Below are positions 1-64,000 of a DNA stretch of 64,000 nt, one piece after another. Location: positions 1,054,001 to 1,118,000 of the forward strand of contig NZ_AP021861.1 of assembly GCF_009177095.1 (NCBI RefSeq). The letters run 5' to 3'. The translations under genes and the position numbers were made by a program. The notes under the pieces are model-generated. The model had not been told where the DNA came from. It saw only the letters and a program-made list of their open reading frames with translations, and did not search any database. Each line of letters starts with the position of its first letter. Position 1 is the first letter of the stretch. The stretch comes from Lacipirellula parvula (GTDB lineage Bacteria; Planctomycetota; Planctomycetia; Pirellulales; Lacipirellulaceae).

Positions 1-888
1 GCACAATCGCAACTGATCGTCCAAGCCGGCGGCGGCGACGTCTGTCGCGTCACGCTTCCGGCTGGCGCGGAGCTTGAGTACGCCTCCGTTGACGGCGTAC
101 CGCAGGCGGCGCCAACGGTCGCCGACGGCGTCTGGCAGGCGCCCGCCGGTTCCAGGTTCCTGCCGCGAGTGTTTCTGCTGAGCTATCGCTTGCCACGCGC
201 GAGCATGAAGTCGTCGCGGCACTTTTCTGTGCCGCAAGTCGCCGTCGACGGCCGCACGTTCGCGCCGCAACGGTCGCTGTGGCAAGTCGTCGACGCACGT
301 TCGGTCGAATCGACCGCCAAGGCCAAGCCGCTCGGCGCCGCCGAATTTGCCGCCGCCGCACGCCGCGGCCAGATCGACGCCTTCCTCGACGCCTACCCGT
401 TGGCGTCGCAGCTCGCGGAGTGGGAACTGCAACTCTGGCGGCAACCCTGGTTCGATCGACTCGACGCGACGGCTGCGAGCGACGATCCCGAAGCCTGGAC
501 GCGATTGCGCGAGCGTTTCGGCAGAAGCTCGTCTTCCAAGAAACCGCCGGCAGACGTAGCCGATGCGCGGGAGCTTCCGTCGCACGAATCGTTGCTCGCG
601 CGTCATTTCCAAGGCGACGATGAGGGCGCGCTGGAGTTAGTTCCGCAACGCGAGCCCCTTCCTTACTTCCGTTGGTTCGGCGCGTTCGCCCTTGTCGCCG
701 CGATCGGCTTCGTCTGGCGGCACCCCGTAGCGACGCATACGATCGCGCTGCCGGTCCGCCGCTGGCCCTACGCCGCCGTCGCTGCCGCGGGCGCGCTCTG
801 GTGGTGGTACCTCACCCCCGCCCTCCCGGGCCTCGCGATCACCGCCGTCGCCGTGATCGCGTATTGGAAGTCCCGCAAGACGCTGTGA
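1..888 (+). CDS. C-terminal part of an unrecognised membrane protein (5' end outside window)
   Basis: The frame is open from the first base, so the N-terminus lies outside the window; 295 residues remain, ending in TGA at 886-888. The first ~210 residues are soluble, Ala/Arg/Trp-rich and match no family I recognise. The last 70 residues contain three hydrophobic stretches, about residues 223-240 (YFRWFGAFALVAAIGF), 256-272 (YAAVAAAGALWWWYL) and 274-290, so the protein is probably anchored by C-terminal membrane helices with a large extramembrane domain before them. It is convergent with the next gene, with 38 bp between the two stops. No function is assigned. Confidence 0.7.
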   Translation, partial: AQSQLIVQAGGGDVCRVTLPAGAELEYASVDGVPQAAPTVADGVWQAPAGSRFLPRVFLLSYRLPRASMKSSRHFSVPQVAVDGRTFAPQRSLWQVVDARSVESTAKAKPLGAAEFAAAARRGQIDAFLDAYPLASQLAEWELQLWRQPWFDRLDATAASDDPEAWTRLRERFGRSSSSKKPPADVADARELPSHESLLARHFQGDDEGALELVPQREPLPYFRWFGAFALVAAIGFVWRHPVATHTIALPVRRWPYAAVAAAGALWWWYLTPALPGLAITAVAVIAYWKSRKTL

Positions 889-926
889 TCGAAGCAACTT
901 CTTTCAGCTTGCGATGGGACTTTCTT

Positions 927-1202
927 TCAGCGGATACGAATGCCGCACAGATGCAAGATCAGCGTCAATACGAACCACACTAGAAACAACGATCCAAGGC
1001 CGCCCACACCCACGCACCACCAGGCCCGCCATTTTCCATAGAGCATGCCGTCGGCGCGGCGAATTGCCCGCAGCGCGTCGATGCCGATAATAAGAGAGTA
1101 AAGTGAGCCGATTCCGCACAGCCAGACGAATGAAAAAATCACGCCGCGATAGAGCCGTGCACTTATTCGTTGTTGCTCGGCCAGGAGTTCAGTATCTGTC
1201 AT
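927..1202 (-). CDS. small two-helix membrane protein, hypothetical
   Basis: This 91-residue protein has a charged N-terminus, a hydrophobic segment at about residues 20-43 (GVIFSFVWLCGIGSLYSLII), a basic loop containing RAIRRADG, and a second segment at about 63-88. That is the layout of a two-pass inner-membrane protein with a very short C-terminal tail. The ATG at 1202 has only a weak purine-rich stretch upstream. It stands alone between a convergent neighbour and a repeat-bearing spacer. I do not recognise the family, and very short membrane ORFs can be chance, so confidence is moderate. Confidence 0.55.
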   Translation of the reverse strand: MTDTELLAEQQRISARLYRGVIFSFVWLCGIGSLYSLIIGIDALRAIRRADGMLYGKWRAWWCVGVGGLGSLFLVWFVLTLILHLCGIRIR

Positions 1203-1377
1203 CGCCCGCCGATTAGCTTGGTGTGATTAAGTAGCTAAGCAGTAGTCAGAATGTCGCGGTGCGAGTATCTGCAGCCTTCCGCGAACATATAAATTTCACT
1301 CCAGTGTCGCTATTTAACCAAATGGATACGGCGTTGTCTACTTAATGTTAGCGAGCGTCATGCCTCGCCAATATCGG

Positions 1378-1399
1378 ACTGGTCGCTTCAGCGACCAGT
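1378..1399. repeat. palindromic repeat family A, copy 1
   Basis: Perfect 10 bp inverted repeat (arm actggtcgct, 2-nt loop), starting 28 bp before and ending 7 bp from the stop of the NDH-2-like gene. The same palindrome with 4 extra identical flanking bases recurs at 2197-2222, inside that gene. Here it could act as an RNA hairpin at the 3' end of the transcript. Confidence 0.9.
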
Positions 1400-1405
1400 G
1401 GCGTT

Positions 1406-2650
1406 TCAAGATTGATAGGCCGGCGGCCGCTGCACCACCGGCGCCGCCGCTTCCAAAATCTCCCGTCGATCGCCCCCGCGCGGCGGATAAATCCGCTCGC
1501 AGTTAATCACCCGCTTCGTCGCCTTCGCCGTGGCGCCGACCGCGACGACATGCCGATCCCACCCTTCGGTGTATAGCGCTCCCCACGGGCCAAGATCGAG
1601 CACGGTGACATACCAATCGATCCGCAGCGGCAACATTGGCAAGCCGAGCAGATCGCACACGACGTTGTGGCCCGCGAACCGCCCCATCGGCCGGCCATGT
1701 TGGCACGACATCACCGAGGCGTGCTGCTCGTCCATCATCGCCACCGCCGAATCGCCGGCAGCGAACACATGAGGCATGCCCTTCACTTGTAGGAACTCGT
1801 TGACCGGTAGCCGGCCGAGCCGGTCGCGCTGGACAGGAAAGAGTTCAGTCAGCTGATTAGCCCGCATCCCCGCGCACCACACGATCGTTCCCGCGGGAAT
1901 GAGTTCCCCCGATTCGAGCGTCGCCCCGGCAGCGCTCAATGCTGAGACGCGCACCCCAGTCCGCGTCTCGACGCCGAGCGCAGTGAGCGCCTCAGCGATT
2001 ACCGGTTGCGCCGCCGCTCCCATGTCGGAACCAATGTGATCGCCATGATCCGCCAAAATCACGCGGACTTCCCTACCCTCTTCACCGCTCGCATCGCGCA
2101 ACGCCCGCAACCGCCCCGGCAACTCCGCCGCGGCTTCAATCCCCGTCAACCCCGCCCCCACGACCAACACCACCCACCGCGCCCGATCCCCCATCGTCGG
2201 ACTGGTCGCTTCAGCGACCAGTCGCCCCAGATGCGACTCCAACCGCGCCGCCCCGTCATACGTATCAATATCAAACGCATACTCTGCAAACCCCGGCAAC
2301 GGCCGCCGCACCAACTCGCTCCCCAGTGCAAAGACCAGCCGATCGTACGCCAGCACCACCGCTCCGCCGGCGCCCTGCACGTCGACCGTCTGTCGTGCAA
2401 AGTCAATCGACCGGACGTCGCCCTCGACCAGCCGCACGCCAATCGGATCGAGCACCTCGGACAGCGGCACCCGCGTCGCCGCTAAGTCGGCCTCGTAGTT
2501 GCGAACGCGAATGCTGTGATACGCATCGCGGTTGACGAGCGTCACCTCGACGTCAGTGCCGCCGATGCCGAGTTCATCAAGCTTCCGCGCCGCTCCGGCC
2601 GCGCTCCACAACCCCGCGAAGCCGCCGCCTAGCACCAAGATCCGTCGCAT
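1406..2650 (-). CDS. FAD-dependent pyridine nucleotide oxidoreductase, NDH-2-like
   Basis: At 414 residues this has the usual length of type II NADH dehydrogenases, which pass electrons from NAD(P)H to quinone without pumping protons, at the cytoplasmic membrane face. Residues 8-13 (GGGFAG) form the N-terminal dinucleotide-binding loop for FAD. A second nucleotide-binding loop, VVGAGLTGIEAAAEL, lies near residue 165, and a FAD-contacting VFAAGDSAV lies near 295, followed by a QHGRPMGR segment typical of the family's C-terminal part. AGGAG sits 5-6 nt before the ATG at 2650. The gene follows a small membrane-protein gene by 39 bp, probably as one operon. Residues ~143-152 (LVAEATSPTM) are encoded by a palindromic repeat. 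It could equally be another NDH-2 relative such as a sulfide:quinone-type enzyme; the substrate is not proven. Confidence 0.85.
   Translation of the reverse strand: MRRILVLGGGFAGLWSAAGAARKLDELGIGGTDVEVTLVNRDAYHSIRVRNYEADLAATRVPLSEVLDPIGVRLVEGDVRSIDFARQTVDVQGAGGAVVLAYDRLVFALGSELVRRPLPGFAEYAFDIDTYDGAARLESHLGRLVAEATSPTMGDRARWVVLVVGAGLTGIEAAAELPGRLRALRDASGEEGREVRVILADHGDHIGSDMGAAAQPVIAEALTALGVETRTGVRVSALSAAGATLESGELIPAGTIVWCAGMRANQLTELFPVQRDRLGRLPVNEFLQVKGMPHVFAAGDSAVAMMDEQHASVMSCQHGRPMGRFAGHNVVCDLLGLPMLPLRIDWYVTVLDLGPWGALYTEGWDRHVVAVGATAKATKRVINCERIYPPRGGDRREILEAAAPVVQRPPAYQS
2201..2222. repeat. palindromic repeat family A, copy 2, inside coding sequence
   Basis: Identical to the palindrome at 1378-1399, with 26 identical bases if the flank is included (2197-2222). 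It is read in frame as part of LVAEATSPTM, in the linker before the second nucleotide-binding domain of the NDH-2-like protein. Confidence 0.9.
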
Positions 2651-2689
2651 ACCAGCTCCTGCCGCCTTGTCGTCCGTATGATGGCTATC

Positions 2690-2959
2690 TCAAGAATGCT
2701 TCCGCTGCCGCCACTCGTTCCAAGCATAACGCACGAACGCTCCGAGCCCCGCGAAGCGGTACGTCGGGTCAACGTAGTGCTCAATCACGTAGAACGCAAA
2801 GTAATACGCCCGGCAGAACGCCCACACCGCGATGCCCACGAGCAGCGCCAACTGCCAGTCCGGATACTTCACGAGGCACAGCCCGACGGCGAGCGTCCCG
2901 AGTGCGACGAACAGCGCTCCCTTCGCGTAGAGGACGCGCTTGCTGGTGATGTCACCCAT
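2690..2959 (-). CDS. small two-helix membrane protein upstream of the NDH-2-like gene
   Basis: 89 residues from the ATG at 2959, which is preceded by AGGGAG at a normal distance; the frame is open further upstream but has no better site. Residues ~10-27 (YAKGALFVALGTLAVGLCLV) and ~33-55 (LALLVGIAVWAFCRAYYFAF) are hydrophobic and probably membrane-spanning, followed by an amphipathic tail rich in Tyr, Trp and Arg. The stop lies 39 bp before the NDH-2-like start on the same strand, so the two are probably co-transcribed. A membrane partner for the oxidoreductase is possible but is inference from position only. No family is recognised. Confidence 0.7.
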   Translation of the reverse strand: MGDITSKRVLYAKGALFVALGTLAVGLCLVKYPDWQLALLVGIAVWAFCRAYYFAFYVIEHYVDPTYRFAGLGAFVRYAWNEWRQRKHS

Positions 2960-3274
2960 CGCTCCACTCCCTGCCGCCGGTCGGCCAAGCCGCTCAGAAG
3001 TTGTTCGAGAAACCAAAAACCTAAAAGTTTCCACTCGAAAACGGCTACTCAATCTGTAATGCTCATGCTGTGTAATTGTTGCCTGAGCGAGCAGACGCTT
3101 GAGTTGTTGCGGATCGATCGTTCAACCGCGAGACCGCATGACAATTGGTCGTTAGTGACGCGACTTGCGAACGCTGGCGACAAAATCTTGCGCCTTGCTC
3201 ATTGAACGCAGGCGCCCGCCTAGACAACAAGTTACGACGACGCCTCACGACGCAAGTCGACAGCCTCCTTAATT

Positions 3275-4645
3275 ATGTCGCCAAAAACGAACATGACGAC
3301 AAAATCACGACAAATAGCAATGCAGCCCCCAGCAGCCGCGGGTCAACGACCCGCCGGAGCGACCCTCAACAAGCTCCGCCCCTCACACCTTCTGCTCACA
3401 CTCGTCACCGCAATCACCGCCGGCTGCACCCCGCCAGTCGCCGAGCGTACCGAACCAATCCGCCCGGTGAAGACGATGGTCGTCGCCGCCGGCGGCGACG
3501 TTCGCACCCGCATCTTTCCCGGCGTCGCTGAAGCCGCCCGCCGCGTCGAACTCGCCTTCCAGGTCCCCGGCGTCCTGGTGAAGTTCCCGGTGAAGGAAGG
3601 CCAGCGCGTCGCGAAGGGCGAGGTCATCGGCGAGCTCCGCCCGGACGAGTTCCAGGCTCGGCTCACGCAGCTGCAAGGCGAGCTCGACCAAGCCCGCGCC
3701 GTCCTCCGGCGGCTCCAATCGGGCGAACGCCCCGAAGAAACGCTCCGCCGCGAATCGCAAGTTCGCGCTGCCGCGGCCCGCATGGCCAACGCTCGCGCTG
3801 AGTATGGCCGCTTCGAACAGCTCGTCCGCAACAGCGCCGTCTCGCGATCGCAGTACGAAATCGCCGAGACTGCCTATCAAGTCGCTCAAGAGGAATATCA
3901 AGCGGCCGTTCAATTGCTCGAGAAGGGAGCGATCGGCCGCGAGGAGGATATCGACGCCCAAGCGGCGACGGTTCGCGGCCTCGAAGGTCGCGTCGTCGAA
4001 GCCGCCCTGCAACTGAGCGACGCCACGCTCGTCGCGCCCTACGACGGCGTCATCGCTCAACGCTTTGTCGAAGAGGGGCAGAACGTCCGTGCGAAGGAGC
4101 CGATCGTTCGTTTCCAAGATGTGGAAGAAATCGAAGTCGTCGTCGACGTTCCCGAAACGGTGATGGCCGCCGACATTCGCACGGCCGACGTGATCGATCT
4201 GCAAGCCGAGTTCAGCGGCGCCCCCGGCCTCCGCTTCCCCGTCGAAATTCGTGAAATCGCCCAGGTCGCCGACCCGACGACGCAGACATTCAAAGTCCGC
4301 ACCGCGATGCAGGCGCCGACCGACGTGACGATTCTCCCCGGCATGACGGGCACGGTGACCGCCGACTTCCGCCGCGCCAGCGTGCTGGGCGATCGGTTGC
4401 TCGTCCCCGTCTCGGCGGTGGTGAAGAAAGACGCCGGCGACCAGATCGTGTGGGTGATTGAAGGCGATGGAGATGCCCAAAAGGTCGCCAAACGCACCGT
4501 GAAGCTAGGCGACGCCAGCGGCGGCGACATCGAGATCGTCGATGGCCTGGCGCCCGGCGATCGCATCGCCATCGCCGGCGCCTCGCGACTCCGCGACGGC
4601 ATGCTAGTTCGCGACCTCGGCGATCAGCTTGGGGGCGCGCAATGA
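3275..4645 (+). CDS. RND efflux periplasmic adaptor (HlyD/AcrA-type membrane-fusion lipoprotein)
   Basis: 456 residues. This is the periplasmic adaptor that links an inner-membrane RND pump to an outer-membrane channel. A lipoprotein signal LLLTLVTAITAGC ends in the lipidated Cys51. Then follow a lipoyl-like half motif (VLVKFPVKEGQRVAKGEVIG), a long alpha-helical hairpin rich in Ala, Glu and Arg (about residues 120-230), the second lipoyl half (LVAPYDGVIAQRFVEEGQNV) and a beta-barrel domain ending about residue 440. The start is uncertain: 3275, 3293 and 3320 are all in-frame ATGs without a clear ribosome site, and a palindromic repeat lies between them and the signal peptide. It overlaps the pump gene by ATGA (4642-4645), so the two are translationally coupled. 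Confidence 0.92.
   Translation: MSPKTNMTTKSRQIAMQPPAAAGQRPAGATLNKLRPSHLLLTLVTAITAGCTPPVAERTEPIRPVKTMVVAAGGDVRTRIFPGVAEAARRVELAFQVPGVLVKFPVKEGQRVAKGEVIGELRPDEFQARLTQLQGELDQARAVLRRLQSGERPEETLRRESQVRAAAARMANARAEYGRFEQLVRNSAVSRSQYEIAETAYQVAQEEYQAAVQLLEKGAIGREEDIDAQAATVRGLEGRVVEAALQLSDATLVAPYDGVIAQRFVEEGQNVRAKEPIVRFQDVEEIEVVVDVPETVMAADIRTADVIDLQAEFSGAPGLRFPVEIREIAQVADPTTQTFKVRTAMQAPTDVTILPGMTGTVTADFRRASVLGDRLLVPVSAVVKKDAGDQIVWVIEGDGDAQKVAKRTVKLGDASGGDIEIVDGLAPGDRIAIAGASRLRDGMLVRDLGDQLGGAQ
3338..3354. repeat. palindromic repeat family B, copy 1, inside coding sequence
   Basis: Perfect 7 bp stem (gcgggtc, loop aac). It is read as part of AAAGQRPAGA in the N-terminal extension of the RND adaptor, before the signal peptide. 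A related sequence with the same flanks (ccag-agccgcggg and cgccgg) occurs between genes at 40711-40740. Confidence 0.75.
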
Positions 4646-7600
4646 ATCTCGGCGTCCTCACCGTTCAAAAAAATCGCATCGCGTTCGTCTCGATGCTCCT
4701 CATCGTCGTGGGCGGCATCGTCGCTTACCAGCGGATGGGGCGGCTCGAAGATCCCGAATTCACGATCAAAGAAGCCCTCGTCATCACTCCTTATCCCGGG
4801 GCCAGTGCCGAGGACGTCGCCCGCGAGGTGACGAACCCGATCGAAATCGCCGTCCAGCAACTCGGCCAACTCGAACGGGTCGAGTCCGAGTCGTCGCGCG
4901 GTCGCTCGGTAGTAAGCGTCGTGATCAAGGATGAATTCGACAAGCATTCGATCCCGCAGGTCTGGGACGAGCTCCGCCGCAAGATCGCCGACGCCCAGCC
5001 GCAGCTGCCCCCCGGCGCCCGCGGGCAGTCGATGGTAATCGACGATTTCGGCGACGTTTACGGCATCTTCCTCGCAATCACCGGCGAAGGTTATTCGCAG
5101 CAAGAACTCCGTCGCTACGCAGAATTTCTCCGCCGCGAACTGTTGCTCGCAACTGATGTGAAGAAGGTCGATCTCTTCAGCGAGCAGCAAGAACTCGTTT
5201 ACCTCGAACTCTCGCGGCATCGCCTCGCGCAGCTCGGGCTCAACGAGGAAGAAATCTACGCGCAGCTGCAAGCCCGCAACGTCGTCGCCGACGGCGGCCG
5301 CGTCCAGGTCGGCGACGAGCATTTGGCGCTCGATCCCAAGGGCGGCTTCAACTCTGCCGACGAAATGCTGGAACTGGTGATCGGTTCCGACCGCTCCGGC
5401 CGGCAACTCATCCTGCGCGACGTGGCGACCATCGAGCGGGCCGACCGCGATCCGCCGCGGCGGATCCTGAAGTACGACGGCCAGCAGGCGATTGGCCTCG
5501 GCATCTCGACGGTGCAAGGGGGCAACGTCGTCACGATGGGCCAGGCCGTTCGCGCGAAGCTCAATGAGCTCAAACGCAACCAGCCGATTGGCATCGAGAT
5601 CGAAGAGATCAACTTCCAGCCTGAAGCGGTCACCGCCGCTACCAGCGATTTCATCTTCAATCTCATCAAGGCGGTGAGCATCGTCGTCATCGTCCTCATG
5701 TTCGCGATGGGGCTGAAGACCGGTCTCATCATCGGCATGGTCCTCTTCCTCACGATCATGGCGACGTTCCTGGTGATGTTCCTCGACGGCGACATCCTCA
5801 TGGAGCGGATCTCGCTCGGGGCGCTGATTATCGCCCTCTGCATGCTCACCGACAACGCGATCATCATCATCGAGGGGATCAAAGTCGGCATCGAAGCGGG
5901 CCGCGAAAAGATGGAGGTCGTCCGCGAGGCGGTCTTCTACAACCAGTGGCCGCTGTTCGGCGCGACAGCGATCGCGGTGATCGCGTTCGCGGCGATTGGG
6001 CTCTCGAACGATAGTACGGGCGAGTACTGCAACTCGCTCTTTTGGGTGATTTTCATATCGCTCACGCTCAGTTGGATTTCGGCAATCACGCTCACGCCGC
6101 TGCTGAGCAGCATGTTTTTCTCACCGAAAGCTCCCGCAGCCGCCGGCGAGACTGACAAATCCGATCCTTACGGCGGGCCGATCTTCACGGCGTACCGCAA
6201 TCTGCTCGCACTTTCGCTCCGCTGGCGCGGCCTCGTCATGGTCCTCTCGGTCGTGGCGTTCATCGCCTCGCTGTGGGGCTTCGGCTACGTCAAGCAAAGC
6301 TTCTTCCCGCCGGCGACGCGGCCGCAATTTATGGTCGACGTGTTCCTGCCGGCCGGGACCCACATCCGCGAAACCGAATCGACCGCCGCCGCGATCGAGG
6401 CCTACATCCAAGAGCAGCCCGGCGTCAGCAACGTCACCACCTTCGTTGGCGGCGGCGGGTTGCGGTTCATGCTCGTCTACTCGCCCGAACGCGAGAATCG
6501 CGCCTACGTGCAGTTTCTGGTGGACGTAAGCGATCCGAACGACATCAGCCAGCTAATCCTCGATATCCAAAAAGAACTCGACGAGCGCTTCCCCAACGCC
6601 AACGCCGTCGCGAAGAAGTTCCTGCTCGGCCCGGGCGCCGGCGGCCGCGTACAAGCTAGGTTCCAAGGGCCCGATCCCGCCGTGTTACGGCGCCTTGCCG
6701 ATCGCGCGGTGCGAGCGATCGAAGACGACGGCAACGCCATCGGCGTGCGGCACGATTGGCGTGAGCGCGAGAAGGTGATTCGCCCCGACCTGTTCGAACT
6801 ACAAGCCCGTCGCAACGGCATTACGCGGGTCGAGGTGGCCCGCGCACTCGAGTCGGGCTTCGAAGGCCGCCCCGTCGGCTTCTTCCGCGAGCCAGGCGCC
6901 GACCGCGGGCTGTTCCCGCAAGAGACGCGGCTGCTCCCGATCGTCGCCCGCCCGCCGCTTGCCGAGCGGAACGACGTCGACGCCCTGCGCAGCATGCAGA
7001 TCTGGAGCCCGGTGGCGGGGCGGATGATTCCGCTCAGTCAGGTCGTCTCTTCGGTCGACGTCGGTTGGGAAGATCCAGTGGTGATGCGTCGCGACCGCTT
7101 CCCGACGATCACCGTCCACGCCGATCCTCGCAGCGGATTGCCGAGCGAACTCTTTGGCCGCATTCGCGCCGACGTGGAGAAGATCAAACTTCCCGCTGGC
7201 TATTCATTCGAATGGGGCGGCGAGTACGAAGACTCAAGCAACGCCCGCGCGGCCCTCGCCAAGTCGCTCCCCGCGGCGCTCGCGCTCATGGTGCTGATTG
7301 TCGTTTGCCTGTTCAACTCGATCCGCACGACGCTGGTGATCTGGCTGATCGCCCCGCTGGCGATCATTGGCGTGACCGTCGGGCTACTGCTTACCGGAAT
7401 GCCGTTCGGGTTCATGGCCCTGCTCGGCGTCCTGTCGCTTGGCGGCGAGCAGATCAAGAACTCGATCGTCGTGCTGAGCAAAGTCTTCCAGGAGATTCAG
7501 CGCGGGGCCGATCCCTACCGGGCCCTCCTCAGCGGCAGCGTCGCCAAGCTGCGGCCGGTGATGATGGTTGCGATCACCACGGTGCTCGGCATGATCCCGC

Positions 7601-7752
7601 TGACGCAAGACCCGTTCTTCGCGTCGATGGCCGTGGCGATAATGTTCGGCCTGTCGTTCGCGTGCGTGCTCACGCTGATCGTGGCGCCGGTGCTGTTCGC
7701 GATCTTCTACGGCATCCACGAACCGGCGCCGGTGAAGAAGAAGCGGAAGTAA
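4642..7752 (+). CDS. RND family efflux pump, inner-membrane permease (AcrB/HAE-like)
   Basis: 1036 residues, the normal length for this family, which exports drugs, detergents or other small molecules using the proton gradient. It has the N-terminal helix with the KNRIAFVSMLLIVVGGI segment, a first periplasmic porter domain, the cluster of membrane helices TM2-TM6 from about residue 335, a second porter domain after residue ~560, and a C-terminal helix cluster from ~875. The proton-relay region in TM4 reads LTDNAIIIIEG, so one of the two aspartates of AcrB is Asn here, as in many family members. The TM10 lysine is kept (GGEQIKNSIVV). It is coupled to the adaptor gene by an ATGA overlap. No outer-membrane channel gene lies beside it, so the pump must use one encoded elsewhere. 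Substrate unknown. Confidence 0.95.
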   Translation: MNLGVLTVQKNRIAFVSMLLIVVGGIVAYQRMGRLEDPEFTIKEALVITPYPGASAEDVAREVTNPIEIAVQQLGQLERVESESSRGRSVVSVVIKDEFDKHSIPQVWDELRRKIADAQPQLPPGARGQSMVIDDFGDVYGIFLAITGEGYSQQELRRYAEFLRRELLLATDVKKVDLFSEQQELVYLELSRHRLAQLGLNEEEIYAQLQARNVVADGGRVQVGDEHLALDPKGGFNSADEMLELVIGSDRSGRQLILRDVATIERADRDPPRRILKYDGQQAIGLGISTVQGGNVVTMGQAVRAKLNELKRNQPIGIEIEEINFQPEAVTAATSDFIFNLIKAVSIVVIVLMFAMGLKTGLIIGMVLFLTIMATFLVMFLDGDILMERISLGALIIALCMLTDNAIIIIEGIKVGIEAGREKMEVVREAVFYNQWPLFGATAIAVIAFAAIGLSNDSTGEYCNSLFWVIFISLTLSWISAITLTPLLSSMFFSPKAPAAAGETDKSDPYGGPIFTAYRNLLALSLRWRGLVMVLSVVAFIASLWGFGYVKQSFFPPATRPQFMVDVFLPAGTHIRETESTAAAIEAYIQEQPGVSNVTTFVGGGGLRFMLVYSPERENRAYVQFLVDVSDPNDISQLILDIQKELDERFPNANAVAKKFLLGPGAGGRVQARFQGPDPAVLRRLADRAVRAIEDDGNAIGVRHDWREREKVIRPDLFELQARRNGITRVEVARALESGFEGRPVGFFREPGADRGLFPQETRLLPIVARPPLAERNDVDALRSMQIWSPVAGRMIPLSQVVSSVDVGWEDPVVMRRDRFPTITVHADPRSGLPSELFGRIRADVEKIKLPAGYSFEWGGEYEDSSNARAALAKSLPAALALMVLIVVCLFNSIRTTLVIWLIAPLAIIGVTVGLLLTGMPFGFMALLGVLSLGGEQIKNSIVVLSKVFQEIQRGADPYRALLSGSVAKLRPVMMVAITTVLGMIPLTQDPFFASMAVAIMFGLSFACVLTLIVAPVLFAIFYGIHEPAPVKKKRK

Positions 7753-7755
7753 ACC

Positions 7756-8691
7756 CTAGCGCCGGCGGGAAACGCGCCGCACCGGACCGGCCACGTGTCC
7801 CGGATACTGCTTCATCGCGGCGTCGACCGCCTCGAGATTGTTGCGGCCCGTGACAACGACCCACAGCGGAGGACCGAACTTACCGGCGGCCGGATAGAGC
7901 GTCACTTCCCACAGCGAAGTGACGCCCGCCTGGATCGCCTGCATGTTGAGCTGCAGCAATGCGATCTGCCGCTGCACTTGCTCGTCTTGTTGCCGCGCGG
8001 CGGCAAGCGACCGCAGCAAGAAGCCCATGTCCTCTTCTGCTTCGTAGTCTTGCTTGGCATGCGCGGCGAGCCACTTCTCCCAGCCCGGCTGGAGGAGCTT
8101 GAGGTCGGCGTCGCTAAGCAAAAAGAACGGCACGGCAAACTCATCGCCGCTCTCGGCTTCGATGACGATGCCTTGCACATGGAAGGTCTGCGGCTTGTCT
8201 CCCTCGGCGATCAGCCAGCGACGCAACTCGCGGCCGTTGGCTTGGGCGATCTTCCCCTCATGGGCGACGAGCTGCGGCACGATTTGCTGATAGAACTCCG
8301 GCAGGTTGTTCATCAACCGGTCGTTGACGAAGATCCGATTGCGGCGGCGATCGATCGTCACGTCGCGATCGGCGAAATCAACAACCTTCCCTTTGATGGT
8401 CAGCCCGCTCTTAAGGGTCCACTCCTGGGCCGCGTCGAGCGACTTGGTCGAGCTTTCTTCCGCTTCCTTCGACTTGAGGTATTCGCGGTCCGCGTCGGAG
8501 AGGTCGGCGATGGCGAACGCCGCGAGCTCGTGATCGCCGCGCCGCAGCACGACCACCTCGTCGTCGAACGACACAAGGTCGGCCTCCAGCGAGTATTCGC
8601 CCGACTTGTCGGCCCATTCACGGGCATCCACGGGGCTCAGCACGAGGGAGCTGCAAACGATCGAGGCAAACGCGGCAGTCGAAAAACGCAC
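7756..8691 (-). CDS. secreted SHD1 (Sla1-homology) domain protein
   Basis: 311 residues with a Sec signal peptide (about residues 1-23, ending SPVDA). Residues 24-75 (REWADKSGEYSLEADLVSFD, then the DREYLKSK end) match the short SHD1-like domain that is abundant in exported planctomycete proteins, where its role is unknown. A second related segment (EWTLKSGLTIKGKVVDFADR) follows near residue 95, so the N-terminal half may contain two copies. The remaining ~200 residues are predicted soluble, with no motif I can name. Its stop faces the RND pump stop with only 3 bp between them. Confidence 0.8.
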   Translation of the reverse strand: MRFSTAAFASIVCSSLVLSPVDAREWADKSGEYSLEADLVSFDDEVVVLRRGDHELAAFAIADLSDADREYLKSKEAEESSTKSLDAAQEWTLKSGLTIKGKVVDFADRDVTIDRRRNRIFVNDRLMNNLPEFYQQIVPQLVAHEGKIAQANGRELRRWLIAEGDKPQTFHVQGIVIEAESGDEFAVPFFLLSDADLKLLQPGWEKWLAAHAKQDYEAEEDMGFLLRSLAAARQQDEQVQRQIALLQLNMQAIQAGVTSLWEVTLYPAAGKFGPPLWVVVTGRNNLEAVDAAMKQYPGHVAGPVRRVSRRR

Positions 8692-8875
8692 GGCAGGGCT
8701 CCTGCGCCGGTGATCATCAAGTTTCAGAGGGACTTTTATATTACTTCAAGCAGCGGGCCGCGTCAGCCTTCCCGGGCGGCGGGAGTGTCCCGGCGACGGG
8801 CCCGCCATTTCCCCGCACCTGCGGCGGCTTTAGAATCACTCGCTCCCCTCCCCCGCGTCTCGATTTCGGCCGACG

Positions 8876-9733
8876 ATGAAACGCATCCGCATCATCCACG
8901 ATACCCACTACTCGTACCACGAACCGGTCGAGTTCGGGCCCCATCGAGCGATGATTCGGCCGCGGGAGGGGCACGATGTCCACATCGCGGCGATGGAGCT
9001 CGCCATCGAACCCGCCGCTAAGGTGCGCTGGCTGCGCGACGTGTACGGCAATTCGATCGCGGTGATCGAGTTCCTGGAACGGGGTGCCGAGCTGCGGATC
9101 CACTCGGAGATCGACGTCGACCTGTTCGACGATCGGCCGATCGACTGTGCGATCGATCCGCAGGCGGCCGAGTATCCGTTTCAATATGGAGCTGATGAGC
9201 AGATCGAGATCGTCCCGTACCGCCTGCCGAGCTACCCGCACGATGGGCCCGCGCTGCAGAAGTGGTTACTCGATCTTTATCGCCCCGGGCAACTCGCGAA
9301 CACCGCCGATCTGCTGCTGGCGCTCAACACCCGCATCTTCGAGGGCTTTCAGTACATCCCGCGCGAAGAGGCGGGGGTGCAGCTGCCTTGCCAGACGCTG
9401 GCGTTGGGTTCGGGCTCGTGCCGGGACTACGCCGTCTTCATGATGGAAGCAGCCCGGCATTGGGGTTTTGCAGCGCGCTTCGTCACCGGTTACATCCAGA
9501 TGGCCGACGGGCAGCATGGCGCGACGCATGCCTGGACCGAGATCTACCTCCCCGGCGCTGGTTGGCGGGGTTACGATCCGACCAACAATAAGCTTGCCGG
9601 CAGTGAGCATGTATCGGTCGCCGTCGCCCGCGAGCAAGACAAAGCAATGCCGATTTCGGGCGGCTGGTTTGGCGCTGGGAACGCATTTAAGGGGCTGAGC
9701 GTTTCCGTCCAAGTCGTCGGCGTCGACGGCTGA
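8876..9733 (+). CDS. transglutaminase-like cysteine protease family protein
   Basis: 285 residues and no signal peptide, so probably cytoplasmic. Residues ~1-85 (MKRIRIIHDTHYSYHEPVEF) are the bacterial transglutaminase-like N-terminal beta domain. The core domain follows, with a complete triad: Cys182 in GSGSCRDYA, His218 in GATHAWTE and Asp234 in RGYDPTNN, at normal spacing. Proteins of this type hydrolyse or cross-link peptide bonds, and many sit with ATP-grasp and alpha-E proteins in a peptide-ligation cluster. Those partners are not next to it here, so the substrate cannot be inferred. It is divergent from the SHD1 gene. Confidence 0.9.
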   Translation: MKRIRIIHDTHYSYHEPVEFGPHRAMIRPREGHDVHIAAMELAIEPAAKVRWLRDVYGNSIAVIEFLERGAELRIHSEIDVDLFDDRPIDCAIDPQAAEYPFQYGADEQIEIVPYRLPSYPHDGPALQKWLLDLYRPGQLANTADLLLALNTRIFEGFQYIPREEAGVQLPCQTLALGSGSCRDYAVFMMEAARHWGFAARFVTGYIQMADGQHGATHAWTEIYLPGAGWRGYDPTNNKLAGSEHVSVAVAREQDKAMPISGGWFGAGNAFKGLSVSVQVVGVDG

Positions 9734-10096
9734 GTGGGGTTTGAATCGCGACAAGCTCGGCGTCGCCCGATGCGAGCAACAGTCGCAATCGGCATGTCCG
9801 TTACGACCGGGCTCCCCTTTTGTGCGACATGGCGAGAGGCCTGAGGCGACGTGCGCAACGCCGGCATCTGCCTAAATTGCGGCCGGTTCCTCGATTTTTC
9901 AACGGATTTGAGGCGGTTTTGCCTCACCTCGCGGCCATCAGACGTTATTTCACCCGCCCCGTCCTGCGCACCGCGTGAACTAGAGTTTCTTAGCGATTGG
10001 CGTGCATGCGACGGTCATAGCGTATTGGTGCTATGGGTATTTGTCGATGTGCGCGTCATTAATTAAGTCGTGATGCGTTTCTCAAAGGTTACTGAG
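9734..10096. other. intergenic spacer, no gene seen
   Basis: About 360 bp between the transglutaminase-like gene and the Hpt gene. The only open frame of note (near 9851-10066) has no ribosome site and no protein-like composition. AAAGG near 10083-10087 is the ribosome site for the Hpt gene. I see no hairpin or repeat that stands out. Confidence 0.5.
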
Positions 10097-10492
10097 ATGA
10101 CCACCACCCAGTTCGATGCCTTGGCCAAAGTGATCAACGTCGACGACCTGATGAGTCGTTGTATGGGGAACTTGGACTTTGTGGAACGCATTTTGACGAT
10201 TTTCCAATCGCGTTGCGAAGCCGATGTCGTGGAGTTGGAGGAAGCGATTCAATGCGCCGACCTGCCTCGCGTGCAGCGGATTGCCCACCGCCTCAAAGGC
10301 GCCTGCGCTAATGCCGGGGCCACGAATCTTAGCCAACGGGCGAATGAACTGTGGTCTGCCGCGAATAAAGAGTTTACCGACCTGCTGGCCGCTCGCTTCG
10401 TTCAGTTCCGCCAGGAATGGAACGATTGCACGGCCATCCTGACCAACGACGCCTCCCAAAGCTCGCTGCCAGCCATGGCGGCGACGCCCTGA
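10097..10492 (+). CDS. stand-alone Hpt phosphotransfer protein
   Basis: 131 residues from the ATG at 10097, chosen because AAAGG lies 9 nt upstream; a GTG at 10070 in the same frame has no site. The whole protein is one Hpt four-helix domain. The phosphorylatable His64 sits in RIAHRLKGACANAG, the classic H-x-L-K-G motif, with a downstream helix rich in Ala and Glu. Such proteins carry phosphate from the receiver of a hybrid kinase to a final response regulator. The gene lies 43 bp before a REC-HD-GYP gene, so the two probably form an operon and a relay. The nearest hybrid kinase in the window is the giant protein starting at 15187, which lacks an Hpt domain of its own. Confidence 0.9.
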   Translation: MTTTQFDALAKVINVDDLMSRCMGNLDFVERILTIFQSRCEADVVELEEAIQCADLPRVQRIAHRLKGACANAGATNLSQRANELWSAANKEFTDLLAARFVQFRQEWNDCTAILTNDASQSSLPAMAATP

Positions 10493-10535
10493 GCGAGGCG
10501 TCCGCGATCACCGCACCATTTGACGGGTTCCTGCG

Positions 10536-11588
10536 ATGCATGTGCTAGTAGTCGACGACGACGTGGTTTCCGCCGAGTTCCTCGCGAACACGTTGGTCCA
10601 TTTTGGCTACGAAGTGACCGTCGCGTCGAACGGGCGCGAGGCCTTCCACCTCATTCGTACCGGCAAGTACTCGATCGTCGTCTCTGATTGGGAGATGCCG
10701 GAGATGAGCGGCCCCGAGCTCTGCCGCCAGATCCGCTGCCGCCAGTGGAGCGGCTACATCTTCTTCATCCTCGTCACTTCGTACGGCGCCGAGCACGTCG
10801 TCGAAGGACTCAAAGCGGGCGCCGACGACTTCCTGACGAAGCCGTTCCAGCCGAGCGAATTGCGGGTTCGCCTCCGCACCGGCGAGCGGATCCTTTCGCT
10901 GCAGAGCCGGGACGTGATGCTGTTCACGCTAGCCAAACTGGCGGAATCGCGCGATACCGACACGGGACTTCACCTCGAACGGATGCGAGAATACTGCCGC
11001 GTCCTGGCCGAGGAACTGTCGACCTGGGACAAGTACCGCGACGTCGTCGACGGCGACTACGTCCAGCTGATGTACCTCACGAGTCCGTTGCACGACATCG
11101 GCAAGGTCGGCATCCCCGACAGCGTGCTGCTCAAACCGGGCCCTCTTACCAAGGAGGAGTTCGAGATTATGAAGCAGCACGTCACCATCGGCGGTGAAAC
11201 GCTCGCCGCGGCGACGAAGGCTCATCCCGACGCCAAGTTCCTGACGATGGCCCGCGACATTGCCTTCACCCACCACGAACGTTTCGACGGCACCGGCTAT
11301 CCGTTTGGGCTGCAAGGCAAGCAGATTCCACTGTGCGGCCGGCTCACCGCGCTGTCGGACGTGTACGACGCGCTGCGTAGCCAACGGGTGTACAAGCCGA
11401 AGTTCAGCCACGAAAAGGCCCGGCAGATCATCCTCGACGGGATGGGAACGCAGTTCGACCCCGACGTGGTCGAGGCCTTCCTCCGTCGCGAAGAGGAAGT
11501 CGTGCGGATCTCTGAGACGCTCGACGAGCCGATGCTCGCTGCGGAAACTCGCACCGAAACGGCTCCGCCGGAGCCGGCTCTCGTCTAA
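10536..11588 (+). CDS. response regulator with HD-GYP cyclic-di-GMP phosphodiesterase domain
   Basis: 350 residues. Residues 1-120 are a receiver domain with acidic triplet D7-D9 and phospho-acceptor Asp51 (VVSDWEMPEMSG), switch region LVTSYGAEH and a conserved KPF lysine (FLTKPFQPSEL). Residues ~125-330 are an HD-GYP domain: His186-Asp187 in LHDIGKVGIPD, HHE and GTGYP near residues 246-254. The family hydrolyses cyclic-di-GMP to pGpG or GMP, so phosphorylation through the adjacent Hpt protein would be expected to alter second-messenger level, motility or surface attachment. The receiver and output signatures are intact. A short palindrome downstream (11700-11731) may end transcription. Confidence 0.93.
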   Translation: MHVLVVDDDVVSAEFLANTLVHFGYEVTVASNGREAFHLIRTGKYSIVVSDWEMPEMSGPELCRQIRCRQWSGYIFFILVTSYGAEHVVEGLKAGADDFLTKPFQPSELRVRLRTGERILSLQSRDVMLFTLAKLAESRDTDTGLHLERMREYCRVLAEELSTWDKYRDVVDGDYVQLMYLTSPLHDIGKVGIPDSVLLKPGPLTKEEFEIMKQHVTIGGETLAAATKAHPDAKFLTMARDIAFTHHERFDGTGYPFGLQGKQIPLCGRLTALSDVYDALRSQRVYKPKFSHEKARQIILDGMGTQFDPDVVEAFLRREEEVVRISETLDEPMLAAETRTETAPPEPALV

Positions 11589-11699
11589 GTTCGCCCGAGA
11601 GTTTTCTCAACCGGCAAGGTCGACGCCAGCACCGTCGATTTGAGCGACGCGACTGCTGGAATTGCCTGCGCGCAGCCTGTCTGGTTTGCCGATCTTCAC

Positions 11700-11731
11700 C
11701 CCTAAAGCTCTGCACTGTTTAGACTTTAGGG
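11700..11731. terminator. candidate hairpin 3' of the HD-GYP gene
   Basis: Arms ccctaaag and ctttaggg (8 bp) are separated by 16 nt, 110 bp after the HD-GYP stop and 37 bp before the porin start. There is no T-run after it, so a role as a terminator or a 5' hairpin of the next gene is not decided. Confidence 0.3.
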
Positions 11732-11768
11732 ATGGCTGCCGATTCGCATTGGCGGCAAAGGAGGCTCC

Positions 11769-13061
11769 GTGCGACGCCCTCGGCGATTCTTGGCAGGGGC
11801 CGCTTTGTGCCTATCGTGCGCCGCACCCGCGGCTGCCGATGGCATCATTCTCGACGGCGTCTCGGCGTTCACCATCGGCCGCGGCGGTACGAATATCGCC
11901 TTCGCCGACAACGGTTCGATCCTCCACGACAACCCTGCCGCGATGGGGCAGATGGAAAGCGAGGGGATGTTCCAGCTCGGCGCCACCGGGCTATGGACCG
12001 AGTTCCAATACTCCGACGCCAACAACCCAGACACCGTCGGTCAGCATCAGTTCTACGTCCTGCCCGAGATTTCCTACATCCGCAAGATGTCGGATGAGTG
12101 GGCGTTCGGCGCCGGCATCTTCTCGCCGGCCGGGTTCGGCTCGATCTTCAATCTCGAAGGCCAAGCGCCGTTTCCCGGGCCGCAACGCTACAAGTCATTC
12201 GGTTCGCTTTCGAAGCTATTGTTCGGCGCTTCGTACACGCCGACCGATCGGTTGTCATTTGGCGCCACGATGGGCCCCGCCCTGTCATTCGCGAACTTCG
12301 AGGGTCCGTACACGCTACAAGGGCCAACCGCTCCCGGGCTGCCGACGCTGCTCGACATGGAAGTCGATGGTTTCGCCCTCGTGTGGTCGGCCGGCGTGCA
12401 GTACCAGCTGACCGACAGCACGTCGATCGGCGCCTCGTACCAAAGTCGCAGCAAGATCGAGGCGAGCGGCACCACGACGGTCGACACGCCGCTTGGTTCC
12501 ACCAGTTACGATACCGACGCGACCATTACTTGGCCGCAATCGGTCGGCTTGGGCGTGCGTCAGCAACTGACTTCACGACAGGTCGTTTCGGCGGACGTGA
12601 TTTGGTTCAACTGGGCCGATGCGTTCGATTCGTTCGACATCACGCTGACGAATCCGAGCAATCCCGCGTTCCCGCCGATCACCGAGCAATTCCCGCTGTT
12701 GTGGCAGGACAGCGTTTCGACGCGGCTTGGCTATGAGTACCACTTCGACGGCGGGCAGGTGATTCGGGCCGGTTACGTCTACCACCGGAACCCCAGTCCG
12801 GCGTCGACGATGACGGTGTTCATCCCCGCCGCGCTCGAGCAAGCTGTGTCGATGGGCTACGGCTGGATGTGGCGCGACTGGAACGTGAACCTCGCGTACA
12901 TGTACTCGTTCGGCTCGCACGAGTACGAGACGACCAGCCAGTTGATCGGCGGCGACTTCGACAACAGCGTTCACTACGACCAAACGCACGCCGCGGCGAT
13001 CAGCTTTACGAAGCTGCTCGGTCCGAAGCAAGGCTGCGAGTGCTCGTCGCCCATACGGTAG
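11769..13061 (+). CDS. FadL/TodX-type outer-membrane transport protein
   Basis: 430 residues from a GTG at 11769, directly after a strong AAAGGAGG site. A Sec signal peptide (FLAGAALCLSCAAPAAA) is followed by the family's N-terminal plug-like sequence with GRGGTNIAFADNGSILHDNP and NPAAMGQ. The remaining ~350 residues alternate polar and hydrophobic positions with many Gly, Tyr and Trp, and end in a membrane-strand pattern. This is the layout of the FadL long-chain fatty acid/hydrophobic compound channel in the outer membrane. The neighbouring methyltransferase fusion is convergent, and no fatty-acid degradation gene lies nearby, so the cargo is not known. Confidence 0.85.
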   Translation: MRRPRRFLAGAALCLSCAAPAAADGIILDGVSAFTIGRGGTNIAFADNGSILHDNPAAMGQMESEGMFQLGATGLWTEFQYSDANNPDTVGQHQFYVLPEISYIRKMSDEWAFGAGIFSPAGFGSIFNLEGQAPFPGPQRYKSFGSLSKLLFGASYTPTDRLSFGATMGPALSFANFEGPYTLQGPTAPGLPTLLDMEVDGFALVWSAGVQYQLTDSTSIGASYQSRSKIEASGTTTVDTPLGSTSYDTDATITWPQSVGLGVRQQLTSRQVVSADVIWFNWADAFDSFDITLTNPSNPAFPPITEQFPLLWQDSVSTRLGYEYHFDGGQVIRAGYVYHRNPSPASTMTVFIPAALEQAVSMGYGWMWRDWNVNLAYMYSFGSHEYETTSQLIGGDFDNSVHYDQTHAAAISFTKLLGPKQGCECSSPIR

Positions 13062-13070
13062 TCGTTGGCG

Positions 13071-14645
13071 CTAACGCGGCTGCCGTGGGAGATCGGCCAC
13101 TGAGTTCATCGCTCCCGCACTGCCGTTGCGCGCCATCGCGCCGTGGCCGTTCATTGCAAAGTGCGGCGTTGAGATGCTCGTCGTCGCTCCGTCGAAGCGG
13201 GCGGCTTGGAACGTCAGCGGCGTTTCATCGGCGTGTGCCGCCTGTCGGCTTACCAAACAGAACTGGTAGACCGAGTAGACCGGATCGTCTTTCTCCGGCA
13301 AATAGAGGTCGGAGGTGACGGTCTCCAAACAGCGAAGACCCGTCGACTGTAGGAAGTCTTCCGCGTCGTCGACGCCAAAAGTAAAGGGCTCGCCGAGAAT
13401 CCGCATCCCGCGCATGAACTGCTGAATCGACGCGGGGAAGTTCTCGGGCGTTTCGACCGGTTCGCGATCGACCAGATCGAGCCACAGCAGGCTGTCGGGG
13501 TGGCTGAGCAGCGGTCGCATGCCGGTGAGGATGTCGCGTACTTCCTCTTCGCTGAAGTACATGCTCATCCCTTCCCAAGCCAGGAAGATCGGCTGGTCGA
13601 GATCAACGTTCCCGGCAACAACCTCAGCGAGCGACATTGTTCGCAGGTCGATCGGAATCTCGACGCGGGTGACGCCTGGTTGCTCGGCAACTTCCGCCGA
13701 GGCGAGGCGACGACGACGTTCTTCGAGCGTCGTCGGGAAGTCGAGTTCGAACAGCGTCGTCCCTTCCGGCAGGTCGAGACGGAACGCGCGCATGTCCCAA
13801 CCGACGCCGACGTTGACGATCTGCCGGCCGCCGGCGCGGAGGTAGTTCTTCAGCGCGTCGTCGAGATGCCGCGTTCGAGCCGCGACCATCCCGCCGAGCT
13901 GCGGCGTTCGATCGCAAAATCGATTCGCGATCGCAACGCCGTGTTGGCCGGCCATGTGGTAGGCGTACGGGTCGGTAAACAATCCGCCGGTTTCGCGGGC
14001 GCGAACGCCGGCGATCATTTCCGCGGAAGAAGTCAGTTTGAGCTGGTAGAGCGTGTTAACTCGCTCAGTGGAGATTCCCTCAGCGCGAAGCATATCCGAT
14101 TGGCGAGCGAAGTACGTTGCCGTCGCTTCGGCCACCGGCGTGTCGCCGTTGCGGAACTCGATGGCGATCGTCTCGACGACCGTCTTGCCCTCAAAAAATC
14201 GCTTTTGGATTCGTTCGTGCAGATCGGGATCGATCTTGGCCGTGACAGTCAGATCAGAGACGCTGGGGCGGAGGAACTTGATGTCGACCTTCAGCAGCCA
14301 CATCGAGACGGAGTAGCGCGACGTCACCGGGTGAACGCCGAGCACAGGCCAACCGGTGAGGAGCGAGGCGAGCGCCACCCCGCCCGTGTAGTCGGCGGCT
14401 AGCACGAGCAACGCGGCCTGGTGCGTGAAGTGCTGATTGGTCGAGGGGGCGTTGAGCGGCAGCACCGTTTCGGCGGCGCCATGATCAACCTCTTTGATCT
14501 CCCACTTCACGAACTCCAGGACCGGCACTTGCTCGCGGAGGAGTTTTGTGAACTCGATTGGCTCAAGTCGCGTCGCGCGATCTTGCTCCCAGGTGACGTC
14601 AAACAGCTTCGTCTCGTGGGCAGCGTCAAAGCGGAGTTTCTGCAT
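13071..14645 (-). CDS. fusion of hotdog-fold thioesterase-like domain (DUF4442) and leucine carboxyl methyltransferase-like SAM methyltransferase
   Basis: 524 residues from the ATG at 14645, preceded by GGAGAG; a longer open frame upstream has no site. Residues ~30-182 look like a hotdog-fold domain of the DUF4442/thioesterase type (APSTNQHFTHQAALLVLAAD, and a strand run TVVETIAIEF near 155-165). Residues ~195-480 are a class I methyltransferase of the TIGR00027/leucine carboxyl methyltransferase type: IVNVGVGWDMRAFRL is the SAM-binding motif, with FELDFP and LAWEGMSMYFSEEEV after it. The last 40 residues are low-complexity and may be disordered. This order is unusual, because hotdog enzymes act on acyl-thioesters while the methyltransferase acts on small molecules or carboxylates; a tailoring enzyme for an acyl product is one possibility. 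Function is inferred from domains only. Confidence 0.8.
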   Translation of the reverse strand: MQKLRFDAAHETKLFDVTWEQDRATRLEPIEFTKLLREQVPVLEFVKWEIKEVDHGAAETVLPLNAPSTNQHFTHQAALLVLAADYTGGVALASLLTGWPVLGVHPVTSRYSVSMWLLKVDIKFLRPSVSDLTVTAKIDPDLHERIQKRFFEGKTVVETIAIEFRNGDTPVAEATATYFARQSDMLRAEGISTERVNTLYQLKLTSSAEMIAGVRARETGGLFTDPYAYHMAGQHGVAIANRFCDRTPQLGGMVAARTRHLDDALKNYLRAGGRQIVNVGVGWDMRAFRLDLPEGTTLFELDFPTTLEERRRRLASAEVAEQPGVTRVEIPIDLRTMSLAEVVAGNVDLDQPIFLAWEGMSMYFSEEEVRDILTGMRPLLSHPDSLLWLDLVDREPVETPENFPASIQQFMRGMRILGEPFTFGVDDAEDFLQSTGLRCLETVTSDLYLPEKDDPVYSVYQFCLVSRQAAHADETPLTFQAARFDGATTSISTPHFAMNGHGAMARNGSAGAMNSVADLPRQPR

Positions 14646-15186
14646 TGCTCTCTCCGTGCGCAGCACGACCGTATCGCCGCCTCCAAGGCCTAGCGACCGC
14701 GTACTAGAACGCAATTAAACGGAACCGTGTATTGTCCGGTCGTTTCCAACGACAACCGATGTGCGGATCTGGTTGTGCAGTAACTTGCGTCCGTTCGAAG
14801 CTGCAGGTTGCGATCCAGCCTTGTCGCGGCCTGCAGATAAGATCTCACTCGATTCGCCGACTCAGCCAGCGTGCGACTATCTAAATGAGAGAGCTTCGCC
14901 CTAAAACCCTTGTCAGAGCACGAGACCTATTTTTGACAGGTCAGCCAAAGACCGCAACTTTTATTGTGGCATTTTTGCCACATTGCTCATTACCGCCATG
15001 GCTGACCCCCTACGACCGATCAGCCTTGCACAATCGGCGCCGTTTGCGCTGCAGGAAAAAAGGTAGGGTTGCGACGAGCAATCTGAGGGGCGCTTGCGCG
15101 CGAGCGTCGGGTGCTCTGGTACGCCAAACGCCCAGCATGGCGCCCGCGAAGCCAAGAATCGTTAACCACTCCCCTGTATTCGACTT
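14646..15186. other. divergent promoter region between the methyltransferase fusion and the giant kinase
   Basis: 541 bp with no gene seen. A TTGACA at 14933-14938 points rightward to the kinase gene, but no good -10 box lies at 16-18 nt, so it is only a candidate -35. A small hairpin (tgtggc, attttt loop, gccaca) lies at 14965-14982 and could be regulatory. The kinase's GTG at 15187 has no strong ribosome site, and an ATG two codons later (15193) is an equally good start. Confidence 0.35.
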
Positions 15187-18100
15187 GTGACGATGCCCAG
15201 TACGCCCATTCATCCTGGCGACGACGAGCCATCGGGCGTTCAGCCAATGGTTGCTGGGAGATTTACGCGCCAGCGGCGGCTTGGGCATCGCCAAGGGATG
15301 GATATCTATACGGCGAGCGATGTCGAAACAACCGACACCGTCGTCTTGAAGACAGCGTCCATCTCGAACTACACTCCCGGCTCGTTGATGCGGTTGGAGT
15401 ACGAGGCCGGCGTCATTCGGCACCTGCACAGCGACTGGGTGGCGCCGTTGGTCGATTTTGGCCGCGATGGCGAGACGGTCTTCGTGGCTTGGAAGTACTT
15501 TCCAGGGATGCCTCTTGAAGAGCGGCTGAAAGCAGGACCACTGACGCTGCTCGAGACAATGAATCTCGCTCGGTCGCTGCTGTCCGCCCTCCGCGATCTG
15601 CATACCAGCCAGATTCTCCACCGCAGCGTGCGGCCGGCGAACCTGATTCTCGGCGATCGCGAGGCCGATGGGCGGGCGACCCTCGTTGATTTTGGCCCCA
15701 CGCGAGCCATCGAGCCAGACGCCCCGCTCAATCGGCAACCGCTCGACGTGGCACTTTATGCCTCGCCCGAGCAAGCGGGGTCGATCGACCACGACGTGAC
15801 GGCGTCGTCGGACTTGTATTCGGCCGGCGTCGTGTTGTTCCACTGTCTGACGGGACGGCCGCCGTTCGAGGGGAACTCGGTCGGCGCCATCTTGTTCGAA
15901 CATATGACCCTGCCGGTGCCGCCGATTGGCGGCGCCGAGGGACGCGGGCATGTGCCGCGGGCGATCGAGGAACTGGTCGAGCGGCTCCTCAAGAAAGATC
16001 CCCGCGATCGTTATCAAGCGGCGGAAGCAGCGCTCGCAGATCTTGAGGCGATTGCGGAGCAGCTTGCCGCCGGCGTCGAAGAACCGAGCGTCGTCATCGG
16101 CGTGAGCGACCGTCGGGCGACGTTGACGGAACCGGCGTTCGTGGCCCGTGGGCAACAAGTGGCGGCGCTCGACGCGCAGATCGAGCGGGCGATCTCTGGG
16201 CGCGGCGCGGTCGCGCTCGTGGAAGGCGAATCGGGCGCCGGCAAATCGCGCCTGCTGGCGGAGACGCTTCGTCGTGCCGCGCGGCGTGGTTGCTGGGTAC
16301 TGCGTGGACAGGGAACGAGCGACGTCGCTCAGCGGCCATTCAATCTGCTCGACGGCATCGTTGAAGGCTTTCTCGCAGCGGTGCAGTCGCGTCCGGAACT
16401 CGCGGTGCGCGTGCGCGAGGAACTCGGCGGTTACTGCGATGCGGTCGCCGCGGCACTACCGGCGCTCGCAACCGTGCTGCAAGTCGATGCCGCGAACAAA
16501 ACGGCGCCGGAAGAGACGGGCGAAGCGCGCACGATTCAGGCCCTCTCGCATTTTCTCGACGCGATCGGCTCGGCGCAATCGCCCGCGTTGATCCTGCTAG
16601 ACGACTGCCAATGGGCGGACGAGCTAACGTACAAACTCATTCGCCGCTGGCACACCGATGGCGAACTGCGGCCGGGCTTCCATCGGTATGTGTTGCTCGT
16701 CGTCGCCTTCCGCGCGGAAGAAGTCGCCGAAGATCACCTGCTCAGACGATTCAATGCGGCGGCCCACTTGCAGCTTCCGCCGCTCACAGCGGAGGAAGTG
16801 CGGCAGCTGATTGAATCGATGGCGGGCGTGCTGCCTGCCGAGGCGATCGACGCGGTGATTCGGCTTGCCGAGGGCAGCCCCTTCATGGCCGCCGCGGTGC
16901 TGCGGGGATTGGTCGAGTGCGGCGCGCTAACGCCGGCGGCCGAAGGCTGGGCGGTCGACGCCACAGCGATGGCCGACGCCGGTTCGTCGAGTCGCGCAGC
17001 GTCGTTCCTCACGCGCCGGCTCGATCTGCTGCCGCCGGAGACGATCGAATTTCTGTCGGCTGGGGCCGTGTTGGGCAAGCAGTTCGAGCTAGAAATGGCG
17101 GCAGAGCTCTCGGGAATGAGCCCCGCCGATGCGATCGCTGCACTGAACGAAGCTCGCCAACGGCAACTTGTGTGGATTCGACCGGACGGCGCTCAGTGCG
17201 TTTACATCCACGACAAAATTCGCAGCGCGTTGCTCGATCGCTTGCCGGCTGAACAACGGCAGCAACGGCACGAGCGGGCGGCGAACTACCTGCTCAAGCA
17301 CTCGCCTGAGCGCTATTCGGAACTCGCCTACCATTTCGACGCCGCCGGCGATCGCGCGGCCGCCCTCCCCTTCGCGCTGCGGGCCGCCGATCAGGCGCGG
17401 TCGCAGTATGCACTGGAAGTCGCCGAGCAGCAGTATCGCATTGCGCTGCGTGGGGCGCAGAACGATGCGGTGCGGTTCAACATTGTGGAAGGCCTCGGCG
17501 ACGTGCTGTTGCTGCGGGGCAAATATGCTCAGGCTGGCGAATTTCTCGAAGCGGCCGATAAGCTGGCGGACGACGGTCTCGCCAAAGCAAAGATCCGCAG
17601 CAAGATCGGCGAACTGTCGTTCAAACGCGGGGACATGGATTCCGCGATCCGCGATTTCGAACAGTCGCTGCGGCTACTGAATCGGTATGTGCCGCGTCGC
17701 GGGTGGATCACCTGCCTGTTGCTTGCCTGGGAAGGCACCGTGCAGGTACTGCACACGCTCTTCCCGCGGATGATGCTCTACCGAATCAAGCGCGAGCCGA
17801 ACGATGCTGAACGGCTGGCCCTGCGGCAGTTGAGCAATCTCGCGCACGGCTATTGGTACTCCCGCAACGTGAAGATGGTGCTGTGGGCCCACTTGCGCAA
17901 CATCAATCTTGGCGAACGTTTGCTGCCGAGTGCGGAGCTAGCGCAGGCCTACTCCGAACATGCCCCGGCGATGACGCTCGTCGGCTACTACAGTCGCGCC
18001 GTGGCGTACGCGCAGAAGTCGCTCGATCTACGAAAAGATATGGGTGACCTGTGGGGCCAGGGGCAGTCGCTGGTTTTCTACGGCATCACGCTCTTCGCCG

Positions 18101-21100
18101 CGTCGCGCTTCGACGAATGTATCGAGAAGTGCCGCATGGCGATCCGCATCCTTGAGCGGATGGGCGACTACTGGCAGATCCACATGGCCCGCTACCAAAT
18201 TGCGGGGTCGCTCTACTATCTCGGCGACCTGCAAGGCGCGGTGCACGAGGCGCAACTCAATCACAAATCGGGGCTCGAGACAGGCGACGAGCAGGCGTCG
18301 GGAATTATTCTCGATGTGTGGAGCCGCGCTTCAACGGGCGCCGTTCCGCGGCACATCATCGACCCGGAGCTCAAGCGGCCGCGCACTGATGCGCAGGGTA
18401 CCTGCCAACTTATGTTGGCCGAGGGGGTGTGCCGGCTTGCCGGCGGCGACCTCGACAGCGCCGTCGAAGCGTTCGATCAGGCGGTGCAAGTGGCGGCTGA
18501 CGTTGGCGTGAAGAATGCTTACACGCTCCCCGCATTGGCATGGGCGGCGACGGGCCGCCGGCTCCTTGCCGAGCATTTGCACGAACTAACGCCGCAGCGG
18601 AGAAACCAACTACTGGCCGAGTCGGCGCGTTTCGCTCGGCGTGCGATCAACGCCCGCTTTCTCTGCGCGAACGACGTTCCGCAAGCTCTCCGCGAGTACG
18701 CGGTGATCCTGGCGATGCAAGGCCGACTGCGGAAGTCGCGTCGCATCTTCGCCTGGGCGATCAGCTCGGCGACGAAGCTCAAAGAGCGCCGCGAACTCGC
18801 GCGGACGCTCATCGCATCGGGAGAAATCGGCGTCGAAGCAGACTGGCCAGACGCGGAACTCCATACTCGCCAAGGCGAAACGCTGCTCGCAGAACTTGCC
18901 GCGCAAGGAGACGTGGCGACCGACGTCGATTCGTCGCGCGATCGCGAAGCGGTCAATCTTTCGTTGGTCGATCGATTCGATACGGTACTCGACTCAGGCC
19001 GTAAAATTGCTTCGGGTCTCGCCGCGGATACTATTCACGAAGCGGCCCGCGGCGCAGCGCTACGGCTGCTACGCGGCGAACGCTGCTATGTGATTCCGCT
19101 CGATCCAATCGATCAGACGGGCGACCTTACGGGCGTGCCGGCCGCGCACACGGCGACCTGCCAGCGAGCGATCGACCGCGCGCTACTCGCGCGGCGGGCC
19201 TTGGCATGCGTTGACGAAGCGGCGGATAGTACTGCCGACGACGGCCCCGAGCGCTCCGTCCTGTGCGTGCCGATTTACGTTCGCGGCCGCGCGGTGGCCT
19301 GCTTGTATGTCACGCACGATCAGATTCGCGATCTGTTCGGACCCGACGAAGAGCGGTTAGCCGACTTCGTGGCGACGATCGCCGGCGCCGCGCTGGAGAA
19401 CGCTGAAGGCTTCGCCGAGTTGCAACAACTCAATGCGTCATTGGAACAACGCGTCGCCGAGCGGACCGCCGCCGCTGAGTCGCGAGCACGCGAGCTGGCC
19501 ATTTCGAACAATGAACTCGAACGGACCGCGAACGAACTCCGCGCGGCCGAGGAAGAACTTATCGGCGCCAAGCTCGCGGCCGAGTCGGCCAACCAAGCGA
19601 AGAGCCGCTTCCTGGCGACGATGAGCCACGAAATCCGCACGCCGATGAACGGCGTGCTCGGCATGACGGAGCTCGTCCTTCACACGCCGCTTAGCGATCA
19701 GCAGCGGAACTACGTCGGCGTCGTCAAGGACTCGGCAAACGCGCTGTTGATGTTGCTCAACGACATTCTCGATTTGTCGAAGATCGAAGCGGGCCGGATG
19801 GAGCTTGAATCGATTCCGCTCAACCTCCGCGAAGTCGTGGCCGAAGCGACGCGACTGCTCGGCGTTGCGGCGACCGGCAAGGGGCTCGAACTGCTGTGCC
19901 GCATTGCGCCGGACGTGCCGGAAGGCTTGCTCGGCGATCCGAGCCGTTTGCGGCAGATTGTCGTCAACCTGGTGAGCAACGCCGTCAAGTTCACCGCCGA
20001 GGGAGAGGTGTTCGTCGATGTGAGCCTCGTCCGTCGCGAAGATGGGCGAGCCGTCGTGCGGATGGCGGTGCAAGACACCGGCATCGGCATCGCGAAGGAC
20101 AAAATCGACGCGGTGTTCGAAGCGTTCCGGCAGTCCGATAGCTCGACGACGCGGCGTTACGGCGGCACCGGGTTAGGCCTGTCAATCTCGATGCAACTCG
20201 TGCAGTTGATGGAAGGGCGGATTTGGCTCGAGAGCGAACTCGGTCAGGGGAGCACGTTCTTCTGCGAAATTCCGTTTGCCACGAACACGGAGTTCGCCCC
20301 CGCAGTCGCAACCCCGTCAACGCCTGTCGGCGAAACGTTATTGGTGAGCAGCAACGCCCACTCGCGGATGATCTACGGCGAGATCTTGCAGCAGTGTGGC
20401 GTCGAGGTCCAAGCCTTCGCAACGAGCGAGTTCAGCGGCTCCTCGACGGCGAAGCTTGCCCTCGTCGACCTGAACGCCGCCTGCCAAGACGAATGGGATG
20501 TCGTCGAACAATTGACGCTCGCACCGCAGGAACGTCGCCCCGCGATCGTGATGCTCATTCCAGCCGGCCAAGTGGAGGCCGCCGATCGCTGTCGCGGGCT
20601 CGGCATCGAGCATGTGCTCGTCAAACCGGCGAAGCTCTCCGAAGTACGCGCGACGATCCAGTCGATTTCCTCGCGCGGCAGTCAGCCAGCCAAGGCGACG
20701 ACGGCTTCGTCGTCGGCCCTGACGGAACAGCGACCGCTGCGCATCCTCGTCGCGGACGACAGCCCGGTGAACCAGGAAGTCGCTCGCGGATTGCTCGAAC
20801 TCTGCGGCCACACGGCGTCGGTTGCCGACGATGGCTTGCAGGCCGTCGAGCTGTTTGAACGCGAGATGTTTGACCTGATTCTCATGGACATCGAGATGCC
20901 GGAACTCGATGGTCTTAGTGCTGCACGGCGGATCCGCGCGATCGAGGCGGAACGCGGTCAGCCGCGAACACACATGATCGCGCTCTCGGCCCACGCGCTC
21001 GTCGGCTTCACGGCGGAATGCGAAGCCGCCGGCATGGACGGCTACATTGCCAAGCCGATTCGTCCCGACGAATTGTTCGAAGCGACGCGGAAGATCGGGG

Positions 21101-21126
21101 CGGCCGTCGAACTCGCGGCTTATTGA
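15187..21126 (+). CDS. giant hybrid signalling protein: pseudokinase-like Ser/Thr kinase, AAA ATPase, TPR, GAF, histidine kinase, two receivers
   Basis: 1979 residues. Domains in order: a Ser/Thr kinase-like domain (about 23-300), with Lys55 in VVLKTA and Asp168-Phe-Gly kept, but the catalytic loop reads HRSVRPAN at 145-152, with Ser147 where the HRD aspartate should be, and a glycine loop that is poor (LGHRQGM). Next comes an ATPase domain with Walker A GESGAGKS (Lys353) and Walker [12 protein letters not shown]. Then ~550 residues of helical TPR-like repeats. A GAF domain follows (about 1258-1410), then a short coiled coil. The HisKA domain has His1481 in [11 protein letters not shown], and the HATPase has [15 protein letters not shown] and GGTGLGLS. 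A first receiver-like region lacks an acceptor (about 1715-1832). A full receiver has phospho-Asp1901 in [10 protein letters not shown]. It lacks an Hpt domain; the lone Hpt at 10097 is a possible partner. Similar hybrids occur in planctomycetes and cyanobacteria. Confidence 0.9.
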
Positions 21127-21326
21127 CCGTACATCATCGGCATGCCGTAGCTGACGCCCTGGCCGCCAACCGGAACCGTACCGGGGGGGCAAACCTGCGG
21201 GCAGACTTGTGGGCAGACGGGGATGCAGGCTTGAGTCGGGGCAGGCGTGTTGCGTCGGCAGAGCGACGTACAGCCAACCGTACTAAGAGCAACCGCCAAC
21301 AGGGCGACGAGCGATTTCCGTTCCAT
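21120..21326 (-). CDS. small Cys/Pro-rich lipoprotein
   Basis: 68 residues. An AGGAGG site lies 8 nt before the ATG at 21326, one of the best ribosome sites in the window. The signal peptide [12 protein letters not shown] ends in a lipobox Cys19. The mature part is short and carries a repeat of CPQV before CPPG, seven Cys in all, then a Gly/Pro/Met-rich tail ([12 protein letters not shown]). The Cys clusters suggest disulfides or metal binding, but no family is known to me. Its last codons overlap the end of the giant kinase gene by 7 bp, on the opposite strand. Confidence 0.7.
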
Positions 21327-21506
21327 CCGAGTAGCCTCCTAGCGCATCTCGCGCGAGCTTCTTGCCAGGCGAGACTCAACCGCGAGTCATCGCCTAGCAA
21401 TCATTACCCGCGCTGAGTCGACGTGCCGGAGCGCTGGAGGGAGAAATTCGACAATCGTACCGCCAAGTTGGTAAGCCTTGGCGGTGGCGCCGCGTGTGGG
21501 GTGCTC

Positions 21507-21592
21507 TAGCCCCGGGCTTTGCCCGGGGGTGGGCAACCATTCCGGCACGCGTCGTCGCGCGTGAGGCAACCCCCGGGCGAAGCCCGGGGCTA
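21507..21592. repeat. inverted pair of GC palindromes (family C)
   Basis: Two 24 bp arms, 21507-21530 and 21569-21592, are reverse complements with one mismatch, and each arm is itself a small hairpin (ccccgggc stem, ttt or gaa loop). They enclose 38 bp and lie just past the stop of the OmpH-like gene, so they could fold its 3' end. Confidence 0.85.
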
Positions 21593-21599
21593 AAACATG

Positions 21600-22229
21600 C
21601 TAGCGAGTTTGCTGATCGGCCGGTTGGGCGTCGATCGGCGCCGCGGCCGCTTGTAGCGGCTTTGCCGTGGCGGCCGAAGCGACTGGGCTAGCTGCCAGCA
21701 GGTCGTTGAGCACCTCTTCAGTGATGTCGGCGCCAGGAGCGACATCATAGAGAACGTTGTCGTTGCGGGTGACGATCACCGTCAGCCCACGCTTTTGGGC
21801 AACTCGGCGGGCCACCGGCTTGATCTGTTCGCGGAACTGGGCGATCAGCGTTGCCTGATGCTTCTTCAGGTCGGCTTCAGCTTGCTGCTTCACCTTATTG
21901 AGGTTGGCGTTCGCCTGCTTTTGCCAGCTGGCGACGGTTACCTCGGCTTGCTCAGGCGTCGTTTCGCCGAGCGTTTTCTTCTTTTCCGCAATCTGTTCGT
22001 TGTACGACTTCGCCAAGTCGACCAACTGCTGGCTGAGCGACGATTGCCGCTGAGCGATGGAATCGACAATTTGCTTGTCGCTGCCGAGGCGTTGGGCGAT
22101 AGCGTCGAGATCGATGACGGCGACGGCGCCGGTCGTTTGTTGTTCAACGACTCCCGTCGATTGATTGCATCCCGCGGCGAACCCCAATCCCAGCACGGCC
22201 GCAGCCGTCCATCGTCCCACTACTCGCAT
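21600..22229 (-). CDS. OmpH/Skp-like periplasmic chaperone lipoprotein
   Basis: 209 residues. The signal peptide ends at lipobox GFAAGC (Cys21). Residues ~33-165 have the Skp/OmpH pattern: an initial beta strand AVAVIDLDAIAQRLG, then a long charged coiled-coil hairpin (QLVDLAKSYNEQIAEKKKTL and a Lys/Gln/Ala-rich return helix), then a closing strand LTVIVTRNDNVLYD followed by the typical GADITEEVLNDL. Skp-like proteins hold unfolded outer-membrane proteins in the periplasm. The C-terminal 30 residues are an Ala/Gln/Pro tail. It is divergent from a large outer-membrane barrel protein, a plausible client. The lipid anchor is not typical of classical Skp. Confidence 0.82.
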   Translation of the reverse strand: MRVVGRWTAAAVLGLGFAAGCNQSTGVVEQQTTGAVAVIDLDAIAQRLGSDKQIVDSIAQRQSSLSQQLVDLAKSYNEQIAEKKKTLGETTPEQAEVTVASWQKQANANLNKVKQQAEADLKKHQATLIAQFREQIKPVARRVAQKRGLTVIVTRNDNVLYDVAPGADITEEVLNDLLAASPVASAATAKPLQAAAAPIDAQPADQQTR

Positions 22230-22572
22230 CGTCGCATCCTTCCATAGACACGGTAAAAGTCGCAGCTCAAGGGCCGCGGTCGCCCGTTCCGCAGGGTTCG
22301 ACCGTCCCTCTCAGGCCTGCTCGCCGGCCTAGCGCCACGCGGAGGATAGGAAACGTCGCCAGATTTCGGCAGACCACTTTGCGTTGAACGCTGGCGCCCG
22401 AATTTCCTTCCCAAACAACCAATTTTGAGAGAGTTCGACTGTTGATGATGCGAAGGGACGCCGATACAGACCCAGTAAGCTGCACCGACTTTGCGGATTG
22501 TACGGATCGTACGGCCTGAAAGAGCGGCCAAGTCGGCTGCGGAACGGGTGCCAAGGGCATAAGGAGTTTGTC
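22230..22572. other. divergent promoter region, OmpH-like gene / barrel-beta-helix gene
   Basis: 343 bp without a gene. AAGGAG at 22561-22566 is followed 6 nt later by GTG at 22573 and decides the start of the large surface protein. No palindrome or convincing sigma-70 boxes stand out. Confidence 0.4.
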
Positions 22573-25500
22573 GTGTCGAGTTGTTTCAACGGCGATTGGC
22601 ATGGACGCCACGTAGGGTTGACCGCTGCAATGCTGGCGCTGCTGGCGTGCGGCTCTTCGGCGAACGCGCAAAGTAGCGTTTCCGACGGCCTGCCCTTCGA
22701 GTCGTCCGCCAGCGGGCGGATCTACAACGGCACCACCCCCTTGCGGCTCTGGCATCAGACCCGCGGCTACGGTATGGAGGCCTCGCAGACGGCCTTCGGC
22801 GGTCGCATGGCCGTTGATCTCGTCGATGCCATCGGCTTCCTCGACGGGCAATTCCGCGTGTCGAACGAGAGCCAGTTCGGCATGGACTTCGGCGGCGGCT
22901 TCCGCTGGATGGCCCCGAGCCTGCTTACCGGCGACACCCGCGTGTTCGGCCTCACCGGTTGGTACGACGGCCAGGAGACGACGCTCAACAACTACTACAA
23001 TCAGCTCGGCGTGAGCTTCGAAAGCTTGGGCGAGCAGATCGACTTCCGAGTGAACGCCAACATCCCGCTTGAGAACGTCAAGTCGGGCGACACGATTATC
23101 ACGACCGATACCGTCAGCTACTCGGGCAACTTCCTGTCAATCGCGACGCTCATCCCGAGCGACGTCGCGTTGCGAGTCGTCGACTTCGAAGCTGCCCCGC
23201 GCATTTTCGACCTTAACGCCTGGGTCTATGCCGGCGGCTATCAGATGGATGGCGACAACGTCAGCAAGATGGGCGCCAAGGGCGGCGTCCGCGGCTACGT
23301 AACGAACGACCTCGCCGTCGACGTTGGCGTTCAAGACGACGATATCTTCGGCACGAACACCGTCTTCCAGGTGATTTGGACGCCTGGCCGCACCGGCGCC
23401 GGCCCGACCTCGTGGGTCCACACGCTGGCCGACCGGATGCGCGAGCAAGTCTACCGCAACAACTACATCGCCACGACGCAGGTGCAAAAGCAAGGCGCGA
23501 TCAACCTCACCGACGTCGACGGCCAAGACATTCGCATCGTCCACGTCGACTTTGCCAACTCGTCGCCTGGCGACGGTACGGTGGAGAATCCGTACACCTC
23601 GATCAACAGCGTGAACGGCACCGGCTCGCAGCAGGGCGACATCATCTTGGTGCACGCTCAGACTGGCGCCAACGTCTATGCCGGTCAGTCGCTCTCACTT
23701 AAGGACGAACAACGCTTCCTCGGCGAAGGCGGTGGAATCTCTCACACTGTCGTAACGCAGCAGATGGGAACCGTCACGCTGCCTGAAACGTTTGCCGGGG
23801 CTCTCAACGCCACGCGGCCGACCATGCAAAACTCGTCTGGTTCGGCTGCGGTTACGCTCGCCGGCAGCAATCAAGAGAGCGAAGCGTTTGCTCAGATGGA
23901 AGTCTCGAACTTCACGTTCGACGGCGGCGCGAGTGCGATCATCTCCGGCACGGACGGCGTCGCCGCGGTCAACATCAACAACGTCGAAATCGAAAACACC
24001 ACGAGCCACGGTATCAACCTGGCTGACATGACGCAGACGCTGGCGAACGGCACGACCCGCTCGCGGTTTGCTCCGACCATCGACAAGGTCACGTTCGACA
24101 ACGTCGGCGGGGATGACATCCTCCTCACCTCGACGACGAGCGAAACCACGATCTCGCACGCCACCGCGATCTCGAACATCACCAGCACGAACGGTCACGG
24201 CGTCGGCATCAACTTGGTGCAGAACCAACGCGCCGCGACGATCAACAACTTCGACTGGAACGGCGGTACGACCGGTCTCGGCGCCCTCCGCATCTTCGAG
24301 GCTGGCACGCAAGGCACTGTCACGCTTAGCAATTCGGCCAACGCGGATGACAACATCATCACTGGCGGTCAGGTGGGTACGGCATACGCAATCTCGCTGG
24401 AGAACAGCGCCGCGACTCACACCGTTACCGGTACGAAGATCCAGCAGATGGGCGGCGATTCGATCGTCGTGAACGACGGCGCCGCGAACCTGAACTTCAC
24501 CGGCGAAATTTCGCAGACCACCAACGCTCAGTCCGTCTTGAGCGTCACGGGCGGCCACACCGGTACGCTGACCTTCGTCGAACTCACCGCCAACAACGGC
24601 GTCATCAACGCCACCACTGGCGACGGCTTGCAGTTCAACGATGCTGACGGCAACTATATCTTCACCGATACGGTGACGCTCACCGGCACGTCGCAAGCCA
24701 TCAACGTCACGAATGATTCGGACGGCACGCTCACCTTCCAAGACGCCGAGATCACGGACACGACTGGCACCGCCATCGCCTTCGACGGCGGCGACGCGAG
24801 CATGAGTTTGACCGGCAAGATCACGCAAACGACCAATGCCACGGTCTTGAACGTCACCAACGAGCACAACGGCACGTTGACCTTCAACGAACTGACTGCC
24901 AACGCCGGCGTGATCAACGCCACCAACGGCAACGGTCTACAGTTTGACAACGCCAACGGCGCCTACATCTTCAACGACAAGGTCACCCTGGCTGGCGCCA
25001 CGCCGGTGATCAACGTCAATGCCGCCGACGATGCGGCCACCTTCACCTTCAGCGAAGTCGACATCGACTACACCGGCGCCGGCTCGGCCGTCACGATCGC
25101 CAATAGCGACCTGCAAGCCTTCACCATCAGCGGCGACATCGACGTCACCGCCGGTGGCGGACGGCCGGTTACGATCAACAACAACACCGGCGGCAGCATC
25201 ACGTTTAACACGACGATCGACAGCACTCAGAACGGCATCCTCGTGACTGGCAACAGCGGTACGACGATTCGCTTCGCCGGCCAGACGACGCTTGCCACCG
25301 GCGCCAACAACGCCGTCACGCTCACTAACAATACGACCGGCGGCGTGCGGTTCGATGCCATCGACATCACCACGACTGGCGCCGGCACCGGCTTCGTCGC
25401 CAGCAACACCGCGAATCTTACGGTTCAAGGGACTGGCAATACGATCACCACCGCCAACGGCGTGGCCTTGTCGCTCACCGACGTCGAAGTCGGCTCTGCG

Positions 25501-26340
25501 GGCGTGACCTTCCAATCGGTCACCTCCACCGGCGGCACGAACGCTGTAGTTCTTGACGATGTTACCGGCGGGACCGTCACGATCAATGGGGGTACGCTCA
25601 GCGGTCAAACTAGCGACGCCATTGCGATCATCGGCGGGGCGAACCTCTCGATCAACAGCATGTCGATCACTGGATCCGGCGGCGACGCGATCAACATCGA
25701 CCTGACTACCAACGTCGCCTCGACGATCTCTGTCACCAACACGACGATCAACAACGCGACCGGCTTGGGCATTGATTACAACCGCGGCTCGCTGGTTACC
25801 AACACGACCCGCCTGACGCTAACTGGCAATACGATCGACACGACGGGCGGCCAGGGCATCGGGATCGACATCAACGGCTCCGGCACTTCGAATGTGACGA
25901 TCAACGGCAACAACCAGGTCTCCAACACCAGCGGCGACGAAGCCTTAGCGATCGCCACCGTCGGCGGCTCGGGTAAGACGCTTAACCTGCTGATTGACGG
26001 CAACAGCTTCAACAATGACAGCACACTGTCGGCAGCGAGCATCAATACGAACGGCGCCGGTACGGTCAACGCCACGGTGACCAACAACAACTTCAGCAAC
26101 AGCAACGGCGCCACAGGACGCGGCTTCACCGCGGCCACCAACTCGCCTTCCTCGACGCTACGGCTCAACCTCGATGGCAACAACGCGACGGCGAGCGGTG
26201 CGGCTGATCCTTACTTGCTCGACCAGAACTCCGGTACCTTCCGTGTCGAAGACCTCGCTACGGTGCAAACCCGGAACAACGGCGCCATCGAGCAGCAAGG
26301 CACCATTACCAACGACAACGGCCCGATCCCGACTCCGTAG
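22573..26340 (+). CDS. surface protein: N-terminal outer-membrane barrel (inverse-autotransporter-like) plus right-handed beta-helix
   Basis: 1255 residues from the GTG at 22573, chosen for AAGGAG at 6 nt and because it places a clean signal peptide (LTAAMLALLACGSSANAQ) at the N-terminus. Residues ~50-290 are a Gly/aromatic-rich barrel-like domain (FGMDFGGGFRWMAPSLLTGD, FGLTGWYDG, DVGVQDDDIFGTNTVFQVIW) resembling inverse-autotransporter barrels, where the barrel comes first and the passenger is exported through it. A linker (ADRMREQVYRNNYI) follows, then a short DG-x-G-T-x-x-N-P-Y motif typical of beta-helix starts, and ~870 residues of Asn/Thr/Gly-rich beta-helix repeats. Three tandem ~105-residue units lie at about 644-960. 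No C-terminal barrel or anchor is present. Likely displayed on the cell surface; role in adhesion or glycan binding is inference. Confidence 0.8.
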   Translation: MSSCFNGDWHGRHVGLTAAMLALLACGSSANAQSSVSDGLPFESSASGRIYNGTTPLRLWHQTRGYGMEASQTAFGGRMAVDLVDAIGFLDGQFRVSNESQFGMDFGGGFRWMAPSLLTGDTRVFGLTGWYDGQETTLNNYYNQLGVSFESLGEQIDFRVNANIPLENVKSGDTIITTDTVSYSGNFLSIATLIPSDVALRVVDFEAAPRIFDLNAWVYAGGYQMDGDNVSKMGAKGGVRGYVTNDLAVDVGVQDDDIFGTNTVFQVIWTPGRTGAGPTSWVHTLADRMREQVYRNNYIATTQVQKQGAINLTDVDGQDIRIVHVDFANSSPGDGTVENPYTSINSVNGTGSQQGDIILVHAQTGANVYAGQSLSLKDEQRFLGEGGGISHTVVTQQMGTVTLPETFAGALNATRPTMQNSSGSAAVTLAGSNQESEAFAQMEVSNFTFDGGASAIISGTDGVAAVNINNVEIENTTSHGINLADMTQTLANGTTRSRFAPTIDKVTFDNVGGDDILLTSTTSETTISHATAISNITSTNGHGVGINLVQNQRAATINNFDWNGGTTGLGALRIFEAGTQGTVTLSNSANADDNIITGGQVGTAYAISLENSAATHTVTGTKIQQMGGDSIVVNDGAANLNFTGEISQTTNAQSVLSVTGGHTGTLTFVELTANNGVINATTGDGLQFNDADGNYIFTDTVTLTGTSQAINVTNDSDGTLTFQDAEITDTTGTAIAFDGGDASMSLTGKITQTTNATVLNVTNEHNGTLTFNELTANAGVINATNGNGLQFDNANGAYIFNDKVTLAGATPVINVNAADDAATFTFSEVDIDYTGAGSAVTIANSDLQAFTISGDIDVTAGGGRPVTINNNTGGSITFNTTIDSTQNGILVTGNSGTTIRFAGQTTLATGANNAVTLTNNTTGGVRFDAIDITTTGAGTGFVASNTANLTVQGTGNTITTANGVALSLTDVEVGSAGVTFQSVTSTGGTNAVVLDDVTGGTVTINGGTLSGQTSDAIAIIGGANLSINSMSITGSGGDAINIDLTTNVASTISVTNTTINNATGLGIDYNRGSLVTNTTRLTLTGNTIDTTGGQGIGIDINGSGTSNVTINGNNQVSNTSGDEALAIATVGGSGKTLNLLIDGNSFNNDSTLSAASINTNGAGTVNATVTNNNFSNSNGATGRGFTAATNSPSSTLRLNLDGNNATASGAADPYLLDQNSGTFRVEDLATVQTRNNGAIEQQGTITNDNGPIPTP
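24502..25434 (+). repeat. tandem 104-106-residue repeats inside the beta-helix protein
   Basis: Units begin at 24502 (GEISQTTN), 24814 (GKITQTTN) and 25132 (GDIDVTAG), spaced 312 and 318 nt. Units 1 and 2 share GTLTF-x-ELTAN, GVINAT-x-G-x-GLQF and YIF-x-D-x-VTL at the same offsets; unit 3 is more diverged. Confidence 0.75.
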
Positions 26341-26385
26341 TCGGGACCAGGCCGGTGAGTTGCGAACGGAATGTTGGATGACGAC

Positions 26386-27282
26386 CTAGCGAGCCGAACG
26401 ACTGCGGCGGCTCGACAGGAAGGCCCCGAGGAGGCCCAAGGCTCCGAGGGCGACGGTCGAAGGCTCAGGCACTGCCGAAACTGGTGGGGCCGCAGCCGCC
26501 AGCGGATCGACCGGCGGCGCTAACAGCGCCGCTTGTGCGGCGGCAGCCGCCGCGGCTTCGTCAGCGGCAACCTGCTTCAGATGGTTCATGATCGGGCCGA
26601 CGAACGAAAAATCGGAAGCCGCGTTCACCACTTGCACGCTCTTCACGACGACGATGTTGCCGTCTGCAGTGATCGGCACGTCGCTGAGGGCGAGATTGCC
26701 GTTCTGGCCGAGTTCACTGGCGAGGTCGCGCTGATTGAGCTGCATGATCTTGTCGATCGTCGTCATGTCGCTGATGCGAGCGAACGGCACGAAGCCTTGG
26801 CTATCGAGGAAGTTGTTGTCGCCGAGGTTGATGAAGAAGCTGCTCGTACCGCTGTTCGGCTGGCCCGACTGCAGCGCGAGCGACACGGTGCCGCGGGTGT
26901 TCGAGATCGAGCTGAAGTCAACCTGTCCGTCGCCGTCGGCGTCGACGACGACGCCGTCATCGAGCTTCTCGATCGACGTATTCATCGTGGCCCAGAAATC
27001 GGGATTCGTGGGGAAGCCCATGAACCCGCCCATCTGCAGCACGAAGTCGTCGGCCGTGCCGGCGTTGCCGTCAGCGGCGCGATTCACCGAGCTAAAGTGG
27101 TACTTGCCCAGGCCGATGTAAGCGACGATGTTGTCGACCAGCGGCTGGAGATTCGGATCGTTGTTGGGGTTCAACTCCATGTCGAACGAGCCGACGCTCG
27201 TGTTGAACCGCATCGTTTGGGCGAACGCCCCGGTGGTGGTCAGAAGGGCTAGAACCGTAGCCAGGCCAATTCGGGTAAGCAT
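26386..27282 (-). CDS. cyclophilin-type peptidyl-prolyl isomerase with PEP-CTERM sorting signal
   Basis: 298 residues from the ATG at 27282, preceded by a purine-rich GCAGAGGC; a longer frame upstream is not protein-like. It has a Sec signal peptide (VLALLTTTGAFAQ). The cyclophilin core follows: FNTSVGSFDMELNP, YHFSSVNR, DFVLQMGGF, GTVSLAL and SSFFINLGDNNFLDSQGFVPFARI. Residues ~215-270 are an Ala/Pro spacer. The C-terminus VPEPSTVALGALGLLGAFL, then RRSRSAR, is a canonical PEP-CTERM signal, normally cut by an exosortase. No exosortase gene is in the window. Catalytic residues of classical cyclophilins are not all preserved, so isomerase activity is likely but not certain. It is convergent with the beta-helix protein, with 45 bp between stops. 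Confidence 0.88.
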   Translation of the reverse strand: MLTRIGLATVLALLTTTGAFAQTMRFNTSVGSFDMELNPNNDPNLQPLVDNIVAYIGLGKYHFSSVNRAADGNAGTADDFVLQMGGFMGFPTNPDFWATMNTSIEKLDDGVVVDADGDGQVDFSSISNTRGTVSLALQSGQPNSGTSSFFINLGDNNFLDSQGFVPFARISDMTTIDKIMQLNQRDLASELGQNGNLALSDVPITADGNIVVVKSVQVVNAASDFSFVGPIMNHLKQVAADEAAAAAAAQAALLAPPVDPLAAAAPPVSAVPEPSTVALGALGLLGAFLSSRRSRSAR

Positions 27283-27471
27283 GCCTCTGCGCCGCTCTCG
27301 TGAAAGTGAATCGATGGTGTTCCGCGGTCGGACGCCTGCTGAGAAGAGGCGCCTGGAGTCCTGATTATAGTTGGGGCCCGGAAAAGCGTCCGGCTTTTTG
27401 CTGGGGATTTGCCGTTCGCCCGCCCGTTTTACCGGAAAAACCGGTCCCCGGTTGCGGTTTCTGACGGCGGG

Positions 27472-27503
27472 TCGGGCTTCGGGACAGTTGCCGCGAAGCC
27501 CGA
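27472..27503. terminator. candidate hairpin 3' of the sugar cluster
   Basis: 10 bp arms (tcgggcttcg and its reverse complement) around a 12-nt loop, starting 36 bp past the DUF3748 stop. No T-run follows, so this may stabilise the mRNA end rather than terminate it by itself. A 5 bp stem at 27431-27445 lies next to it. Confidence 0.4.
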
Positions 27504-27539
27504 GTTTCTCCCGGGAAATGGGGAGAGAGAGGCTCCAGG

Positions 27540-28844
27540 TTACGTTACGTCGGCAACGTGCAATTGGTTCCAAACGCTCTCGTCGGCGGCTGGAACTTGT
27601 CGGACAAATGTGACCTGCCGACCATCGGGGGAGAAGACGACCGCCTCGGGGCGCGGGGCCTGGGCGGCATCCGGTGGCGGCGTGAGCCGTCGCGATTCGC
27701 CGGTGGCCGCGTCGGCGACCATCACGCTCCCGTCGGCAACGTAGGCGATGGCTGAGCCGTCGCGATTCCAGGTGAATGCCGAGGCGACGTCCCACGGATC
27801 GCGCGTAAGCTGCCGCGGCGAGCCGCCGTTGGGTGAGACGAGCCAGAGCTGCACGACGCCATTGTCGTCGCGCATCAAGCAGGCGATTTGCGAGCCGTCG
27901 GGCGAGCTTCGCGGCCAGTGGCGGACTCCCTGAATGCCCGGGTACTTCCGCTCGGCCGTGAAAGTGAGCCGCCGCTGCACCACCGCGAGCGGCGGCTGCG
28001 GCCGCAGCGTCGGCGTGCCTTGCAGCGGGCCGTCGCCAGCCTTCCGTATCCCGTGGAGCGGCGGCAAGTCGACGATGAACAGCTCCGTCAGCGGTTTGCC
28101 ATTTTCGCCGATGGCATCACCGAGAAATGCGAGTGCTCGCTCCTGGTGCGAACCATTGGCGCGCTGATAACCGGCGACGCCGACCCACGCATCTTCGTAA
28201 GCCTTGGCGATTTCGTCCGAACCAGGCCGCGGCTGCCGTACCGTGCGGGTGACGAGCGTCGAGTAAAACGCGCCGTCATGGTTCCGCGGATGCGAGCGCG
28301 GCACGCTCACCCCGCCGAGCGGCACGGCGACGCCGACGTTGCGCTGGTTGAGATCCCCCTGCCCCGTCGGCTCGCGGGTCGTTAGAACATGGTCGTCGTA
28401 GGTAAAACTGATCCACGCGCCGTCGCCGCTGAAGATGTGGACGTGCGTCCCGCCGCGGAGGGCGCCGCCCGTGAACGGCGGCGTCAGGTCGCGGGCGTCG
28501 AGGTTTAGCGCGACGCCAGGATTTGCTGCGTCGACGATGACGCCCTGCCGATGATGCGGCCCATACTCCCAATCAGGCGTCGGATCTTCCGGCCCGAGGA
28601 TGAACGCCACGCGGTCGTCAACCGGCGAGTAACTCGCCACGCCGCAGCAGGCGCCTCGCTGACTCTCGTAGAGCACTTCCACTCGCCCCGTCGGCACGTG
28701 GACGCGCTCAACGCGAGTCCCGTCGAACACGCTGCCGGCCGCATCGCTGCGGATGTCGTACACGATCCACTCGCCGTCCGGCGACCAGACGTTGGCGTTG
28801 GTGAGAATGTGGCCATGGGGCGCCGTGGTGAGCTGCCGTTCCAT
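27540..28844 (-). CDS. DUF3748 / YidR-like beta-propeller protein
   Basis: 434 residues from the ATG at 28844; the frame is open further upstream, antisense to galE, and is rejected. It is built from TolB/WD-like blades: NVWSPDGEWIVYDIRSD, SPVDDRVAFILGPE, SPDGSQIACLMRDD, WNRDGSAIAYVADG and SPDGRQVTFVRQ. The family includes E. coli YidR, which has no settled function. There is no signal peptide, so it is probably cytoplasmic. It begins 5 bp after the galE stop, so it is surely co-transcribed with galE and the symporter, which suggests a role linked to sugar or galactoside metabolism. This role is inference from context. Confidence 0.85.
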   Translation of the reverse strand: MERQLTTAPHGHILTNANVWSPDGEWIVYDIRSDAAGSVFDGTRVERVHVPTGRVEVLYESQRGACCGVASYSPVDDRVAFILGPEDPTPDWEYGPHHRQGVIVDAANPGVALNLDARDLTPPFTGGALRGGTHVHIFSGDGAWISFTYDDHVLTTREPTGQGDLNQRNVGVAVPLGGVSVPRSHPRNHDGAFYSTLVTRTVRQPRPGSDEIAKAYEDAWVGVAGYQRANGSHQERALAFLGDAIGENGKPLTELFIVDLPPLHGIRKAGDGPLQGTPTLRPQPPLAVVQRRLTFTAERKYPGIQGVRHWPRSSPDGSQIACLMRDDNGVVQLWLVSPNGGSPRQLTRDPWDVASAFTWNRDGSAIAYVADGSVMVADAATGESRRLTPPPDAAQAPRPEAVVFSPDGRQVTFVRQVPAADESVWNQLHVADVT

Positions 28845-28849
28845 GGCTG

Positions 28850-29833
28850 TTAGCCGCCGTAGCCGTTGGGGTGCGACTTGTGCCACTTCCACGCGCTCTT
28901 CACGATCGGCTCGATGCCGACGTACTTCGGCGTCCAGTCGAGCGTCTTCCGCGCGAGCGAGGCGTCGGCCACGAGCTCCGCTGGATCGCCGGCACGTCGC
29001 GGCGCCACCTTGTGCGGAATTGTATGCCCTGTCTCGCGACGGCAGGCGTCGATCACTTCCATGACGCTCGCCCCGGCGCCGGTGCCGAGGTTGAGTTTCA
29101 ACCCCTTGCCCGGTTGCAGGCGTTCGAGCGCGGCTAGATGCGCGGTCGCCAAGTCGTCGACGTGGATATAGTCGCGAACGCACGTGCCGTCGGGCGTCGG
29201 ATAGTCGTCGCCGAAGACGGTGATCTCTTGGCGTTGGCCGAGCGCCACCTGCAAGATCAGCGGAATGAGGTGCGTCTCGGGCTTGTGATCCTCGCCGATC
29301 GTGCCATCCTCGGCCGCGCCGCTGGCGTTGAAGTACCGCAGCGCCGCGAAGCCGAGGCCGTAGGCGTGGGCGTAATCGTCGAGCGCCCGTTCGATCACCA
29401 GCTTCGTGTAGCCATATGGGTTGATCGGATCTTGCTTCATCCCCTCGGTGATCGGGGACTTGTCGGGCGTGCCGTAGGTGGCGCACGTGCTGCTGAAGAC
29501 GATCTTGTTAACGTCGGCCGCCCGCATCGCGTCGAGCAGGTTGAGCGTGCCGACGACGTTGTTGCGGTAGTAGGTCGCCGGATCGGTGACCGAGACGCCG
29601 ACGTATGCTAGCGCCGCGAAGTGCATCACGGCGTCGTACTGACGTTCAGCAAAGACTTCGGCCAAGCGGTTCTGGTCGAGCAGATCGCCCTCGATCAACC
29701 GGCCCGCCGGCGTGGCGGCTTTGTAGCCGTTCATGAGATTGTCGAAGATCCAAACGTCGTGCCCCGCCTTCGTCAGCAGTCGCACTGCGTGAGAACCGAC
29801 GTAGCCTGCTCCGCCCGTAACGAGAATTTTCAT
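28850..29833 (-). CDS. galE: UDP-glucose 4-epimerase
   Basis: 327 residues, normal for the family. GalE interconverts UDP-galactose and UDP-glucose with bound NAD, in the cytoplasm, for galactose use and for envelope sugar supply. Visible signatures: NAD loop GGAGYVG (residues 7-13), FSSTCATYG (Ser/Thr of the active site, near 113-121) and the catalytic Tyr140-x-x-x-Lys144 in PYGYTK, then RYFNASGA and the C-terminal TKLVIERAL region. It lies 76 bp after the symporter stop and 5 bp before the DUF3748 gene on the same strand. No galactokinase or galactose-1-phosphate uridylyltransferase is nearby, so it may feed polysaccharide synthesis rather than the Leloir pathway. Confidence 0.95.
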   Translation of the reverse strand: MKILVTGGAGYVGSHAVRLLTKAGHDVWIFDNLMNGYKAATPAGRLIEGDLLDQNRLAEVFAERQYDAVMHFAALAYVGVSVTDPATYYRNNVVGTLNLLDAMRAADVNKIVFSSTCATYGTPDKSPITEGMKQDPINPYGYTKLVIERALDDYAHAYGLGFAALRYFNASGAAEDGTIGEDHKPETHLIPLILQVALGQRQEITVFGDDYPTPDGTCVRDYIHVDDLATAHLAALERLQPGKGLKLNLGTGAGASVMEVIDACRRETGHTIPHKVAPRRAGDPAELVADASLARKTLDWTPKYVGIEPIVKSAWKWHKSHPNGYGG

Positions 29834-29909
29834 CGCGAGGTCTATCTTTTGCGTCTAGCGTGTAGGCGACGCTAGCCGCACCCTCCGGGGCGAGGCGTCG
29901 AGCGCCGCA

Positions 29910-31688
29910 TCATCCAGTGAAATAGAGGTAGGCCGCCACGATGGCCGCGAGGACCGCCACGGAAGAAACGACGTCGACTGCCGACCAACTGGCCCGCGAT
30001 TCCCGCTTCTGTTCGTCCGTGACTGTGGCGAAGGTGAGCCCCTCGATCTGACGTTCGTCCGGCGGGGCTGTCGCGTAGCTTACCACGATCATGGCAATCA
30101 TCGAAGCCAGCAAGATGAGGATGCTGAAATACTGGAAGTAGATGTTGTTGACGATCCACAGGAACGAGTCTGGCGTGTAGCCATTCTCATAACCTTTGAG
30201 TTTCAGGCTCACCGGCGTATCCACCACCAGGCGGAAAATACCAAGCGCGAAGCCGACGAGCATCGCCGCCATGCATCCCTTCGCGTTGAGCCGCTTCCAA
30301 AAGACGCCCAGGAAGAAGACGACGAAAATTGGCGGAGCCAGATATCCCTGCACCCCCTGCAGGTAGTCGTAAAGCCCCTTGGCGCCCTTGATCACCGGAA
30401 TCCAGGCGATGCCGATCAGCACCATCACCACGGTGGCCATCCGTCCGACCCACACGAGGTGGGCCTGCGACGACTGGGGGCGATACTTCTGGTAGATGTC
30501 CATCGTGAAGAGCGTCGATGAGGCGTTGAACACGCCCGCGAGCGAGCTCATCAGTGCGGCGAGCAAGCCGGCGACGACGATGCCGCGGACGCCCAGCGGC
30601 AGCACGTAGAGCACCATCTGCGGGAAGGCGCTTTGGGCCTGCTCGGCGACCGCCTTGCCGTTCTCGCCGATCATCGCCCCCATGCCAGGCGTGCCCGACT
30701 TCGCCAACCCAAACGCGATGATGCCGGGAATGATAAACAGAAACACCGGCAGCAGCTTGAGCATGCCGGCGAAGATCGAACCGCGGCGAGCCTCGCGTTC
30801 GTCCTTGGCGCCGAGCGCCCGCTGGACGATGTACTGGCAAGTGCACCAGTACCACAGCCCGATCACCGGGGCGCAAATCATCATCCCCAGCCACGGGTAG
30901 TCGCCGTTGAAGTACCACGCCTGCCGCACGACTTCGCCGGCGGAGTCTTTCACAATTTCGGGCGCCCAGGTTCCTTCAACTCCCTCGGGGACGATCGGCT
31001 TCCAGAGATTGAACATCTCGTCGCCGACCGTTTCGCGCAGCTTCTCCCAACCGCCGATCGCCTTCAGGCCAAAGATAGTACAGAGCGCCGAGCCGACCAC
31101 CAGGATGATCGTCTGCAGCGCCTCGGTATACACGACGGCCCGCATGCCGCCCAGCATCGTGTAGATACCGGTGAGGATGAGTACGAGGATCGAGCCGACC
31201 CAAAAACTGTCCATCACCATGAAGCCGAGGTTGAGCGACAGGTCCGGCAGCAGCGTCCGGAACACGACGCCGCCGGCGAAGATGCCGACCGCCACCTTCG
31301 AGATGATGAACAGAACGAGCGAGATAACCGACAGCATGTAACGGGCGCTGGTCGAGAAGCGACGCTCAAGGAACTCGGGCATCGTGTAGACCATCGACCG
31401 CATGTAGAACGGCACCATCACCCACGCGAGCACGAGCAAGCACCAAGCGTGCAGCTCGTAGTGGGCGAGCGCGACGCCGTCGGTGGCGCCGGAACCGGCG
31501 AGGCCGACGACATGCTCGGAGCCGATGTTCGATGCGAAGATTGATGCGCCGACGAGGAACCAGGGCAAATGCCGACCGGCCAGGAAGTAGTCGGTCGCCG
31601 TTCCCTTGTTCTTCTGAATGACCCACCAGGCCAACCCGGCCACGGACATGAAGTAGAGGCCGACGACCACCCAATCAAGCGTTTCCAT
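29910..31688 (-). CDS. sodium:solute symporter (SSS/SGLT-like), probable sugar transporter
   Basis: 592 residues from METLDW at 31688; an ATG six codons earlier (31706) is in frame and cannot be excluded, as neither has a strong ribosome site. The protein has the SSS layout of about 14 helices: VVGLYFMSVAGLAWW, ADYFLAGRHLPWFLVGASIF, the SNIGSEHVVGLAGSG Na+/substrate region, FIISKVAVGIFAGGV, and GMRAVVYTEALQTIILVVGS. These transporters import sugars, amino acids or other solutes using the sodium gradient. Position between araA and galE makes L-arabinose or galactose the most likely cargo. A 204 bp spacer holding a palindromic repeat pair separates it from araA. Confidence 0.9.
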   Translation of the reverse strand: METLDWVVVGLYFMSVAGLAWWVIQKNKGTATDYFLAGRHLPWFLVGASIFASNIGSEHVVGLAGSGATDGVALAHYELHAWCLLVLAWVMVPFYMRSMVYTMPEFLERRFSTSARYMLSVISLVLFIISKVAVGIFAGGVVFRTLLPDLSLNLGFMVMDSFWVGSILVLILTGIYTMLGGMRAVVYTEALQTIILVVGSALCTIFGLKAIGGWEKLRETVGDEMFNLWKPIVPEGVEGTWAPEIVKDSAGEVVRQAWYFNGDYPWLGMMICAPVIGLWYWCTCQYIVQRALGAKDEREARRGSIFAGMLKLLPVFLFIIPGIIAFGLAKSGTPGMGAMIGENGKAVAEQAQSAFPQMVLYVLPLGVRGIVVAGLLAALMSSLAGVFNASSTLFTMDIYQKYRPQSSQAHLVWVGRMATVVMVLIGIAWIPVIKGAKGLYDYLQGVQGYLAPPIFVVFFLGVFWKRLNAKGCMAAMLVGFALGIFRLVVDTPVSLKLKGYENGYTPDSFLWIVNNIYFQYFSILILLASMIAMIVVSYATAPPDERQIEGLTFATVTDEQKRESRASWSAVDVVSSVAVLAAIVAAYLYFTG

Positions 31689-31763
31689 GCAGGGATTCCC
31701 GCGCATTGTGAAGAGGAGGATTTCTAAAGAGACTACAGAAAAGGCGAAGAGTTCAAAACTGGC

Positions 31764-31854
31764 TGTGGGAGGCGTCTCCGACGCCGATAACGCTCACCAT
31801 TACAAGCAGTTATGGCATCGCCGCGTCGTTTCGGGGTCGGAGACCCCTCCCACA
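31764..31854. repeat. inverted pair of palindromes (family D) with compensatory change
   Basis: 24 bp arms at 31764-31787 and 31831-31854 are reverse complements except at two positions. Each arm is itself a hairpin (6 bp stem, 3-nt loop; ggcgtc or ggggtc). The two differences are the two bases of the same stem pair, C-G in one and G-C in the other. The pair lies between araA and the symporter gene. Confidence 0.9.
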
Positions 31855-31892
31855 AATTTGCAAGCAAAGTGTCGCCGCTGCTTCAATCGTCG

Positions 31893-33398
31893 CTACGCCC
31901 GGCGATACACGCCAGCGTCGTTCCATCGCAAAATATTTTTGAAATCGCGCAAACGGGTCGCCTCGTCGATGACGACGAATTCGACCCCCCACATCTCGGC
32001 GAGGTCTTCCCAATGCTCGGCGGTGAGCGCCTGGCTGAACGTCGGATGATGCGAACCGCCGGCTTGAATCCACGCCGCCGCCGCCGTTTTGAGATCGGGA
32101 CGTGGCTTCCACATGGCGCGGGCGACTGGCAGCTTCGGCATTGGTTGCTCGGGAGCAATCACGTCGACTTCGCTCAGCACCATCCGGAAGCGATCGCCCA
32201 AGTCGACAATCGTCGTGTTCGTCGCCGGGCCGGGCGGGGCGTCGAACACGAGTCGCACGGGATCGTCCTTGCCGCCGATGCCCAGTGGGTGAATCTCGCA
32301 CGAAGGCTGAGCGGCGGCGATCGACGGGCAGATCTCCAGCATGTGGGCGCCGAGCACCTGCTGGTTCCCTTGCGGCAAGTGATAGGTGTAATCCTCCATG
32401 AACGACGTGCCGCCCGGCAAGCCGGCCGACATGACTTTCGCCGCCCGCAGCATCGCGGCCGCCTTCCAGTCCCCCTCGGCGCCGAAGCCGCAGCCGTCGG
32501 CCATCAGCCGCTGCGAGGCGATGCCGGGAAGCTGCTTCATGCCGTGGAGATTCTCAAACGTGTTCGTGTAGCCGACGAAACCGTTGTCCTGGATGAAGTA
32601 CCGCAGGCCGAACTCGATACGGGCGGCGTCGCGCAGCGATTCGCGGCGGTGGCCGTCGCGGCGCAGCTCGGGGGCGAGTTGGTACTGCTCCTCATACTGG
32701 CCGCAGAGCCAATCGACCTTTCCCTCTTCGATCGCGTCGATGTACTTCACCACGTCGCCCAGGCCGTAGCCGTTCACCGAGTAGCCGAGGCAGATTTGAG
32801 CGGCGACTTTATCGCCCTCGGTCACGGCGACTTCGCGCATGTTGTCGCCGATGCGGGCGATCCGCGCGGTGAGCGCATCGTGCCGGGCCGCTGCGGCGCG
32901 GGTCCAAACGCCCACCGACTGCAGCACGTCTTCATCCTGCCAGTGGCCGACGACCACCTTGCGGGCGAGCCGCAGCCGCGCGCCGATGAACCCGAACTCC
33001 CGGCCGCCGTGGGCCGATTGGTTCGTGTTCATGAAATCCATGTCGATCGACGACCACGGAATGTCGCGATTGAACTGCGTGTGCAGGTGCAGCAGCGGCT
33101 TTTGCAGCAGCTTCAGCCCGGCGATCCACATCTTCGCCGGCGAGAACGTGTGCATCCAGGCGACGATGCCGATGCAATTCGGCGCCGAATTGGCCTCCAG
33201 CACTACGTCGCGAATCTGCTCAGGCGTCGTCAGCACCGGTTTGAAGACGACCCGCACGGGGATCTGTGCCGCGTCGTTGAGCGCCGCCGCCACCGCCATC
33301 GAGTGCTGCTCCACCTCGCGGAGCGTCTCCTCGCCGTAGAGATGTTGGCTGCCGGTGACGAACCAGACTTCAAATTTGTCGAGGCGGATAGTTGGCAT
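31893..33398 (-). CDS. araA: L-arabinose isomerase
   Basis: 501 residues from MPTIRL at 33398; the E. coli enzyme is 500. AraA converts L-arabinose to L-ribulose in the cytoplasm and needs Mn2+. Family signatures: [15 protein letters not shown] at the N-terminus, [83 protein letters not shown] and the late GSHHPTFS near the C-terminus. It follows araD by 50 bp on the same strand. The order here is araB-araD-araA, not the araB-araA-araD order of E. coli. Start choice rests on length, since no strong ribosome site is seen. Confidence 0.97.
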
Positions 33399-33448
33399 GG
33401 AATGCACCGGAAGACGATTTCGTCGGGGAGATAACTTAGGTTGAAAAC

Positions 33449-34141
33449 TCAGCGCTGGCCGTAGTACGCATCCTTGCCATGCTTGCGTAAGTAATGCTTG
33501 TCGAGCAGGAACTGATCGACCGGCCCCGTCTGCGGCGCCAGGGCAAGCGTATCGATCGCCATCGCCGCGACCGATTCGAGCGCCACAGCATTGTGAACCG
33601 AGTCGGCCGCGTCTTTGCCCCACGCAAATGGCGCGTGGCTCGCCACGAGCACCGCCGGCATCGCCAACGGATCGAGTTCAGCGAATCGCTCGACAATGAC
33701 GCGGCCCGTGTTCAGTTCGTACGCTTCTTGGATCTCTGCGGCGGTGAGCAGTCGCGTCACCGGCACGGTCCCGTAAAAGTGGTCGGCATGCGTCGTCCCG
33801 AAGCAGGGAATCTCCCGCTGGGCCTGCGCGAACGCCGTCGCCTTCGGGCTGTGGGTGTGGGTAATCCCGCCGACGCCGCTGAACTTCTGGTACAGCAGCC
33901 GATGGGTGACGGTGTCTGACGACGGCTTCCACGCCCCTTCGACGATGGCGCCCGTCTCGATGCTCACCACCACCATCTGCGCGGGCGACATGCCGTTGTA
34001 GGGAACGCCGCTCGGTTTGATCACCATCAACTCGCGATCGTCCGACAGGCCGCTGACGTTTCCCCAGGTGAGCGTTACGAGTCCTTCCGCGACGAGGTCG
34101 AGATTCGCCTGGCAGACCTGTTGTTTCAGTTCTTCGAGCAT
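33449..34141 (-). CDS. araD: L-ribulose-5-phosphate 4-epimerase
   Basis: 230 residues; the E. coli enzyme is 231. It converts L-ribulose-5-phosphate to D-xylulose-5-phosphate, which enters the pentose phosphate pathway. The zinc-binding histidines His95 and His97 are visible in [11 protein letters not shown] and His169 in [11 protein letters not shown], at the positions expected for this class II aldolase-like family. N-terminal motif [10 protein letters not shown] is also typical. It starts 6 bp after the araB stop, so it is translationally close and surely in one operon with araB and araA. Confidence 0.96.
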
Positions 34142-34147
34142 CGGTCG

Positions 34148-35833
34148 TTACTTCGCTCCGCAACGGGCTTCGTGGCGGATTGCGATGAGGTCCTTCATCA
34201 CGCCGGCGAGCGAACCATGGAACCCGGTCGAACCGAACGCATCGTGCAGTGTTTTGTAGACCGCGTACAGCTTCGCATAGACAGCGACGTTGGCGGCGAT
34301 TGGTTCGTAAACCGTTGCCTTCACGCCGGTCATGTTGGCCTGAGCGGCCTCAACGGTCGGGTACGCGCCGGCGGCGACGGCGCCGAAGATCGCTGCACCG
34401 AGCGCGCATGTCTGAGCGCTGCGGCTGATCTTCATCGGCCGGTTGCAAACGTCGGCGTAAATTTGCATCACCAGCGGATTCTTCTCCGCGATGCCACCGC
34501 AGACGATCACCTCGGCGACGTGGACGTCATATTCTTCCACGCGATTGATAATCGTGAGCGCCCCGTAAGCGGTCGCCTCGATCAGAGCCCGGTAAATCTC
34601 GGGCGCCGAGGTGTGGAGCGTCTGCCCCACGAGCAGGCCGGTGAGGAGCGGATCGACCAACACCGTGCGGTTCCCGTTGTGCCAATCGAGCGCGACCAAC
34701 CCCGACTCGCCGGGGCGGAGCTTCGCCGCCGCTTCGGTCAGTTTCACTTGGGCGTCGCCGCCGCTACCAAACTCAGCGGGCGCCAGCCGCTTAGCGAACC
34801 AATTAAAAATGTCGCCGACCGCGCTTTGTCCTGCCTCGAGGCCGTACATCCCCGGGATGATCGACTCGGGCACGATGCCGCAGACGCCCGGCACGTCGGG
34901 GAGCCGCTTGGCGAGCGGCGCGACCATGCAGTCGCAGGTGCTCGTCCCCATGATCTTTACGAGCGTCCCTTCGCCGCAGCCGGAGCCGACCGCTCCCATG
35001 TGAGCGTCGAAGGCGCCCGCGGCGACCGGAATCCCAGCGGGCAGGCCCACCTTTTCCGCCACCTCGGCGCACAACACGCCTGCCGGATGATTCGAGGGGA
35101 CAACCTTCCCAGTAAAACGGAACCGCGACAGCCCCGGCTCGATCGAATCGAGGAATTCGGCGCTCGGCAGTCCATTCCACTCAAGGTGGTACATCGCCTT
35201 GTGCCCTGCCCCGCAGATGCCGCGGACGATCGCGTCCGGATGGAGATTGCCGGTGACGTACGCTGGCACGTAGTCGGCGAGTTCCACCCACGCCGCCGCC
35301 GCCTTCGCCACGTGCGGCGCATTGCGCATGCAGCGGGCAATCTTCGACCAATACCATTCCGAAGAATAAACGCCGCCGCACTTCGCGAGGTACGGATACT
35401 CGCCCTCGCGCGCCTTACGGGTGATCTCCTCCGCTTCGCGATGAGCCGTGTGATCTTTCCACAGCCACGCCTGAGCGGCGAGATCGTCTTTGAATTCATC
35501 GAGCAGCGCGAGCGCTACGCCCTCGCCGTTCACCGGCAGTGGCGTCGAGCCGGTTGTATCGACCCCGATGCCAACCACCTGCTGCGGCGAGAAGCAGGCC
35601 GTCTGCTCTGCCTTCCGCACAGCGCCGGCGACCACGGCATGAAAACCCTCGATATAATCGGCAGGGCTTTGCCGAGCGAGATTTGGGTCGGCGGCGTCGA
35701 GCATCACGCCCGCGTCGCCCCGCTTGTAGTCGTAGACCTCCGTCGCGATCTCGGCGCCGTTGGAAATGTTCACCACAAGCGCTCGAACGCTGTTGGTGCC
35801 GTAGTCGACGCCGATCGCAAATTGCTGAGCCAT
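34148..35833 (-). CDS. araB: ribulokinase
   Basis: 561 residues from MAQQFAIG at 35833; the E. coli enzyme is 566. AraB phosphorylates L-ribulose using ATP. FGGY-kinase motifs are clear: the first phosphate loop AIGVDYGTNSVRALVV, GIGVDTTGSTPLPVNG, FKDDLAAQAWLWKDHTAHREA, GGVYSSEWYWSK, the second phosphate loop KIMGTSTCDCMVA and C-terminal VCGGIAEKNPLVMQIYADV. It is the first gene of the leftward cluster araB-araD-araA-symporter-galE-DUF3748. No AraC or AraR-like regulator is in the window. The start has no strong ribosome site, but a longer reading frame upstream is not protein-like. Confidence 0.97.
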   Translation of the reverse strand: MAQQFAIGVDYGTNSVRALVVNISNGAEIATEVYDYKRGDAGVMLDAADPNLARQSPADYIEGFHAVVAGAVRKAEQTACFSPQQVVGIGVDTTGSTPLPVNGEGVALALLDEFKDDLAAQAWLWKDHTAHREAEEITRKAREGEYPYLAKCGGVYSSEWYWSKIARCMRNAPHVAKAAAAWVELADYVPAYVTGNLHPDAIVRGICGAGHKAMYHLEWNGLPSAEFLDSIEPGLSRFRFTGKVVPSNHPAGVLCAEVAEKVGLPAGIPVAAGAFDAHMGAVGSGCGEGTLVKIMGTSTCDCMVAPLAKRLPDVPGVCGIVPESIIPGMYGLEAGQSAVGDIFNWFAKRLAPAEFGSGGDAQVKLTEAAAKLRPGESGLVALDWHNGNRTVLVDPLLTGLLVGQTLHTSAPEIYRALIEATAYGALTIINRVEEYDVHVAEVIVCGGIAEKNPLVMQIYADVCNRPMKISRSAQTCALGAAIFGAVAAGAYPTVEAAQANMTGVKATVYEPIAANVAVYAKLYAVYKTLHDAFGSTGFHGSLAGVMKDLIAIRHEARCGAK

Positions 35834-36192
35834 GATCACTGACGAGATGTCGGCTGGTGAAAAGCGGTGCGGGCAGCCTATCAGCCGTCCCGCGGAATGA
35901 AAAGCAGCGCGGCGGAGCGGCCCGTGCCACCACATCTTAAACTCCGAATCCGCGGTGTTGGGGGCGAAATTGCGGCGGTTTGGCGAAGTTACGCAATCTC
36001 TAAATCAAGGCTGCGCTTGAACTAAAATTCTTGCCGTCTTCCCGCGAGCGGCGATTTCTCCGCTGGAAAGGCACGGGCGCTGCTCCGTTCACTCTGCCGC
36101 GTCCACAAACTTTTCCAACGATTCGCCAATCCTGCACCACGGTTTCGCGTGATCAGCAAACCGCCTTTTGTCATACTAGGGAGGTCGTATTG
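35834..36192. other. divergent promoter region, araB / cytochrome-like gene
   Basis: About 360 bp with no gene seen. It must hold the leftward promoter of the arabinose cluster and the rightward promoter of the first DUF1549/DUF1553 gene. The part near 35990-36040 is the most A+T-rich. I cannot identify an operator or convincing promoter boxes by eye. Confidence 0.4.
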
Positions 36193-36210
36193 ATGACCCC
36201 CGGCAGATGA
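36193..36210 (+). CDS. candidate five-codon leader ORF (MTPGR) coupled to the next gene
   Basis: GGGAGG at about 36179-36184 lies 8 nt before an ATG at 36193 that opens a five-codon frame encoding MTPGR. Its TGA (36208-36210) overlaps the ATG of the DUF1549/DUF1553 gene at 36207 as ATGA. The best ribosome site in the region therefore belongs to this leader rather than to the large gene. It could couple translation, or the large gene could start further inside (an ATG at 36270). Confidence 0.4.
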   Translation: MTPGR

Positions 36211-39179
36211 GATCGCTCGCCAGCCGCGTCAGAGGTTCCTTACCCGTTCGCATCTCGTCACTGGTAACGATGCCGCGCTTTCTAGTTCTCATTGCTCTTG
36301 GTGCGGCAGCGTTTGGGATCGTGCGCCATGCCGCGGCTGCCGACGCGTCGGTTGAACGCGTCGACTTTAACGACCAGATTCGTCCCATCTTCGCCAAGCA
36401 TTGCGTCAGCTGTCACGGCGGCGTCAAGCAAGCCAGCGGCCTTTCGTTCATCTACCGCGACCAAGCCCTCGCGGAAGCCGACTCCGGCCTGGCGGCGATC
36501 GTCCCCGGCAAGCCGGACGAGTCATATTTGATCGAGCGCGTCGCCGACGCTGATCCGGAAACTCGCATGCCCCCTGGGGATCACGGCCCGCCACTCGACG
36601 CCGAGCAGATCGAACTCCTCCGCCGCTGGATCGAGCAAGGCGCCGAGTGGGAGCAGCACTGGTCGTTCACGCCGCCGGTCGAACCGTCGTTGCCGGCAGT
36701 GAACCGCACCCATTGGCCGCGTGACGTGCTCGACCAGTTCGTCCTCGCGAAGATCGAAGCCGCGGGACTCGCGCCGGCACCCGATGCCGCCCGCAGCGAG
36801 TGGCTCCGCCGCGTATCGCTCGATCTCACCGGCTTGCCGCCATCGCCGCAGGACTACCGGTCGTTCGAACTCGACAATCGTCCCGAGGCCTACGAGCGCG
36901 TCGTCGATCGCTTGCTTGCCTCGCCTGCGTACGGCGAACGCTGGGCGTCGATGTGGCTCGACCTGGCGCGCTACGCCGACACATCGGGCTTCGAGAAAGA
37001 TCCGAACCGCAACATATGGCCCTTTCGCGATTGGCTGATCCGCGCGCTCAACGACGACATGCCCTTCGACGAGTTCACCATCCGCCAACTCGCCGGCGAC
37101 TTGCTCCCTGACGCGACGATTGCCGATCGGCTGGCGACGGCGTTCCATCGCAACACGCAGATGAACACCGAAGGTGGGACGGACGACGAAGAGTACCGCC
37201 TCGCCGCGGTGCTCGATCGCGTCAGCACCACCTGGCAGGTGTGGCAAGCGTCGACCTTCCGCTGCACGCAGTGCCACGATCACCCGTACGATCCGTTCCG
37301 CCACGAGGAGTACTACAGCTTCATCGCGTTCTTCAATACGAGCCGCGACGCCGATCTTAACGACGACTCGCCGACGCTCGCGATTCCGGACGATTTGCAG
37401 CAGTGGGATAAGGCCGCCGGACTCGACCGCGAGATTGCGGCCCTCCAACAGCAGCTCTACGCATTGCAGTCTCCGCTGGCGGAAGACGCGACCCGCTGGC
37501 AGCCGCTGACGCCGCTCACCGCCACGACCACCGGCAGCGGGACGATGATCATTGCCGCCGACCCGGCCGACGGCGTCGCCGAGGTTCGCGGCGAAGGGAC
37601 GGTCTCAGCGTGGAGCTTGTTCAAGATCGAGTTCGATCTCGCCGGAGTCGAACGCCTCACTGCGCTCCGTATCGACGCCCTGCCGAAAGACGCGGCCGCC
37701 GCATTAAAAATTCCCGACGAAGGCTTCGTGCTCTCGAAACTTGACGGCGAACTCGTCGCCGCCGACGGCGCCGTGCTTAGCAAGGTGCCGCTCGCCGTCG
37801 CGTTTTGCGATGAAGCGGCCCCGCTGAACGATCCTCAAGCGAGCTTGCGGAAGGACGCCGACGGTTGGGGGGCGTTTTCGCGGCTTTCATCGCGGCGCTA
37901 TGCCGTCTTCATCCCCAAGCAGGCCGTGGAGGTTCCGCCGGGAGCGCGCTTGCGACTCGCCGTGCGGTTCGACCTCACCGACTCGGGCGGCGGCGGGCTC
38001 GTGATCAATCGCGGCCGCTACTCGATCTCGTCGAGCGACGATTGGATTCCCTTCGCCAACGATTCGCGTTACAGCGAACTTCGCCGCGAACTCGCTGCGA
38101 AGCGTAAGGAGCGGGCCGCCATCGCATCGCTCGCCGTGCCGGTGATGGACGAGCAACCGGCCCGGTTCGCCCGCCATACGCAAGTCTTCGGCCGCGGCAA
38201 TTGGCTCGATCGCGAAGCCGAGGTGACCGCCGGCGTTCCCGCCGTGCTGCCGCCGCTGGCAAGCGAGGGACCGGCCGACCGCCTCGCGATGGCCCGCTGG
38301 ATCGCGTCGCCGCAGAATCCCCTCACCGCGCGGGTGATGGTCAACCGCATCTGGCAGGAACTCTTCGGCATCGGCATCGTCGAAACCGCGGAAGACTTTG
38401 GCACCTCCGGCGAGCGCCCCTCGCATCCCGAACTGCTCGACCATCTCGCGCTCCGCTTCCAAGGCGAGCAAGCGTGGAGCGTCAAGCAACTTCTCCGTTC
38501 GATCGTCCTGTCGTCCGCCTATCGCCAATCGAGCGGCGCGTCGTCCGACAAGCTCGCGGTCGATCCTCGCAACCGGCTCGTCTCGCGCGGCCCGCGGACG
38601 CGGCTCTCCGCCGAGATGGTCCGCGATCAGGCGCTCGCCCTCTCGGGCCGGCTCTCGGCGAAGATGTACGGCAAACCGGTGATGCCGCCGCAACCTGACG
38701 GCGTCTGGCGAAGCGTCTACAACGGCGAAGTTTGGACGAACGCCGAGGGCGAGGATCGTTACCGCCGCGCCGTCTACACCTATTGGAAGCGGACGAGCGG
38801 TTACCCCAGCATGGCGACGTTCGACGCTCCCAGCCGCGACATTTGCACCGTCCGCCGCATCGCGACGAACACGCCGCTCCAGGCGCTCGCGACGCTCAAC
38901 GACGAAGCCTACATCGAACTGGCTCAAGGCTTTGCCGAACGAATGGCCGCCGCGGCGAGTGAGCCCACAGCGCAAATCGCCTCTGGGTATCGGCTGGCGA
39001 CCGGGCAAGCGCCGCACGTGGCGAAGCTCCAGCGATTGCAGCAACTTTACGACGAAGCGGCGCTGGCTTACGACGCTGATCCGCAAGCGGCCCAGTCGCT
39101 CGCCAAAGATCGTTCTCATTACGCCCTCACGATCGTCGCCAACGCGATGCTCAATCTCGACGATCTGCTGACCAAATAA
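36207..39179 (+). CDS. planctomycete cytochrome-like PSCyt1-DUF1549-DUF1553 protein, copy 1
   Basis: 990 residues. Signal peptide FLVLIALGAAAFGIV is followed by the PSCyt1 domain with a haem-binding CVSCH at Cys66 (RPIFAKHCVSCHGG), the PSCyt2/DUF1549 domain (PRDVLDQFVLAKIE, YGERWASMWLDLARYADTSG) with a second CTQCHDHPYDPF at Cys353, an inserted beta-rich domain of ~200 residues (about 410-610), and the PSD1/DUF1553 domain (NPLTARVMVNRIWQELFG, TPLQALATLNDEAYIE). Such proteins are exported and probably carry c-type haem, but their reaction is unknown; they are always paired with DUF1501 proteins. The following DUF1501 gene starts at the last base of this gene's stop codon (TAATG). Confidence 0.9.
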   Translation: MRSLASRVRGSLPVRISSLVTMPRFLVLIALGAAAFGIVRHAAAADASVERVDFNDQIRPIFAKHCVSCHGGVKQASGLSFIYRDQALAEADSGLAAIVPGKPDESYLIERVADADPETRMPPGDHGPPLDAEQIELLRRWIEQGAEWEQHWSFTPPVEPSLPAVNRTHWPRDVLDQFVLAKIEAAGLAPAPDAARSEWLRRVSLDLTGLPPSPQDYRSFELDNRPEAYERVVDRLLASPAYGERWASMWLDLARYADTSGFEKDPNRNIWPFRDWLIRALNDDMPFDEFTIRQLAGDLLPDATIADRLATAFHRNTQMNTEGGTDDEEYRLAAVLDRVSTTWQVWQASTFRCTQCHDHPYDPFRHEEYYSFIAFFNTSRDADLNDDSPTLAIPDDLQQWDKAAGLDREIAALQQQLYALQSPLAEDATRWQPLTPLTATTTGSGTMIIAADPADGVAEVRGEGTVSAWSLFKIEFDLAGVERLTALRIDALPKDAAAALKIPDEGFVLSKLDGELVAADGAVLSKVPLAVAFCDEAAPLNDPQASLRKDADGWGAFSRLSSRRYAVFIPKQAVEVPPGARLRLAVRFDLTDSGGGGLVINRGRYSISSSDDWIPFANDSRYSELRRELAAKRKERAAIASLAVPVMDEQPARFARHTQVFGRGNWLDREAEVTAGVPAVLPPLASEGPADRLAMARWIASPQNPLTARVMVNRIWQELFGIGIVETAEDFGTSGERPSHPELLDHLALRFQGEQAWSVKQLLRSIVLSSAYRQSSGASSDKLAVDPRNRLVSRGPRTRLSAEMVRDQALALSGRLSAKMYGKPVMPPQPDGVWRSVYNGEVWTNAEGEDRYRRAVYTYWKRTSGYPSMATFDAPSRDICTVRRIATNTPLQALATLNDEAYIELAQGFAERMAAAASEPTAQIASGYRLATGQAPHVAKLQRLQQLYDEAALAYDADPQAAQSLAKDRSHYALTIVANAMLNLDDLLTK

Positions 39180-40681
39180 TGCGTAACTCACTATTCAACG
39201 AACTGGCGCAAGCGGAACTCACTCACACGACGCGGCGGCTCTTCCTGCGTGACGGCGTCGCCGGTCTGGGCGCGGCGTGGCTTGCGTCGACGCTGGGCAA
39301 TTCGCTGCTCGGCGGCAGTGCTCAAGCTTCAGGCACTGGGGCGGTTCGCGATCCGATGCGGCCCCTTGCTCCGCAGTTGCCGCCGCTCGTCGCCAAAGCT
39401 AAGCGGGTGATCTACCTCCACATGGCAGGCGCCCCGAGCCAACTGGAACTCTTCGACTACAAGCCGGAACTAAAAAAGCTCGACGGCCAAGATTGCCCGC
39501 AAGAGTTCATCGCTGGCAAACGCTTTGCGTTCATCCGCGGCGTGCCGAAGCTGCTCGGCCCGCAATTCGAGTTCGCCCAGCATGGCGAATCGGGCGCGTG
39601 GCTCAGCGATCGCTTGCCCCACTTCGCAAAGGTCGTCGACAAGGCCTGCTTCGTCCGCACGATGGTCACCGACCAGTTCAACCACGCCCCCGCGCAGTTG
39701 CTGGTTCACACCGGCAATCAGAACCTCGGTTACGCCTCGATGGGCTGCTGGGCCACGTACGGCCTCGGTTCGGAGAATCAGAATCTTCCGGGCTTCGTCG
39801 TATTGCTCTCCGGCGGCAAGTTCCCCGACGCCGGCAAGAGCGTCTGGGGCTCCGGTTTCCTACCGTCGGTCTATCAAGGGGTGCAGTGCCGTTCGAGCGG
39901 CGAGCCGGTGCTGTTCCTCTCGAACCCGCCGGGGATCGATCGCACGCTCCGCGGCCGGATGGTCGACGCGATCGCCGACGTCAACCGCAAGACATACGAC
40001 GAGGTGGCCGACCCTGAAACGCTCACGCGCATCGCGCAGTACGAGCTTGCCTATCGCATGCAAATGTCGGCGACCGACGCGATGGACTACAGCCAAGAGC
40101 CGGCCCACGTCCATAAGATGTACGGCACCCAGCCGGGGCAAGAAAGCCTCGCGAACAACTGTCTCCTCGCGCGGCGGCTGATCGAACGGGGCGTCCGCTT
40201 TGTGCAATTGTTCGACTGGGGTTGGGACTCCCACGGCGCCGGCGAGAACGAAGCCCTGCATCACGGGTTCAAAGACAAGTGTCGGCAACTCGATCAGCCG
40301 GTGACCGCGCTGTTGCTCGATCTCGAACAGCGCGGGCTGCTCGACGAAACGCTCGTCGTCTGGTCGGGCGAGTTCGGCCGCACGCCGATGCGCGAGAACC
40401 GCGGCGGCAAAGAAATGACGCTCGTCGGCCGCGACCATCACCCGCACGCTTTTACGTTGTGGATGGCCGGCGGCGGCGTCCGCGCGGGTCATAGCTATGG
40501 CGAGACCGACCCGATCGGCTACGCACCGATTACCGATAAGGTCGAAGTCCGCGACCTGCAGGCGACGATCCTGCGGCTGCTGGGGCTCGACCACGAACGG
40601 CTCGTCTTCCCGTTCCAGGGGCTCGATCAAAAACTGACCGGCGTCAAACCGGCCCGCGTCATCGATTCCATCATCGCGTAA
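39179..40681 (+). CDS. DUF1501 protein with Tat signal, copy 1
   Basis: 500 residues. The N-terminus TTRRLFLRDGVAGLGAAW is a twin-arginine signal, so the folded protein is exported by Tat. The rest is the sulfatase-like DUF1501 fold: KRVIYLHMAGAPSQLELFDYKP, CPQEFIAGKRF, FNHAPAQLLVHTGNQ, GYASMGCWATYGLGSEN, RGVRFVQLFDWGWDSHG, TLVVWSGEFGRTPM and RDHHPHAFTLWMAGGGV. The Asp/His residues in DWGWDSHG, GRDHHPHAF and GEFGRT look like a metal site, as in alkaline-phosphatase-superfamily enzymes. It is translationally coupled to the preceding cytochrome-like gene, the usual partner. Substrate unknown; polysaccharide sulfate or phosphate is a common guess. Confidence 0.92.
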   Translation: MRNSLFNELAQAELTHTTRRLFLRDGVAGLGAAWLASTLGNSLLGGSAQASGTGAVRDPMRPLAPQLPPLVAKAKRVIYLHMAGAPSQLELFDYKPELKKLDGQDCPQEFIAGKRFAFIRGVPKLLGPQFEFAQHGESGAWLSDRLPHFAKVVDKACFVRTMVTDQFNHAPAQLLVHTGNQNLGYASMGCWATYGLGSENQNLPGFVVLLSGGKFPDAGKSVWGSGFLPSVYQGVQCRSSGEPVLFLSNPPGIDRTLRGRMVDAIADVNRKTYDEVADPETLTRIAQYELAYRMQMSATDAMDYSQEPAHVHKMYGTQPGQESLANNCLLARRLIERGVRFVQLFDWGWDSHGAGENEALHHGFKDKCRQLDQPVTALLLDLEQRGLLDETLVVWSGEFGRTPMRENRGGKEMTLVGRDHHPHAFTLWMAGGGVRAGHSYGETDPIGYAPITDKVEVRDLQATILRLLGLDHERLVFPFQGLDQKLTGVKPARVIDSIIA

Positions 40682-40710
40682 GCCCCGCCAATAAAACTCA
40701 AGCCCTCCCA

Positions 40711-40740
40711 GTAGCCGCGGGGCAACGCCCCCGCCGGCGC
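40711..40740. repeat. palindromic repeat family B, copy 2
   Basis: Related to the repeat at 3338-3354: stem gcgggg, loop aac, with a one-base bulge in the other arm, and the same flanking ccag-agccgcggg and cgccgg. It lies between the first DUF1501 gene and the second cytochrome-like gene. Confidence 0.65.
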
Positions 40741-40842
40741 ATTCCGAAAAGTTCAACCCTCCAAGCCATTTTGCGGGCTCCCTTTTCCAGCTGCGGCTAG
40801 TCCCCTTTTCCCGCAGCGACCCCAGATGAGTAAACTGGAGGG

Positions 40843-43281
40843 ATGCTCTTCCGCTCCTTTCTATCCCTGCTCACGCTCGTCGGCGGCTTGCTGCTGAGCG
40901 GCGTTGAACTGTCCCAAGCGGTGCCGGTGAACTTCTCGCGGGAAGTAAAACCGATCCTCGCGCGCCGTTGCTTCGCGTGCCACGGTCCCGACTCGGGCGA
41001 AGGGGGCCTGCGGCTCGACAGCCGCGAGCACGCCCTCGCAGAGCTTGACTCGGGATCGTTCGCGATCGTGCCGGAAGACGTCGATTCAAGCGAACTGCTC
41101 GCGCGAGTGACTTCGGAGGATGAGTTCACTCGCATGCCGCCCGAAGGGAAGCCGCTTACTCCGCACGAAGTCGACGTGCTCCGACGCTGGATCGCCGAAG
41201 GGGCGGCGTACCAAAAGCACTGGGCGTTCGTTGCCCCAGAAAAACACGAGCCGCCGGCTTTGGAAGCAAGCCCCCACAAGTCGTGGGTGCAGACGCCGAT
41301 CGATGCCTTTATTCTCGCGCAGCTCGAAGCGAACAACCTGCAGCCGGCGCCGAAGGCGGATAAGCGAACCCTCTGCCGCCGCGCCTACTACGACCTCACT
41401 GGCCTGCCGCCGAGCGAACAGCAACTTGAAGAGTTCCTCGCCGACGAATCGCCGGACGCGTGGGAGAAGCTAATCGACAAGCTTCTCGCCTCGCCCCACT
41501 ACGGCGAGCGCTGGGGCCGGCACTGGCTCGACCTTGTCCGCTTCGCCGAAACGAACAGCTTCGAGCGTGACGGCGAAAAGCAATACGCCTGGAAGTACCG
41601 CGACTACGTCATCCGCAGTTTCAATGACGACAAACCGTACAACCAGTTCGTGAAGGAGCAGCTCGCCGGCGACGAGCTCGACGAGGTGACGCGCGATTCG
41701 ATCATTGGCACCGGCTACTACCGATTAGGGATCTGGGACGATGAGCCAGCCGATTCGGTCCAAGCGCGCAGCGATGAAATGGACGACCTCATCGCCACCA
41801 CGAGCCAAGCCTTTCTCGGCCTCACCGTCGGCTGCGCACGCTGCCACGATCACAAGATCGATCCGATCCCGCAAAAAGACTATTACGGGATGGCGGCGTT
41901 CTTCGCCGACGTGACGCCGTTTGCGGAACGGGGGGATTTGCAAACGAACAACCAGTGGGATCTCACCGTGCCCGCGAATGCGGCCGAGCGGGGCGAGCGG
42001 CGCCAGCGGATTCGGACGATCAGCCGCGAAAAATATTCGATGGAACAAGTCGGCGTGAAGCGGATGAGCGGCCCCGACCAACGCCGTTCGGAAACGCAGC
42101 GCCGCGAAGGGTTGCTCAAGGCGAAGCTGAAGGACTATCTCAACGACTCGGAGTGGGAGCAGTATCAGCAGACGCTCGCCCGACTGAACGACGCGCAAGA
42201 AGACTTGAAGAAGCTCAACCAGAAGAGCGCTCCCGACTGGGCTCTCGCGCTCGCGCGCTGCAACGCGCCCCCGGAGCCGACGCACCTGAACGTCCGCGGC
42301 AACCCTCACGTCCCGGGCGAAGTGGTCGAACCCCGCTTCCCGCAACTCTTCGGCGTCGAGCAGCCGACGATTCCCGCAGCGCCGGCAGGCGCGCGTTCGG
42401 CCGGCCGGCGCAAGGTGCTCGCCGACTGGATCGCGTCCAACGACAACATGCTCACGTCGCGGGTGATCGCGAACCGCGTCTGGCAGCACCACTTTGGCCG
42501 CGGCCTCGTCCGCTCGGCGAACAACTTTGGCGAGCTCGGCGACGTGCCGACGCATCCCGAACTATTAGATTGGCTCGCGATCTGGCTCACCGAGCATGAG
42601 TGGAAACTAAAACCGCTCCACCGGTTGATCATGACTTCGAGCGCCTACCAGATGTCGAGCCAGGCCGACGCCGCCGCGCTCGCCGCCGATCCGCTCAACG
42701 ACAACCTGTGGCGATTCGACTTGCGTCGGCTCGGCGCCGAAGAACTCCGCGACGCGACGCTCGCCGCCAGTGGCAAGCTCAACCTCGAGATGTACGGCCC
42801 GAGCTTCTACCCCGAGATGTCGCCCGAGGTGCTGGCCACGCAGTCGATGCCAGGCCAAGGCTGGGGCAAGTCGTCGTCCAAAGAACAATCGAGACGCAGC
42901 GTCTATATCTACGTGAAGCGCTCGCTGCTGACGCCGCTCCTCACGGCGTTCGACTTCCCCGACGTCGACGCCAGCTGCGAAGCACGCTTCAACACAACCC
43001 AACCGGGCCAAGCGCTGTCAATGCTCAACGGCCAGTTCGCCAACGAGCAAGCCGGCTACCTCGCCAATCGCGTCCGCACCGAAGCGGGCGACGATCCGAA
43101 AGACCAAGTCGCCCGCGCGATCGAAATCACCTTAGGCCGCGAAGCGACCAAAGAAGAAATCGCCGACGGCCTCGAGCTATTAAATCAACTCACAAAAGAA
43201 CACAACCGCGACCCGCAAGAAGCCCTCCGCTACTGGTGCCTAGTCGCGCTCAACCAAAACGAATTCCTGTACCTAGACTAA
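40843..43281 (+). CDS. planctomycete cytochrome-like PSCyt1-DUF1549-DUF1553 protein, copy 2
   Basis: 812 residues. Signal peptide FLSLLTLVGGLLLSGVELSQA. PSCyt1 has the haem motif CFACHG at Cys43 (KPILARRCFACHG), DUF1549 has CARCHDHKIDPI at Cys331, and DUF1553 follows (RVIANRVWQHHFGRGLV, THPELLDWLAIWL, NTTQPGQALSMLNGQFAN). It lacks the long beta-rich insert of copy 1, and has a charged coiled-coil-like segment (about residues 420-470, LNDAQEDLKKLNQKSA). The two copies share domain order but not close sequence, so they are old paralogues rather than a recent tandem duplication. It is paired with the following DUF1501 gene across a 108 bp gap that holds a perfect inverted repeat. Confidence 0.92.
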   Translation: MLFRSFLSLLTLVGGLLLSGVELSQAVPVNFSREVKPILARRCFACHGPDSGEGGLRLDSREHALAELDSGSFAIVPEDVDSSELLARVTSEDEFTRMPPEGKPLTPHEVDVLRRWIAEGAAYQKHWAFVAPEKHEPPALEASPHKSWVQTPIDAFILAQLEANNLQPAPKADKRTLCRRAYYDLTGLPPSEQQLEEFLADESPDAWEKLIDKLLASPHYGERWGRHWLDLVRFAETNSFERDGEKQYAWKYRDYVIRSFNDDKPYNQFVKEQLAGDELDEVTRDSIIGTGYYRLGIWDDEPADSVQARSDEMDDLIATTSQAFLGLTVGCARCHDHKIDPIPQKDYYGMAAFFADVTPFAERGDLQTNNQWDLTVPANAAERGERRQRIRTISREKYSMEQVGVKRMSGPDQRRSETQRREGLLKAKLKDYLNDSEWEQYQQTLARLNDAQEDLKKLNQKSAPDWALALARCNAPPEPTHLNVRGNPHVPGEVVEPRFPQLFGVEQPTIPAAPAGARSAGRRKVLADWIASNDNMLTSRVIANRVWQHHFGRGLVRSANNFGELGDVPTHPELLDWLAIWLTEHEWKLKPLHRLIMTSSAYQMSSQADAAALAADPLNDNLWRFDLRRLGAEELRDATLAASGKLNLEMYGPSFYPEMSPEVLATQSMPGQGWGKSSSKEQSRRSVYIYVKRSLLTPLLTAFDFPDVDASCEARFNTTQPGQALSMLNGQFANEQAGYLANRVRTEAGDDPKDQVARAIEITLGREATKEEIADGLELLNQLTKEHNRDPQEALRYWCLVALNQNEFLYLD

Positions 43282-43296
43282 ATCTCCCCCGCATTC

Positions 43297-43367
43297 CTTT
43301 GCGCCTTCGCGCCTTTGCGTGAGACCATCTTCATTAAGATCTCACGCAAAGGCGCGAAGGCGCAAAG
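43297..43367. repeat. perfect 28 bp inverted repeat
   Basis: Arms 43297-43324 and 43340-43367 are perfect reverse complements (arm begins ctttgcgccttcgcgccttt) around a 15-nt loop. It lies between the second cytochrome-like gene and its DUF1501 partner and would form a very stable RNA hairpin, separating or protecting the two cistrons. Confidence 0.93.
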
Positions 43368-43389
43368 AAGACGAAGAGAAAGCAAAGCG

Positions 43390-44826
<1,437 letters not shown>

Positions 44827-44986
44827 CTAACAATGAGAGCCGCAGGCCGAGCCGGTGGCTTTCAATAGCGTCACGATCAATCGCGGAAACTCACGGATAA
44901 TTATTGCCGCAATTTCAAGCCTTGGCCTGCTAAACAATCTCAAGGTAAACTCACCCCACATGTCATGCCGGAGTAGGGGGAGTTGC

Positions 44987-45565
44987 ATGTCGTCGGAGCG
45001 GGAGTTGTATCGTCTTAAGGGCCGAAACGCACTGGTGCTGGGAGCCGTTGGGGAATTGACCCAGCAGGCCGAGGCGGCGCTTGCCGCGGCCGGGGCCACG
45101 GTTTCGCGGAGCACGCTCGAGGGGTATCAAGCCGTGGGATCGACCCCCGCGGAGTTCCCAAACATCGTCGTCCTCGTGACCGTCGCGAGCGATTCGCCCG
45201 CCTCGAACGGCGATTGGGAGGCGGTCGACCGCCAGCAGCGGACGCTCGTCGCCCTGCCGACCGCGATTCTGAGCAACGTCGTCCCCGCCATGCGTCGCGC
45301 GGGCTGGGGGCGGATCATCTTCGTTGCTGACGGCGACCCGAGTTCGATGGCCGCGATCACCGCCCGTACGGCTCAAGCGGCGCTGCTGCAGGCCGAGGCC
45401 CGGCAACTCGCGGCGGCCGGCATCACGGTGAACCAAATCATCGCTCGCAGCGGCGGCGTCACGTCTGAATCGGAACTGGCCGAAGCGATTGGCGCCGCGG
45501 CCCTCTACTTTGCTAGCGAAGAATCGTCGTTCGTGACGGGGCAGTCGCTGCAAATTGGCGGTTGA
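44987..45565 (+). CDS. degenerate short-chain dehydrogenase/reductase-like protein
   Basis: 192 residues from the ATG at 44987, which has GGGGGAG upstream; the longer frame starting at 44855 lacks this. The fold reads as SDR: NALVLGAVGELTQQAEAALAAAG (N-terminal nucleotide-binding strand and helix), GWGRIIFVADGD, LAAAGITVNQIIAR and a C-terminal ALYFASEESSFVTGQSLQIGG that matches the usual SDR ending. The catalytic Tyr-x-x-x-Lys is not there: the equivalent stretch reads AITARTAQAALL. The N-terminal glycine motif is also atypical. The protein is shorter than usual (~250). It may bind a nucleotide without catalysis, or act as a structural partner. Confidence 0.7.
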   Translation: MSSERELYRLKGRNALVLGAVGELTQQAEAALAAAGATVSRSTLEGYQAVGSTPAEFPNIVVLVTVASDSPASNGDWEAVDRQQRTLVALPTAILSNVVPAMRRAGWGRIIFVADGDPSSMAAITARTAQAALLQAEARQLAAAGITVNQIIARSGGVTSESELAEAIGAAALYFASEESSFVTGQSLQIGG

Positions 45566-45590
45566 GCGTCGTGGTCACGCCGGCCACTCT

Positions 45591-45662
45591 GTCATTCTGA
45601 GCGGAGCGAAGAATCTGGCAGCTCATTTGGTCCGCTAGATCCTTCGCTCCGCTCAGGATGAC
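45591..45662. repeat. 26 bp inverted repeat (gtcattctgagcggagcgaa family)
   Basis: Arms 45591-45616 and 45637-45662 are reverse complements with two mismatches, separated by 20 nt. It ends 70 bp before the start of the TIGR03032-like gene and follows the SDR-like gene by 25 bp, so it may end one transcript. The same kind of sequence is common in many bacterial genomes. Confidence 0.85.
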
Positions 45663-45732
45663 GGGATCTATGCCGGTTCGAAAATCGCCGCAGCCGCTGC
45701 AACCCGCCGGCGATTCCCGCTACACTCGAACC

Positions 45733-46770
45733 ATGCCCACCTCGTCCCGCCGCCGCTTGGCCTCGCCTCCGATCGTCGGCGCCCGCCCGATCGAACTGCG
45801 GGTGCGCGGCGACTTCGTCGAGTGGCTGGCCGCGAGCGGCGGCACGCTCGCCGTGACGACGTACAACTCGGGAAAGCTCGCCCTCTTCTCGGCCCCTGAC
45901 GGAACGCTTACCGCCAGCTACTGGTCATTGCCGCGGCCGATGGGAATGGCGGTGAGCGGCAATCAACTGGCGGTGGCGACGCGCGACCTTCTCTGGCAGA
46001 TGGAGATCGCGGCCAACGACGCCGCAGCCGAAGCGAACCAATTGATCACGCCGCGGCAGGTCGATGCGACCGGCCGGCTCGACGCCCACGACCTCGCTTT
46101 TGATCGCCGCGGCCTGCTGTTCGCCAACACGCGATTCAATTGCGTCGCGCGGCCGAGCGAACGTGCCAGTTTCAAACGGACCTGGCAGCCGCCGTTCATG
46201 GCCGACGCCGCGACCAATACCGCCGTCGATTGCTGCCACCTCAACGGCATCGGCGTCCGTGAGGGGCGGCTGGCGATGGCGACGGCATTTTGCGAACGCT
46301 CGGAACCGGCGGCGTGGCGTGCGGGCGATCGGTTTGCTTCGGGCGTGCTCCTCGACGTGCGGCAGAATCGAGTCGCGGTCCGCGGACTGAGCATGCCCCA
46401 CTCGCCTCGCTGGCACGACGGGCAGTGGTGGCTGTGCGATTCAGGCCGCGGCGCCCTCGCGACGGTGCACTTGGGACGCGAGATATTCGAGCCGGTGATC
46501 GAACTTCCCGGCATGACCCGTGGACTGACGTTTGTAGGCGATCGCGCGGTCGTCGGGCTATCGCGCATCCGCAAACGGCACATCCTCGATGCCCCGCCGG
46601 TTCGCGAGCGCTGGCCGCGGCTCCGCTCGGGCGTGGCGGTCGTCGACTACGCCCGCGGCGTGGAAACCGGCTCGCTTGAATTCGTCCGCGGCGGGCGCGA
46701 GGTCTACGACGCGGCGTTCCTGCCGGGCGTCACCGCGGCAACATTCCCAACTGAAGCGGTAGGCGCCTAA
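45733..46770 (+). CDS. TIGR03032/DUF4915-like protein
   Basis: 345 residues from the ATG at 45733. It has the family pattern of a beta-propeller-like protein: GDFVEWLAASGGTLAVTTYN, DAHDLAFDRRGLLFANTRFN, SFKRTWQPPFMADA with DCCHLNGIGV, and RWHDGQWWLCDSGRG. Function of the family is not established; some members sit in glycan or sulfation-related clusters. It has no signal peptide. Its TAA is directly followed by the ATG of uvsE (46768-46771), so the two are tightly coupled, although they have no known functional link. Confidence 0.75.
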   Translation: MPTSSRRRLASPPIVGARPIELRVRGDFVEWLAASGGTLAVTTYNSGKLALFSAPDGTLTASYWSLPRPMGMAVSGNQLAVATRDLLWQMEIAANDAAAEANQLITPRQVDATGRLDAHDLAFDRRGLLFANTRFNCVARPSERASFKRTWQPPFMADAATNTAVDCCHLNGIGVREGRLAMATAFCERSEPAAWRAGDRFASGVLLDVRQNRVAVRGLSMPHSPRWHDGQWWLCDSGRGALATVHLGREIFEPVIELPGMTRGLTFVGDRAVVGLSRIRKRHILDAPPVRERWPRLRSGVAVVDYARGVETGSLEFVRGGREVYDAAFLPGVTAATFPTEAVGA

Positions 46771-47691
46771 ATGGCAACGAAGCAGGCGTCTGCAAGTTCT
46801 CTACGGCTGGGGCTCTGCTGCCAGTTCGTCGACGAGCCGATCAAATTCCGCACCACCACCGCGGCTGTGTGCCAGAAGCTCGCGCCGGTCGCTCGCGATT
46901 TGAAGCTCTCGGAAATCTGCCAAGCGAACGCCGACGCCCTCTTCGCGGCGATCGAGTGCTGCCATCGCCTTGGCATCGGCGCGTTCCGCGTCAACAGTCA
47001 GATCCTGCCGGTGAAGACGCATCCGGCGGTCGGGTACGACGTGGCAAAACTGCCGGGTGGCGCGGCGATCATTGAGCGGTTCAAAGCCTGCGGCGCGCGG
47101 GCGAAGGAACTCGGCGTGCGCACGTCGTTTCATCCCGATCAGTTCGTGGTCCTTAGTTCGCCGCGGGAGGATGTGGTCGACCGTTCGATCGAAGACATCG
47201 AGTACCAAGCCGAGGTTGCCGAGTGGATCAACGCCGACGTAGTGAATATCCACGGCGGCGGGGCTTACGATTCGCGGTCGGCAGCGCTTGAACGCTTCGC
47301 CCGCAATCTCGGCCGGCTGTCGGAACGTGCCCGCACGCGGCTGACGGTTGAAAACGACGACAAGATCTACACGCCGAGCGAGCTGCTGCCGCTGTGTAAG
47401 GCTGAGGGGATTCCCTTGGTATACGATGTGCACCACCACCGCTGCTGCCGCGACGAGCTGACGGTGGAAGCGGCGACTGAGGCGGCGATCGCCACCTGGA
47501 ATCGCGAGCCCATGTTCCATCTTTCCAGCCCGAAGGAAGGTTGGAACGGCCCCGGCCCGCAACGGCATCACGACTTCATCGACGTGGCCGATATGCCCGC
47601 ATGTTGGTTGGGGCGGACGCTGACGATCGAGGTCGAAGCGAAGACGAAGGAACAAGCAGTGTTGAAACTGCGGCGAGAACTCAACGGATAA
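46771..47691 (+). CDS. uvsE: UV damage endonuclease (UvsE/UVDE family)
   Basis: 306 residues. The enzyme nicks DNA directly 5' of cyclobutane dimers, 6-4 photoproducts and other distortions, starting an excision pathway independent of UvrABC. It has the TIM-barrel UVDE pattern: LRLGLCCQFVDEPIKFRTTT, FRVNSQILPVKTHP, TSFHPDQFVVLSSP, NIHGGGAYDSRSAAL, LTVENDDKIYTPSEL, LVYDVHHHRCC and HLSSPKEGWNG. The metal-binding His/Glu/Asp residues in FHPDQ, NIHGG, ENDD and YDVHHH are all present. It lies 24 bp before a photolyase gene, forming a two-gene UV-repair unit. Confidence 0.95.
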   Translation: MATKQASASSLRLGLCCQFVDEPIKFRTTTAAVCQKLAPVARDLKLSEICQANADALFAAIECCHRLGIGAFRVNSQILPVKTHPAVGYDVAKLPGGAAIIERFKACGARAKELGVRTSFHPDQFVVLSSPREDVVDRSIEDIEYQAEVAEWINADVVNIHGGGAYDSRSAALERFARNLGRLSERARTRLTVENDDKIYTPSELLPLCKAEGIPLVYDVHHHRCCRDELTVEAATEAAIATWNREPMFHLSSPKEGWNGPGPQRHHDFIDVADMPACWLGRTLTIEVEAKTKEQAVLKLRRELNG

Positions 47692-47715
47692 CTCTGCGAG
47701 CAACGAGAGAGACGC

Positions 47716-49179
47716 ATGACCAAACCGTTGACGATCGTCTGGTTTCGCCAAGATCTCCGCATCGGCGATCAGCCAGCTCTGCGCCGCGCGGTCGATCGTG
47801 GCGGCGTGATCCCAGCCTACATCTGGGCGCCCGACGAGGAGGGCGACTGGCCGCTCGGCGGGGCGTCGCGGTGGTGGCTGCACCATTCGCTCGCCAGCCT
47901 CGACGAGCAACTGCGGCAGCGCGGTTCGCGGCTGATCGTCCGGCGCGGTCCGACGCAACAGACGCTCGACGAACTTCTCGAACAAACGGGCGCCACCGCC
48001 GTCTATTGGAATCGCCGCTACGAACCCGCGGCGATCGAGCGCGACAAGCAAGTGAAGGCGGCGCTCGTATCGCGCGGAGTACAGGCCGAGAGTTTTAGCG
48101 GCTCGCTGCTGCACGAGCCGTGGACGATCACCACGAAGCAGGGGGCGCCCTACCAAGTCTTCACGCCGTTTTGGAAGGCGTGCCTCGGCGCCGCCGTAAA
48201 ACATGAGACGCTTGCCGCGCCACGCGAAGTTGCGGGCCCGTCGAAGTGGCCGGCGACGCTCAAGCTCGAAGAGTTGGAGCTGTTGCCGACGCTCGCCTGG
48301 GACGCGGGGATCGCCGAAGCGTGGGAGCCGGGCGCCCTGGCGGCGGAACGGCGGCTCCAAGAATTCGTCGGCGAGGCGATCGGCCGCTACCAAGAGGATC
48401 GCGATCGGACCGATATCGACAGCTCGTCGCGGCTCTCACCTCATCTTCACTTTGGCGAGATCAGCCCGCGGCAGATTTGGTTGGCGGTTGAGAAGGCACT
48501 TGAGGCATTCAAAGCCAAGTCGACGAGCGGCGCCTCGAAGACGCGGCAAAGCGCGGAAGTCTTCCTGAAAGAGGTCGGCTGGCGGGAGTTCGCGTACCAC
48601 TTGCTCTACTACTTCCCGCAGACGCCGGGCGAGCCGCTCCGCGAACAGTTCCGCGGCTTCCCTTGGCGGCGGAGCCAGAAAGACCTGCGCGCGTGGCAGC
48701 GCGGGCGAACGGGGTTCCCCATCGTCGACGCCGCGATGCGCGAGCTGTGGACGACCGGCTTCATGCCGAACCGCACGCGGATGATCGTCGCGTCGTTCCT
48801 CACGAAGGACCTGCGGCTCACTTGGCTCCGCGGCGCCGAGTGGTTTTGGGACACGCTCGTCGACGCCGACCTTGCGAACAACACGCTCGGCTGGCAGTGG
48901 ACCGCCGGCTGCGGCGCCGACGCGGCGCCTTACTTTCGTGTGTTCAACCCGACGATGCAGGCGGAGAAGGCCGACCCCGACGGCGAGTACATACGCCGGT
49001 GGGTGCCTGAGCTCGCCAAGCTGCCGACGAAGTGGCTCCGCGAGCCGTGGACCGCGCCGGAGGAAGAGCTGGTGGCGGCGGGCGTTGAGTTGGGGAAGAC
49101 TTATCCGCGGCCGATGGTTGATCACCATGAAGCTCGCGATGCGGCGCTGGCTGCTTACGAGCGGGTAAAGAAGTCGTAA
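47716..49179 (+). CDS. phrB: cryptochrome/photolyase family DNA photolyase
   Basis: 487 residues, usual for class I cyclobutane-pyrimidine-dimer photolyases, which use blue light and reduced FAD to split dimers. N-terminal antenna domain: LTIVWFRQDLRIGDQPALR, and the strand AYIWAPDEEG. C-terminal FAD domain: SSRLSPHLHFGEISPRQIW, EVFLKEVGWREFAYHLLYYF, TGFPIVDAAMRELWTTGFMP, NRTRMIVASFLTKDL and NNTLGWQWTAGCGADAAPYF with RVFNP. The Trp residues of the electron chain lie in the usual stretches. It follows uvsE closely, so UV lesions could be handled by light-driven reversal and by incision. I cannot tell from sequence whether it is a CPD photolyase or a cryptochrome; the complete FAD site favours an active enzyme. 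Confidence 0.94.
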   Translation: MTKPLTIVWFRQDLRIGDQPALRRAVDRGGVIPAYIWAPDEEGDWPLGGASRWWLHHSLASLDEQLRQRGSRLIVRRGPTQQTLDELLEQTGATAVYWNRRYEPAAIERDKQVKAALVSRGVQAESFSGSLLHEPWTITTKQGAPYQVFTPFWKACLGAAVKHETLAAPREVAGPSKWPATLKLEELELLPTLAWDAGIAEAWEPGALAAERRLQEFVGEAIGRYQEDRDRTDIDSSSRLSPHLHFGEISPRQIWLAVEKALEAFKAKSTSGASKTRQSAEVFLKEVGWREFAYHLLYYFPQTPGEPLREQFRGFPWRRSQKDLRAWQRGRTGFPIVDAAMRELWTTGFMPNRTRMIVASFLTKDLRLTWLRGAEWFWDTLVDADLANNTLGWQWTAGCGADAAPYFRVFNPTMQAEKADPDGEYIRRWVPELAKLPTKWLREPWTAPEEELVAAGVELGKTYPRPMVDHHEARDAALAAYERVKKS

Positions 49180-49272
49180 ATTTCGACGCGCAACCACGCG
49201 TTGCTAGCAGCAATCTCCATTGTTGCTCTGCCGGCCGCCCGGTACTCTCTTGCCCCGTCTGGCGGCGGTGCG

Positions 49273-50484
49273 GTGAAGTGGAGTCAGCGAGTGGCGAAGC
49301 GATTGGTCACGAGGGTCCTGCAACTTGCCCTTTGCGCTGCGCTCGATCTGGCGGAGGCTGGCGCCCAAACGCCGACCAGCCCGGCGAACCCTTCCGCTCA
49401 GCCGACGCCGAACGCACTGCTCTCCACGCCGCCGGAACTAGTGCCGTTGCCGCCCGTCGAGGACGAGGCAGCGGTCGGCGACTACGCCCTCCTGCAAGAA
49501 GCCGACGCGCTGCTCGCGGAAGAGACGCTCGCCGAGGGCGAAGAGGTCGACGGCACGCTCAGCGATTCGCTCCGCAAGCGAGCCAAGTCGAAGGGCGCGC
49601 TCGGCGGCGGGGCCCCGGTCGCGCTTGGCGGATTCTGGTCACCGAAGGTCGACGTCGACGGGCAAGCCTCGCAACTCGCGATGAACGCCGAGTTCGCTCG
49701 CGTCTCGCTGCCGCTCGCGATGCCGGCCGAAGGCAAGCCGCTGTGGATCGGCATCGCGAAGCTCGATCGGCTGGAACTGGCCACCGATGCGATCCTGCCC
49801 GACTCGGGCCAGCGCGTGCCGAGCCAGCTCTGGTCGGTGCAGACTGGCGTGATGAACATCCGCCCGCTGGCGAGCGGCGCGACCGTCGGCGGCACGGCGA
49901 TGTTCGGCTCGGCGAGCGATCAGCCGTACGCGGCGACGCGCGACCTCACGCTCACGGCGATCGCGTTCTACAACAAGCCTGCGAAGAACGAGCGAGACGA
50001 TTGGAACTTCAGCATCTTCTACTCGCCGACGTCGCAGCTGCCATACCCGCTGCCGGGCGTGGCGTACGTGTGGCGGCCGAGCGAGCAGTTCGAAGCGAAG
50101 ATCGGCCTGCCGCCGGCGCTCGACTATCGGCCGAACGAGGAGTGGCAGTTCACGGCGACCTACATGCCACTGACCAACTTCGACGCGCGGGTGCGGCGAA
50201 CGATCAGCGAAGATTTTTCGTTGCTCGCTTACTATCGGACGAACAACGAGACGTACTTTCTAGCCGATCGTCTTGAGGATGATCAACGGTTCTATGTGTT
50301 CGATCAACGCGCCGCCGTTGGGCTGGAGCGGGCGCTCTTTAAGGGTTTTACGCTCGAGCTAACGGCGGCTTATCTGTTTGATCGTGAGTTGTTTCAAGGA
50401 ACGAGCTTTACGGATGATCGGACCGATGAGGTCGAGTTCGATCCGGGGCTGGGGCTATCGTTCCAACTCCAGTGGCGGCGGTGA
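49273..50484 (+). CDS. probable outer-membrane beta-barrel protein, unknown function
   Basis: 403 residues from a GTG at 49273, which gives a basic N-terminus and a hydrophobic signal (VLQLALCAALDLAEAGA) before QTPTSPANPS. The start is uncertain: 49201 is the longest frame and later GTGs also fit. After a Pro/Ala/Glu linker (about residues 35-115) come alternating-strand segments rich in Tyr, Trp, Leu and Asp (WSVQTGVMNIRPL, LTLTAIAFYNKPA, DDWNFSIFYSPTSQLPYPLP, GLSFQLQWRR at the C-terminus ending in an aromatic/basic strand). It resembles uncharacterised DUF6268-type outer-membrane proteins, but I am not sure of the family. It is convergent with the pyrophosphatase gene, across a palindrome. 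Confidence 0.6.
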   Translation: MKWSQRVAKRLVTRVLQLALCAALDLAEAGAQTPTSPANPSAQPTPNALLSTPPELVPLPPVEDEAAVGDYALLQEADALLAEETLAEGEEVDGTLSDSLRKRAKSKGALGGGAPVALGGFWSPKVDVDGQASQLAMNAEFARVSLPLAMPAEGKPLWIGIAKLDRLELATDAILPDSGQRVPSQLWSVQTGVMNIRPLASGATVGGTAMFGSASDQPYAATRDLTLTAIAFYNKPAKNERDDWNFSIFYSPTSQLPYPLPGVAYVWRPSEQFEAKIGLPPALDYRPNEEWQFTATYMPLTNFDARVRRTISEDFSLLAYYRTNNETYFLADRLEDDQRFYVFDQRAAVGLERALFKGFTLELTAAYLFDRELFQGTSFTDDRTDEVEFDPGLGLSFQLQWRR

Positions 50485-50505
50485 GCTGTTAGCGTCAAAC
50501 GAAAA

Positions 50506-50533
50506 TAGCCCCGACCTAGCTAGGTCGGGGCTA
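50506..50533. terminator. 14 bp perfect palindrome (family E, copy 1), likely bidirectional terminator
   Basis: Arm tagccccgacctag is followed directly by its reverse complement, with no loop. It lies 22 bp past the stop of the outer-membrane protein gene and 31 bp past the stop of the leftward pyrophosphatase gene, so it could end both transcripts. The same palindrome is at 54960-54985. Confidence 0.7.
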
Positions 50534-50563
50534 CTCAGTGCTATCAATTGAACTCATGCGCCG

Positions 50564-53110
<2,547 letters not shown>

Positions 53111-53322
53111 TGAATCGAAGCCTTTCATAGCTCGACGGGTGCGTGCCCCAGAATGGGGACAGAGAAGCCTGAGCAACAAAGAGCGCGCTCAATTAATAGA
53201 AAAGGAGTCATGGCCAAGCCGCGTTACAGTTCAGAACACAAGGGGCCAATGCGCCGCTAATGTAAGCGATTCACAAGCAATTGCCTACTGCATTGGCCGG
53301 CAAATTCCTTGGCCTGTTCAAC

Positions 53323-54132
53323 TTAGGCCCGTGCTGTGATCAGCGTCTGCAGCGAGCCGAAGAAGAAGTTCGCTTGCCGCGGGAGGAACCGCTTCGACCG
53401 CGGATCGCCGATCTCGGCCAAGCGGGCGGTCGCCGCTGCATCGAGGCGGCCGCTCGTTTGTTCAGCCAAGTACTTGAGATAGAGTTCCACATATCGCTCG
53501 AGCGCCTCGCCGACCGGCGGTTGCCGCTCGATGAATATGTACTCGCGCTGCAGATCGGTGAAGCCCGCCTCGGCGAGCAACCGCGGGGCGAATCGCGGGA
53601 AGTAGGTGCCGATGTAGCTGTCCTCGTCGCCGATCTCGCGGTGCTCGGCCTGACGGACGGCGAGCTCGAGGTCGGGCGGCCACGAGAGCATGATCGAGTG
53701 GACGTTGTCGGTCTCGAGGATCGCCAGCGTGCTGCCGGCGCGGAGGACGCGGCGGAACTCGCGGAGAGCGTGCGGCAGGTCGGGGTAGCTTTGCATGCTG
53801 TGGGCCGAGAAGACGCCGTCGATCGTGGCGTCGTCGAACGGCAGACGATCGACGTTCCCTTCGACGAGGCGGACGCGGCCCGCTTCGATCTGCTCGGCCA
53901 GTCGCGCCTCAGCCGCTTCTAGGAACGCGGTCGACGTGTCGAGTCCCACGGCGACGCCGCGCGGCAATCGCTCAGCCAGCAGCCCCGTAAAAAAACCGTC
54001 GCCGCAGCCAGGGTCGAGGATCGACTCGTGCTCGCGCCACGGCAGCCTGGCGATGATCGCGCGGAAGTCAGCGGCGAGGGCTTGGTGGAGGGCGTCGAGC
54101 CGTTCGGCGTAGCCGGGAAGCGAGTCGTTCAT
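53323..54132 (-). CDS. class I SAM-dependent methyltransferase
   Basis: 269 residues from the ATG at 54132; the open frame extends ~95 codons upstream but overlaps the bcp promoter region and is not protein-like. SAM-binding motif ILDPGCGDGFFTGLL (motif I), VGLDTS (motif II acidic end), VRLVEGNVDRLPFDDATID (motif III-IV) and LREFRRVLRAGSTLAILE. This is the UbiE/Coq5-like fold used for small molecules. The substrate cannot be told from the sequence. It is divergent from bcp, with 232 bp between starts. Confidence 0.85.
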   Translation of the reverse strand: MNDSLPGYAERLDALHQALAADFRAIIARLPWREHESILDPGCGDGFFTGLLAERLPRGVAVGLDTSTAFLEAAEARLAEQIEAGRVRLVEGNVDRLPFDDATIDGVFSAHSMQSYPDLPHALREFRRVLRAGSTLAILETDNVHSIMLSWPPDLELAVRQAEHREIGDEDSYIGTYFPRFAPRLLAEAGFTDLQREYIFIERQPPVGEALERYVELYLKYLAEQTSGRLDAAATARLAEIGDPRSKRFLPRQANFFFGSLQTLITARA

Positions 54133-54364
54133 GGCCGCGAGCCTGCATGTTGAAACATTCGACAGGAATCGCTTAGCCAGCGGCAACTTCCGTACCGCAT
54201 GCAGGGCGCGGCCCGCCGCGGTTCGCGGCAACTGGTCCTCCCGCGGCGGCGCCGGTAGAGTGAAGGGGCAACTTCGTCCCGCCCGTATGTTCGCCAACGC
54301 CCGCTGGCAGGCGGACGACCGTGCCAGTTCTAGCGGCGATGGTTCCCACCTTTTGGAGGCTCTC

Positions 54365-54925
54365 ATGTTACGGTTCCTCTCTCTTACCTGTTTTGCCGCG
54401 CTGCTCGCGGCGACTGCCATGACTGCTCATGCCGATGAAACGAAACCGGTCGACCTGAAGGTCGGCGACAAGGCCCCCAAGTTCGCCGGCGATAACGACG
54501 AAGGGAAAGCTTGGAAGTCGGACGATCATGTCGGCAAAAAGATCATTGTGCTCTACTTTTACCCGAAGGACATGACGCCGGGCTGCACGAAGCAAGCTTG
54601 CACCTATCGCGATATGCAGAAGGACTTCACTGGCAAGGACGTCGAGATCATCGGCGTCAGCGGCGACTCGGTCGAAAGCCACCAGAATTTTAAGAGCGAA
54701 CACGAGTTGAACTTCACGCTGCTGGCTGATCCCAAGGGGGAGATTGCCAAGGCGTTCGGGGTGAAGCTGCTGAGCAACAGCCCCGACTCGATCGTCACCT
54801 CGCGGTGGACGTTCATCATCGATGACGAAGGGAAGATCGCTTACAAGAACGATAAGGTCGATGCGGCGAAGGATCCGACGACGGTGCTCAAGGTGATTGA
54901 GGAGTTGGAAGCGAAGAAGAGTTAA
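54365..54925 (+). CDS. bcp: peroxiredoxin, Bcp/PrxQ type, with signal peptide
   Basis: 186 residues from the ATG at 54365, with GGAGG 5 nt upstream (54355-54359); a longer upstream frame is rejected. A Sec signal peptide (FLSLTCFAALLAATAMTAHA) predicts export to the periplasm, which is less usual for Bcp, normally cytoplasmic. The core is complete: YFYPKDMTPGCTKQACTYRD, with peroxidatic Cys74 and resolving Cys79 (the Bcp C-x4-C spacing), IIGVSGDSVESHQNF, FTLLADPKGEIAKAFGV and TFIIDDEGKI. The enzyme reduces peroxides using thiols. A terminator-like palindrome follows at 54960. Confidence 0.93.
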   Translation: MLRFLSLTCFAALLAATAMTAHADETKPVDLKVGDKAPKFAGDNDEGKAWKSDDHVGKKIIVLYFYPKDMTPGCTKQACTYRDMQKDFTGKDVEIIGVSGDSVESHQNFKSEHELNFTLLADPKGEIAKAFGVKLLSNSPDSIVTSRWTFIIDDEGKIAYKNDKVDAAKDPTTVLKVIEELEAKKS

Positions 54926-54959
54926 GCTTGCCGCTCCTTAGCAGTGAGTAAGTTAAAGC

Positions 54960-54995
54960 AGCCCCGACCTAGCTAGGTCGGGGCTGTTCTTTTTT
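54960..54995 (+). terminator. rho-independent-like terminator of bcp (palindrome family E, copy 2)
   Basis: Palindrome at 54960-54985 (arms agccccgacctag, no loop) is followed by a T-rich run at 54988-54995, 34 bp past the bcp stop. Same core as the palindrome at 50506-50533. The T-run makes a terminator role here more convincing. Confidence 0.75.
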
Positions 54996-55029
54996 GGTGA
55001 TTTGCTGCGTTTGGGAATCCCTCCCCTTG

Positions 55030-55091
55030 CCCCTCCCTTCGAGGGAGGGGGATTATTTCACTCGCAACTCGCAACTCGCAACTCGCAACTC
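55030..55091. repeat. cccctccct palindrome plus tandem 7-mer
   Basis: 55030-55050: 9 bp arms (cccctccct and its reverse complement) with a 3-nt loop. 55061-55091: four perfect copies of ctcgcaa plus a partial fifth, running two bases into the stop codon (55090-55092) of the adjacent leftward gene. This 7-mer array is a candidate variable-number repeat. Confidence 0.85.
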
Positions 55092-56025
55092 AAAAATCAT
55101 CCGCGGCGCGGTACGCCTCGACGAGTGCGATCTCGCCCTCTTTGCCGCCGATTGATTTGCCGTGCTCCATGCCGATGACGCCGTCAAAACCCTTCGCGTG
55201 GAGGTGCTTGAAGATGTTGCGGTAGTTGATTTCGCCGGTGCCAGGTTCGTTGCGGCCGGGGTTGTCGCCCGATTGGAAGTAGCCGATTTCGTCCCAGGCG
55301 AGGTCGATGTTAGGGATGAGATTCCCTTCCTGGATCTGCTGGTGGTAGACGTCGAACAGAATCTTGCAGGCGGGGCTGTTGACCGCGCGGCAAACTTCGT
55401 ACGCCTGCGGAATCTTGTGGAGGAAGAGCCCGGCGTGGTTTGTCCACCAGTTGAGCGGTTCGAGCACCATCACATAGTCGTGCGGCTCGAAGACCGCGGC
55501 GCACTCGCGGAGGAGATCGACGCAGGCGGCCGTTTGGTAGCCCCACTCGACGTTGTTGTCGTAGCCGTCGGGGACGACCGTCATCCACTTCGCGTTCACG
55601 CGCTTGGCGACGTCGACGCTATCCTTCACGTCTTGCACCACCTTGGCGCGGCCTTCTTTGTCGTCCTTGCGAACGAACGACTTCGCGCCGAAGTTGCCGT
55701 GCGCGACGAAGACGCCCATCGTCATGCCGAGGTCGGCGAGGGTCTTGCCGATTTTTTCCTGCATCTCGACCGACTGGCCCTTCATGCCATTGTCTTCCCA
55801 AGCAGTAAAACCTTGGTCGGCGGCGTACTTGAGTTGGTCGAGATAGTCCTTGCCGGCGTGGTTTTCGAACATGCCGGGATGGGGGGCGTACTTCAGCTTG
55901 AACTTCGTGCCGGGGGCGACGGAAGTTTTGGCGTCGGCCGCGACGGCGGTGCTGATCGCGCCGACGGCGCCGAGCGCCGCGGCACTGGCGGCTCCGCCTT
56001 GGACTAGGAAATCTCGCCGCTGCAT
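55090..56025 (-). CDS. Tat-exported hydroxypyruvate-isomerase-like/xylose-isomerase-like TIM barrel
   Basis: 311 residues from MQRRDFL at 56025. RRDFLVQGGAASAAALGAVG is a twin-arginine signal, so the protein is exported folded. The rest has the AP-endonuclease-2/hydroxypyruvate isomerase type of TIM barrel: KYAPHPGMF, LADLGMTMGVFVAHGNFG, VNAKWMTVVPDGYDNNVEW, YVMVLEPLNWWTNHAGLFLH, CKILFDVYHQQIQEGNL, IGYFQSGDNPGRNEPGTGEI and FDGVIGMEHGKS. The Glu, Asp, His and Glu of the metal-binding barrel are present at the expected strands. Planctomycetes have many such exported paralogues; the substrate is not known. Confidence 0.85.
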   Translation of the reverse strand: MQRRDFLVQGGAASAAALGAVGAISTAVAADAKTSVAPGTKFKLKYAPHPGMFENHAGKDYLDQLKYAADQGFTAWEDNGMKGQSVEMQEKIGKTLADLGMTMGVFVAHGNFGAKSFVRKDDKEGRAKVVQDVKDSVDVAKRVNAKWMTVVPDGYDNNVEWGYQTAACVDLLRECAAVFEPHDYVMVLEPLNWWTNHAGLFLHKIPQAYEVCRAVNSPACKILFDVYHQQIQEGNLIPNIDLAWDEIGYFQSGDNPGRNEPGTGEINYRNIFKHLHAKGFDGVIGMEHGKSIGGKEGEIALVEAYRAADDF

Positions 56026-56129
56026 GTGTTGGTACCTCGATCGGTGCTGGCTGTGTTGGTGGCGAACGCTGGGCGCTCGCAACGCCATTGTAAGCAGTGG
56101 CGGTGCGGACTGCGATCTAGGTTGGCTCT

Positions 56130-56154
56130 CGTTCCCACGCTCTGCGTGGGAACG
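56130..56154. repeat. palindrome family F, copy 1
   Basis: 11 bp arms (cgttcccacgc and its reverse complement) around loop tct. Located 105 bp 5' of the exported TIM-barrel gene, in the space between it and the HTH gene. Confidence 0.9.
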
Positions 56155-56218
56155 TAGGTTCTTCGCCGCTCCCGCGGCATTTTGCGGGGCATTTTGCGTT
56201 GGGCGATCGTTGGTCTCG

Positions 56219-56265
56219 CGACGCAGAGCGTCGGACTTTGCGTTCCCACGCGGAGCGTGGGAACG
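56219..56265. repeat. composite of palindromes cgacgc and cgttcccacgc (family F, copy 2)
   Basis: Two palindromes side by side: 56219-56233 (cgacgc arms, loop aga) and 56241-56265 (cgttcccacgc arms, loop gga). The same composite, differing only in a few bases, is inside the HTH gene at 56543-56589. This copy sits between the HTH gene's stop (56272) and the exported TIM-barrel gene. Confidence 0.9.
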
Positions 56266-56271
56266 AGAGTG

Positions 56272-57186
56272 TTATGCGGCTCGGCGGCGATTTTGTTGTC
56301 GATTTTGTTGTCGCGTCGCTTGTGTCGCTTTCTTCGTTTTACGCGACATTAAGTGGTCGTACTTGTCGCGGTCTTTTTGGCGTTGTTCGTTTTGCATGAG
56401 GCGCAGGCCCCAATCGAGGAGGTCTTGGTGGCGTTGGGCGCGCTCCGCTTCGGTGAGCGGGGGCGGCGTCGATTGCCCCCGGTTTGAAGAACCGGGGGCT
56501 AAGGTTGGCGTTGGGGGTGGGGTAACATCCGCGTTGGGTTCGCGACGCGGAGCGTCGGATTCTGCGTTCCCACGCGGAGCGTGGGAACGAGGTTGCTCAG
56601 GCTTCGCGGCGAAGGACCATTCGTCGGGCGTACCGAGGCCGTAGTTGTGGATCACGGGCGCCGACTTGGCGCGCTCGCGGAAGACTAGCGGCGTGTCGGC
56701 CATTTTCGGTTCGCGTGGACGATCCCAGGGGCCGAGGCTGGGGAAGCAGCAATCGAGCGCGTGCTCGTAGGTTTTGTCGAGGTGCTTGAACAGTTCGCTG
56801 CGCGCTTCCTCGGGCGTGTTGGCGAGGGCGGTTTCCATCATTAACCGCAGCGCCTTCGTGACTTTCAGGCCCGAGGCGAGGTCGCCGCGTTTGCGGGCGT
56901 AGGTTTCGGGTTTAGTGCGCTCGAGCAGCCACGCGGCGGCGCGCCAGTGGGTGCGTGCGGCCGATTCCATCAGTTTTAATGGGTCGGGCTTGGCGAGCTT
57001 GGCCATGCGAACTTCTTGGTCAAAATCTTCTTCCTCACGGCGGTAGCGCTGCACCGTGCGGAGCGTCACGCCGACTCCTTGAGCGGCCTCGGCGAGCGAG
57101 TAGCTCTCTCGCACCAGTCGGCAGAATTTTACTTTCATTTCTTCGGTGAAGACGCGTTCGCGTTGGCGAATGTATTGACGTTGCAT
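56272..57186 (-). CDS. HTH-domain protein of unknown function carrying in-frame palindromic repeats
   Basis: 304 residues; AGGAGA lies ~8 nt before the ATG at 57186. Residues ~20-50 (FCRLVRESYSLAEAAQGVGV then TLRTVQRYRREEED) are a helix-turn-helix resembling terminase-small-subunit or transposase-type HTHs. Residues ~55-170 are helical and charged. Residues 199-240 contain SHAPRGNAESDAPRREPN and APGSSNRGQSTPPP, each encoded by palindromic repeats also found outside the gene. The C-terminus is a Lys/Arg/Gln-rich tail (SRKTKKATQATRQQNRQQNR). No catalytic motif or transposase DDE pattern is seen. It probably binds DNA or RNA, which is inference; I do not recognise a family. Confidence 0.65.
   Translation of the reverse strand: MQRQYIRQRERVFTEEMKVKFCRLVRESYSLAEAAQGVGVTLRTVQRYRREEEDFDQEVRMAKLAKPDPLKLMESAARTHWRAAAWLLERTKPETYARKRGDLASGLKVTKALRLMMETALANTPEEARSELFKHLDKTYEHALDCCFPSLGPWDRPREPKMADTPLVFRERAKSAPVIHNYGLGTPDEWSFAAKPEQPRSHAPRGNAESDAPRREPNADVTPPPTPTLAPGSSNRGQSTPPPLTEAERAQRHQDLLDWGLRLMQNEQRQKDRDKYDHLMSRKTKKATQATRQQNRQQNRRRAA
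56475..56499. repeat. palindrome family G, copy 1, in coding sequence
   Basis: 10 bp arms (gcccccggtt and its reverse complement) around loop tgaag, read in frame near residues 230-238 of the HTH protein as APGSSNRGQ. A second copy with one mismatch is at 57485-57509, outside the gene. Both are followed by taagg. Confidence 0.88.
56543..56589. repeat. composite palindrome pair (family F, copy 3) in coding sequence
   Basis: 56543-56557 (cgacgc arms, loop gga) and 56565-56589 (cgttcccacgc arms, loop gga), read in frame at residues ~199-215 of the HTH protein. Almost the same as the intergenic composite at 56219-56265. Confidence 0.9.
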
Positions 57187-57725
57187 GGGAAGGTTCTCCT
57201 GTTTTGGAATGTGTGAAGCGCGCTTGGCGCTGCGTGATTGTGCGATGGCGAGCCCCCCGGCTTGTCCGGGGGGGATTCGGTTGGTGGTGCGTTGCGGTTG
57301 GCGGTGCTTGGTGCGCTGCGGACGACCCCCTGGATAAACCAGGGGGCTCGCTTGGAGTGTGCGCGGCGCGGCACTTCGTGATGTGAACTGGCGTTCACGT
57401 TAGCAAAACTAGTGGCCTAGTTTCGACAACTAAATTTGGCCGCGAGATTGTTTTGCAATATGCGGGAAGAATGGTGCGCCGCTTGCCCCCGGTTTGAAGA
57501 ACTGGGGGCTAAGGAAAGTGGATGCGCGGCAGATATTTGGGGGTTGACGCAGTGTGTGCCTCGAAATGTGGCGCTGTCGGCACCGCTTGCTGAAATGTCG
57601 GCGATTTGGCGAGCGCGTGGTTTTATGCAGTCGCGGAACGGCTACAATGCCGAGCGTGTTCCTGCCTGCCGGGTGCGTCTGCACCGGGCGTTTGACGTTC
57701 CCACCACTTGATGCACGAGGCGATC
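57187..57725. other. repeat-rich divergent spacer, no gene seen
   Basis: 539 bp between the divergent HTH and hydrolase genes. It holds an inverted pair at 57249-57351 (outer 10 bp gcgagccccc and its complement, with inner palindromes of the types ccccccgg and cccccTGG) and the second family G palindrome at 57485-57509. Short open frames crossing these repeats are not protein-like. I see no promoter boxes with confidence. Confidence 0.6.
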
Positions 57726-58709
57726 ATGCCTGCTCGGCGAAACTTTTTGCGCGTTGCGTTGACTCTTTGCGTGACTCTGGCGGGAGCGGCGGCTCCGGCG
57801 GTGGGCGCCGAACCGGCGGCGGCGAAGGCTGCCGATGTGGAAGTGCGGTACAAGACCGCGAAGGTCGGCGATCTCGATATTTTCTACCGCGAGGCGGGAC
57901 CGCAGGATGCACCGGCGATTTTGCTGCTGCATGGGTTTCCGACCAGCTCGCAGATGTTTCGCAATCTCATTCCGGCGTTGGGAGATAAGTATCGGGTGAT
58001 CGCGCCCGACTACCCGGGGTATGGGCATAGCTCGATGCCGAGCCATGAGAAGTTCAAGTACACGTTCGACAACCTGGCGAACGTGATCGACGAATTCACG
58101 GCGCAGGTTGGTTTGACCAAGTACGCGCTCTACGTGCAGGACTACGGCGCGCCGATTGGGTATCGGTTGGCGTCGAAGCATCCGGAGCGGATCAGCGCGA
58201 TCGTCGTGCAGAACGGAAATGCGTATGAGGAGGGAATCGACAACGATTTTTGGAAGCCGGTGAAGGAGTATTGGGCGGCGCCGGAGAGCAAGGAGAAGCG
58301 GGACGCGCTGCGAGCGCTACTGACGTACGACGCGACGAAGTGGCAGTACACCGAGGGGGCGAAGGACTTGGAACTGGTGAGCCCCGACGGCGCGGCGGAG
58401 GATCAGTTCTTGCTCGATCGGCCGGGGAATGACGAGATTCAGCTGGATATGTTCCTGAGCTACGGCAGCAACCCGCCGCTGTACCCGGGCTGGCAGGAGT
58501 ACTTCCGCAAGCATCAGCCGCCGATGCTGATTGCGTGGGGGAAGAACGACAAGATTTTCCCGGCGGCGGGCGCCGAGCCTTACAAGCGTGATCTCAAGAC
58601 GCTGGAGTTCCACTTGCTCGATGCTGGGCACTTCGCGCTCGAGACGAACGGCGACGAGATTGCGGCGCTGATGCGCGAGTTCCTCGGCAAGCACGTGGGT
58701 TCGAAGTGA
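57726..58709 (+). CDS. exported alpha/beta hydrolase with Asp nucleophile (haloalkane dehalogenase / epoxide hydrolase type)
   Basis: 327 residues from MPARRNFL at 57726. [20 protein letters not shown] is a Tat-like signal, so export is likely. The alpha/beta-hydrolase core is complete: oxyanion motif LLHGFPTSS, nucleophile region [10 protein letters not shown] with Asp139 in place of the usual Ser, acid Asp275 in WGKNDKIFP and His302 in DAGHFALE. An Asp nucleophile is the mark of haloalkane dehalogenases, epoxide hydrolases and fluoroacetate dehalogenases. The cap region (about 165-235) lets me not decide between them. It is followed 16 bp later by a PNPOx-like gene on the same strand, probably one operon. 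Confidence 0.88.
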
Positions 58710-58725
58710 GCGACGGAGACGTTCG

Positions 58726-59364
58726 ATGGAACGCGAGTTTGCGAGCGACGTGGCGTTCACCCCAGCGGTGAAGGCGATTCAGGAGGCGAAGGGGTCGCGG
58801 CGAAGCTACGCGCGGATGGAGCAGAGCGGCGGGTGGCAGACGACGGTGACGCCCGACCTCGTCGAGTATCTGGCCGACCTCGACATGTTTTATCTCGGGA
58901 CCGCGAACGCCGCGGGGCAGCCGTACATTCAGTACCGCGGTGGGCCGCCGGGGTTTTTGAAGGCGATCGACGAGCAGACGCTGGGCTTCGCCGACTTCGG
59001 CGGCAATCGGCAGTACATCACGCTGGGGAATCTCGCGGAGAATCCGCATGCGTTTTTGTTTCTGATGGATTACGCGAACAGCCGACGGGTGAAAGTGTGG
59101 GGCACGGCACGGGTGGTCGAAGGGGACGCGGCGCTGGAGAAGCGGCTTGCCGATCCGGCATATCCGGGGCGCGTCGAGCGGGTGATTTTGTTCACGCTCG
59201 AGGCGTGGGACGTGAACTGCCCGCAGCATATTCATCCGCGGTATTCGCAGCGGCAGATCGCTCCGGTGATTGAGCAACTGCAGGGGGAGATCGCGGAGTT
59301 GAAGGCGGAGGTGGAGCGGTTGCGCGGGGAGAACCAACAAAATCTTGAGGTTCCCTCCCCTTGA
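58726..59364 (+). CDS. pyridoxamine 5'-phosphate oxidase-like flavin-binding protein
   Basis: 212 residues. Residues ~35-170 form a PNPOx-like split barrel: SGGWQTTVTPDLVEYLADLD, MFYLGTANAAGQPYIQYRGG, LGFADFGGNRQYITLGNLA, HAFLFLMDYANSRRVKVWGT and WDVNCPQHIHPRYS. Residues ~175-205 are a short coiled coil (QLQGEIAELKAEVERLRGEN). The last residues NLEVPSP and the TGA stop (59362-59364) are read from inside a palindromic repeat, so the C-terminus is determined by that element. The protein probably binds FMN or a related cofactor and may reduce a small oxidant; the exact reaction is not clear. It is in an operon with the upstream hydrolase. Confidence 0.85.
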   Translation: MEREFASDVAFTPAVKAIQEAKGSRRSYARMEQSGGWQTTVTPDLVEYLADLDMFYLGTANAAGQPYIQYRGGPPGFLKAIDEQTLGFADFGGNRQYITLGNLAENPHAFLFLMDYANSRRVKVWGTARVVEGDAALEKRLADPAYPGRVERVILFTLEAWDVNCPQHIHPRYSQRQIAPVIEQLQGEIAELKAEVERLRGENQQNLEVPSP

Positions 59365-59502
59365 GGGGGAGGGTTAGGGAGGGGTGAAAGAAGTGGGTAC
59401 CAGTGTTCCACCCCCTCCCCAGCCCTGTGCTACGCACGGACTACCGCCTGCGCTCGATCGCCACTGGCGATCGTGCTCGTTGCTCCCTCAAGGGGGAGGG
59501 AG
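59351..59502. repeat. ~95 bp palindromic element, copy 1, with a 58 bp nested insert
   Basis: Terminal palindromes (ccctcccc-type, 59353-59373 and ~59485-59502) flank a core containing ttagggaggggtg, ggtaccag and accccctccccagccct. The core matches copy 2 (60540-60634) read on the other strand. About 59427-59484 is extra sequence absent from copy 2, and contains its own palindrome gatcgcca / c / tggcgatc. The element supplies the stop of the PNPOx-like gene. Confidence 0.85.
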
Positions 59503-59542
59503 CCTCAGCATTTCTCTCGCGCGAGAAGGGGGCGAGCGACGC

Positions 59543-60334
59543 TTAGATCACTTGCACCGGATCGCGTTCGCTGCGGCTGGCCCAGACGTGGGCGTCGGAG
59601 AATTGGTCGGTGAGGTAGTCGGCGAGCGACAGCAGCGCGAAGCGTTCGCTGGCGAAGTGGCCGGTGAGAATGAGGCCGACTTCGCGGGCTTCGGCTTCGA
59701 GGATCGTGTGGAACGTCGCTTCGCCGGTGACGAGGACGTCGCACTCGGCGGCGATCGCGGCGTCGAGGAACGAACCGCCGCTGCCGCAGGCGATCGCCAC
59801 GCGGACAATGGGCGCCTCGGCGGGGCCGGCGAGCTTGACGCTTTCGACGTTCAGAAAACCCTTCGTCCGTTCGGCGAGTTCGCGGCGCGTGAGCGGTTCG
59901 CCGATGAGGCCGCAGCGGCCGGAGCCTTCTTCGGGGTCGCCGCTGAGGGCGGGCTTCAGCGGGGCGATTTCTTGCAGGCCGAGGCCGATGGCGAGGTGCT
60001 GATTGATGCCGGCCGAGGCGGAGTCGAATGCCGTGTGCGGGCTGTAGACGGCGATCGAGTTGCGGATGAGGTCGAGCAGCAGGCCGCCGACGGTGGTGTC
60101 GGGGGTGATTGTGCGGACCGGTTGGAAGGGGAGCGGGTGGTGCGCGACGATGAGGTTCGCACGTTGCTCGATCGCTTCCTTCACCGTGGCGGGGGTGACG
60201 GTGAGGCAGGTCATCACGCGGGCGGCGGGCCAAGCGGCGTCGCCGACGAGCAAGCCGACGTTGTCCCACGACTCGGCGAGTTCGAGGGGAGCGAGCTGCT
60301 TGAGGACTTGGGCGATGTCACCGACCGTCGGCAT
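59543..60334 (-). CDS. Nif3-like dinuclear metal-centre protein
   Basis: 263 residues from the ATG at 60334, with AGGAAAG upstream. The family (Nif3/YbgI, GTP cyclohydrolase 1 type 2-like) forms hexameric rings with two metal ions per subunit. Signatures: PLELAESWDNVGLLVGD, LTVTPATVKEAIEQRANLIV, AHHPLPFQPVRTI with the metal-binding HH, AVYSPHTAFDSASAGINQHL and, near the C-terminus, DVLVTGEATFHTILEAE and LTGHFASERFALLSLADYL. It is flanked on both sides by copies of the same ~95 bp repeat in opposite orientation. Its function is unsettled; it is not obviously linked to its neighbours. Confidence 0.9.
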   Translation of the reverse strand: MPTVGDIAQVLKQLAPLELAESWDNVGLLVGDAAWPAARVMTCLTVTPATVKEAIEQRANLIVAHHPLPFQPVRTITPDTTVGGLLLDLIRNSIAVYSPHTAFDSASAGINQHLAIGLGLQEIAPLKPALSGDPEEGSGRCGLIGEPLTRRELAERTKGFLNVESVKLAGPAEAPIVRVAIACGSGGSFLDAAIAAECDVLVTGEATFHTILEAEAREVGLILTGHFASERFALLSLADYLTDQFSDAHVWASRSERDPVQVI

Positions 60335-60677
60335 GGCGGCTTTCCTGGAATTGGCTTTCGTGCTGCTAAGAATTTGAACCGCCAAGGACGCCAAGGGACG
60401 CCGAGGAATACGGGGATTTTAGCATGATTGCGTTGGGGGGACGACCGGCGCGTTTGCTGGGAGCTTGAGCGCCCCGTTTTATTACTGCGTGAAGCGGGAA
60501 CTGGTGGCCGCTTGAGCATCACCGCGGTGAATATTCTGGCTCCCTCCCCCTTGAGGGGAGGGCTGGGGAGGGGGTAGATCGCTGGTACCCGCTGCCGTCA
60601 CCCCTCCCTAACCCTCCCCCTCGAGGGGAGGGGAACTCAACAATTCGTTTTCAGTGGGGCTTCGGCAGAGTCCGCGG
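60335..60677. other. repeat-bearing spacer, no gene seen
   Basis: 343 bp between two leftward genes. It contains the second ~95 bp element (60540-60634) and, near 60375-60410, a G/A-rich stretch (ccgccaaggacgccaaggga) of a type that I believe is dispersed in such genomes, present once here. No other structure stands out. Confidence 0.5.
60540..60634. repeat. ~95 bp palindromic element, copy 2, intact
   Basis: Reverse complement of the element at 59351-59502 without its nested insert. Terminal palindromes ctccctccccc/ttgaggggaggg and ccctccccctcgaggggagggg flank the shared core. It lies 43 bp after the stop of the large secreted protein gene and 205 bp 5' of the Nif3-like gene. Confidence 0.85.
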
Positions 60678-63326
60678 CTATTGTTCCACCTTGAACCGGT
60701 GGTTGAGGACTCGCGAGCCGTCGTTTTCTTGGGCGCGGAGCCAGAACTCGGCGCCGATGAGGTCTTTGCCGTCGGGGTAGCGGTAAATTTTGATGTCGGG
60801 GCTTTCGCCGAGGCGGGTGACTTGGGCCCGTTGGCGGCGGCGGCCGGGGGCGTAGAGCTGGCACTTGAAGTCGGCCTGCTCGGGGTTGTAGTTCACCATC
60901 CGCTGCTCGACCACCAGCGTGCCGTCTTCTTCGAGGCGCGTGTAGGTGTCGAGTTCGAGCTGGTCGTCGCCGACCTTGAGGTCGCGGTAGACGCTGAAGC
61001 GGTACTGGCGGTCGGCGTCGACGATGAAGTCGATCCGCACGGTGGAGAGCCCGCCGCTGGCGTCGAACGGCAGCGTTACTTGGATTGGCTTCGCAAAAGT
61101 TTCGCCGGCGGCGAGTTTGAAGTCGCTGCGACCGGGGGTGATTTGCCAGCCTTCGGGGCCGGTGATTTCAATCGTGCCGCTGACGCCCTGCGGGAACGAG
61201 TTGTGGAGGTTCAGCTTGTTGTTGTGGGCCGAACCGAACACGCTGGGGATGTTCTTCGCCGCGAAGCTGGTGTCCATCCGCCACTTGGCGATCGCGGGGT
61301 TGATGCCGAGGACGAACCGCGGCAGGCGGTCGACGGCGATCACTTGCGCTTCGCCGCGGCCGGCAGGGAGTTGCTCGCGGCCCCAGACGTCGAGGACGCG
61401 GAGATCGTCGCCGAGGTAGGCTTCCTCTTCGCAAGGTTCGTCGCCCCAGACGACCATCATGAATTCGCCGGAGGCCATTTCGAAGATGCGGTTGTGGCTG
61501 CCGTTCGGCAAGTCGATGTGGCCGATGAACTTGGCGCCGCCGAGGAGCGACGCGGTGGTGCGCCAGGGGAGGAAGAGGTCGGTCGGCGTGCCGGCGTCGC
61601 TCATCAGGCCTTGTTGATCGTCGAACGGCCGGGCGACGAAGATGCCGTCGGCGGCGTTGATTTTGGCGGCGAGCATTTGCTCGACGAGATCGCGGGCGCG
61701 AGTTTCGAGGCCGTACTGCTCGCGCGACAGCGGTTCGACGAGCACCCAGCGGCGCATGCCGGTGCGGCTGGGTTCTTCGAGGTACGCGGCGAGTTCGGGG
61801 CCGGTGAGCGACGGCGTGGCGCTCATTTGCTCGAAGCTCCAGGGGAGCTGGCCGGTGGCGATTGTTTCTTGCGTCCACTCCCAGCCGAGGCCGAGGTTTA
61901 CCTCCTGGCCGAAGCGGAAGAGCTTTTCGCGGAGGTCGAGCACTTTGGCTTGCAGGCCGGGTTCGGCGGAGAGGCTGGGGTCGTCGTCGGCGCCGAGTTG
62001 CCACCAGCGGACGCGCATCGAGAGCCGCGTGAGGACCGGGTCGAGCAGCGGCAGCCAGACGGAGGAATCGACGGCGAAGGTGTCGGCAATCGCGGCGTCG
62101 CCGCTGAGGCGGCGGGCGAATTCTGAGTTTCCGGGGGGGCGATCGAGCACGCCAACCGATTCGACGTCGGCGGCGGCGAGGCGTTCGATCAGCATCACCA
62201 GTTCGTCGCCGCGGCGGGCGTCGGCGGGGTCGTACCAGACCGGCAGCTTCACCCAATTGATGGCGGCCTGCGGCAGCAGCTTCGCGAGGTCGTCGAATTT
62301 GAGCGGGATCTCGTCGCCGGCGAGCGACCAGCCGAACTCGCCCCCTTCGGGACGCGCGAGCGGCGGGGCGACGACGATGTTGATCAAGTCCTGTTTGAGC
62401 AACCCCTGATCGGTCGCCATCGAGACGCGGACTTTGTAGAAGCCATGCTTGCGGATCGGCGGCTTCCAGACGGTGCGGCCGGCGTAGGCGGTGCGCTCGC
62501 CGCCGTTCGATTCGACGATTTCCGACGCTTTGCTGCGGCGCTCGGTGATCAGGCGGCCTTCGAACTGCACGCGGCTGCCATCGAGGCGTTGGCTGCTCGC
62601 GTCGAGGAGTTCAAACAAGATGTCGGGGTCGCTGTCCATGATGCCCGAGAGGTCGCAAAGAACTTCGACCTCTTCGGGGCTGGAGTAAACGTTGAAGGCG
62701 CTGTTGCTGCCGATCGTCATCCGCGGGAGTCGGCCGAGCCAGACGTTCGCGAGCGACGCTTCGCCGGAGAGGTCGGTGAGGGCGCCTGGTTCGACGACGA
62801 GCGCGACGCGGGCGAGTTGCACGCGCGGGTCGGTCGGGCTGACGGGGCCTAGGTTGCAGTCGACCCAGCCGTCGGTGTTCCGGAACCATGGGCCTTCGAC
62901 GGTTTCGATGACTTGCTTTTGGTCGTCGCAGAACTCGACGCGCAGCTGCACGCGGGAATGTTGCAGGCCGCGGACGCGGAGCTGCGATTCGACTTTGTAG
63001 CCGAAGGTTTCAGAGACTGATCCGCAGGGGCTGAGGAGCATCGCTCCGCCGCCGTTCACCTTGACGGTGAGGCAGTTGCCGCCGGGGGCGGTGGGGTCGG
63101 CGACGAGGCCGGCCTCGATGTACTTGGGCATGCCAGCGCCGAAGACGCGCTGCCAGCGATCGGGCCAGCGGTCGTAGTTCAGATCCCAGCCGGGGCCGAA
63201 GTCGCAAGCAAAGACCTCGACTGTGTCGGGGTGACGCGACTGGGTCGCGGTCGAGTCCTGCGGTGCCGCTTGGGTCGCAGTCGAGCCCAGAAGGGCTAGA
63301 ATCAGCAGTGAGGAAAGCGGCGACAT
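60678..63326 (-). CDS. large secreted protein of unknown function
   Basis: 882 residues. A Sec signal (LLILALLGSTATQA) is followed by a short Thr/Gln repeat (STATQAAPQ and STATQSRHP, encoded by near-identical DNA). Residues ~40-300 look like beta-sandwich modules (DFGPGWDLNYDRWPDRWQRV, FGYKVESQLRVRGLQHS, GWVDCNLGPVSPTDPRV). Residues ~320-660 may form an alpha/beta barrel (NWVKLPVWYDPADAR, GVLDRPPGNSEFAR, WWQLGADDDPSL, GLGWEWTQETI), and the last ~200 are beta-rich again. The domain order suggests a carbohydrate-active enzyme or a scaffold, but I cannot place it in a family or see a proven catalytic pair. It is divergent from the last gene, with 21 bp between starts. Confidence 0.75.
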   Translation of the reverse strand: MSPLSSLLILALLGSTATQAAPQDSTATQSRHPDTVEVFACDFGPGWDLNYDRWPDRWQRVFGAGMPKYIEAGLVADPTAPGGNCLTVKVNGGGAMLLSPCGSVSETFGYKVESQLRVRGLQHSRVQLRVEFCDDQKQVIETVEGPWFRNTDGWVDCNLGPVSPTDPRVQLARVALVVEPGALTDLSGEASLANVWLGRLPRMTIGSNSAFNVYSSPEEVEVLCDLSGIMDSDPDILFELLDASSQRLDGSRVQFEGRLITERRSKASEIVESNGGERTAYAGRTVWKPPIRKHGFYKVRVSMATDQGLLKQDLINIVVAPPLARPEGGEFGWSLAGDEIPLKFDDLAKLLPQAAINWVKLPVWYDPADARRGDELVMLIERLAAADVESVGVLDRPPGNSEFARRLSGDAAIADTFAVDSSVWLPLLDPVLTRLSMRVRWWQLGADDDPSLSAEPGLQAKVLDLREKLFRFGQEVNLGLGWEWTQETIATGQLPWSFEQMSATPSLTGPELAAYLEEPSRTGMRRWVLVEPLSREQYGLETRARDLVEQMLAAKINAADGIFVARPFDDQQGLMSDAGTPTDLFLPWRTTASLLGGAKFIGHIDLPNGSHNRIFEMASGEFMMVVWGDEPCEEEAYLGDDLRVLDVWGREQLPAGRGEAQVIAVDRLPRFVLGINPAIAKWRMDTSFAAKNIPSVFGSAHNNKLNLHNSFPQGVSGTIEITGPEGWQITPGRSDFKLAAGETFAKPIQVTLPFDASGGLSTVRIDFIVDADRQYRFSVYRDLKVGDDQLELDTYTRLEEDGTLVVEQRMVNYNPEQADFKCQLYAPGRRRQRAQVTRLGESPDIKIYRYPDGKDLIGAEFWLRAQENDGSRVLNHRFKVEQ

Positions 63327-63347
63327 ATCTAACCACGGGGAGCGGCA

Positions 63348-64000
63348 GTGATCGGCGTACGGATTGCCATACAGACGAAATGCCTGGCGCAGCCGCTAAG
63401 GCAAGCATTGCACATTGCGGGGAATTTGCAGGCCGAAGGGGTGCAGATCGACCTCCGTCAGGAGCTGGCCGTCGCCGAACTTTCGGACACGGCGCTCCGC
63501 CAGCTGCGGAAGATGCTGGATGATCTGAATTTGCGGGTTGGCTCGGTTTCGTTCCCGACGCGGCGGAGCTACGGCAATCCGGAGCAACTTGAGCGGCGGA
63601 TCGAGGCAACCGTGGCCGCGATGCATGGCGCTGGGCGGCTCGGCTGCCGGGTGATCGTGCTGACGCTGGGCCCCTGCCCTGCTCCGGAGTCGGCCGAGCG
63701 GGCGACGCTGCTCGAGGCGCTGGGGACGCTGGCCGTGCAAGGAAATCGGCTGGGGGTGGAGATTGCTCTCGCGTCGACGGCACCGGCGGAAGAGCTACAG
63801 AACCTGCTGGGCGAGTTGCCGGAGGGGGCGATCGGGCTCGACCTTAATCCGGCGGACCTGGTGCTGGCCGGGCAGTCGCCGCGGGAGTTTGCCGAGCGGC
63901 TGGGCAAGCACGTGGTGCACCTCGCGGCGAACGATGCGGTGCGCGGGTTTGGTTCGACCGGCGGCGGCGAGGTGGAGCTAGGCCGCGGAGCGGCGGACTT
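63348..64000 (+). CDS. sugar phosphate isomerase/epimerase-like TIM barrel (3' end outside window)
   Basis: Starts at a GTG (63348) directly after GGGGAG (63337-63342); it is easily missed because there is no ATG early and the gene runs off the window. 217 codons are visible. It has an AP-endonuclease-2/xylose-isomerase-like pattern: IGVRIAIQTKCLAQPLRQAL, LRVGSVSFPTRRSYGNPEQL, GCRVIVLTLGPCPAPES, LEALGTLAVQGNRLGVEIAL, GAIGLDLNPADLVLAGQSP and KHVVHLAANDAV. The Glu-Asp-His pattern of the metal-binding barrel is partly visible (VEIAL, GLDLNP). It is a cytoplasmic relative of the exported TIM-barrel protein at 55090. The C-terminus is not seen. Confidence 0.8.
   Translation, partial: MIGVRIAIQTKCLAQPLRQALHIAGNLQAEGVQIDLRQELAVAELSDTALRQLRKMLDDLNLRVGSVSFPTRRSYGNPEQLERRIEATVAAMHGAGRLGCRVIVLTLGPCPAPESAERATLLEALGTLAVQGNRLGVEIALASTAPAEELQNLLGELPEGAIGLDLNPADLVLAGQSPREFAERLGKHVVHLAANDAVRGFGSTGGGEVELGRGAAD

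Follow-up and report, generated by a model that had tools for sequence, protein, structure and literature searches.

What kind of repeat stands twice, in opposite orientation, around a NIF3-like gene of Lacipirellula parvula, and how did it come to lie there? The window, the whole stretch of 64,000 nucleotides analysed here, covers positions 1054001-1118000 of the single-contig chromosome of 6,922,258 bases. A first-pass annotation of its sequence had described a palindrome-capped unit of ~95 bp in two opposite copies, one of them carrying a nested palindromic insert, and had likened it to a MITE or REP-type element. Sequence comparison bears out the opposite orientation and the full-length alignment once 59427-59482/84 is skipped: inverted repeat I1 pairs 59336-59426 with 60559-60649 (91 nt, 86% complementary) and I2 pairs 59485-59504 with 60538-60557 (20 nt, 100%), leaving copy 1 with a surplus of 56-58 bp relative to copy 2 at 59427-59482/84. 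The palindrome described within this surplus was likewise recovered, with arms at 59452-59463 and 59465-59476. Allowing up to 3 mismatches, the window has four matches to the end palindrome (one position matching on both strands), and 100 shuffles have none. The features of the locus are as follows.

58726..59364, + strand: PNPOx-type flavoprotein gene, with its stop codon inside the first hairpin of copy 1
59341..59515, + strand: copy 1, composite, with type A arm, centre and module-split type B arm (from sequence comparison)
59353..59386, + strand: type A arm of copy 1, candidate class II triplex motif made of one pyrimidine stem and then two purine stems, with TTA as the loop before the last
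59410..59426, - strand: inner part of the copy 1 type B arm (third stem and loop); no triplex motif found on this arm
59427..59482, + strand: 56-bp module (the ~58-bp insert of the first-pass annotation), with 12 genome copies and one junction
59452..59476, no strand: palindrome within the module (I7)
59483..59504, - strand: outer hairpin part of the copy 1 type B arm
59543..60394, - strand: NIF3/DUF34 gene, in convergent orientation to the PNPOx-type gene; position of its start codon not fixed
60530..60649, - strand: copy 2, uninterrupted, conserved ends included
60542..60574, + strand: copy 2 type B arm, its motif reading on this strand
60599..60632, - strand: type A arm of copy 2
60678..63326, - strand: large ORF of 882 aa, whose sole Pfam match, NPCBM_assoc, is below cut-off (23.4 of 24.4 bits)

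Copy 2 is located past the 3' end of the 882-aa ORF. A comparison with Rfam gave 30 weak matches at E<=1, all under gathering scores; 28 were microRNA families, and they were discounted because a C/G-rich hairpin attracts such families.

A census of the chromosome revealed a high-copy repeat that occupies many unrelated loci, in most cases directly after genes, and is scarce in congeners. The core of the A arm, at up to 3 mismatches, is found at 182 sites (94 + 88) against 3 for the reversed-pattern control, and the complete two-arm pattern occurs exactly at 109 sites (54 + 55) against 0, contradicting the possibility, raised in the first-pass annotation, that the element is absent elsewhere in the genome. 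We read 386,542 bases, comprising the window and stretches around listed sites; pairing played no part in the choice of most of these loci, which were found through the A core or through resemblance to copy 1, and copies with a degraded core are under-represented among them. The stretches contain 109 A arms, part of the 182 sites, 98 in copies without the module and 11 in copies with it, and a B arm is present beside all 109. One of the 98 module-free copies has a different centre insert and another a short internal duplication. Because every A arm read is paired, the A+B pair is probably the unit of dispersal. Pairing is not absolute, since two B arms lack an intact A arm (one of 102 uninterrupted B arms, at 1650974, has only a truncated A arm; at L014, a twelfth module copy, the B arm is visible with no recognisable A arm) and since 6 of 88 A arms in the 80 loci listed from other bacteria (see below) have no B arm within 60 nt.

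What is repeated is a two-arm unit. Alignment of the 98 module-free copies, a comparison that the first-pass annotation had proposed, showed an abundant repeat with conserved ends, AACCnTGAGG on the left and ACAnCATT on the right, beyond the outer hairpins; the ends are mutually inverted (AACCnTGAGG and CCACAACATT). The length of ~95 bp first described thus holds for the repeated core, and because of these ends the conserved unit measures ~115 bp. The left flank of the element is A-rich and the right flank T-rich. In each unit two arms face each other as an inverted pair, type A with the loop TTA and type B with the loop CTG, and each arm runs from a pyrimidine stem through a short loop, a purine stem and a second short loop to a mirror-image purine stem, which is the grammar of a class II intrastrand triplex. 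We re-implemented the triplex rule of PMC4666352 (here with stems of at least 8, loops of 1-6, at most 1 mismatch); A arms satisfied it in 98/98 copies, a score helped, like the conservation of the A stems, by selection on the A core, and B arms in 95/98, compared with 0/490 mononucleotide-shuffled arms of each type. Core length is 94 bp in 49 of the 98 copies; there the cores share a mean pairwise identity of 0.907, and the third-strand stems are as conserved (0.985 and 0.994) as the hairpin stems (0.968-0.998), with values of 0.83 in the centre and 0.76-0.80 at the ends. By their sequence grammar, the arms are candidate class II intrastrand DNA-triplex motifs. As RNA, the long hairpin is predicted to fold strongly (z -4.1 to -5.0). 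As DNA, copy 2 favours local hairpins on one strand (-28.0 kcal/mol) and one long hairpin on the other (-28.7), so folding energies do not separate the two forms.

The 56-bp module of copy 1 recurs in 12 element copies, 8 times in the B arm and 4 times in the A arm, always at one junction, between the CCC beside the inner loop and the outer-hairpin TCCC; in copy 1 it breaks the B-arm triplex motif. Query positions 22-68 of 68 (21-68 at one locus) also occur at 5 loci that lack the remainder of the element, and this standalone unit begins at (G)GACTACCGCC and continues into a pyrimidine/purine hairpin of its own or a remnant of one. The centres of 102 of the 109 copies were readable (7 were dropped), and those of the 11 module copies tested were no more alike than random sets (7 B-arm copies, 1655/2000; 4 A-arm copies, 587/2000), so that by their centres these 11 do not form one lineage. 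The module would therefore be explained better if a second hairpin repeat had joined repeatedly at the shared hairpin than by a single nesting event followed by spread. The insert first reported as nested is thus real and palindromic; it is not a one-off, being found at one junction in either arm of 12 copies, of which the 11 compared by their centres do not form one lineage.

Several observations accompany the module. Loci L043-L047 carry a second repeat family, GACTACCGCC...GTTGCTCCC with a terminal hairpin, and in G052, a genome of another family of the order, two loci match part of the module. An element at G000:C1:6653531-6653667 has a different centre insert of ~58 bp, by eye unrelated to the module. 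A short palindrome, CCCCGGGCGGAGCCCGGGGCTAG, recurs near the element in intergenic DNA, for example in the flanks at G000:C1:1299010 and 1664341.

To place the element relative to genes, the 98 module-free copies were positioned among genes called by a home-made codon-usage caller. They fell into 41 convergent, 47 tandem and 2 divergent gaps, with 5 inside called ORFs and 3 at stretch edges. Element-free gaps of at least 100 bp in the same stretches, which are not a random genome sample because the stretches were chosen for having copies, comprised 13 convergent, 43 tandem and 22 divergent cases. The convergent-to-divergent ratio of 41:2 against 13:22 gives a Fisher p of 2.7e-8 (6.8e-9 with a wider gap set of 19 and 29). 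Copies in tandem gaps are nearer the end of the upstream gene in 40/47 cases, at a median of 35 bp versus 130 bp to the next start. Orientation showed no bias relative to tandem genes (21 same, 26 opposite) or to the replication strand (best two-arc orientation split 33, matched by 104/1000 permutations). Besides the PNPOx-type gene, which stops within copy 1 at window position 59364, five gene ends lie inside the 98 module-free elements; here the element provides the stop region of neighbouring gene calls.

Relatives were then compared for the insertion sites. Copy 2 is absent between NIF3 and its neighbour in 5/5 congeners, in which both flanking genes align. A clean empty site, which the first-pass annotation had suggested looking for, is not seen in any relative fetched, the intergenic stretches being otherwise too diverged for a footprint. 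For the site of copy 1, blastn gave no trace of the PNPOx-type gene beside NIF3 in the five congeners, in one of which the contig ends there. Exact pairs number 0-8 in congeners, several of whose assemblies are incomplete, compared with 109 here, and the exact pair pattern occurs in 7/43 genomes of the family, this genome included.

How the element reached these sites can be weighed against four alternatives. That the two copies are a single local segmental duplication followed by a later insertion fits their separation of ~1.2 kb, and is refuted as nearly as can be by the census, with >100 copies elsewhere, and by the homology, which stops at the element ends and leaves the Nif3 gene outside, at odds with one duplicated block including flanking DNA. 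The likeness to MITEs or REP-type elements holds insofar as the element is dispersed, palindromic and mobile-looking with inverted ends. A REP/BIME system, paired palindromes mobilised by a RAYT of this genome, would also suit an intergenic, paired element that makes no target duplication, and the chromosome has four Y1 transposase loci (PF01797, over the Pfam cut-off), of which NCBIfam places two as IS200-type over its cut-off (one partial) and two as RAYT-like below it. A search of this family for the transposase with matching ends that the first-pass annotation had envisaged found the element within 1.5 kb of 0/4 loci, a result that leaves room for a RAYT without flanking copies; three of the loci (L147, L149, L150) are by eye flanked by other palindromes, a pattern for facing GTAG palindromes gave 0 matches, and GTAG/CGTC tags are scarcer beside the element (9/98 copies) than in control flanks (35/98). 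We regard REP/BIME mobilisation as unlikely. At L147 (G000:C1:2345680-2349021), the IS200-type Y1 transposase gene lies by eye between dnaK-like and clpB-like genes, with inverted GTAGCCAGGGGC...GCCCCTGGCTAC palindromes on either side of it; this makes a REP-like unit that has a transposase of its own. The RAYT-like genes at L149 and L150 each lie by eye between copies of a different palindrome of their own, and the chromosome therefore seems to hold several REP families.

Inverted ends, a defined length and >100 copies would equally be expected of a classical MITE, derived from an insertion sequence with a DDE transposase and terminal inverted repeats. This is rather improbable given that target-site duplications, also suggested by the first-pass annotation as a trait to look for, did not stand out in the 98 copies at the offsets tested (duplication lengths k of 2 to 12 and offsets of 0 to 24 on either side; highest z 3.1 in 6,875 combinations), and that the own-genome loci read contain no autonomous transposon with these ends and, since every A arm read has a B arm close by, no long-parent candidate. 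A retained functional 3'-end element, acting under selection as a bidirectional terminator or mRNA stabiliser, would account for the strong placement at gene 3' ends, the A-rich and T-rich flanks and the very stable predicted RNA hairpin. Promoter avoidance explains the position equally well, however, a terminator scan found no terminator-like site at copy 1 or copy 2 (both sites found lie elsewhere), the element is missing at the Nif3 locus of all five congeners, and E. coli PIT elements have no terminator activity according to earlier work cited in PMC4666352. Selected 3'-end function is thus a possible but unlikely explanation.

Relatives of the two-arm unit were sought with a degenerate A-plus-inverted-B pattern in a bacterial contig collection, which returned at least 119 stretches; 80 loci were listed and read, and they contain 82 A/B pairs. 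One of them, L157, has an A arm with its B arm 306 nt away. Among the matches listed, record titles include many Pseudomonadota isolates, and labels of metagenome-assembled genomes, which can be wrong, name Planctomycetota, Chloroflexi, Acidobacteria, Armatimonadetes, Cytophagales and Deltaproteobacteria. Pair strings at L196 and L229 (Pirellulales bacterium GZL_ISSM_2_bin.79) are identical to those of congener G005. A long exact pattern had 0 matches in this collection, from which the L. parvula genome was possibly left out. Judging from these matches, the A/B architecture also occurs in other bacteria, including some outside Proteobacteria.

The closest described counterpart is the paired form of the E. 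coli BoxC/PIT/TM_ECO repeats (Holder et al. 2015, PMC4666352), for which CD and NMR are given there as showing triplex formation by oligonucleotides; in its Table 1, all five MG1655 pairs are one A and one inverted B. The TM_ECO consensus CCCTCNCCCN3-6GGGNGAGGGN3GGGNGAGGG, which the E. coli hrpB-mrcB pair fits on both strands, fits 0/98 copies here on either strand; among the listed loci from other bacteria, whose stretches were cut 45 nt out and in some cases at locus ends, it fits 38/82 (A strand) and 33/82 (B strand) of the pairs. Because the element is built like the paired BoxC repeats but differs in its stems and fails this consensus, it is, on sequence criteria, a planctomycete variant of these triplex repeats and not TM_ECO proper.

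E. coli strains were compared at the five pair loci. Query coverage of at least 80% was found in 5371, 2752, 3018, 3728 and 3511 of 5,426 complete E. coli genomes, although the first locus reaches 82% query coverage even in strains that lack the pair. Fourteen alleles, picked from listings and not a count, were fetched, and 12 (all except L285 and L293) were aligned. At hrpB-mrcB, the MG1655 allele is 103 bp longer than those of aligned strains without the pair (106 for the third of these three, which also has a 3-bp change in the gene), and where the pair would stand, the pair-less alleles have ~11 different bases, with no target duplication. An internal deletion leaving a single hairpin was seen in one hrpB-mrcB strain, and a similar one in an alx-sstT strain. 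At other loci the pair is replaced by larger blocks or other sequence, and lldD-trmL may keep part of an arm. The 12 aligned alleles contain no clean insertion footprint; what they document is that the pair is gained or lost and that hairpin-linked deletions occur, rather than any insertion mechanism. In E. coli C43(DE3) (L292), a perfect inverted repeat, in which CTGTCTCTTGATCAG and its complement enclose 5 bases, stands at lldD-trmL beside the remaining triplex arm, where MG1655 has other sequence; it resembles Tn5/IS50 ends.

We consider it reasonably probable that the element belongs with BoxC/PIT/TM as a planctomycete variant, a dispersed repeat without autonomy of its own in which two intrastrand-triplex motifs, A and B, face each other as an inverted pair, and that it spreads as one DNA unit. 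Spread would proceed through a single-stranded, hairpin-dependent step without target duplication, with either a trans-acting enzyme of HUH/Y1-like type or template switching at stalled replication forks as the candidate agent. Copies landing in promoters would be removed, leaving survivors at gene 3' ends, and recombination or template switching at the shared CCC/TCCC hairpin would add a second hairpin repeat, giving composites such as copy 1. Several results count against dispersal as a triplex-motif pair: none of the four Y1 loci has the element, so no mobilising enzyme is linked to it; strong RNA hairpin folding is also predicted by a transcript-level role; DNA folding does not separate the two forms; some arms read are unpaired; and neither the aligned E. 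coli alleles nor the relatives fetched offer a clean insertion footprint or empty site. A wider proposal, which we offer tentatively and think doubtful, is that the inverted A/B triplex pairs of E. coli, planctomycetes and other phyla form one ancient or horizontally spreading mobile superfamily, in which a dedicated enzyme recognising the folded triplex or hairpin would move the pair and modules would recombine at the shared hairpin.

In the open-access literature searched, no report of this planctomycete variant was found, and "intrastrand triplex" together with "planctomycet" had no match. Among the matches listed for CCCTCTCCC, no title concerned bacterial repeats; the relevant match by title for TTAGGGTGAGGG was PMC4666352, and the part of that paper covered here offers no explanation of how BoxC/triplex repeats spread. 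With REP/BIME sequences and their RAYT, the element shares intergenic paired palindromes and the lack of target duplication, but it differs in having no GTAG/CGTC tag, no adjoining RAYT and arms of mirror-symmetric purine tracts. Like MITEs it is short, non-coding and of high copy number with inverted ends, but there is no target duplication and no parent transposon in the stretches read. Rhizobial RIME-type mosaic repeats are also similar in form, with about 108 bp and two large palindromes, and are set apart by description, their sequence being different. The paired BoxC/PIT/TM_ECO repeats, as far as PMC4666352 describes them, have in common with the element a class II triplex motif with an A arm of loop TTA and a type B arm, A facing inverted B, an intergenic location and polymorphism between strains. 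Their stems are 9-nt, compared with CCCTCCCC/GGGGAGGG here, and they occur more often upstream of ORFs, at no fixed distance, whereas the present element favours gene 3' ends, has far more copies, longer conserved ends and composite copies, and is paired at every A arm read. With more than 100 similar two-arm units, of which almost all are paired, most lie at gene 3' ends and some are composite, this chromosome makes a much richer system than the five pairs of E. coli, useful in the search for the mobilising enzyme and in tests of triplex-linked instability, and an A/B architecture beyond Proteobacteria widens the question of how triplex repeats spread.
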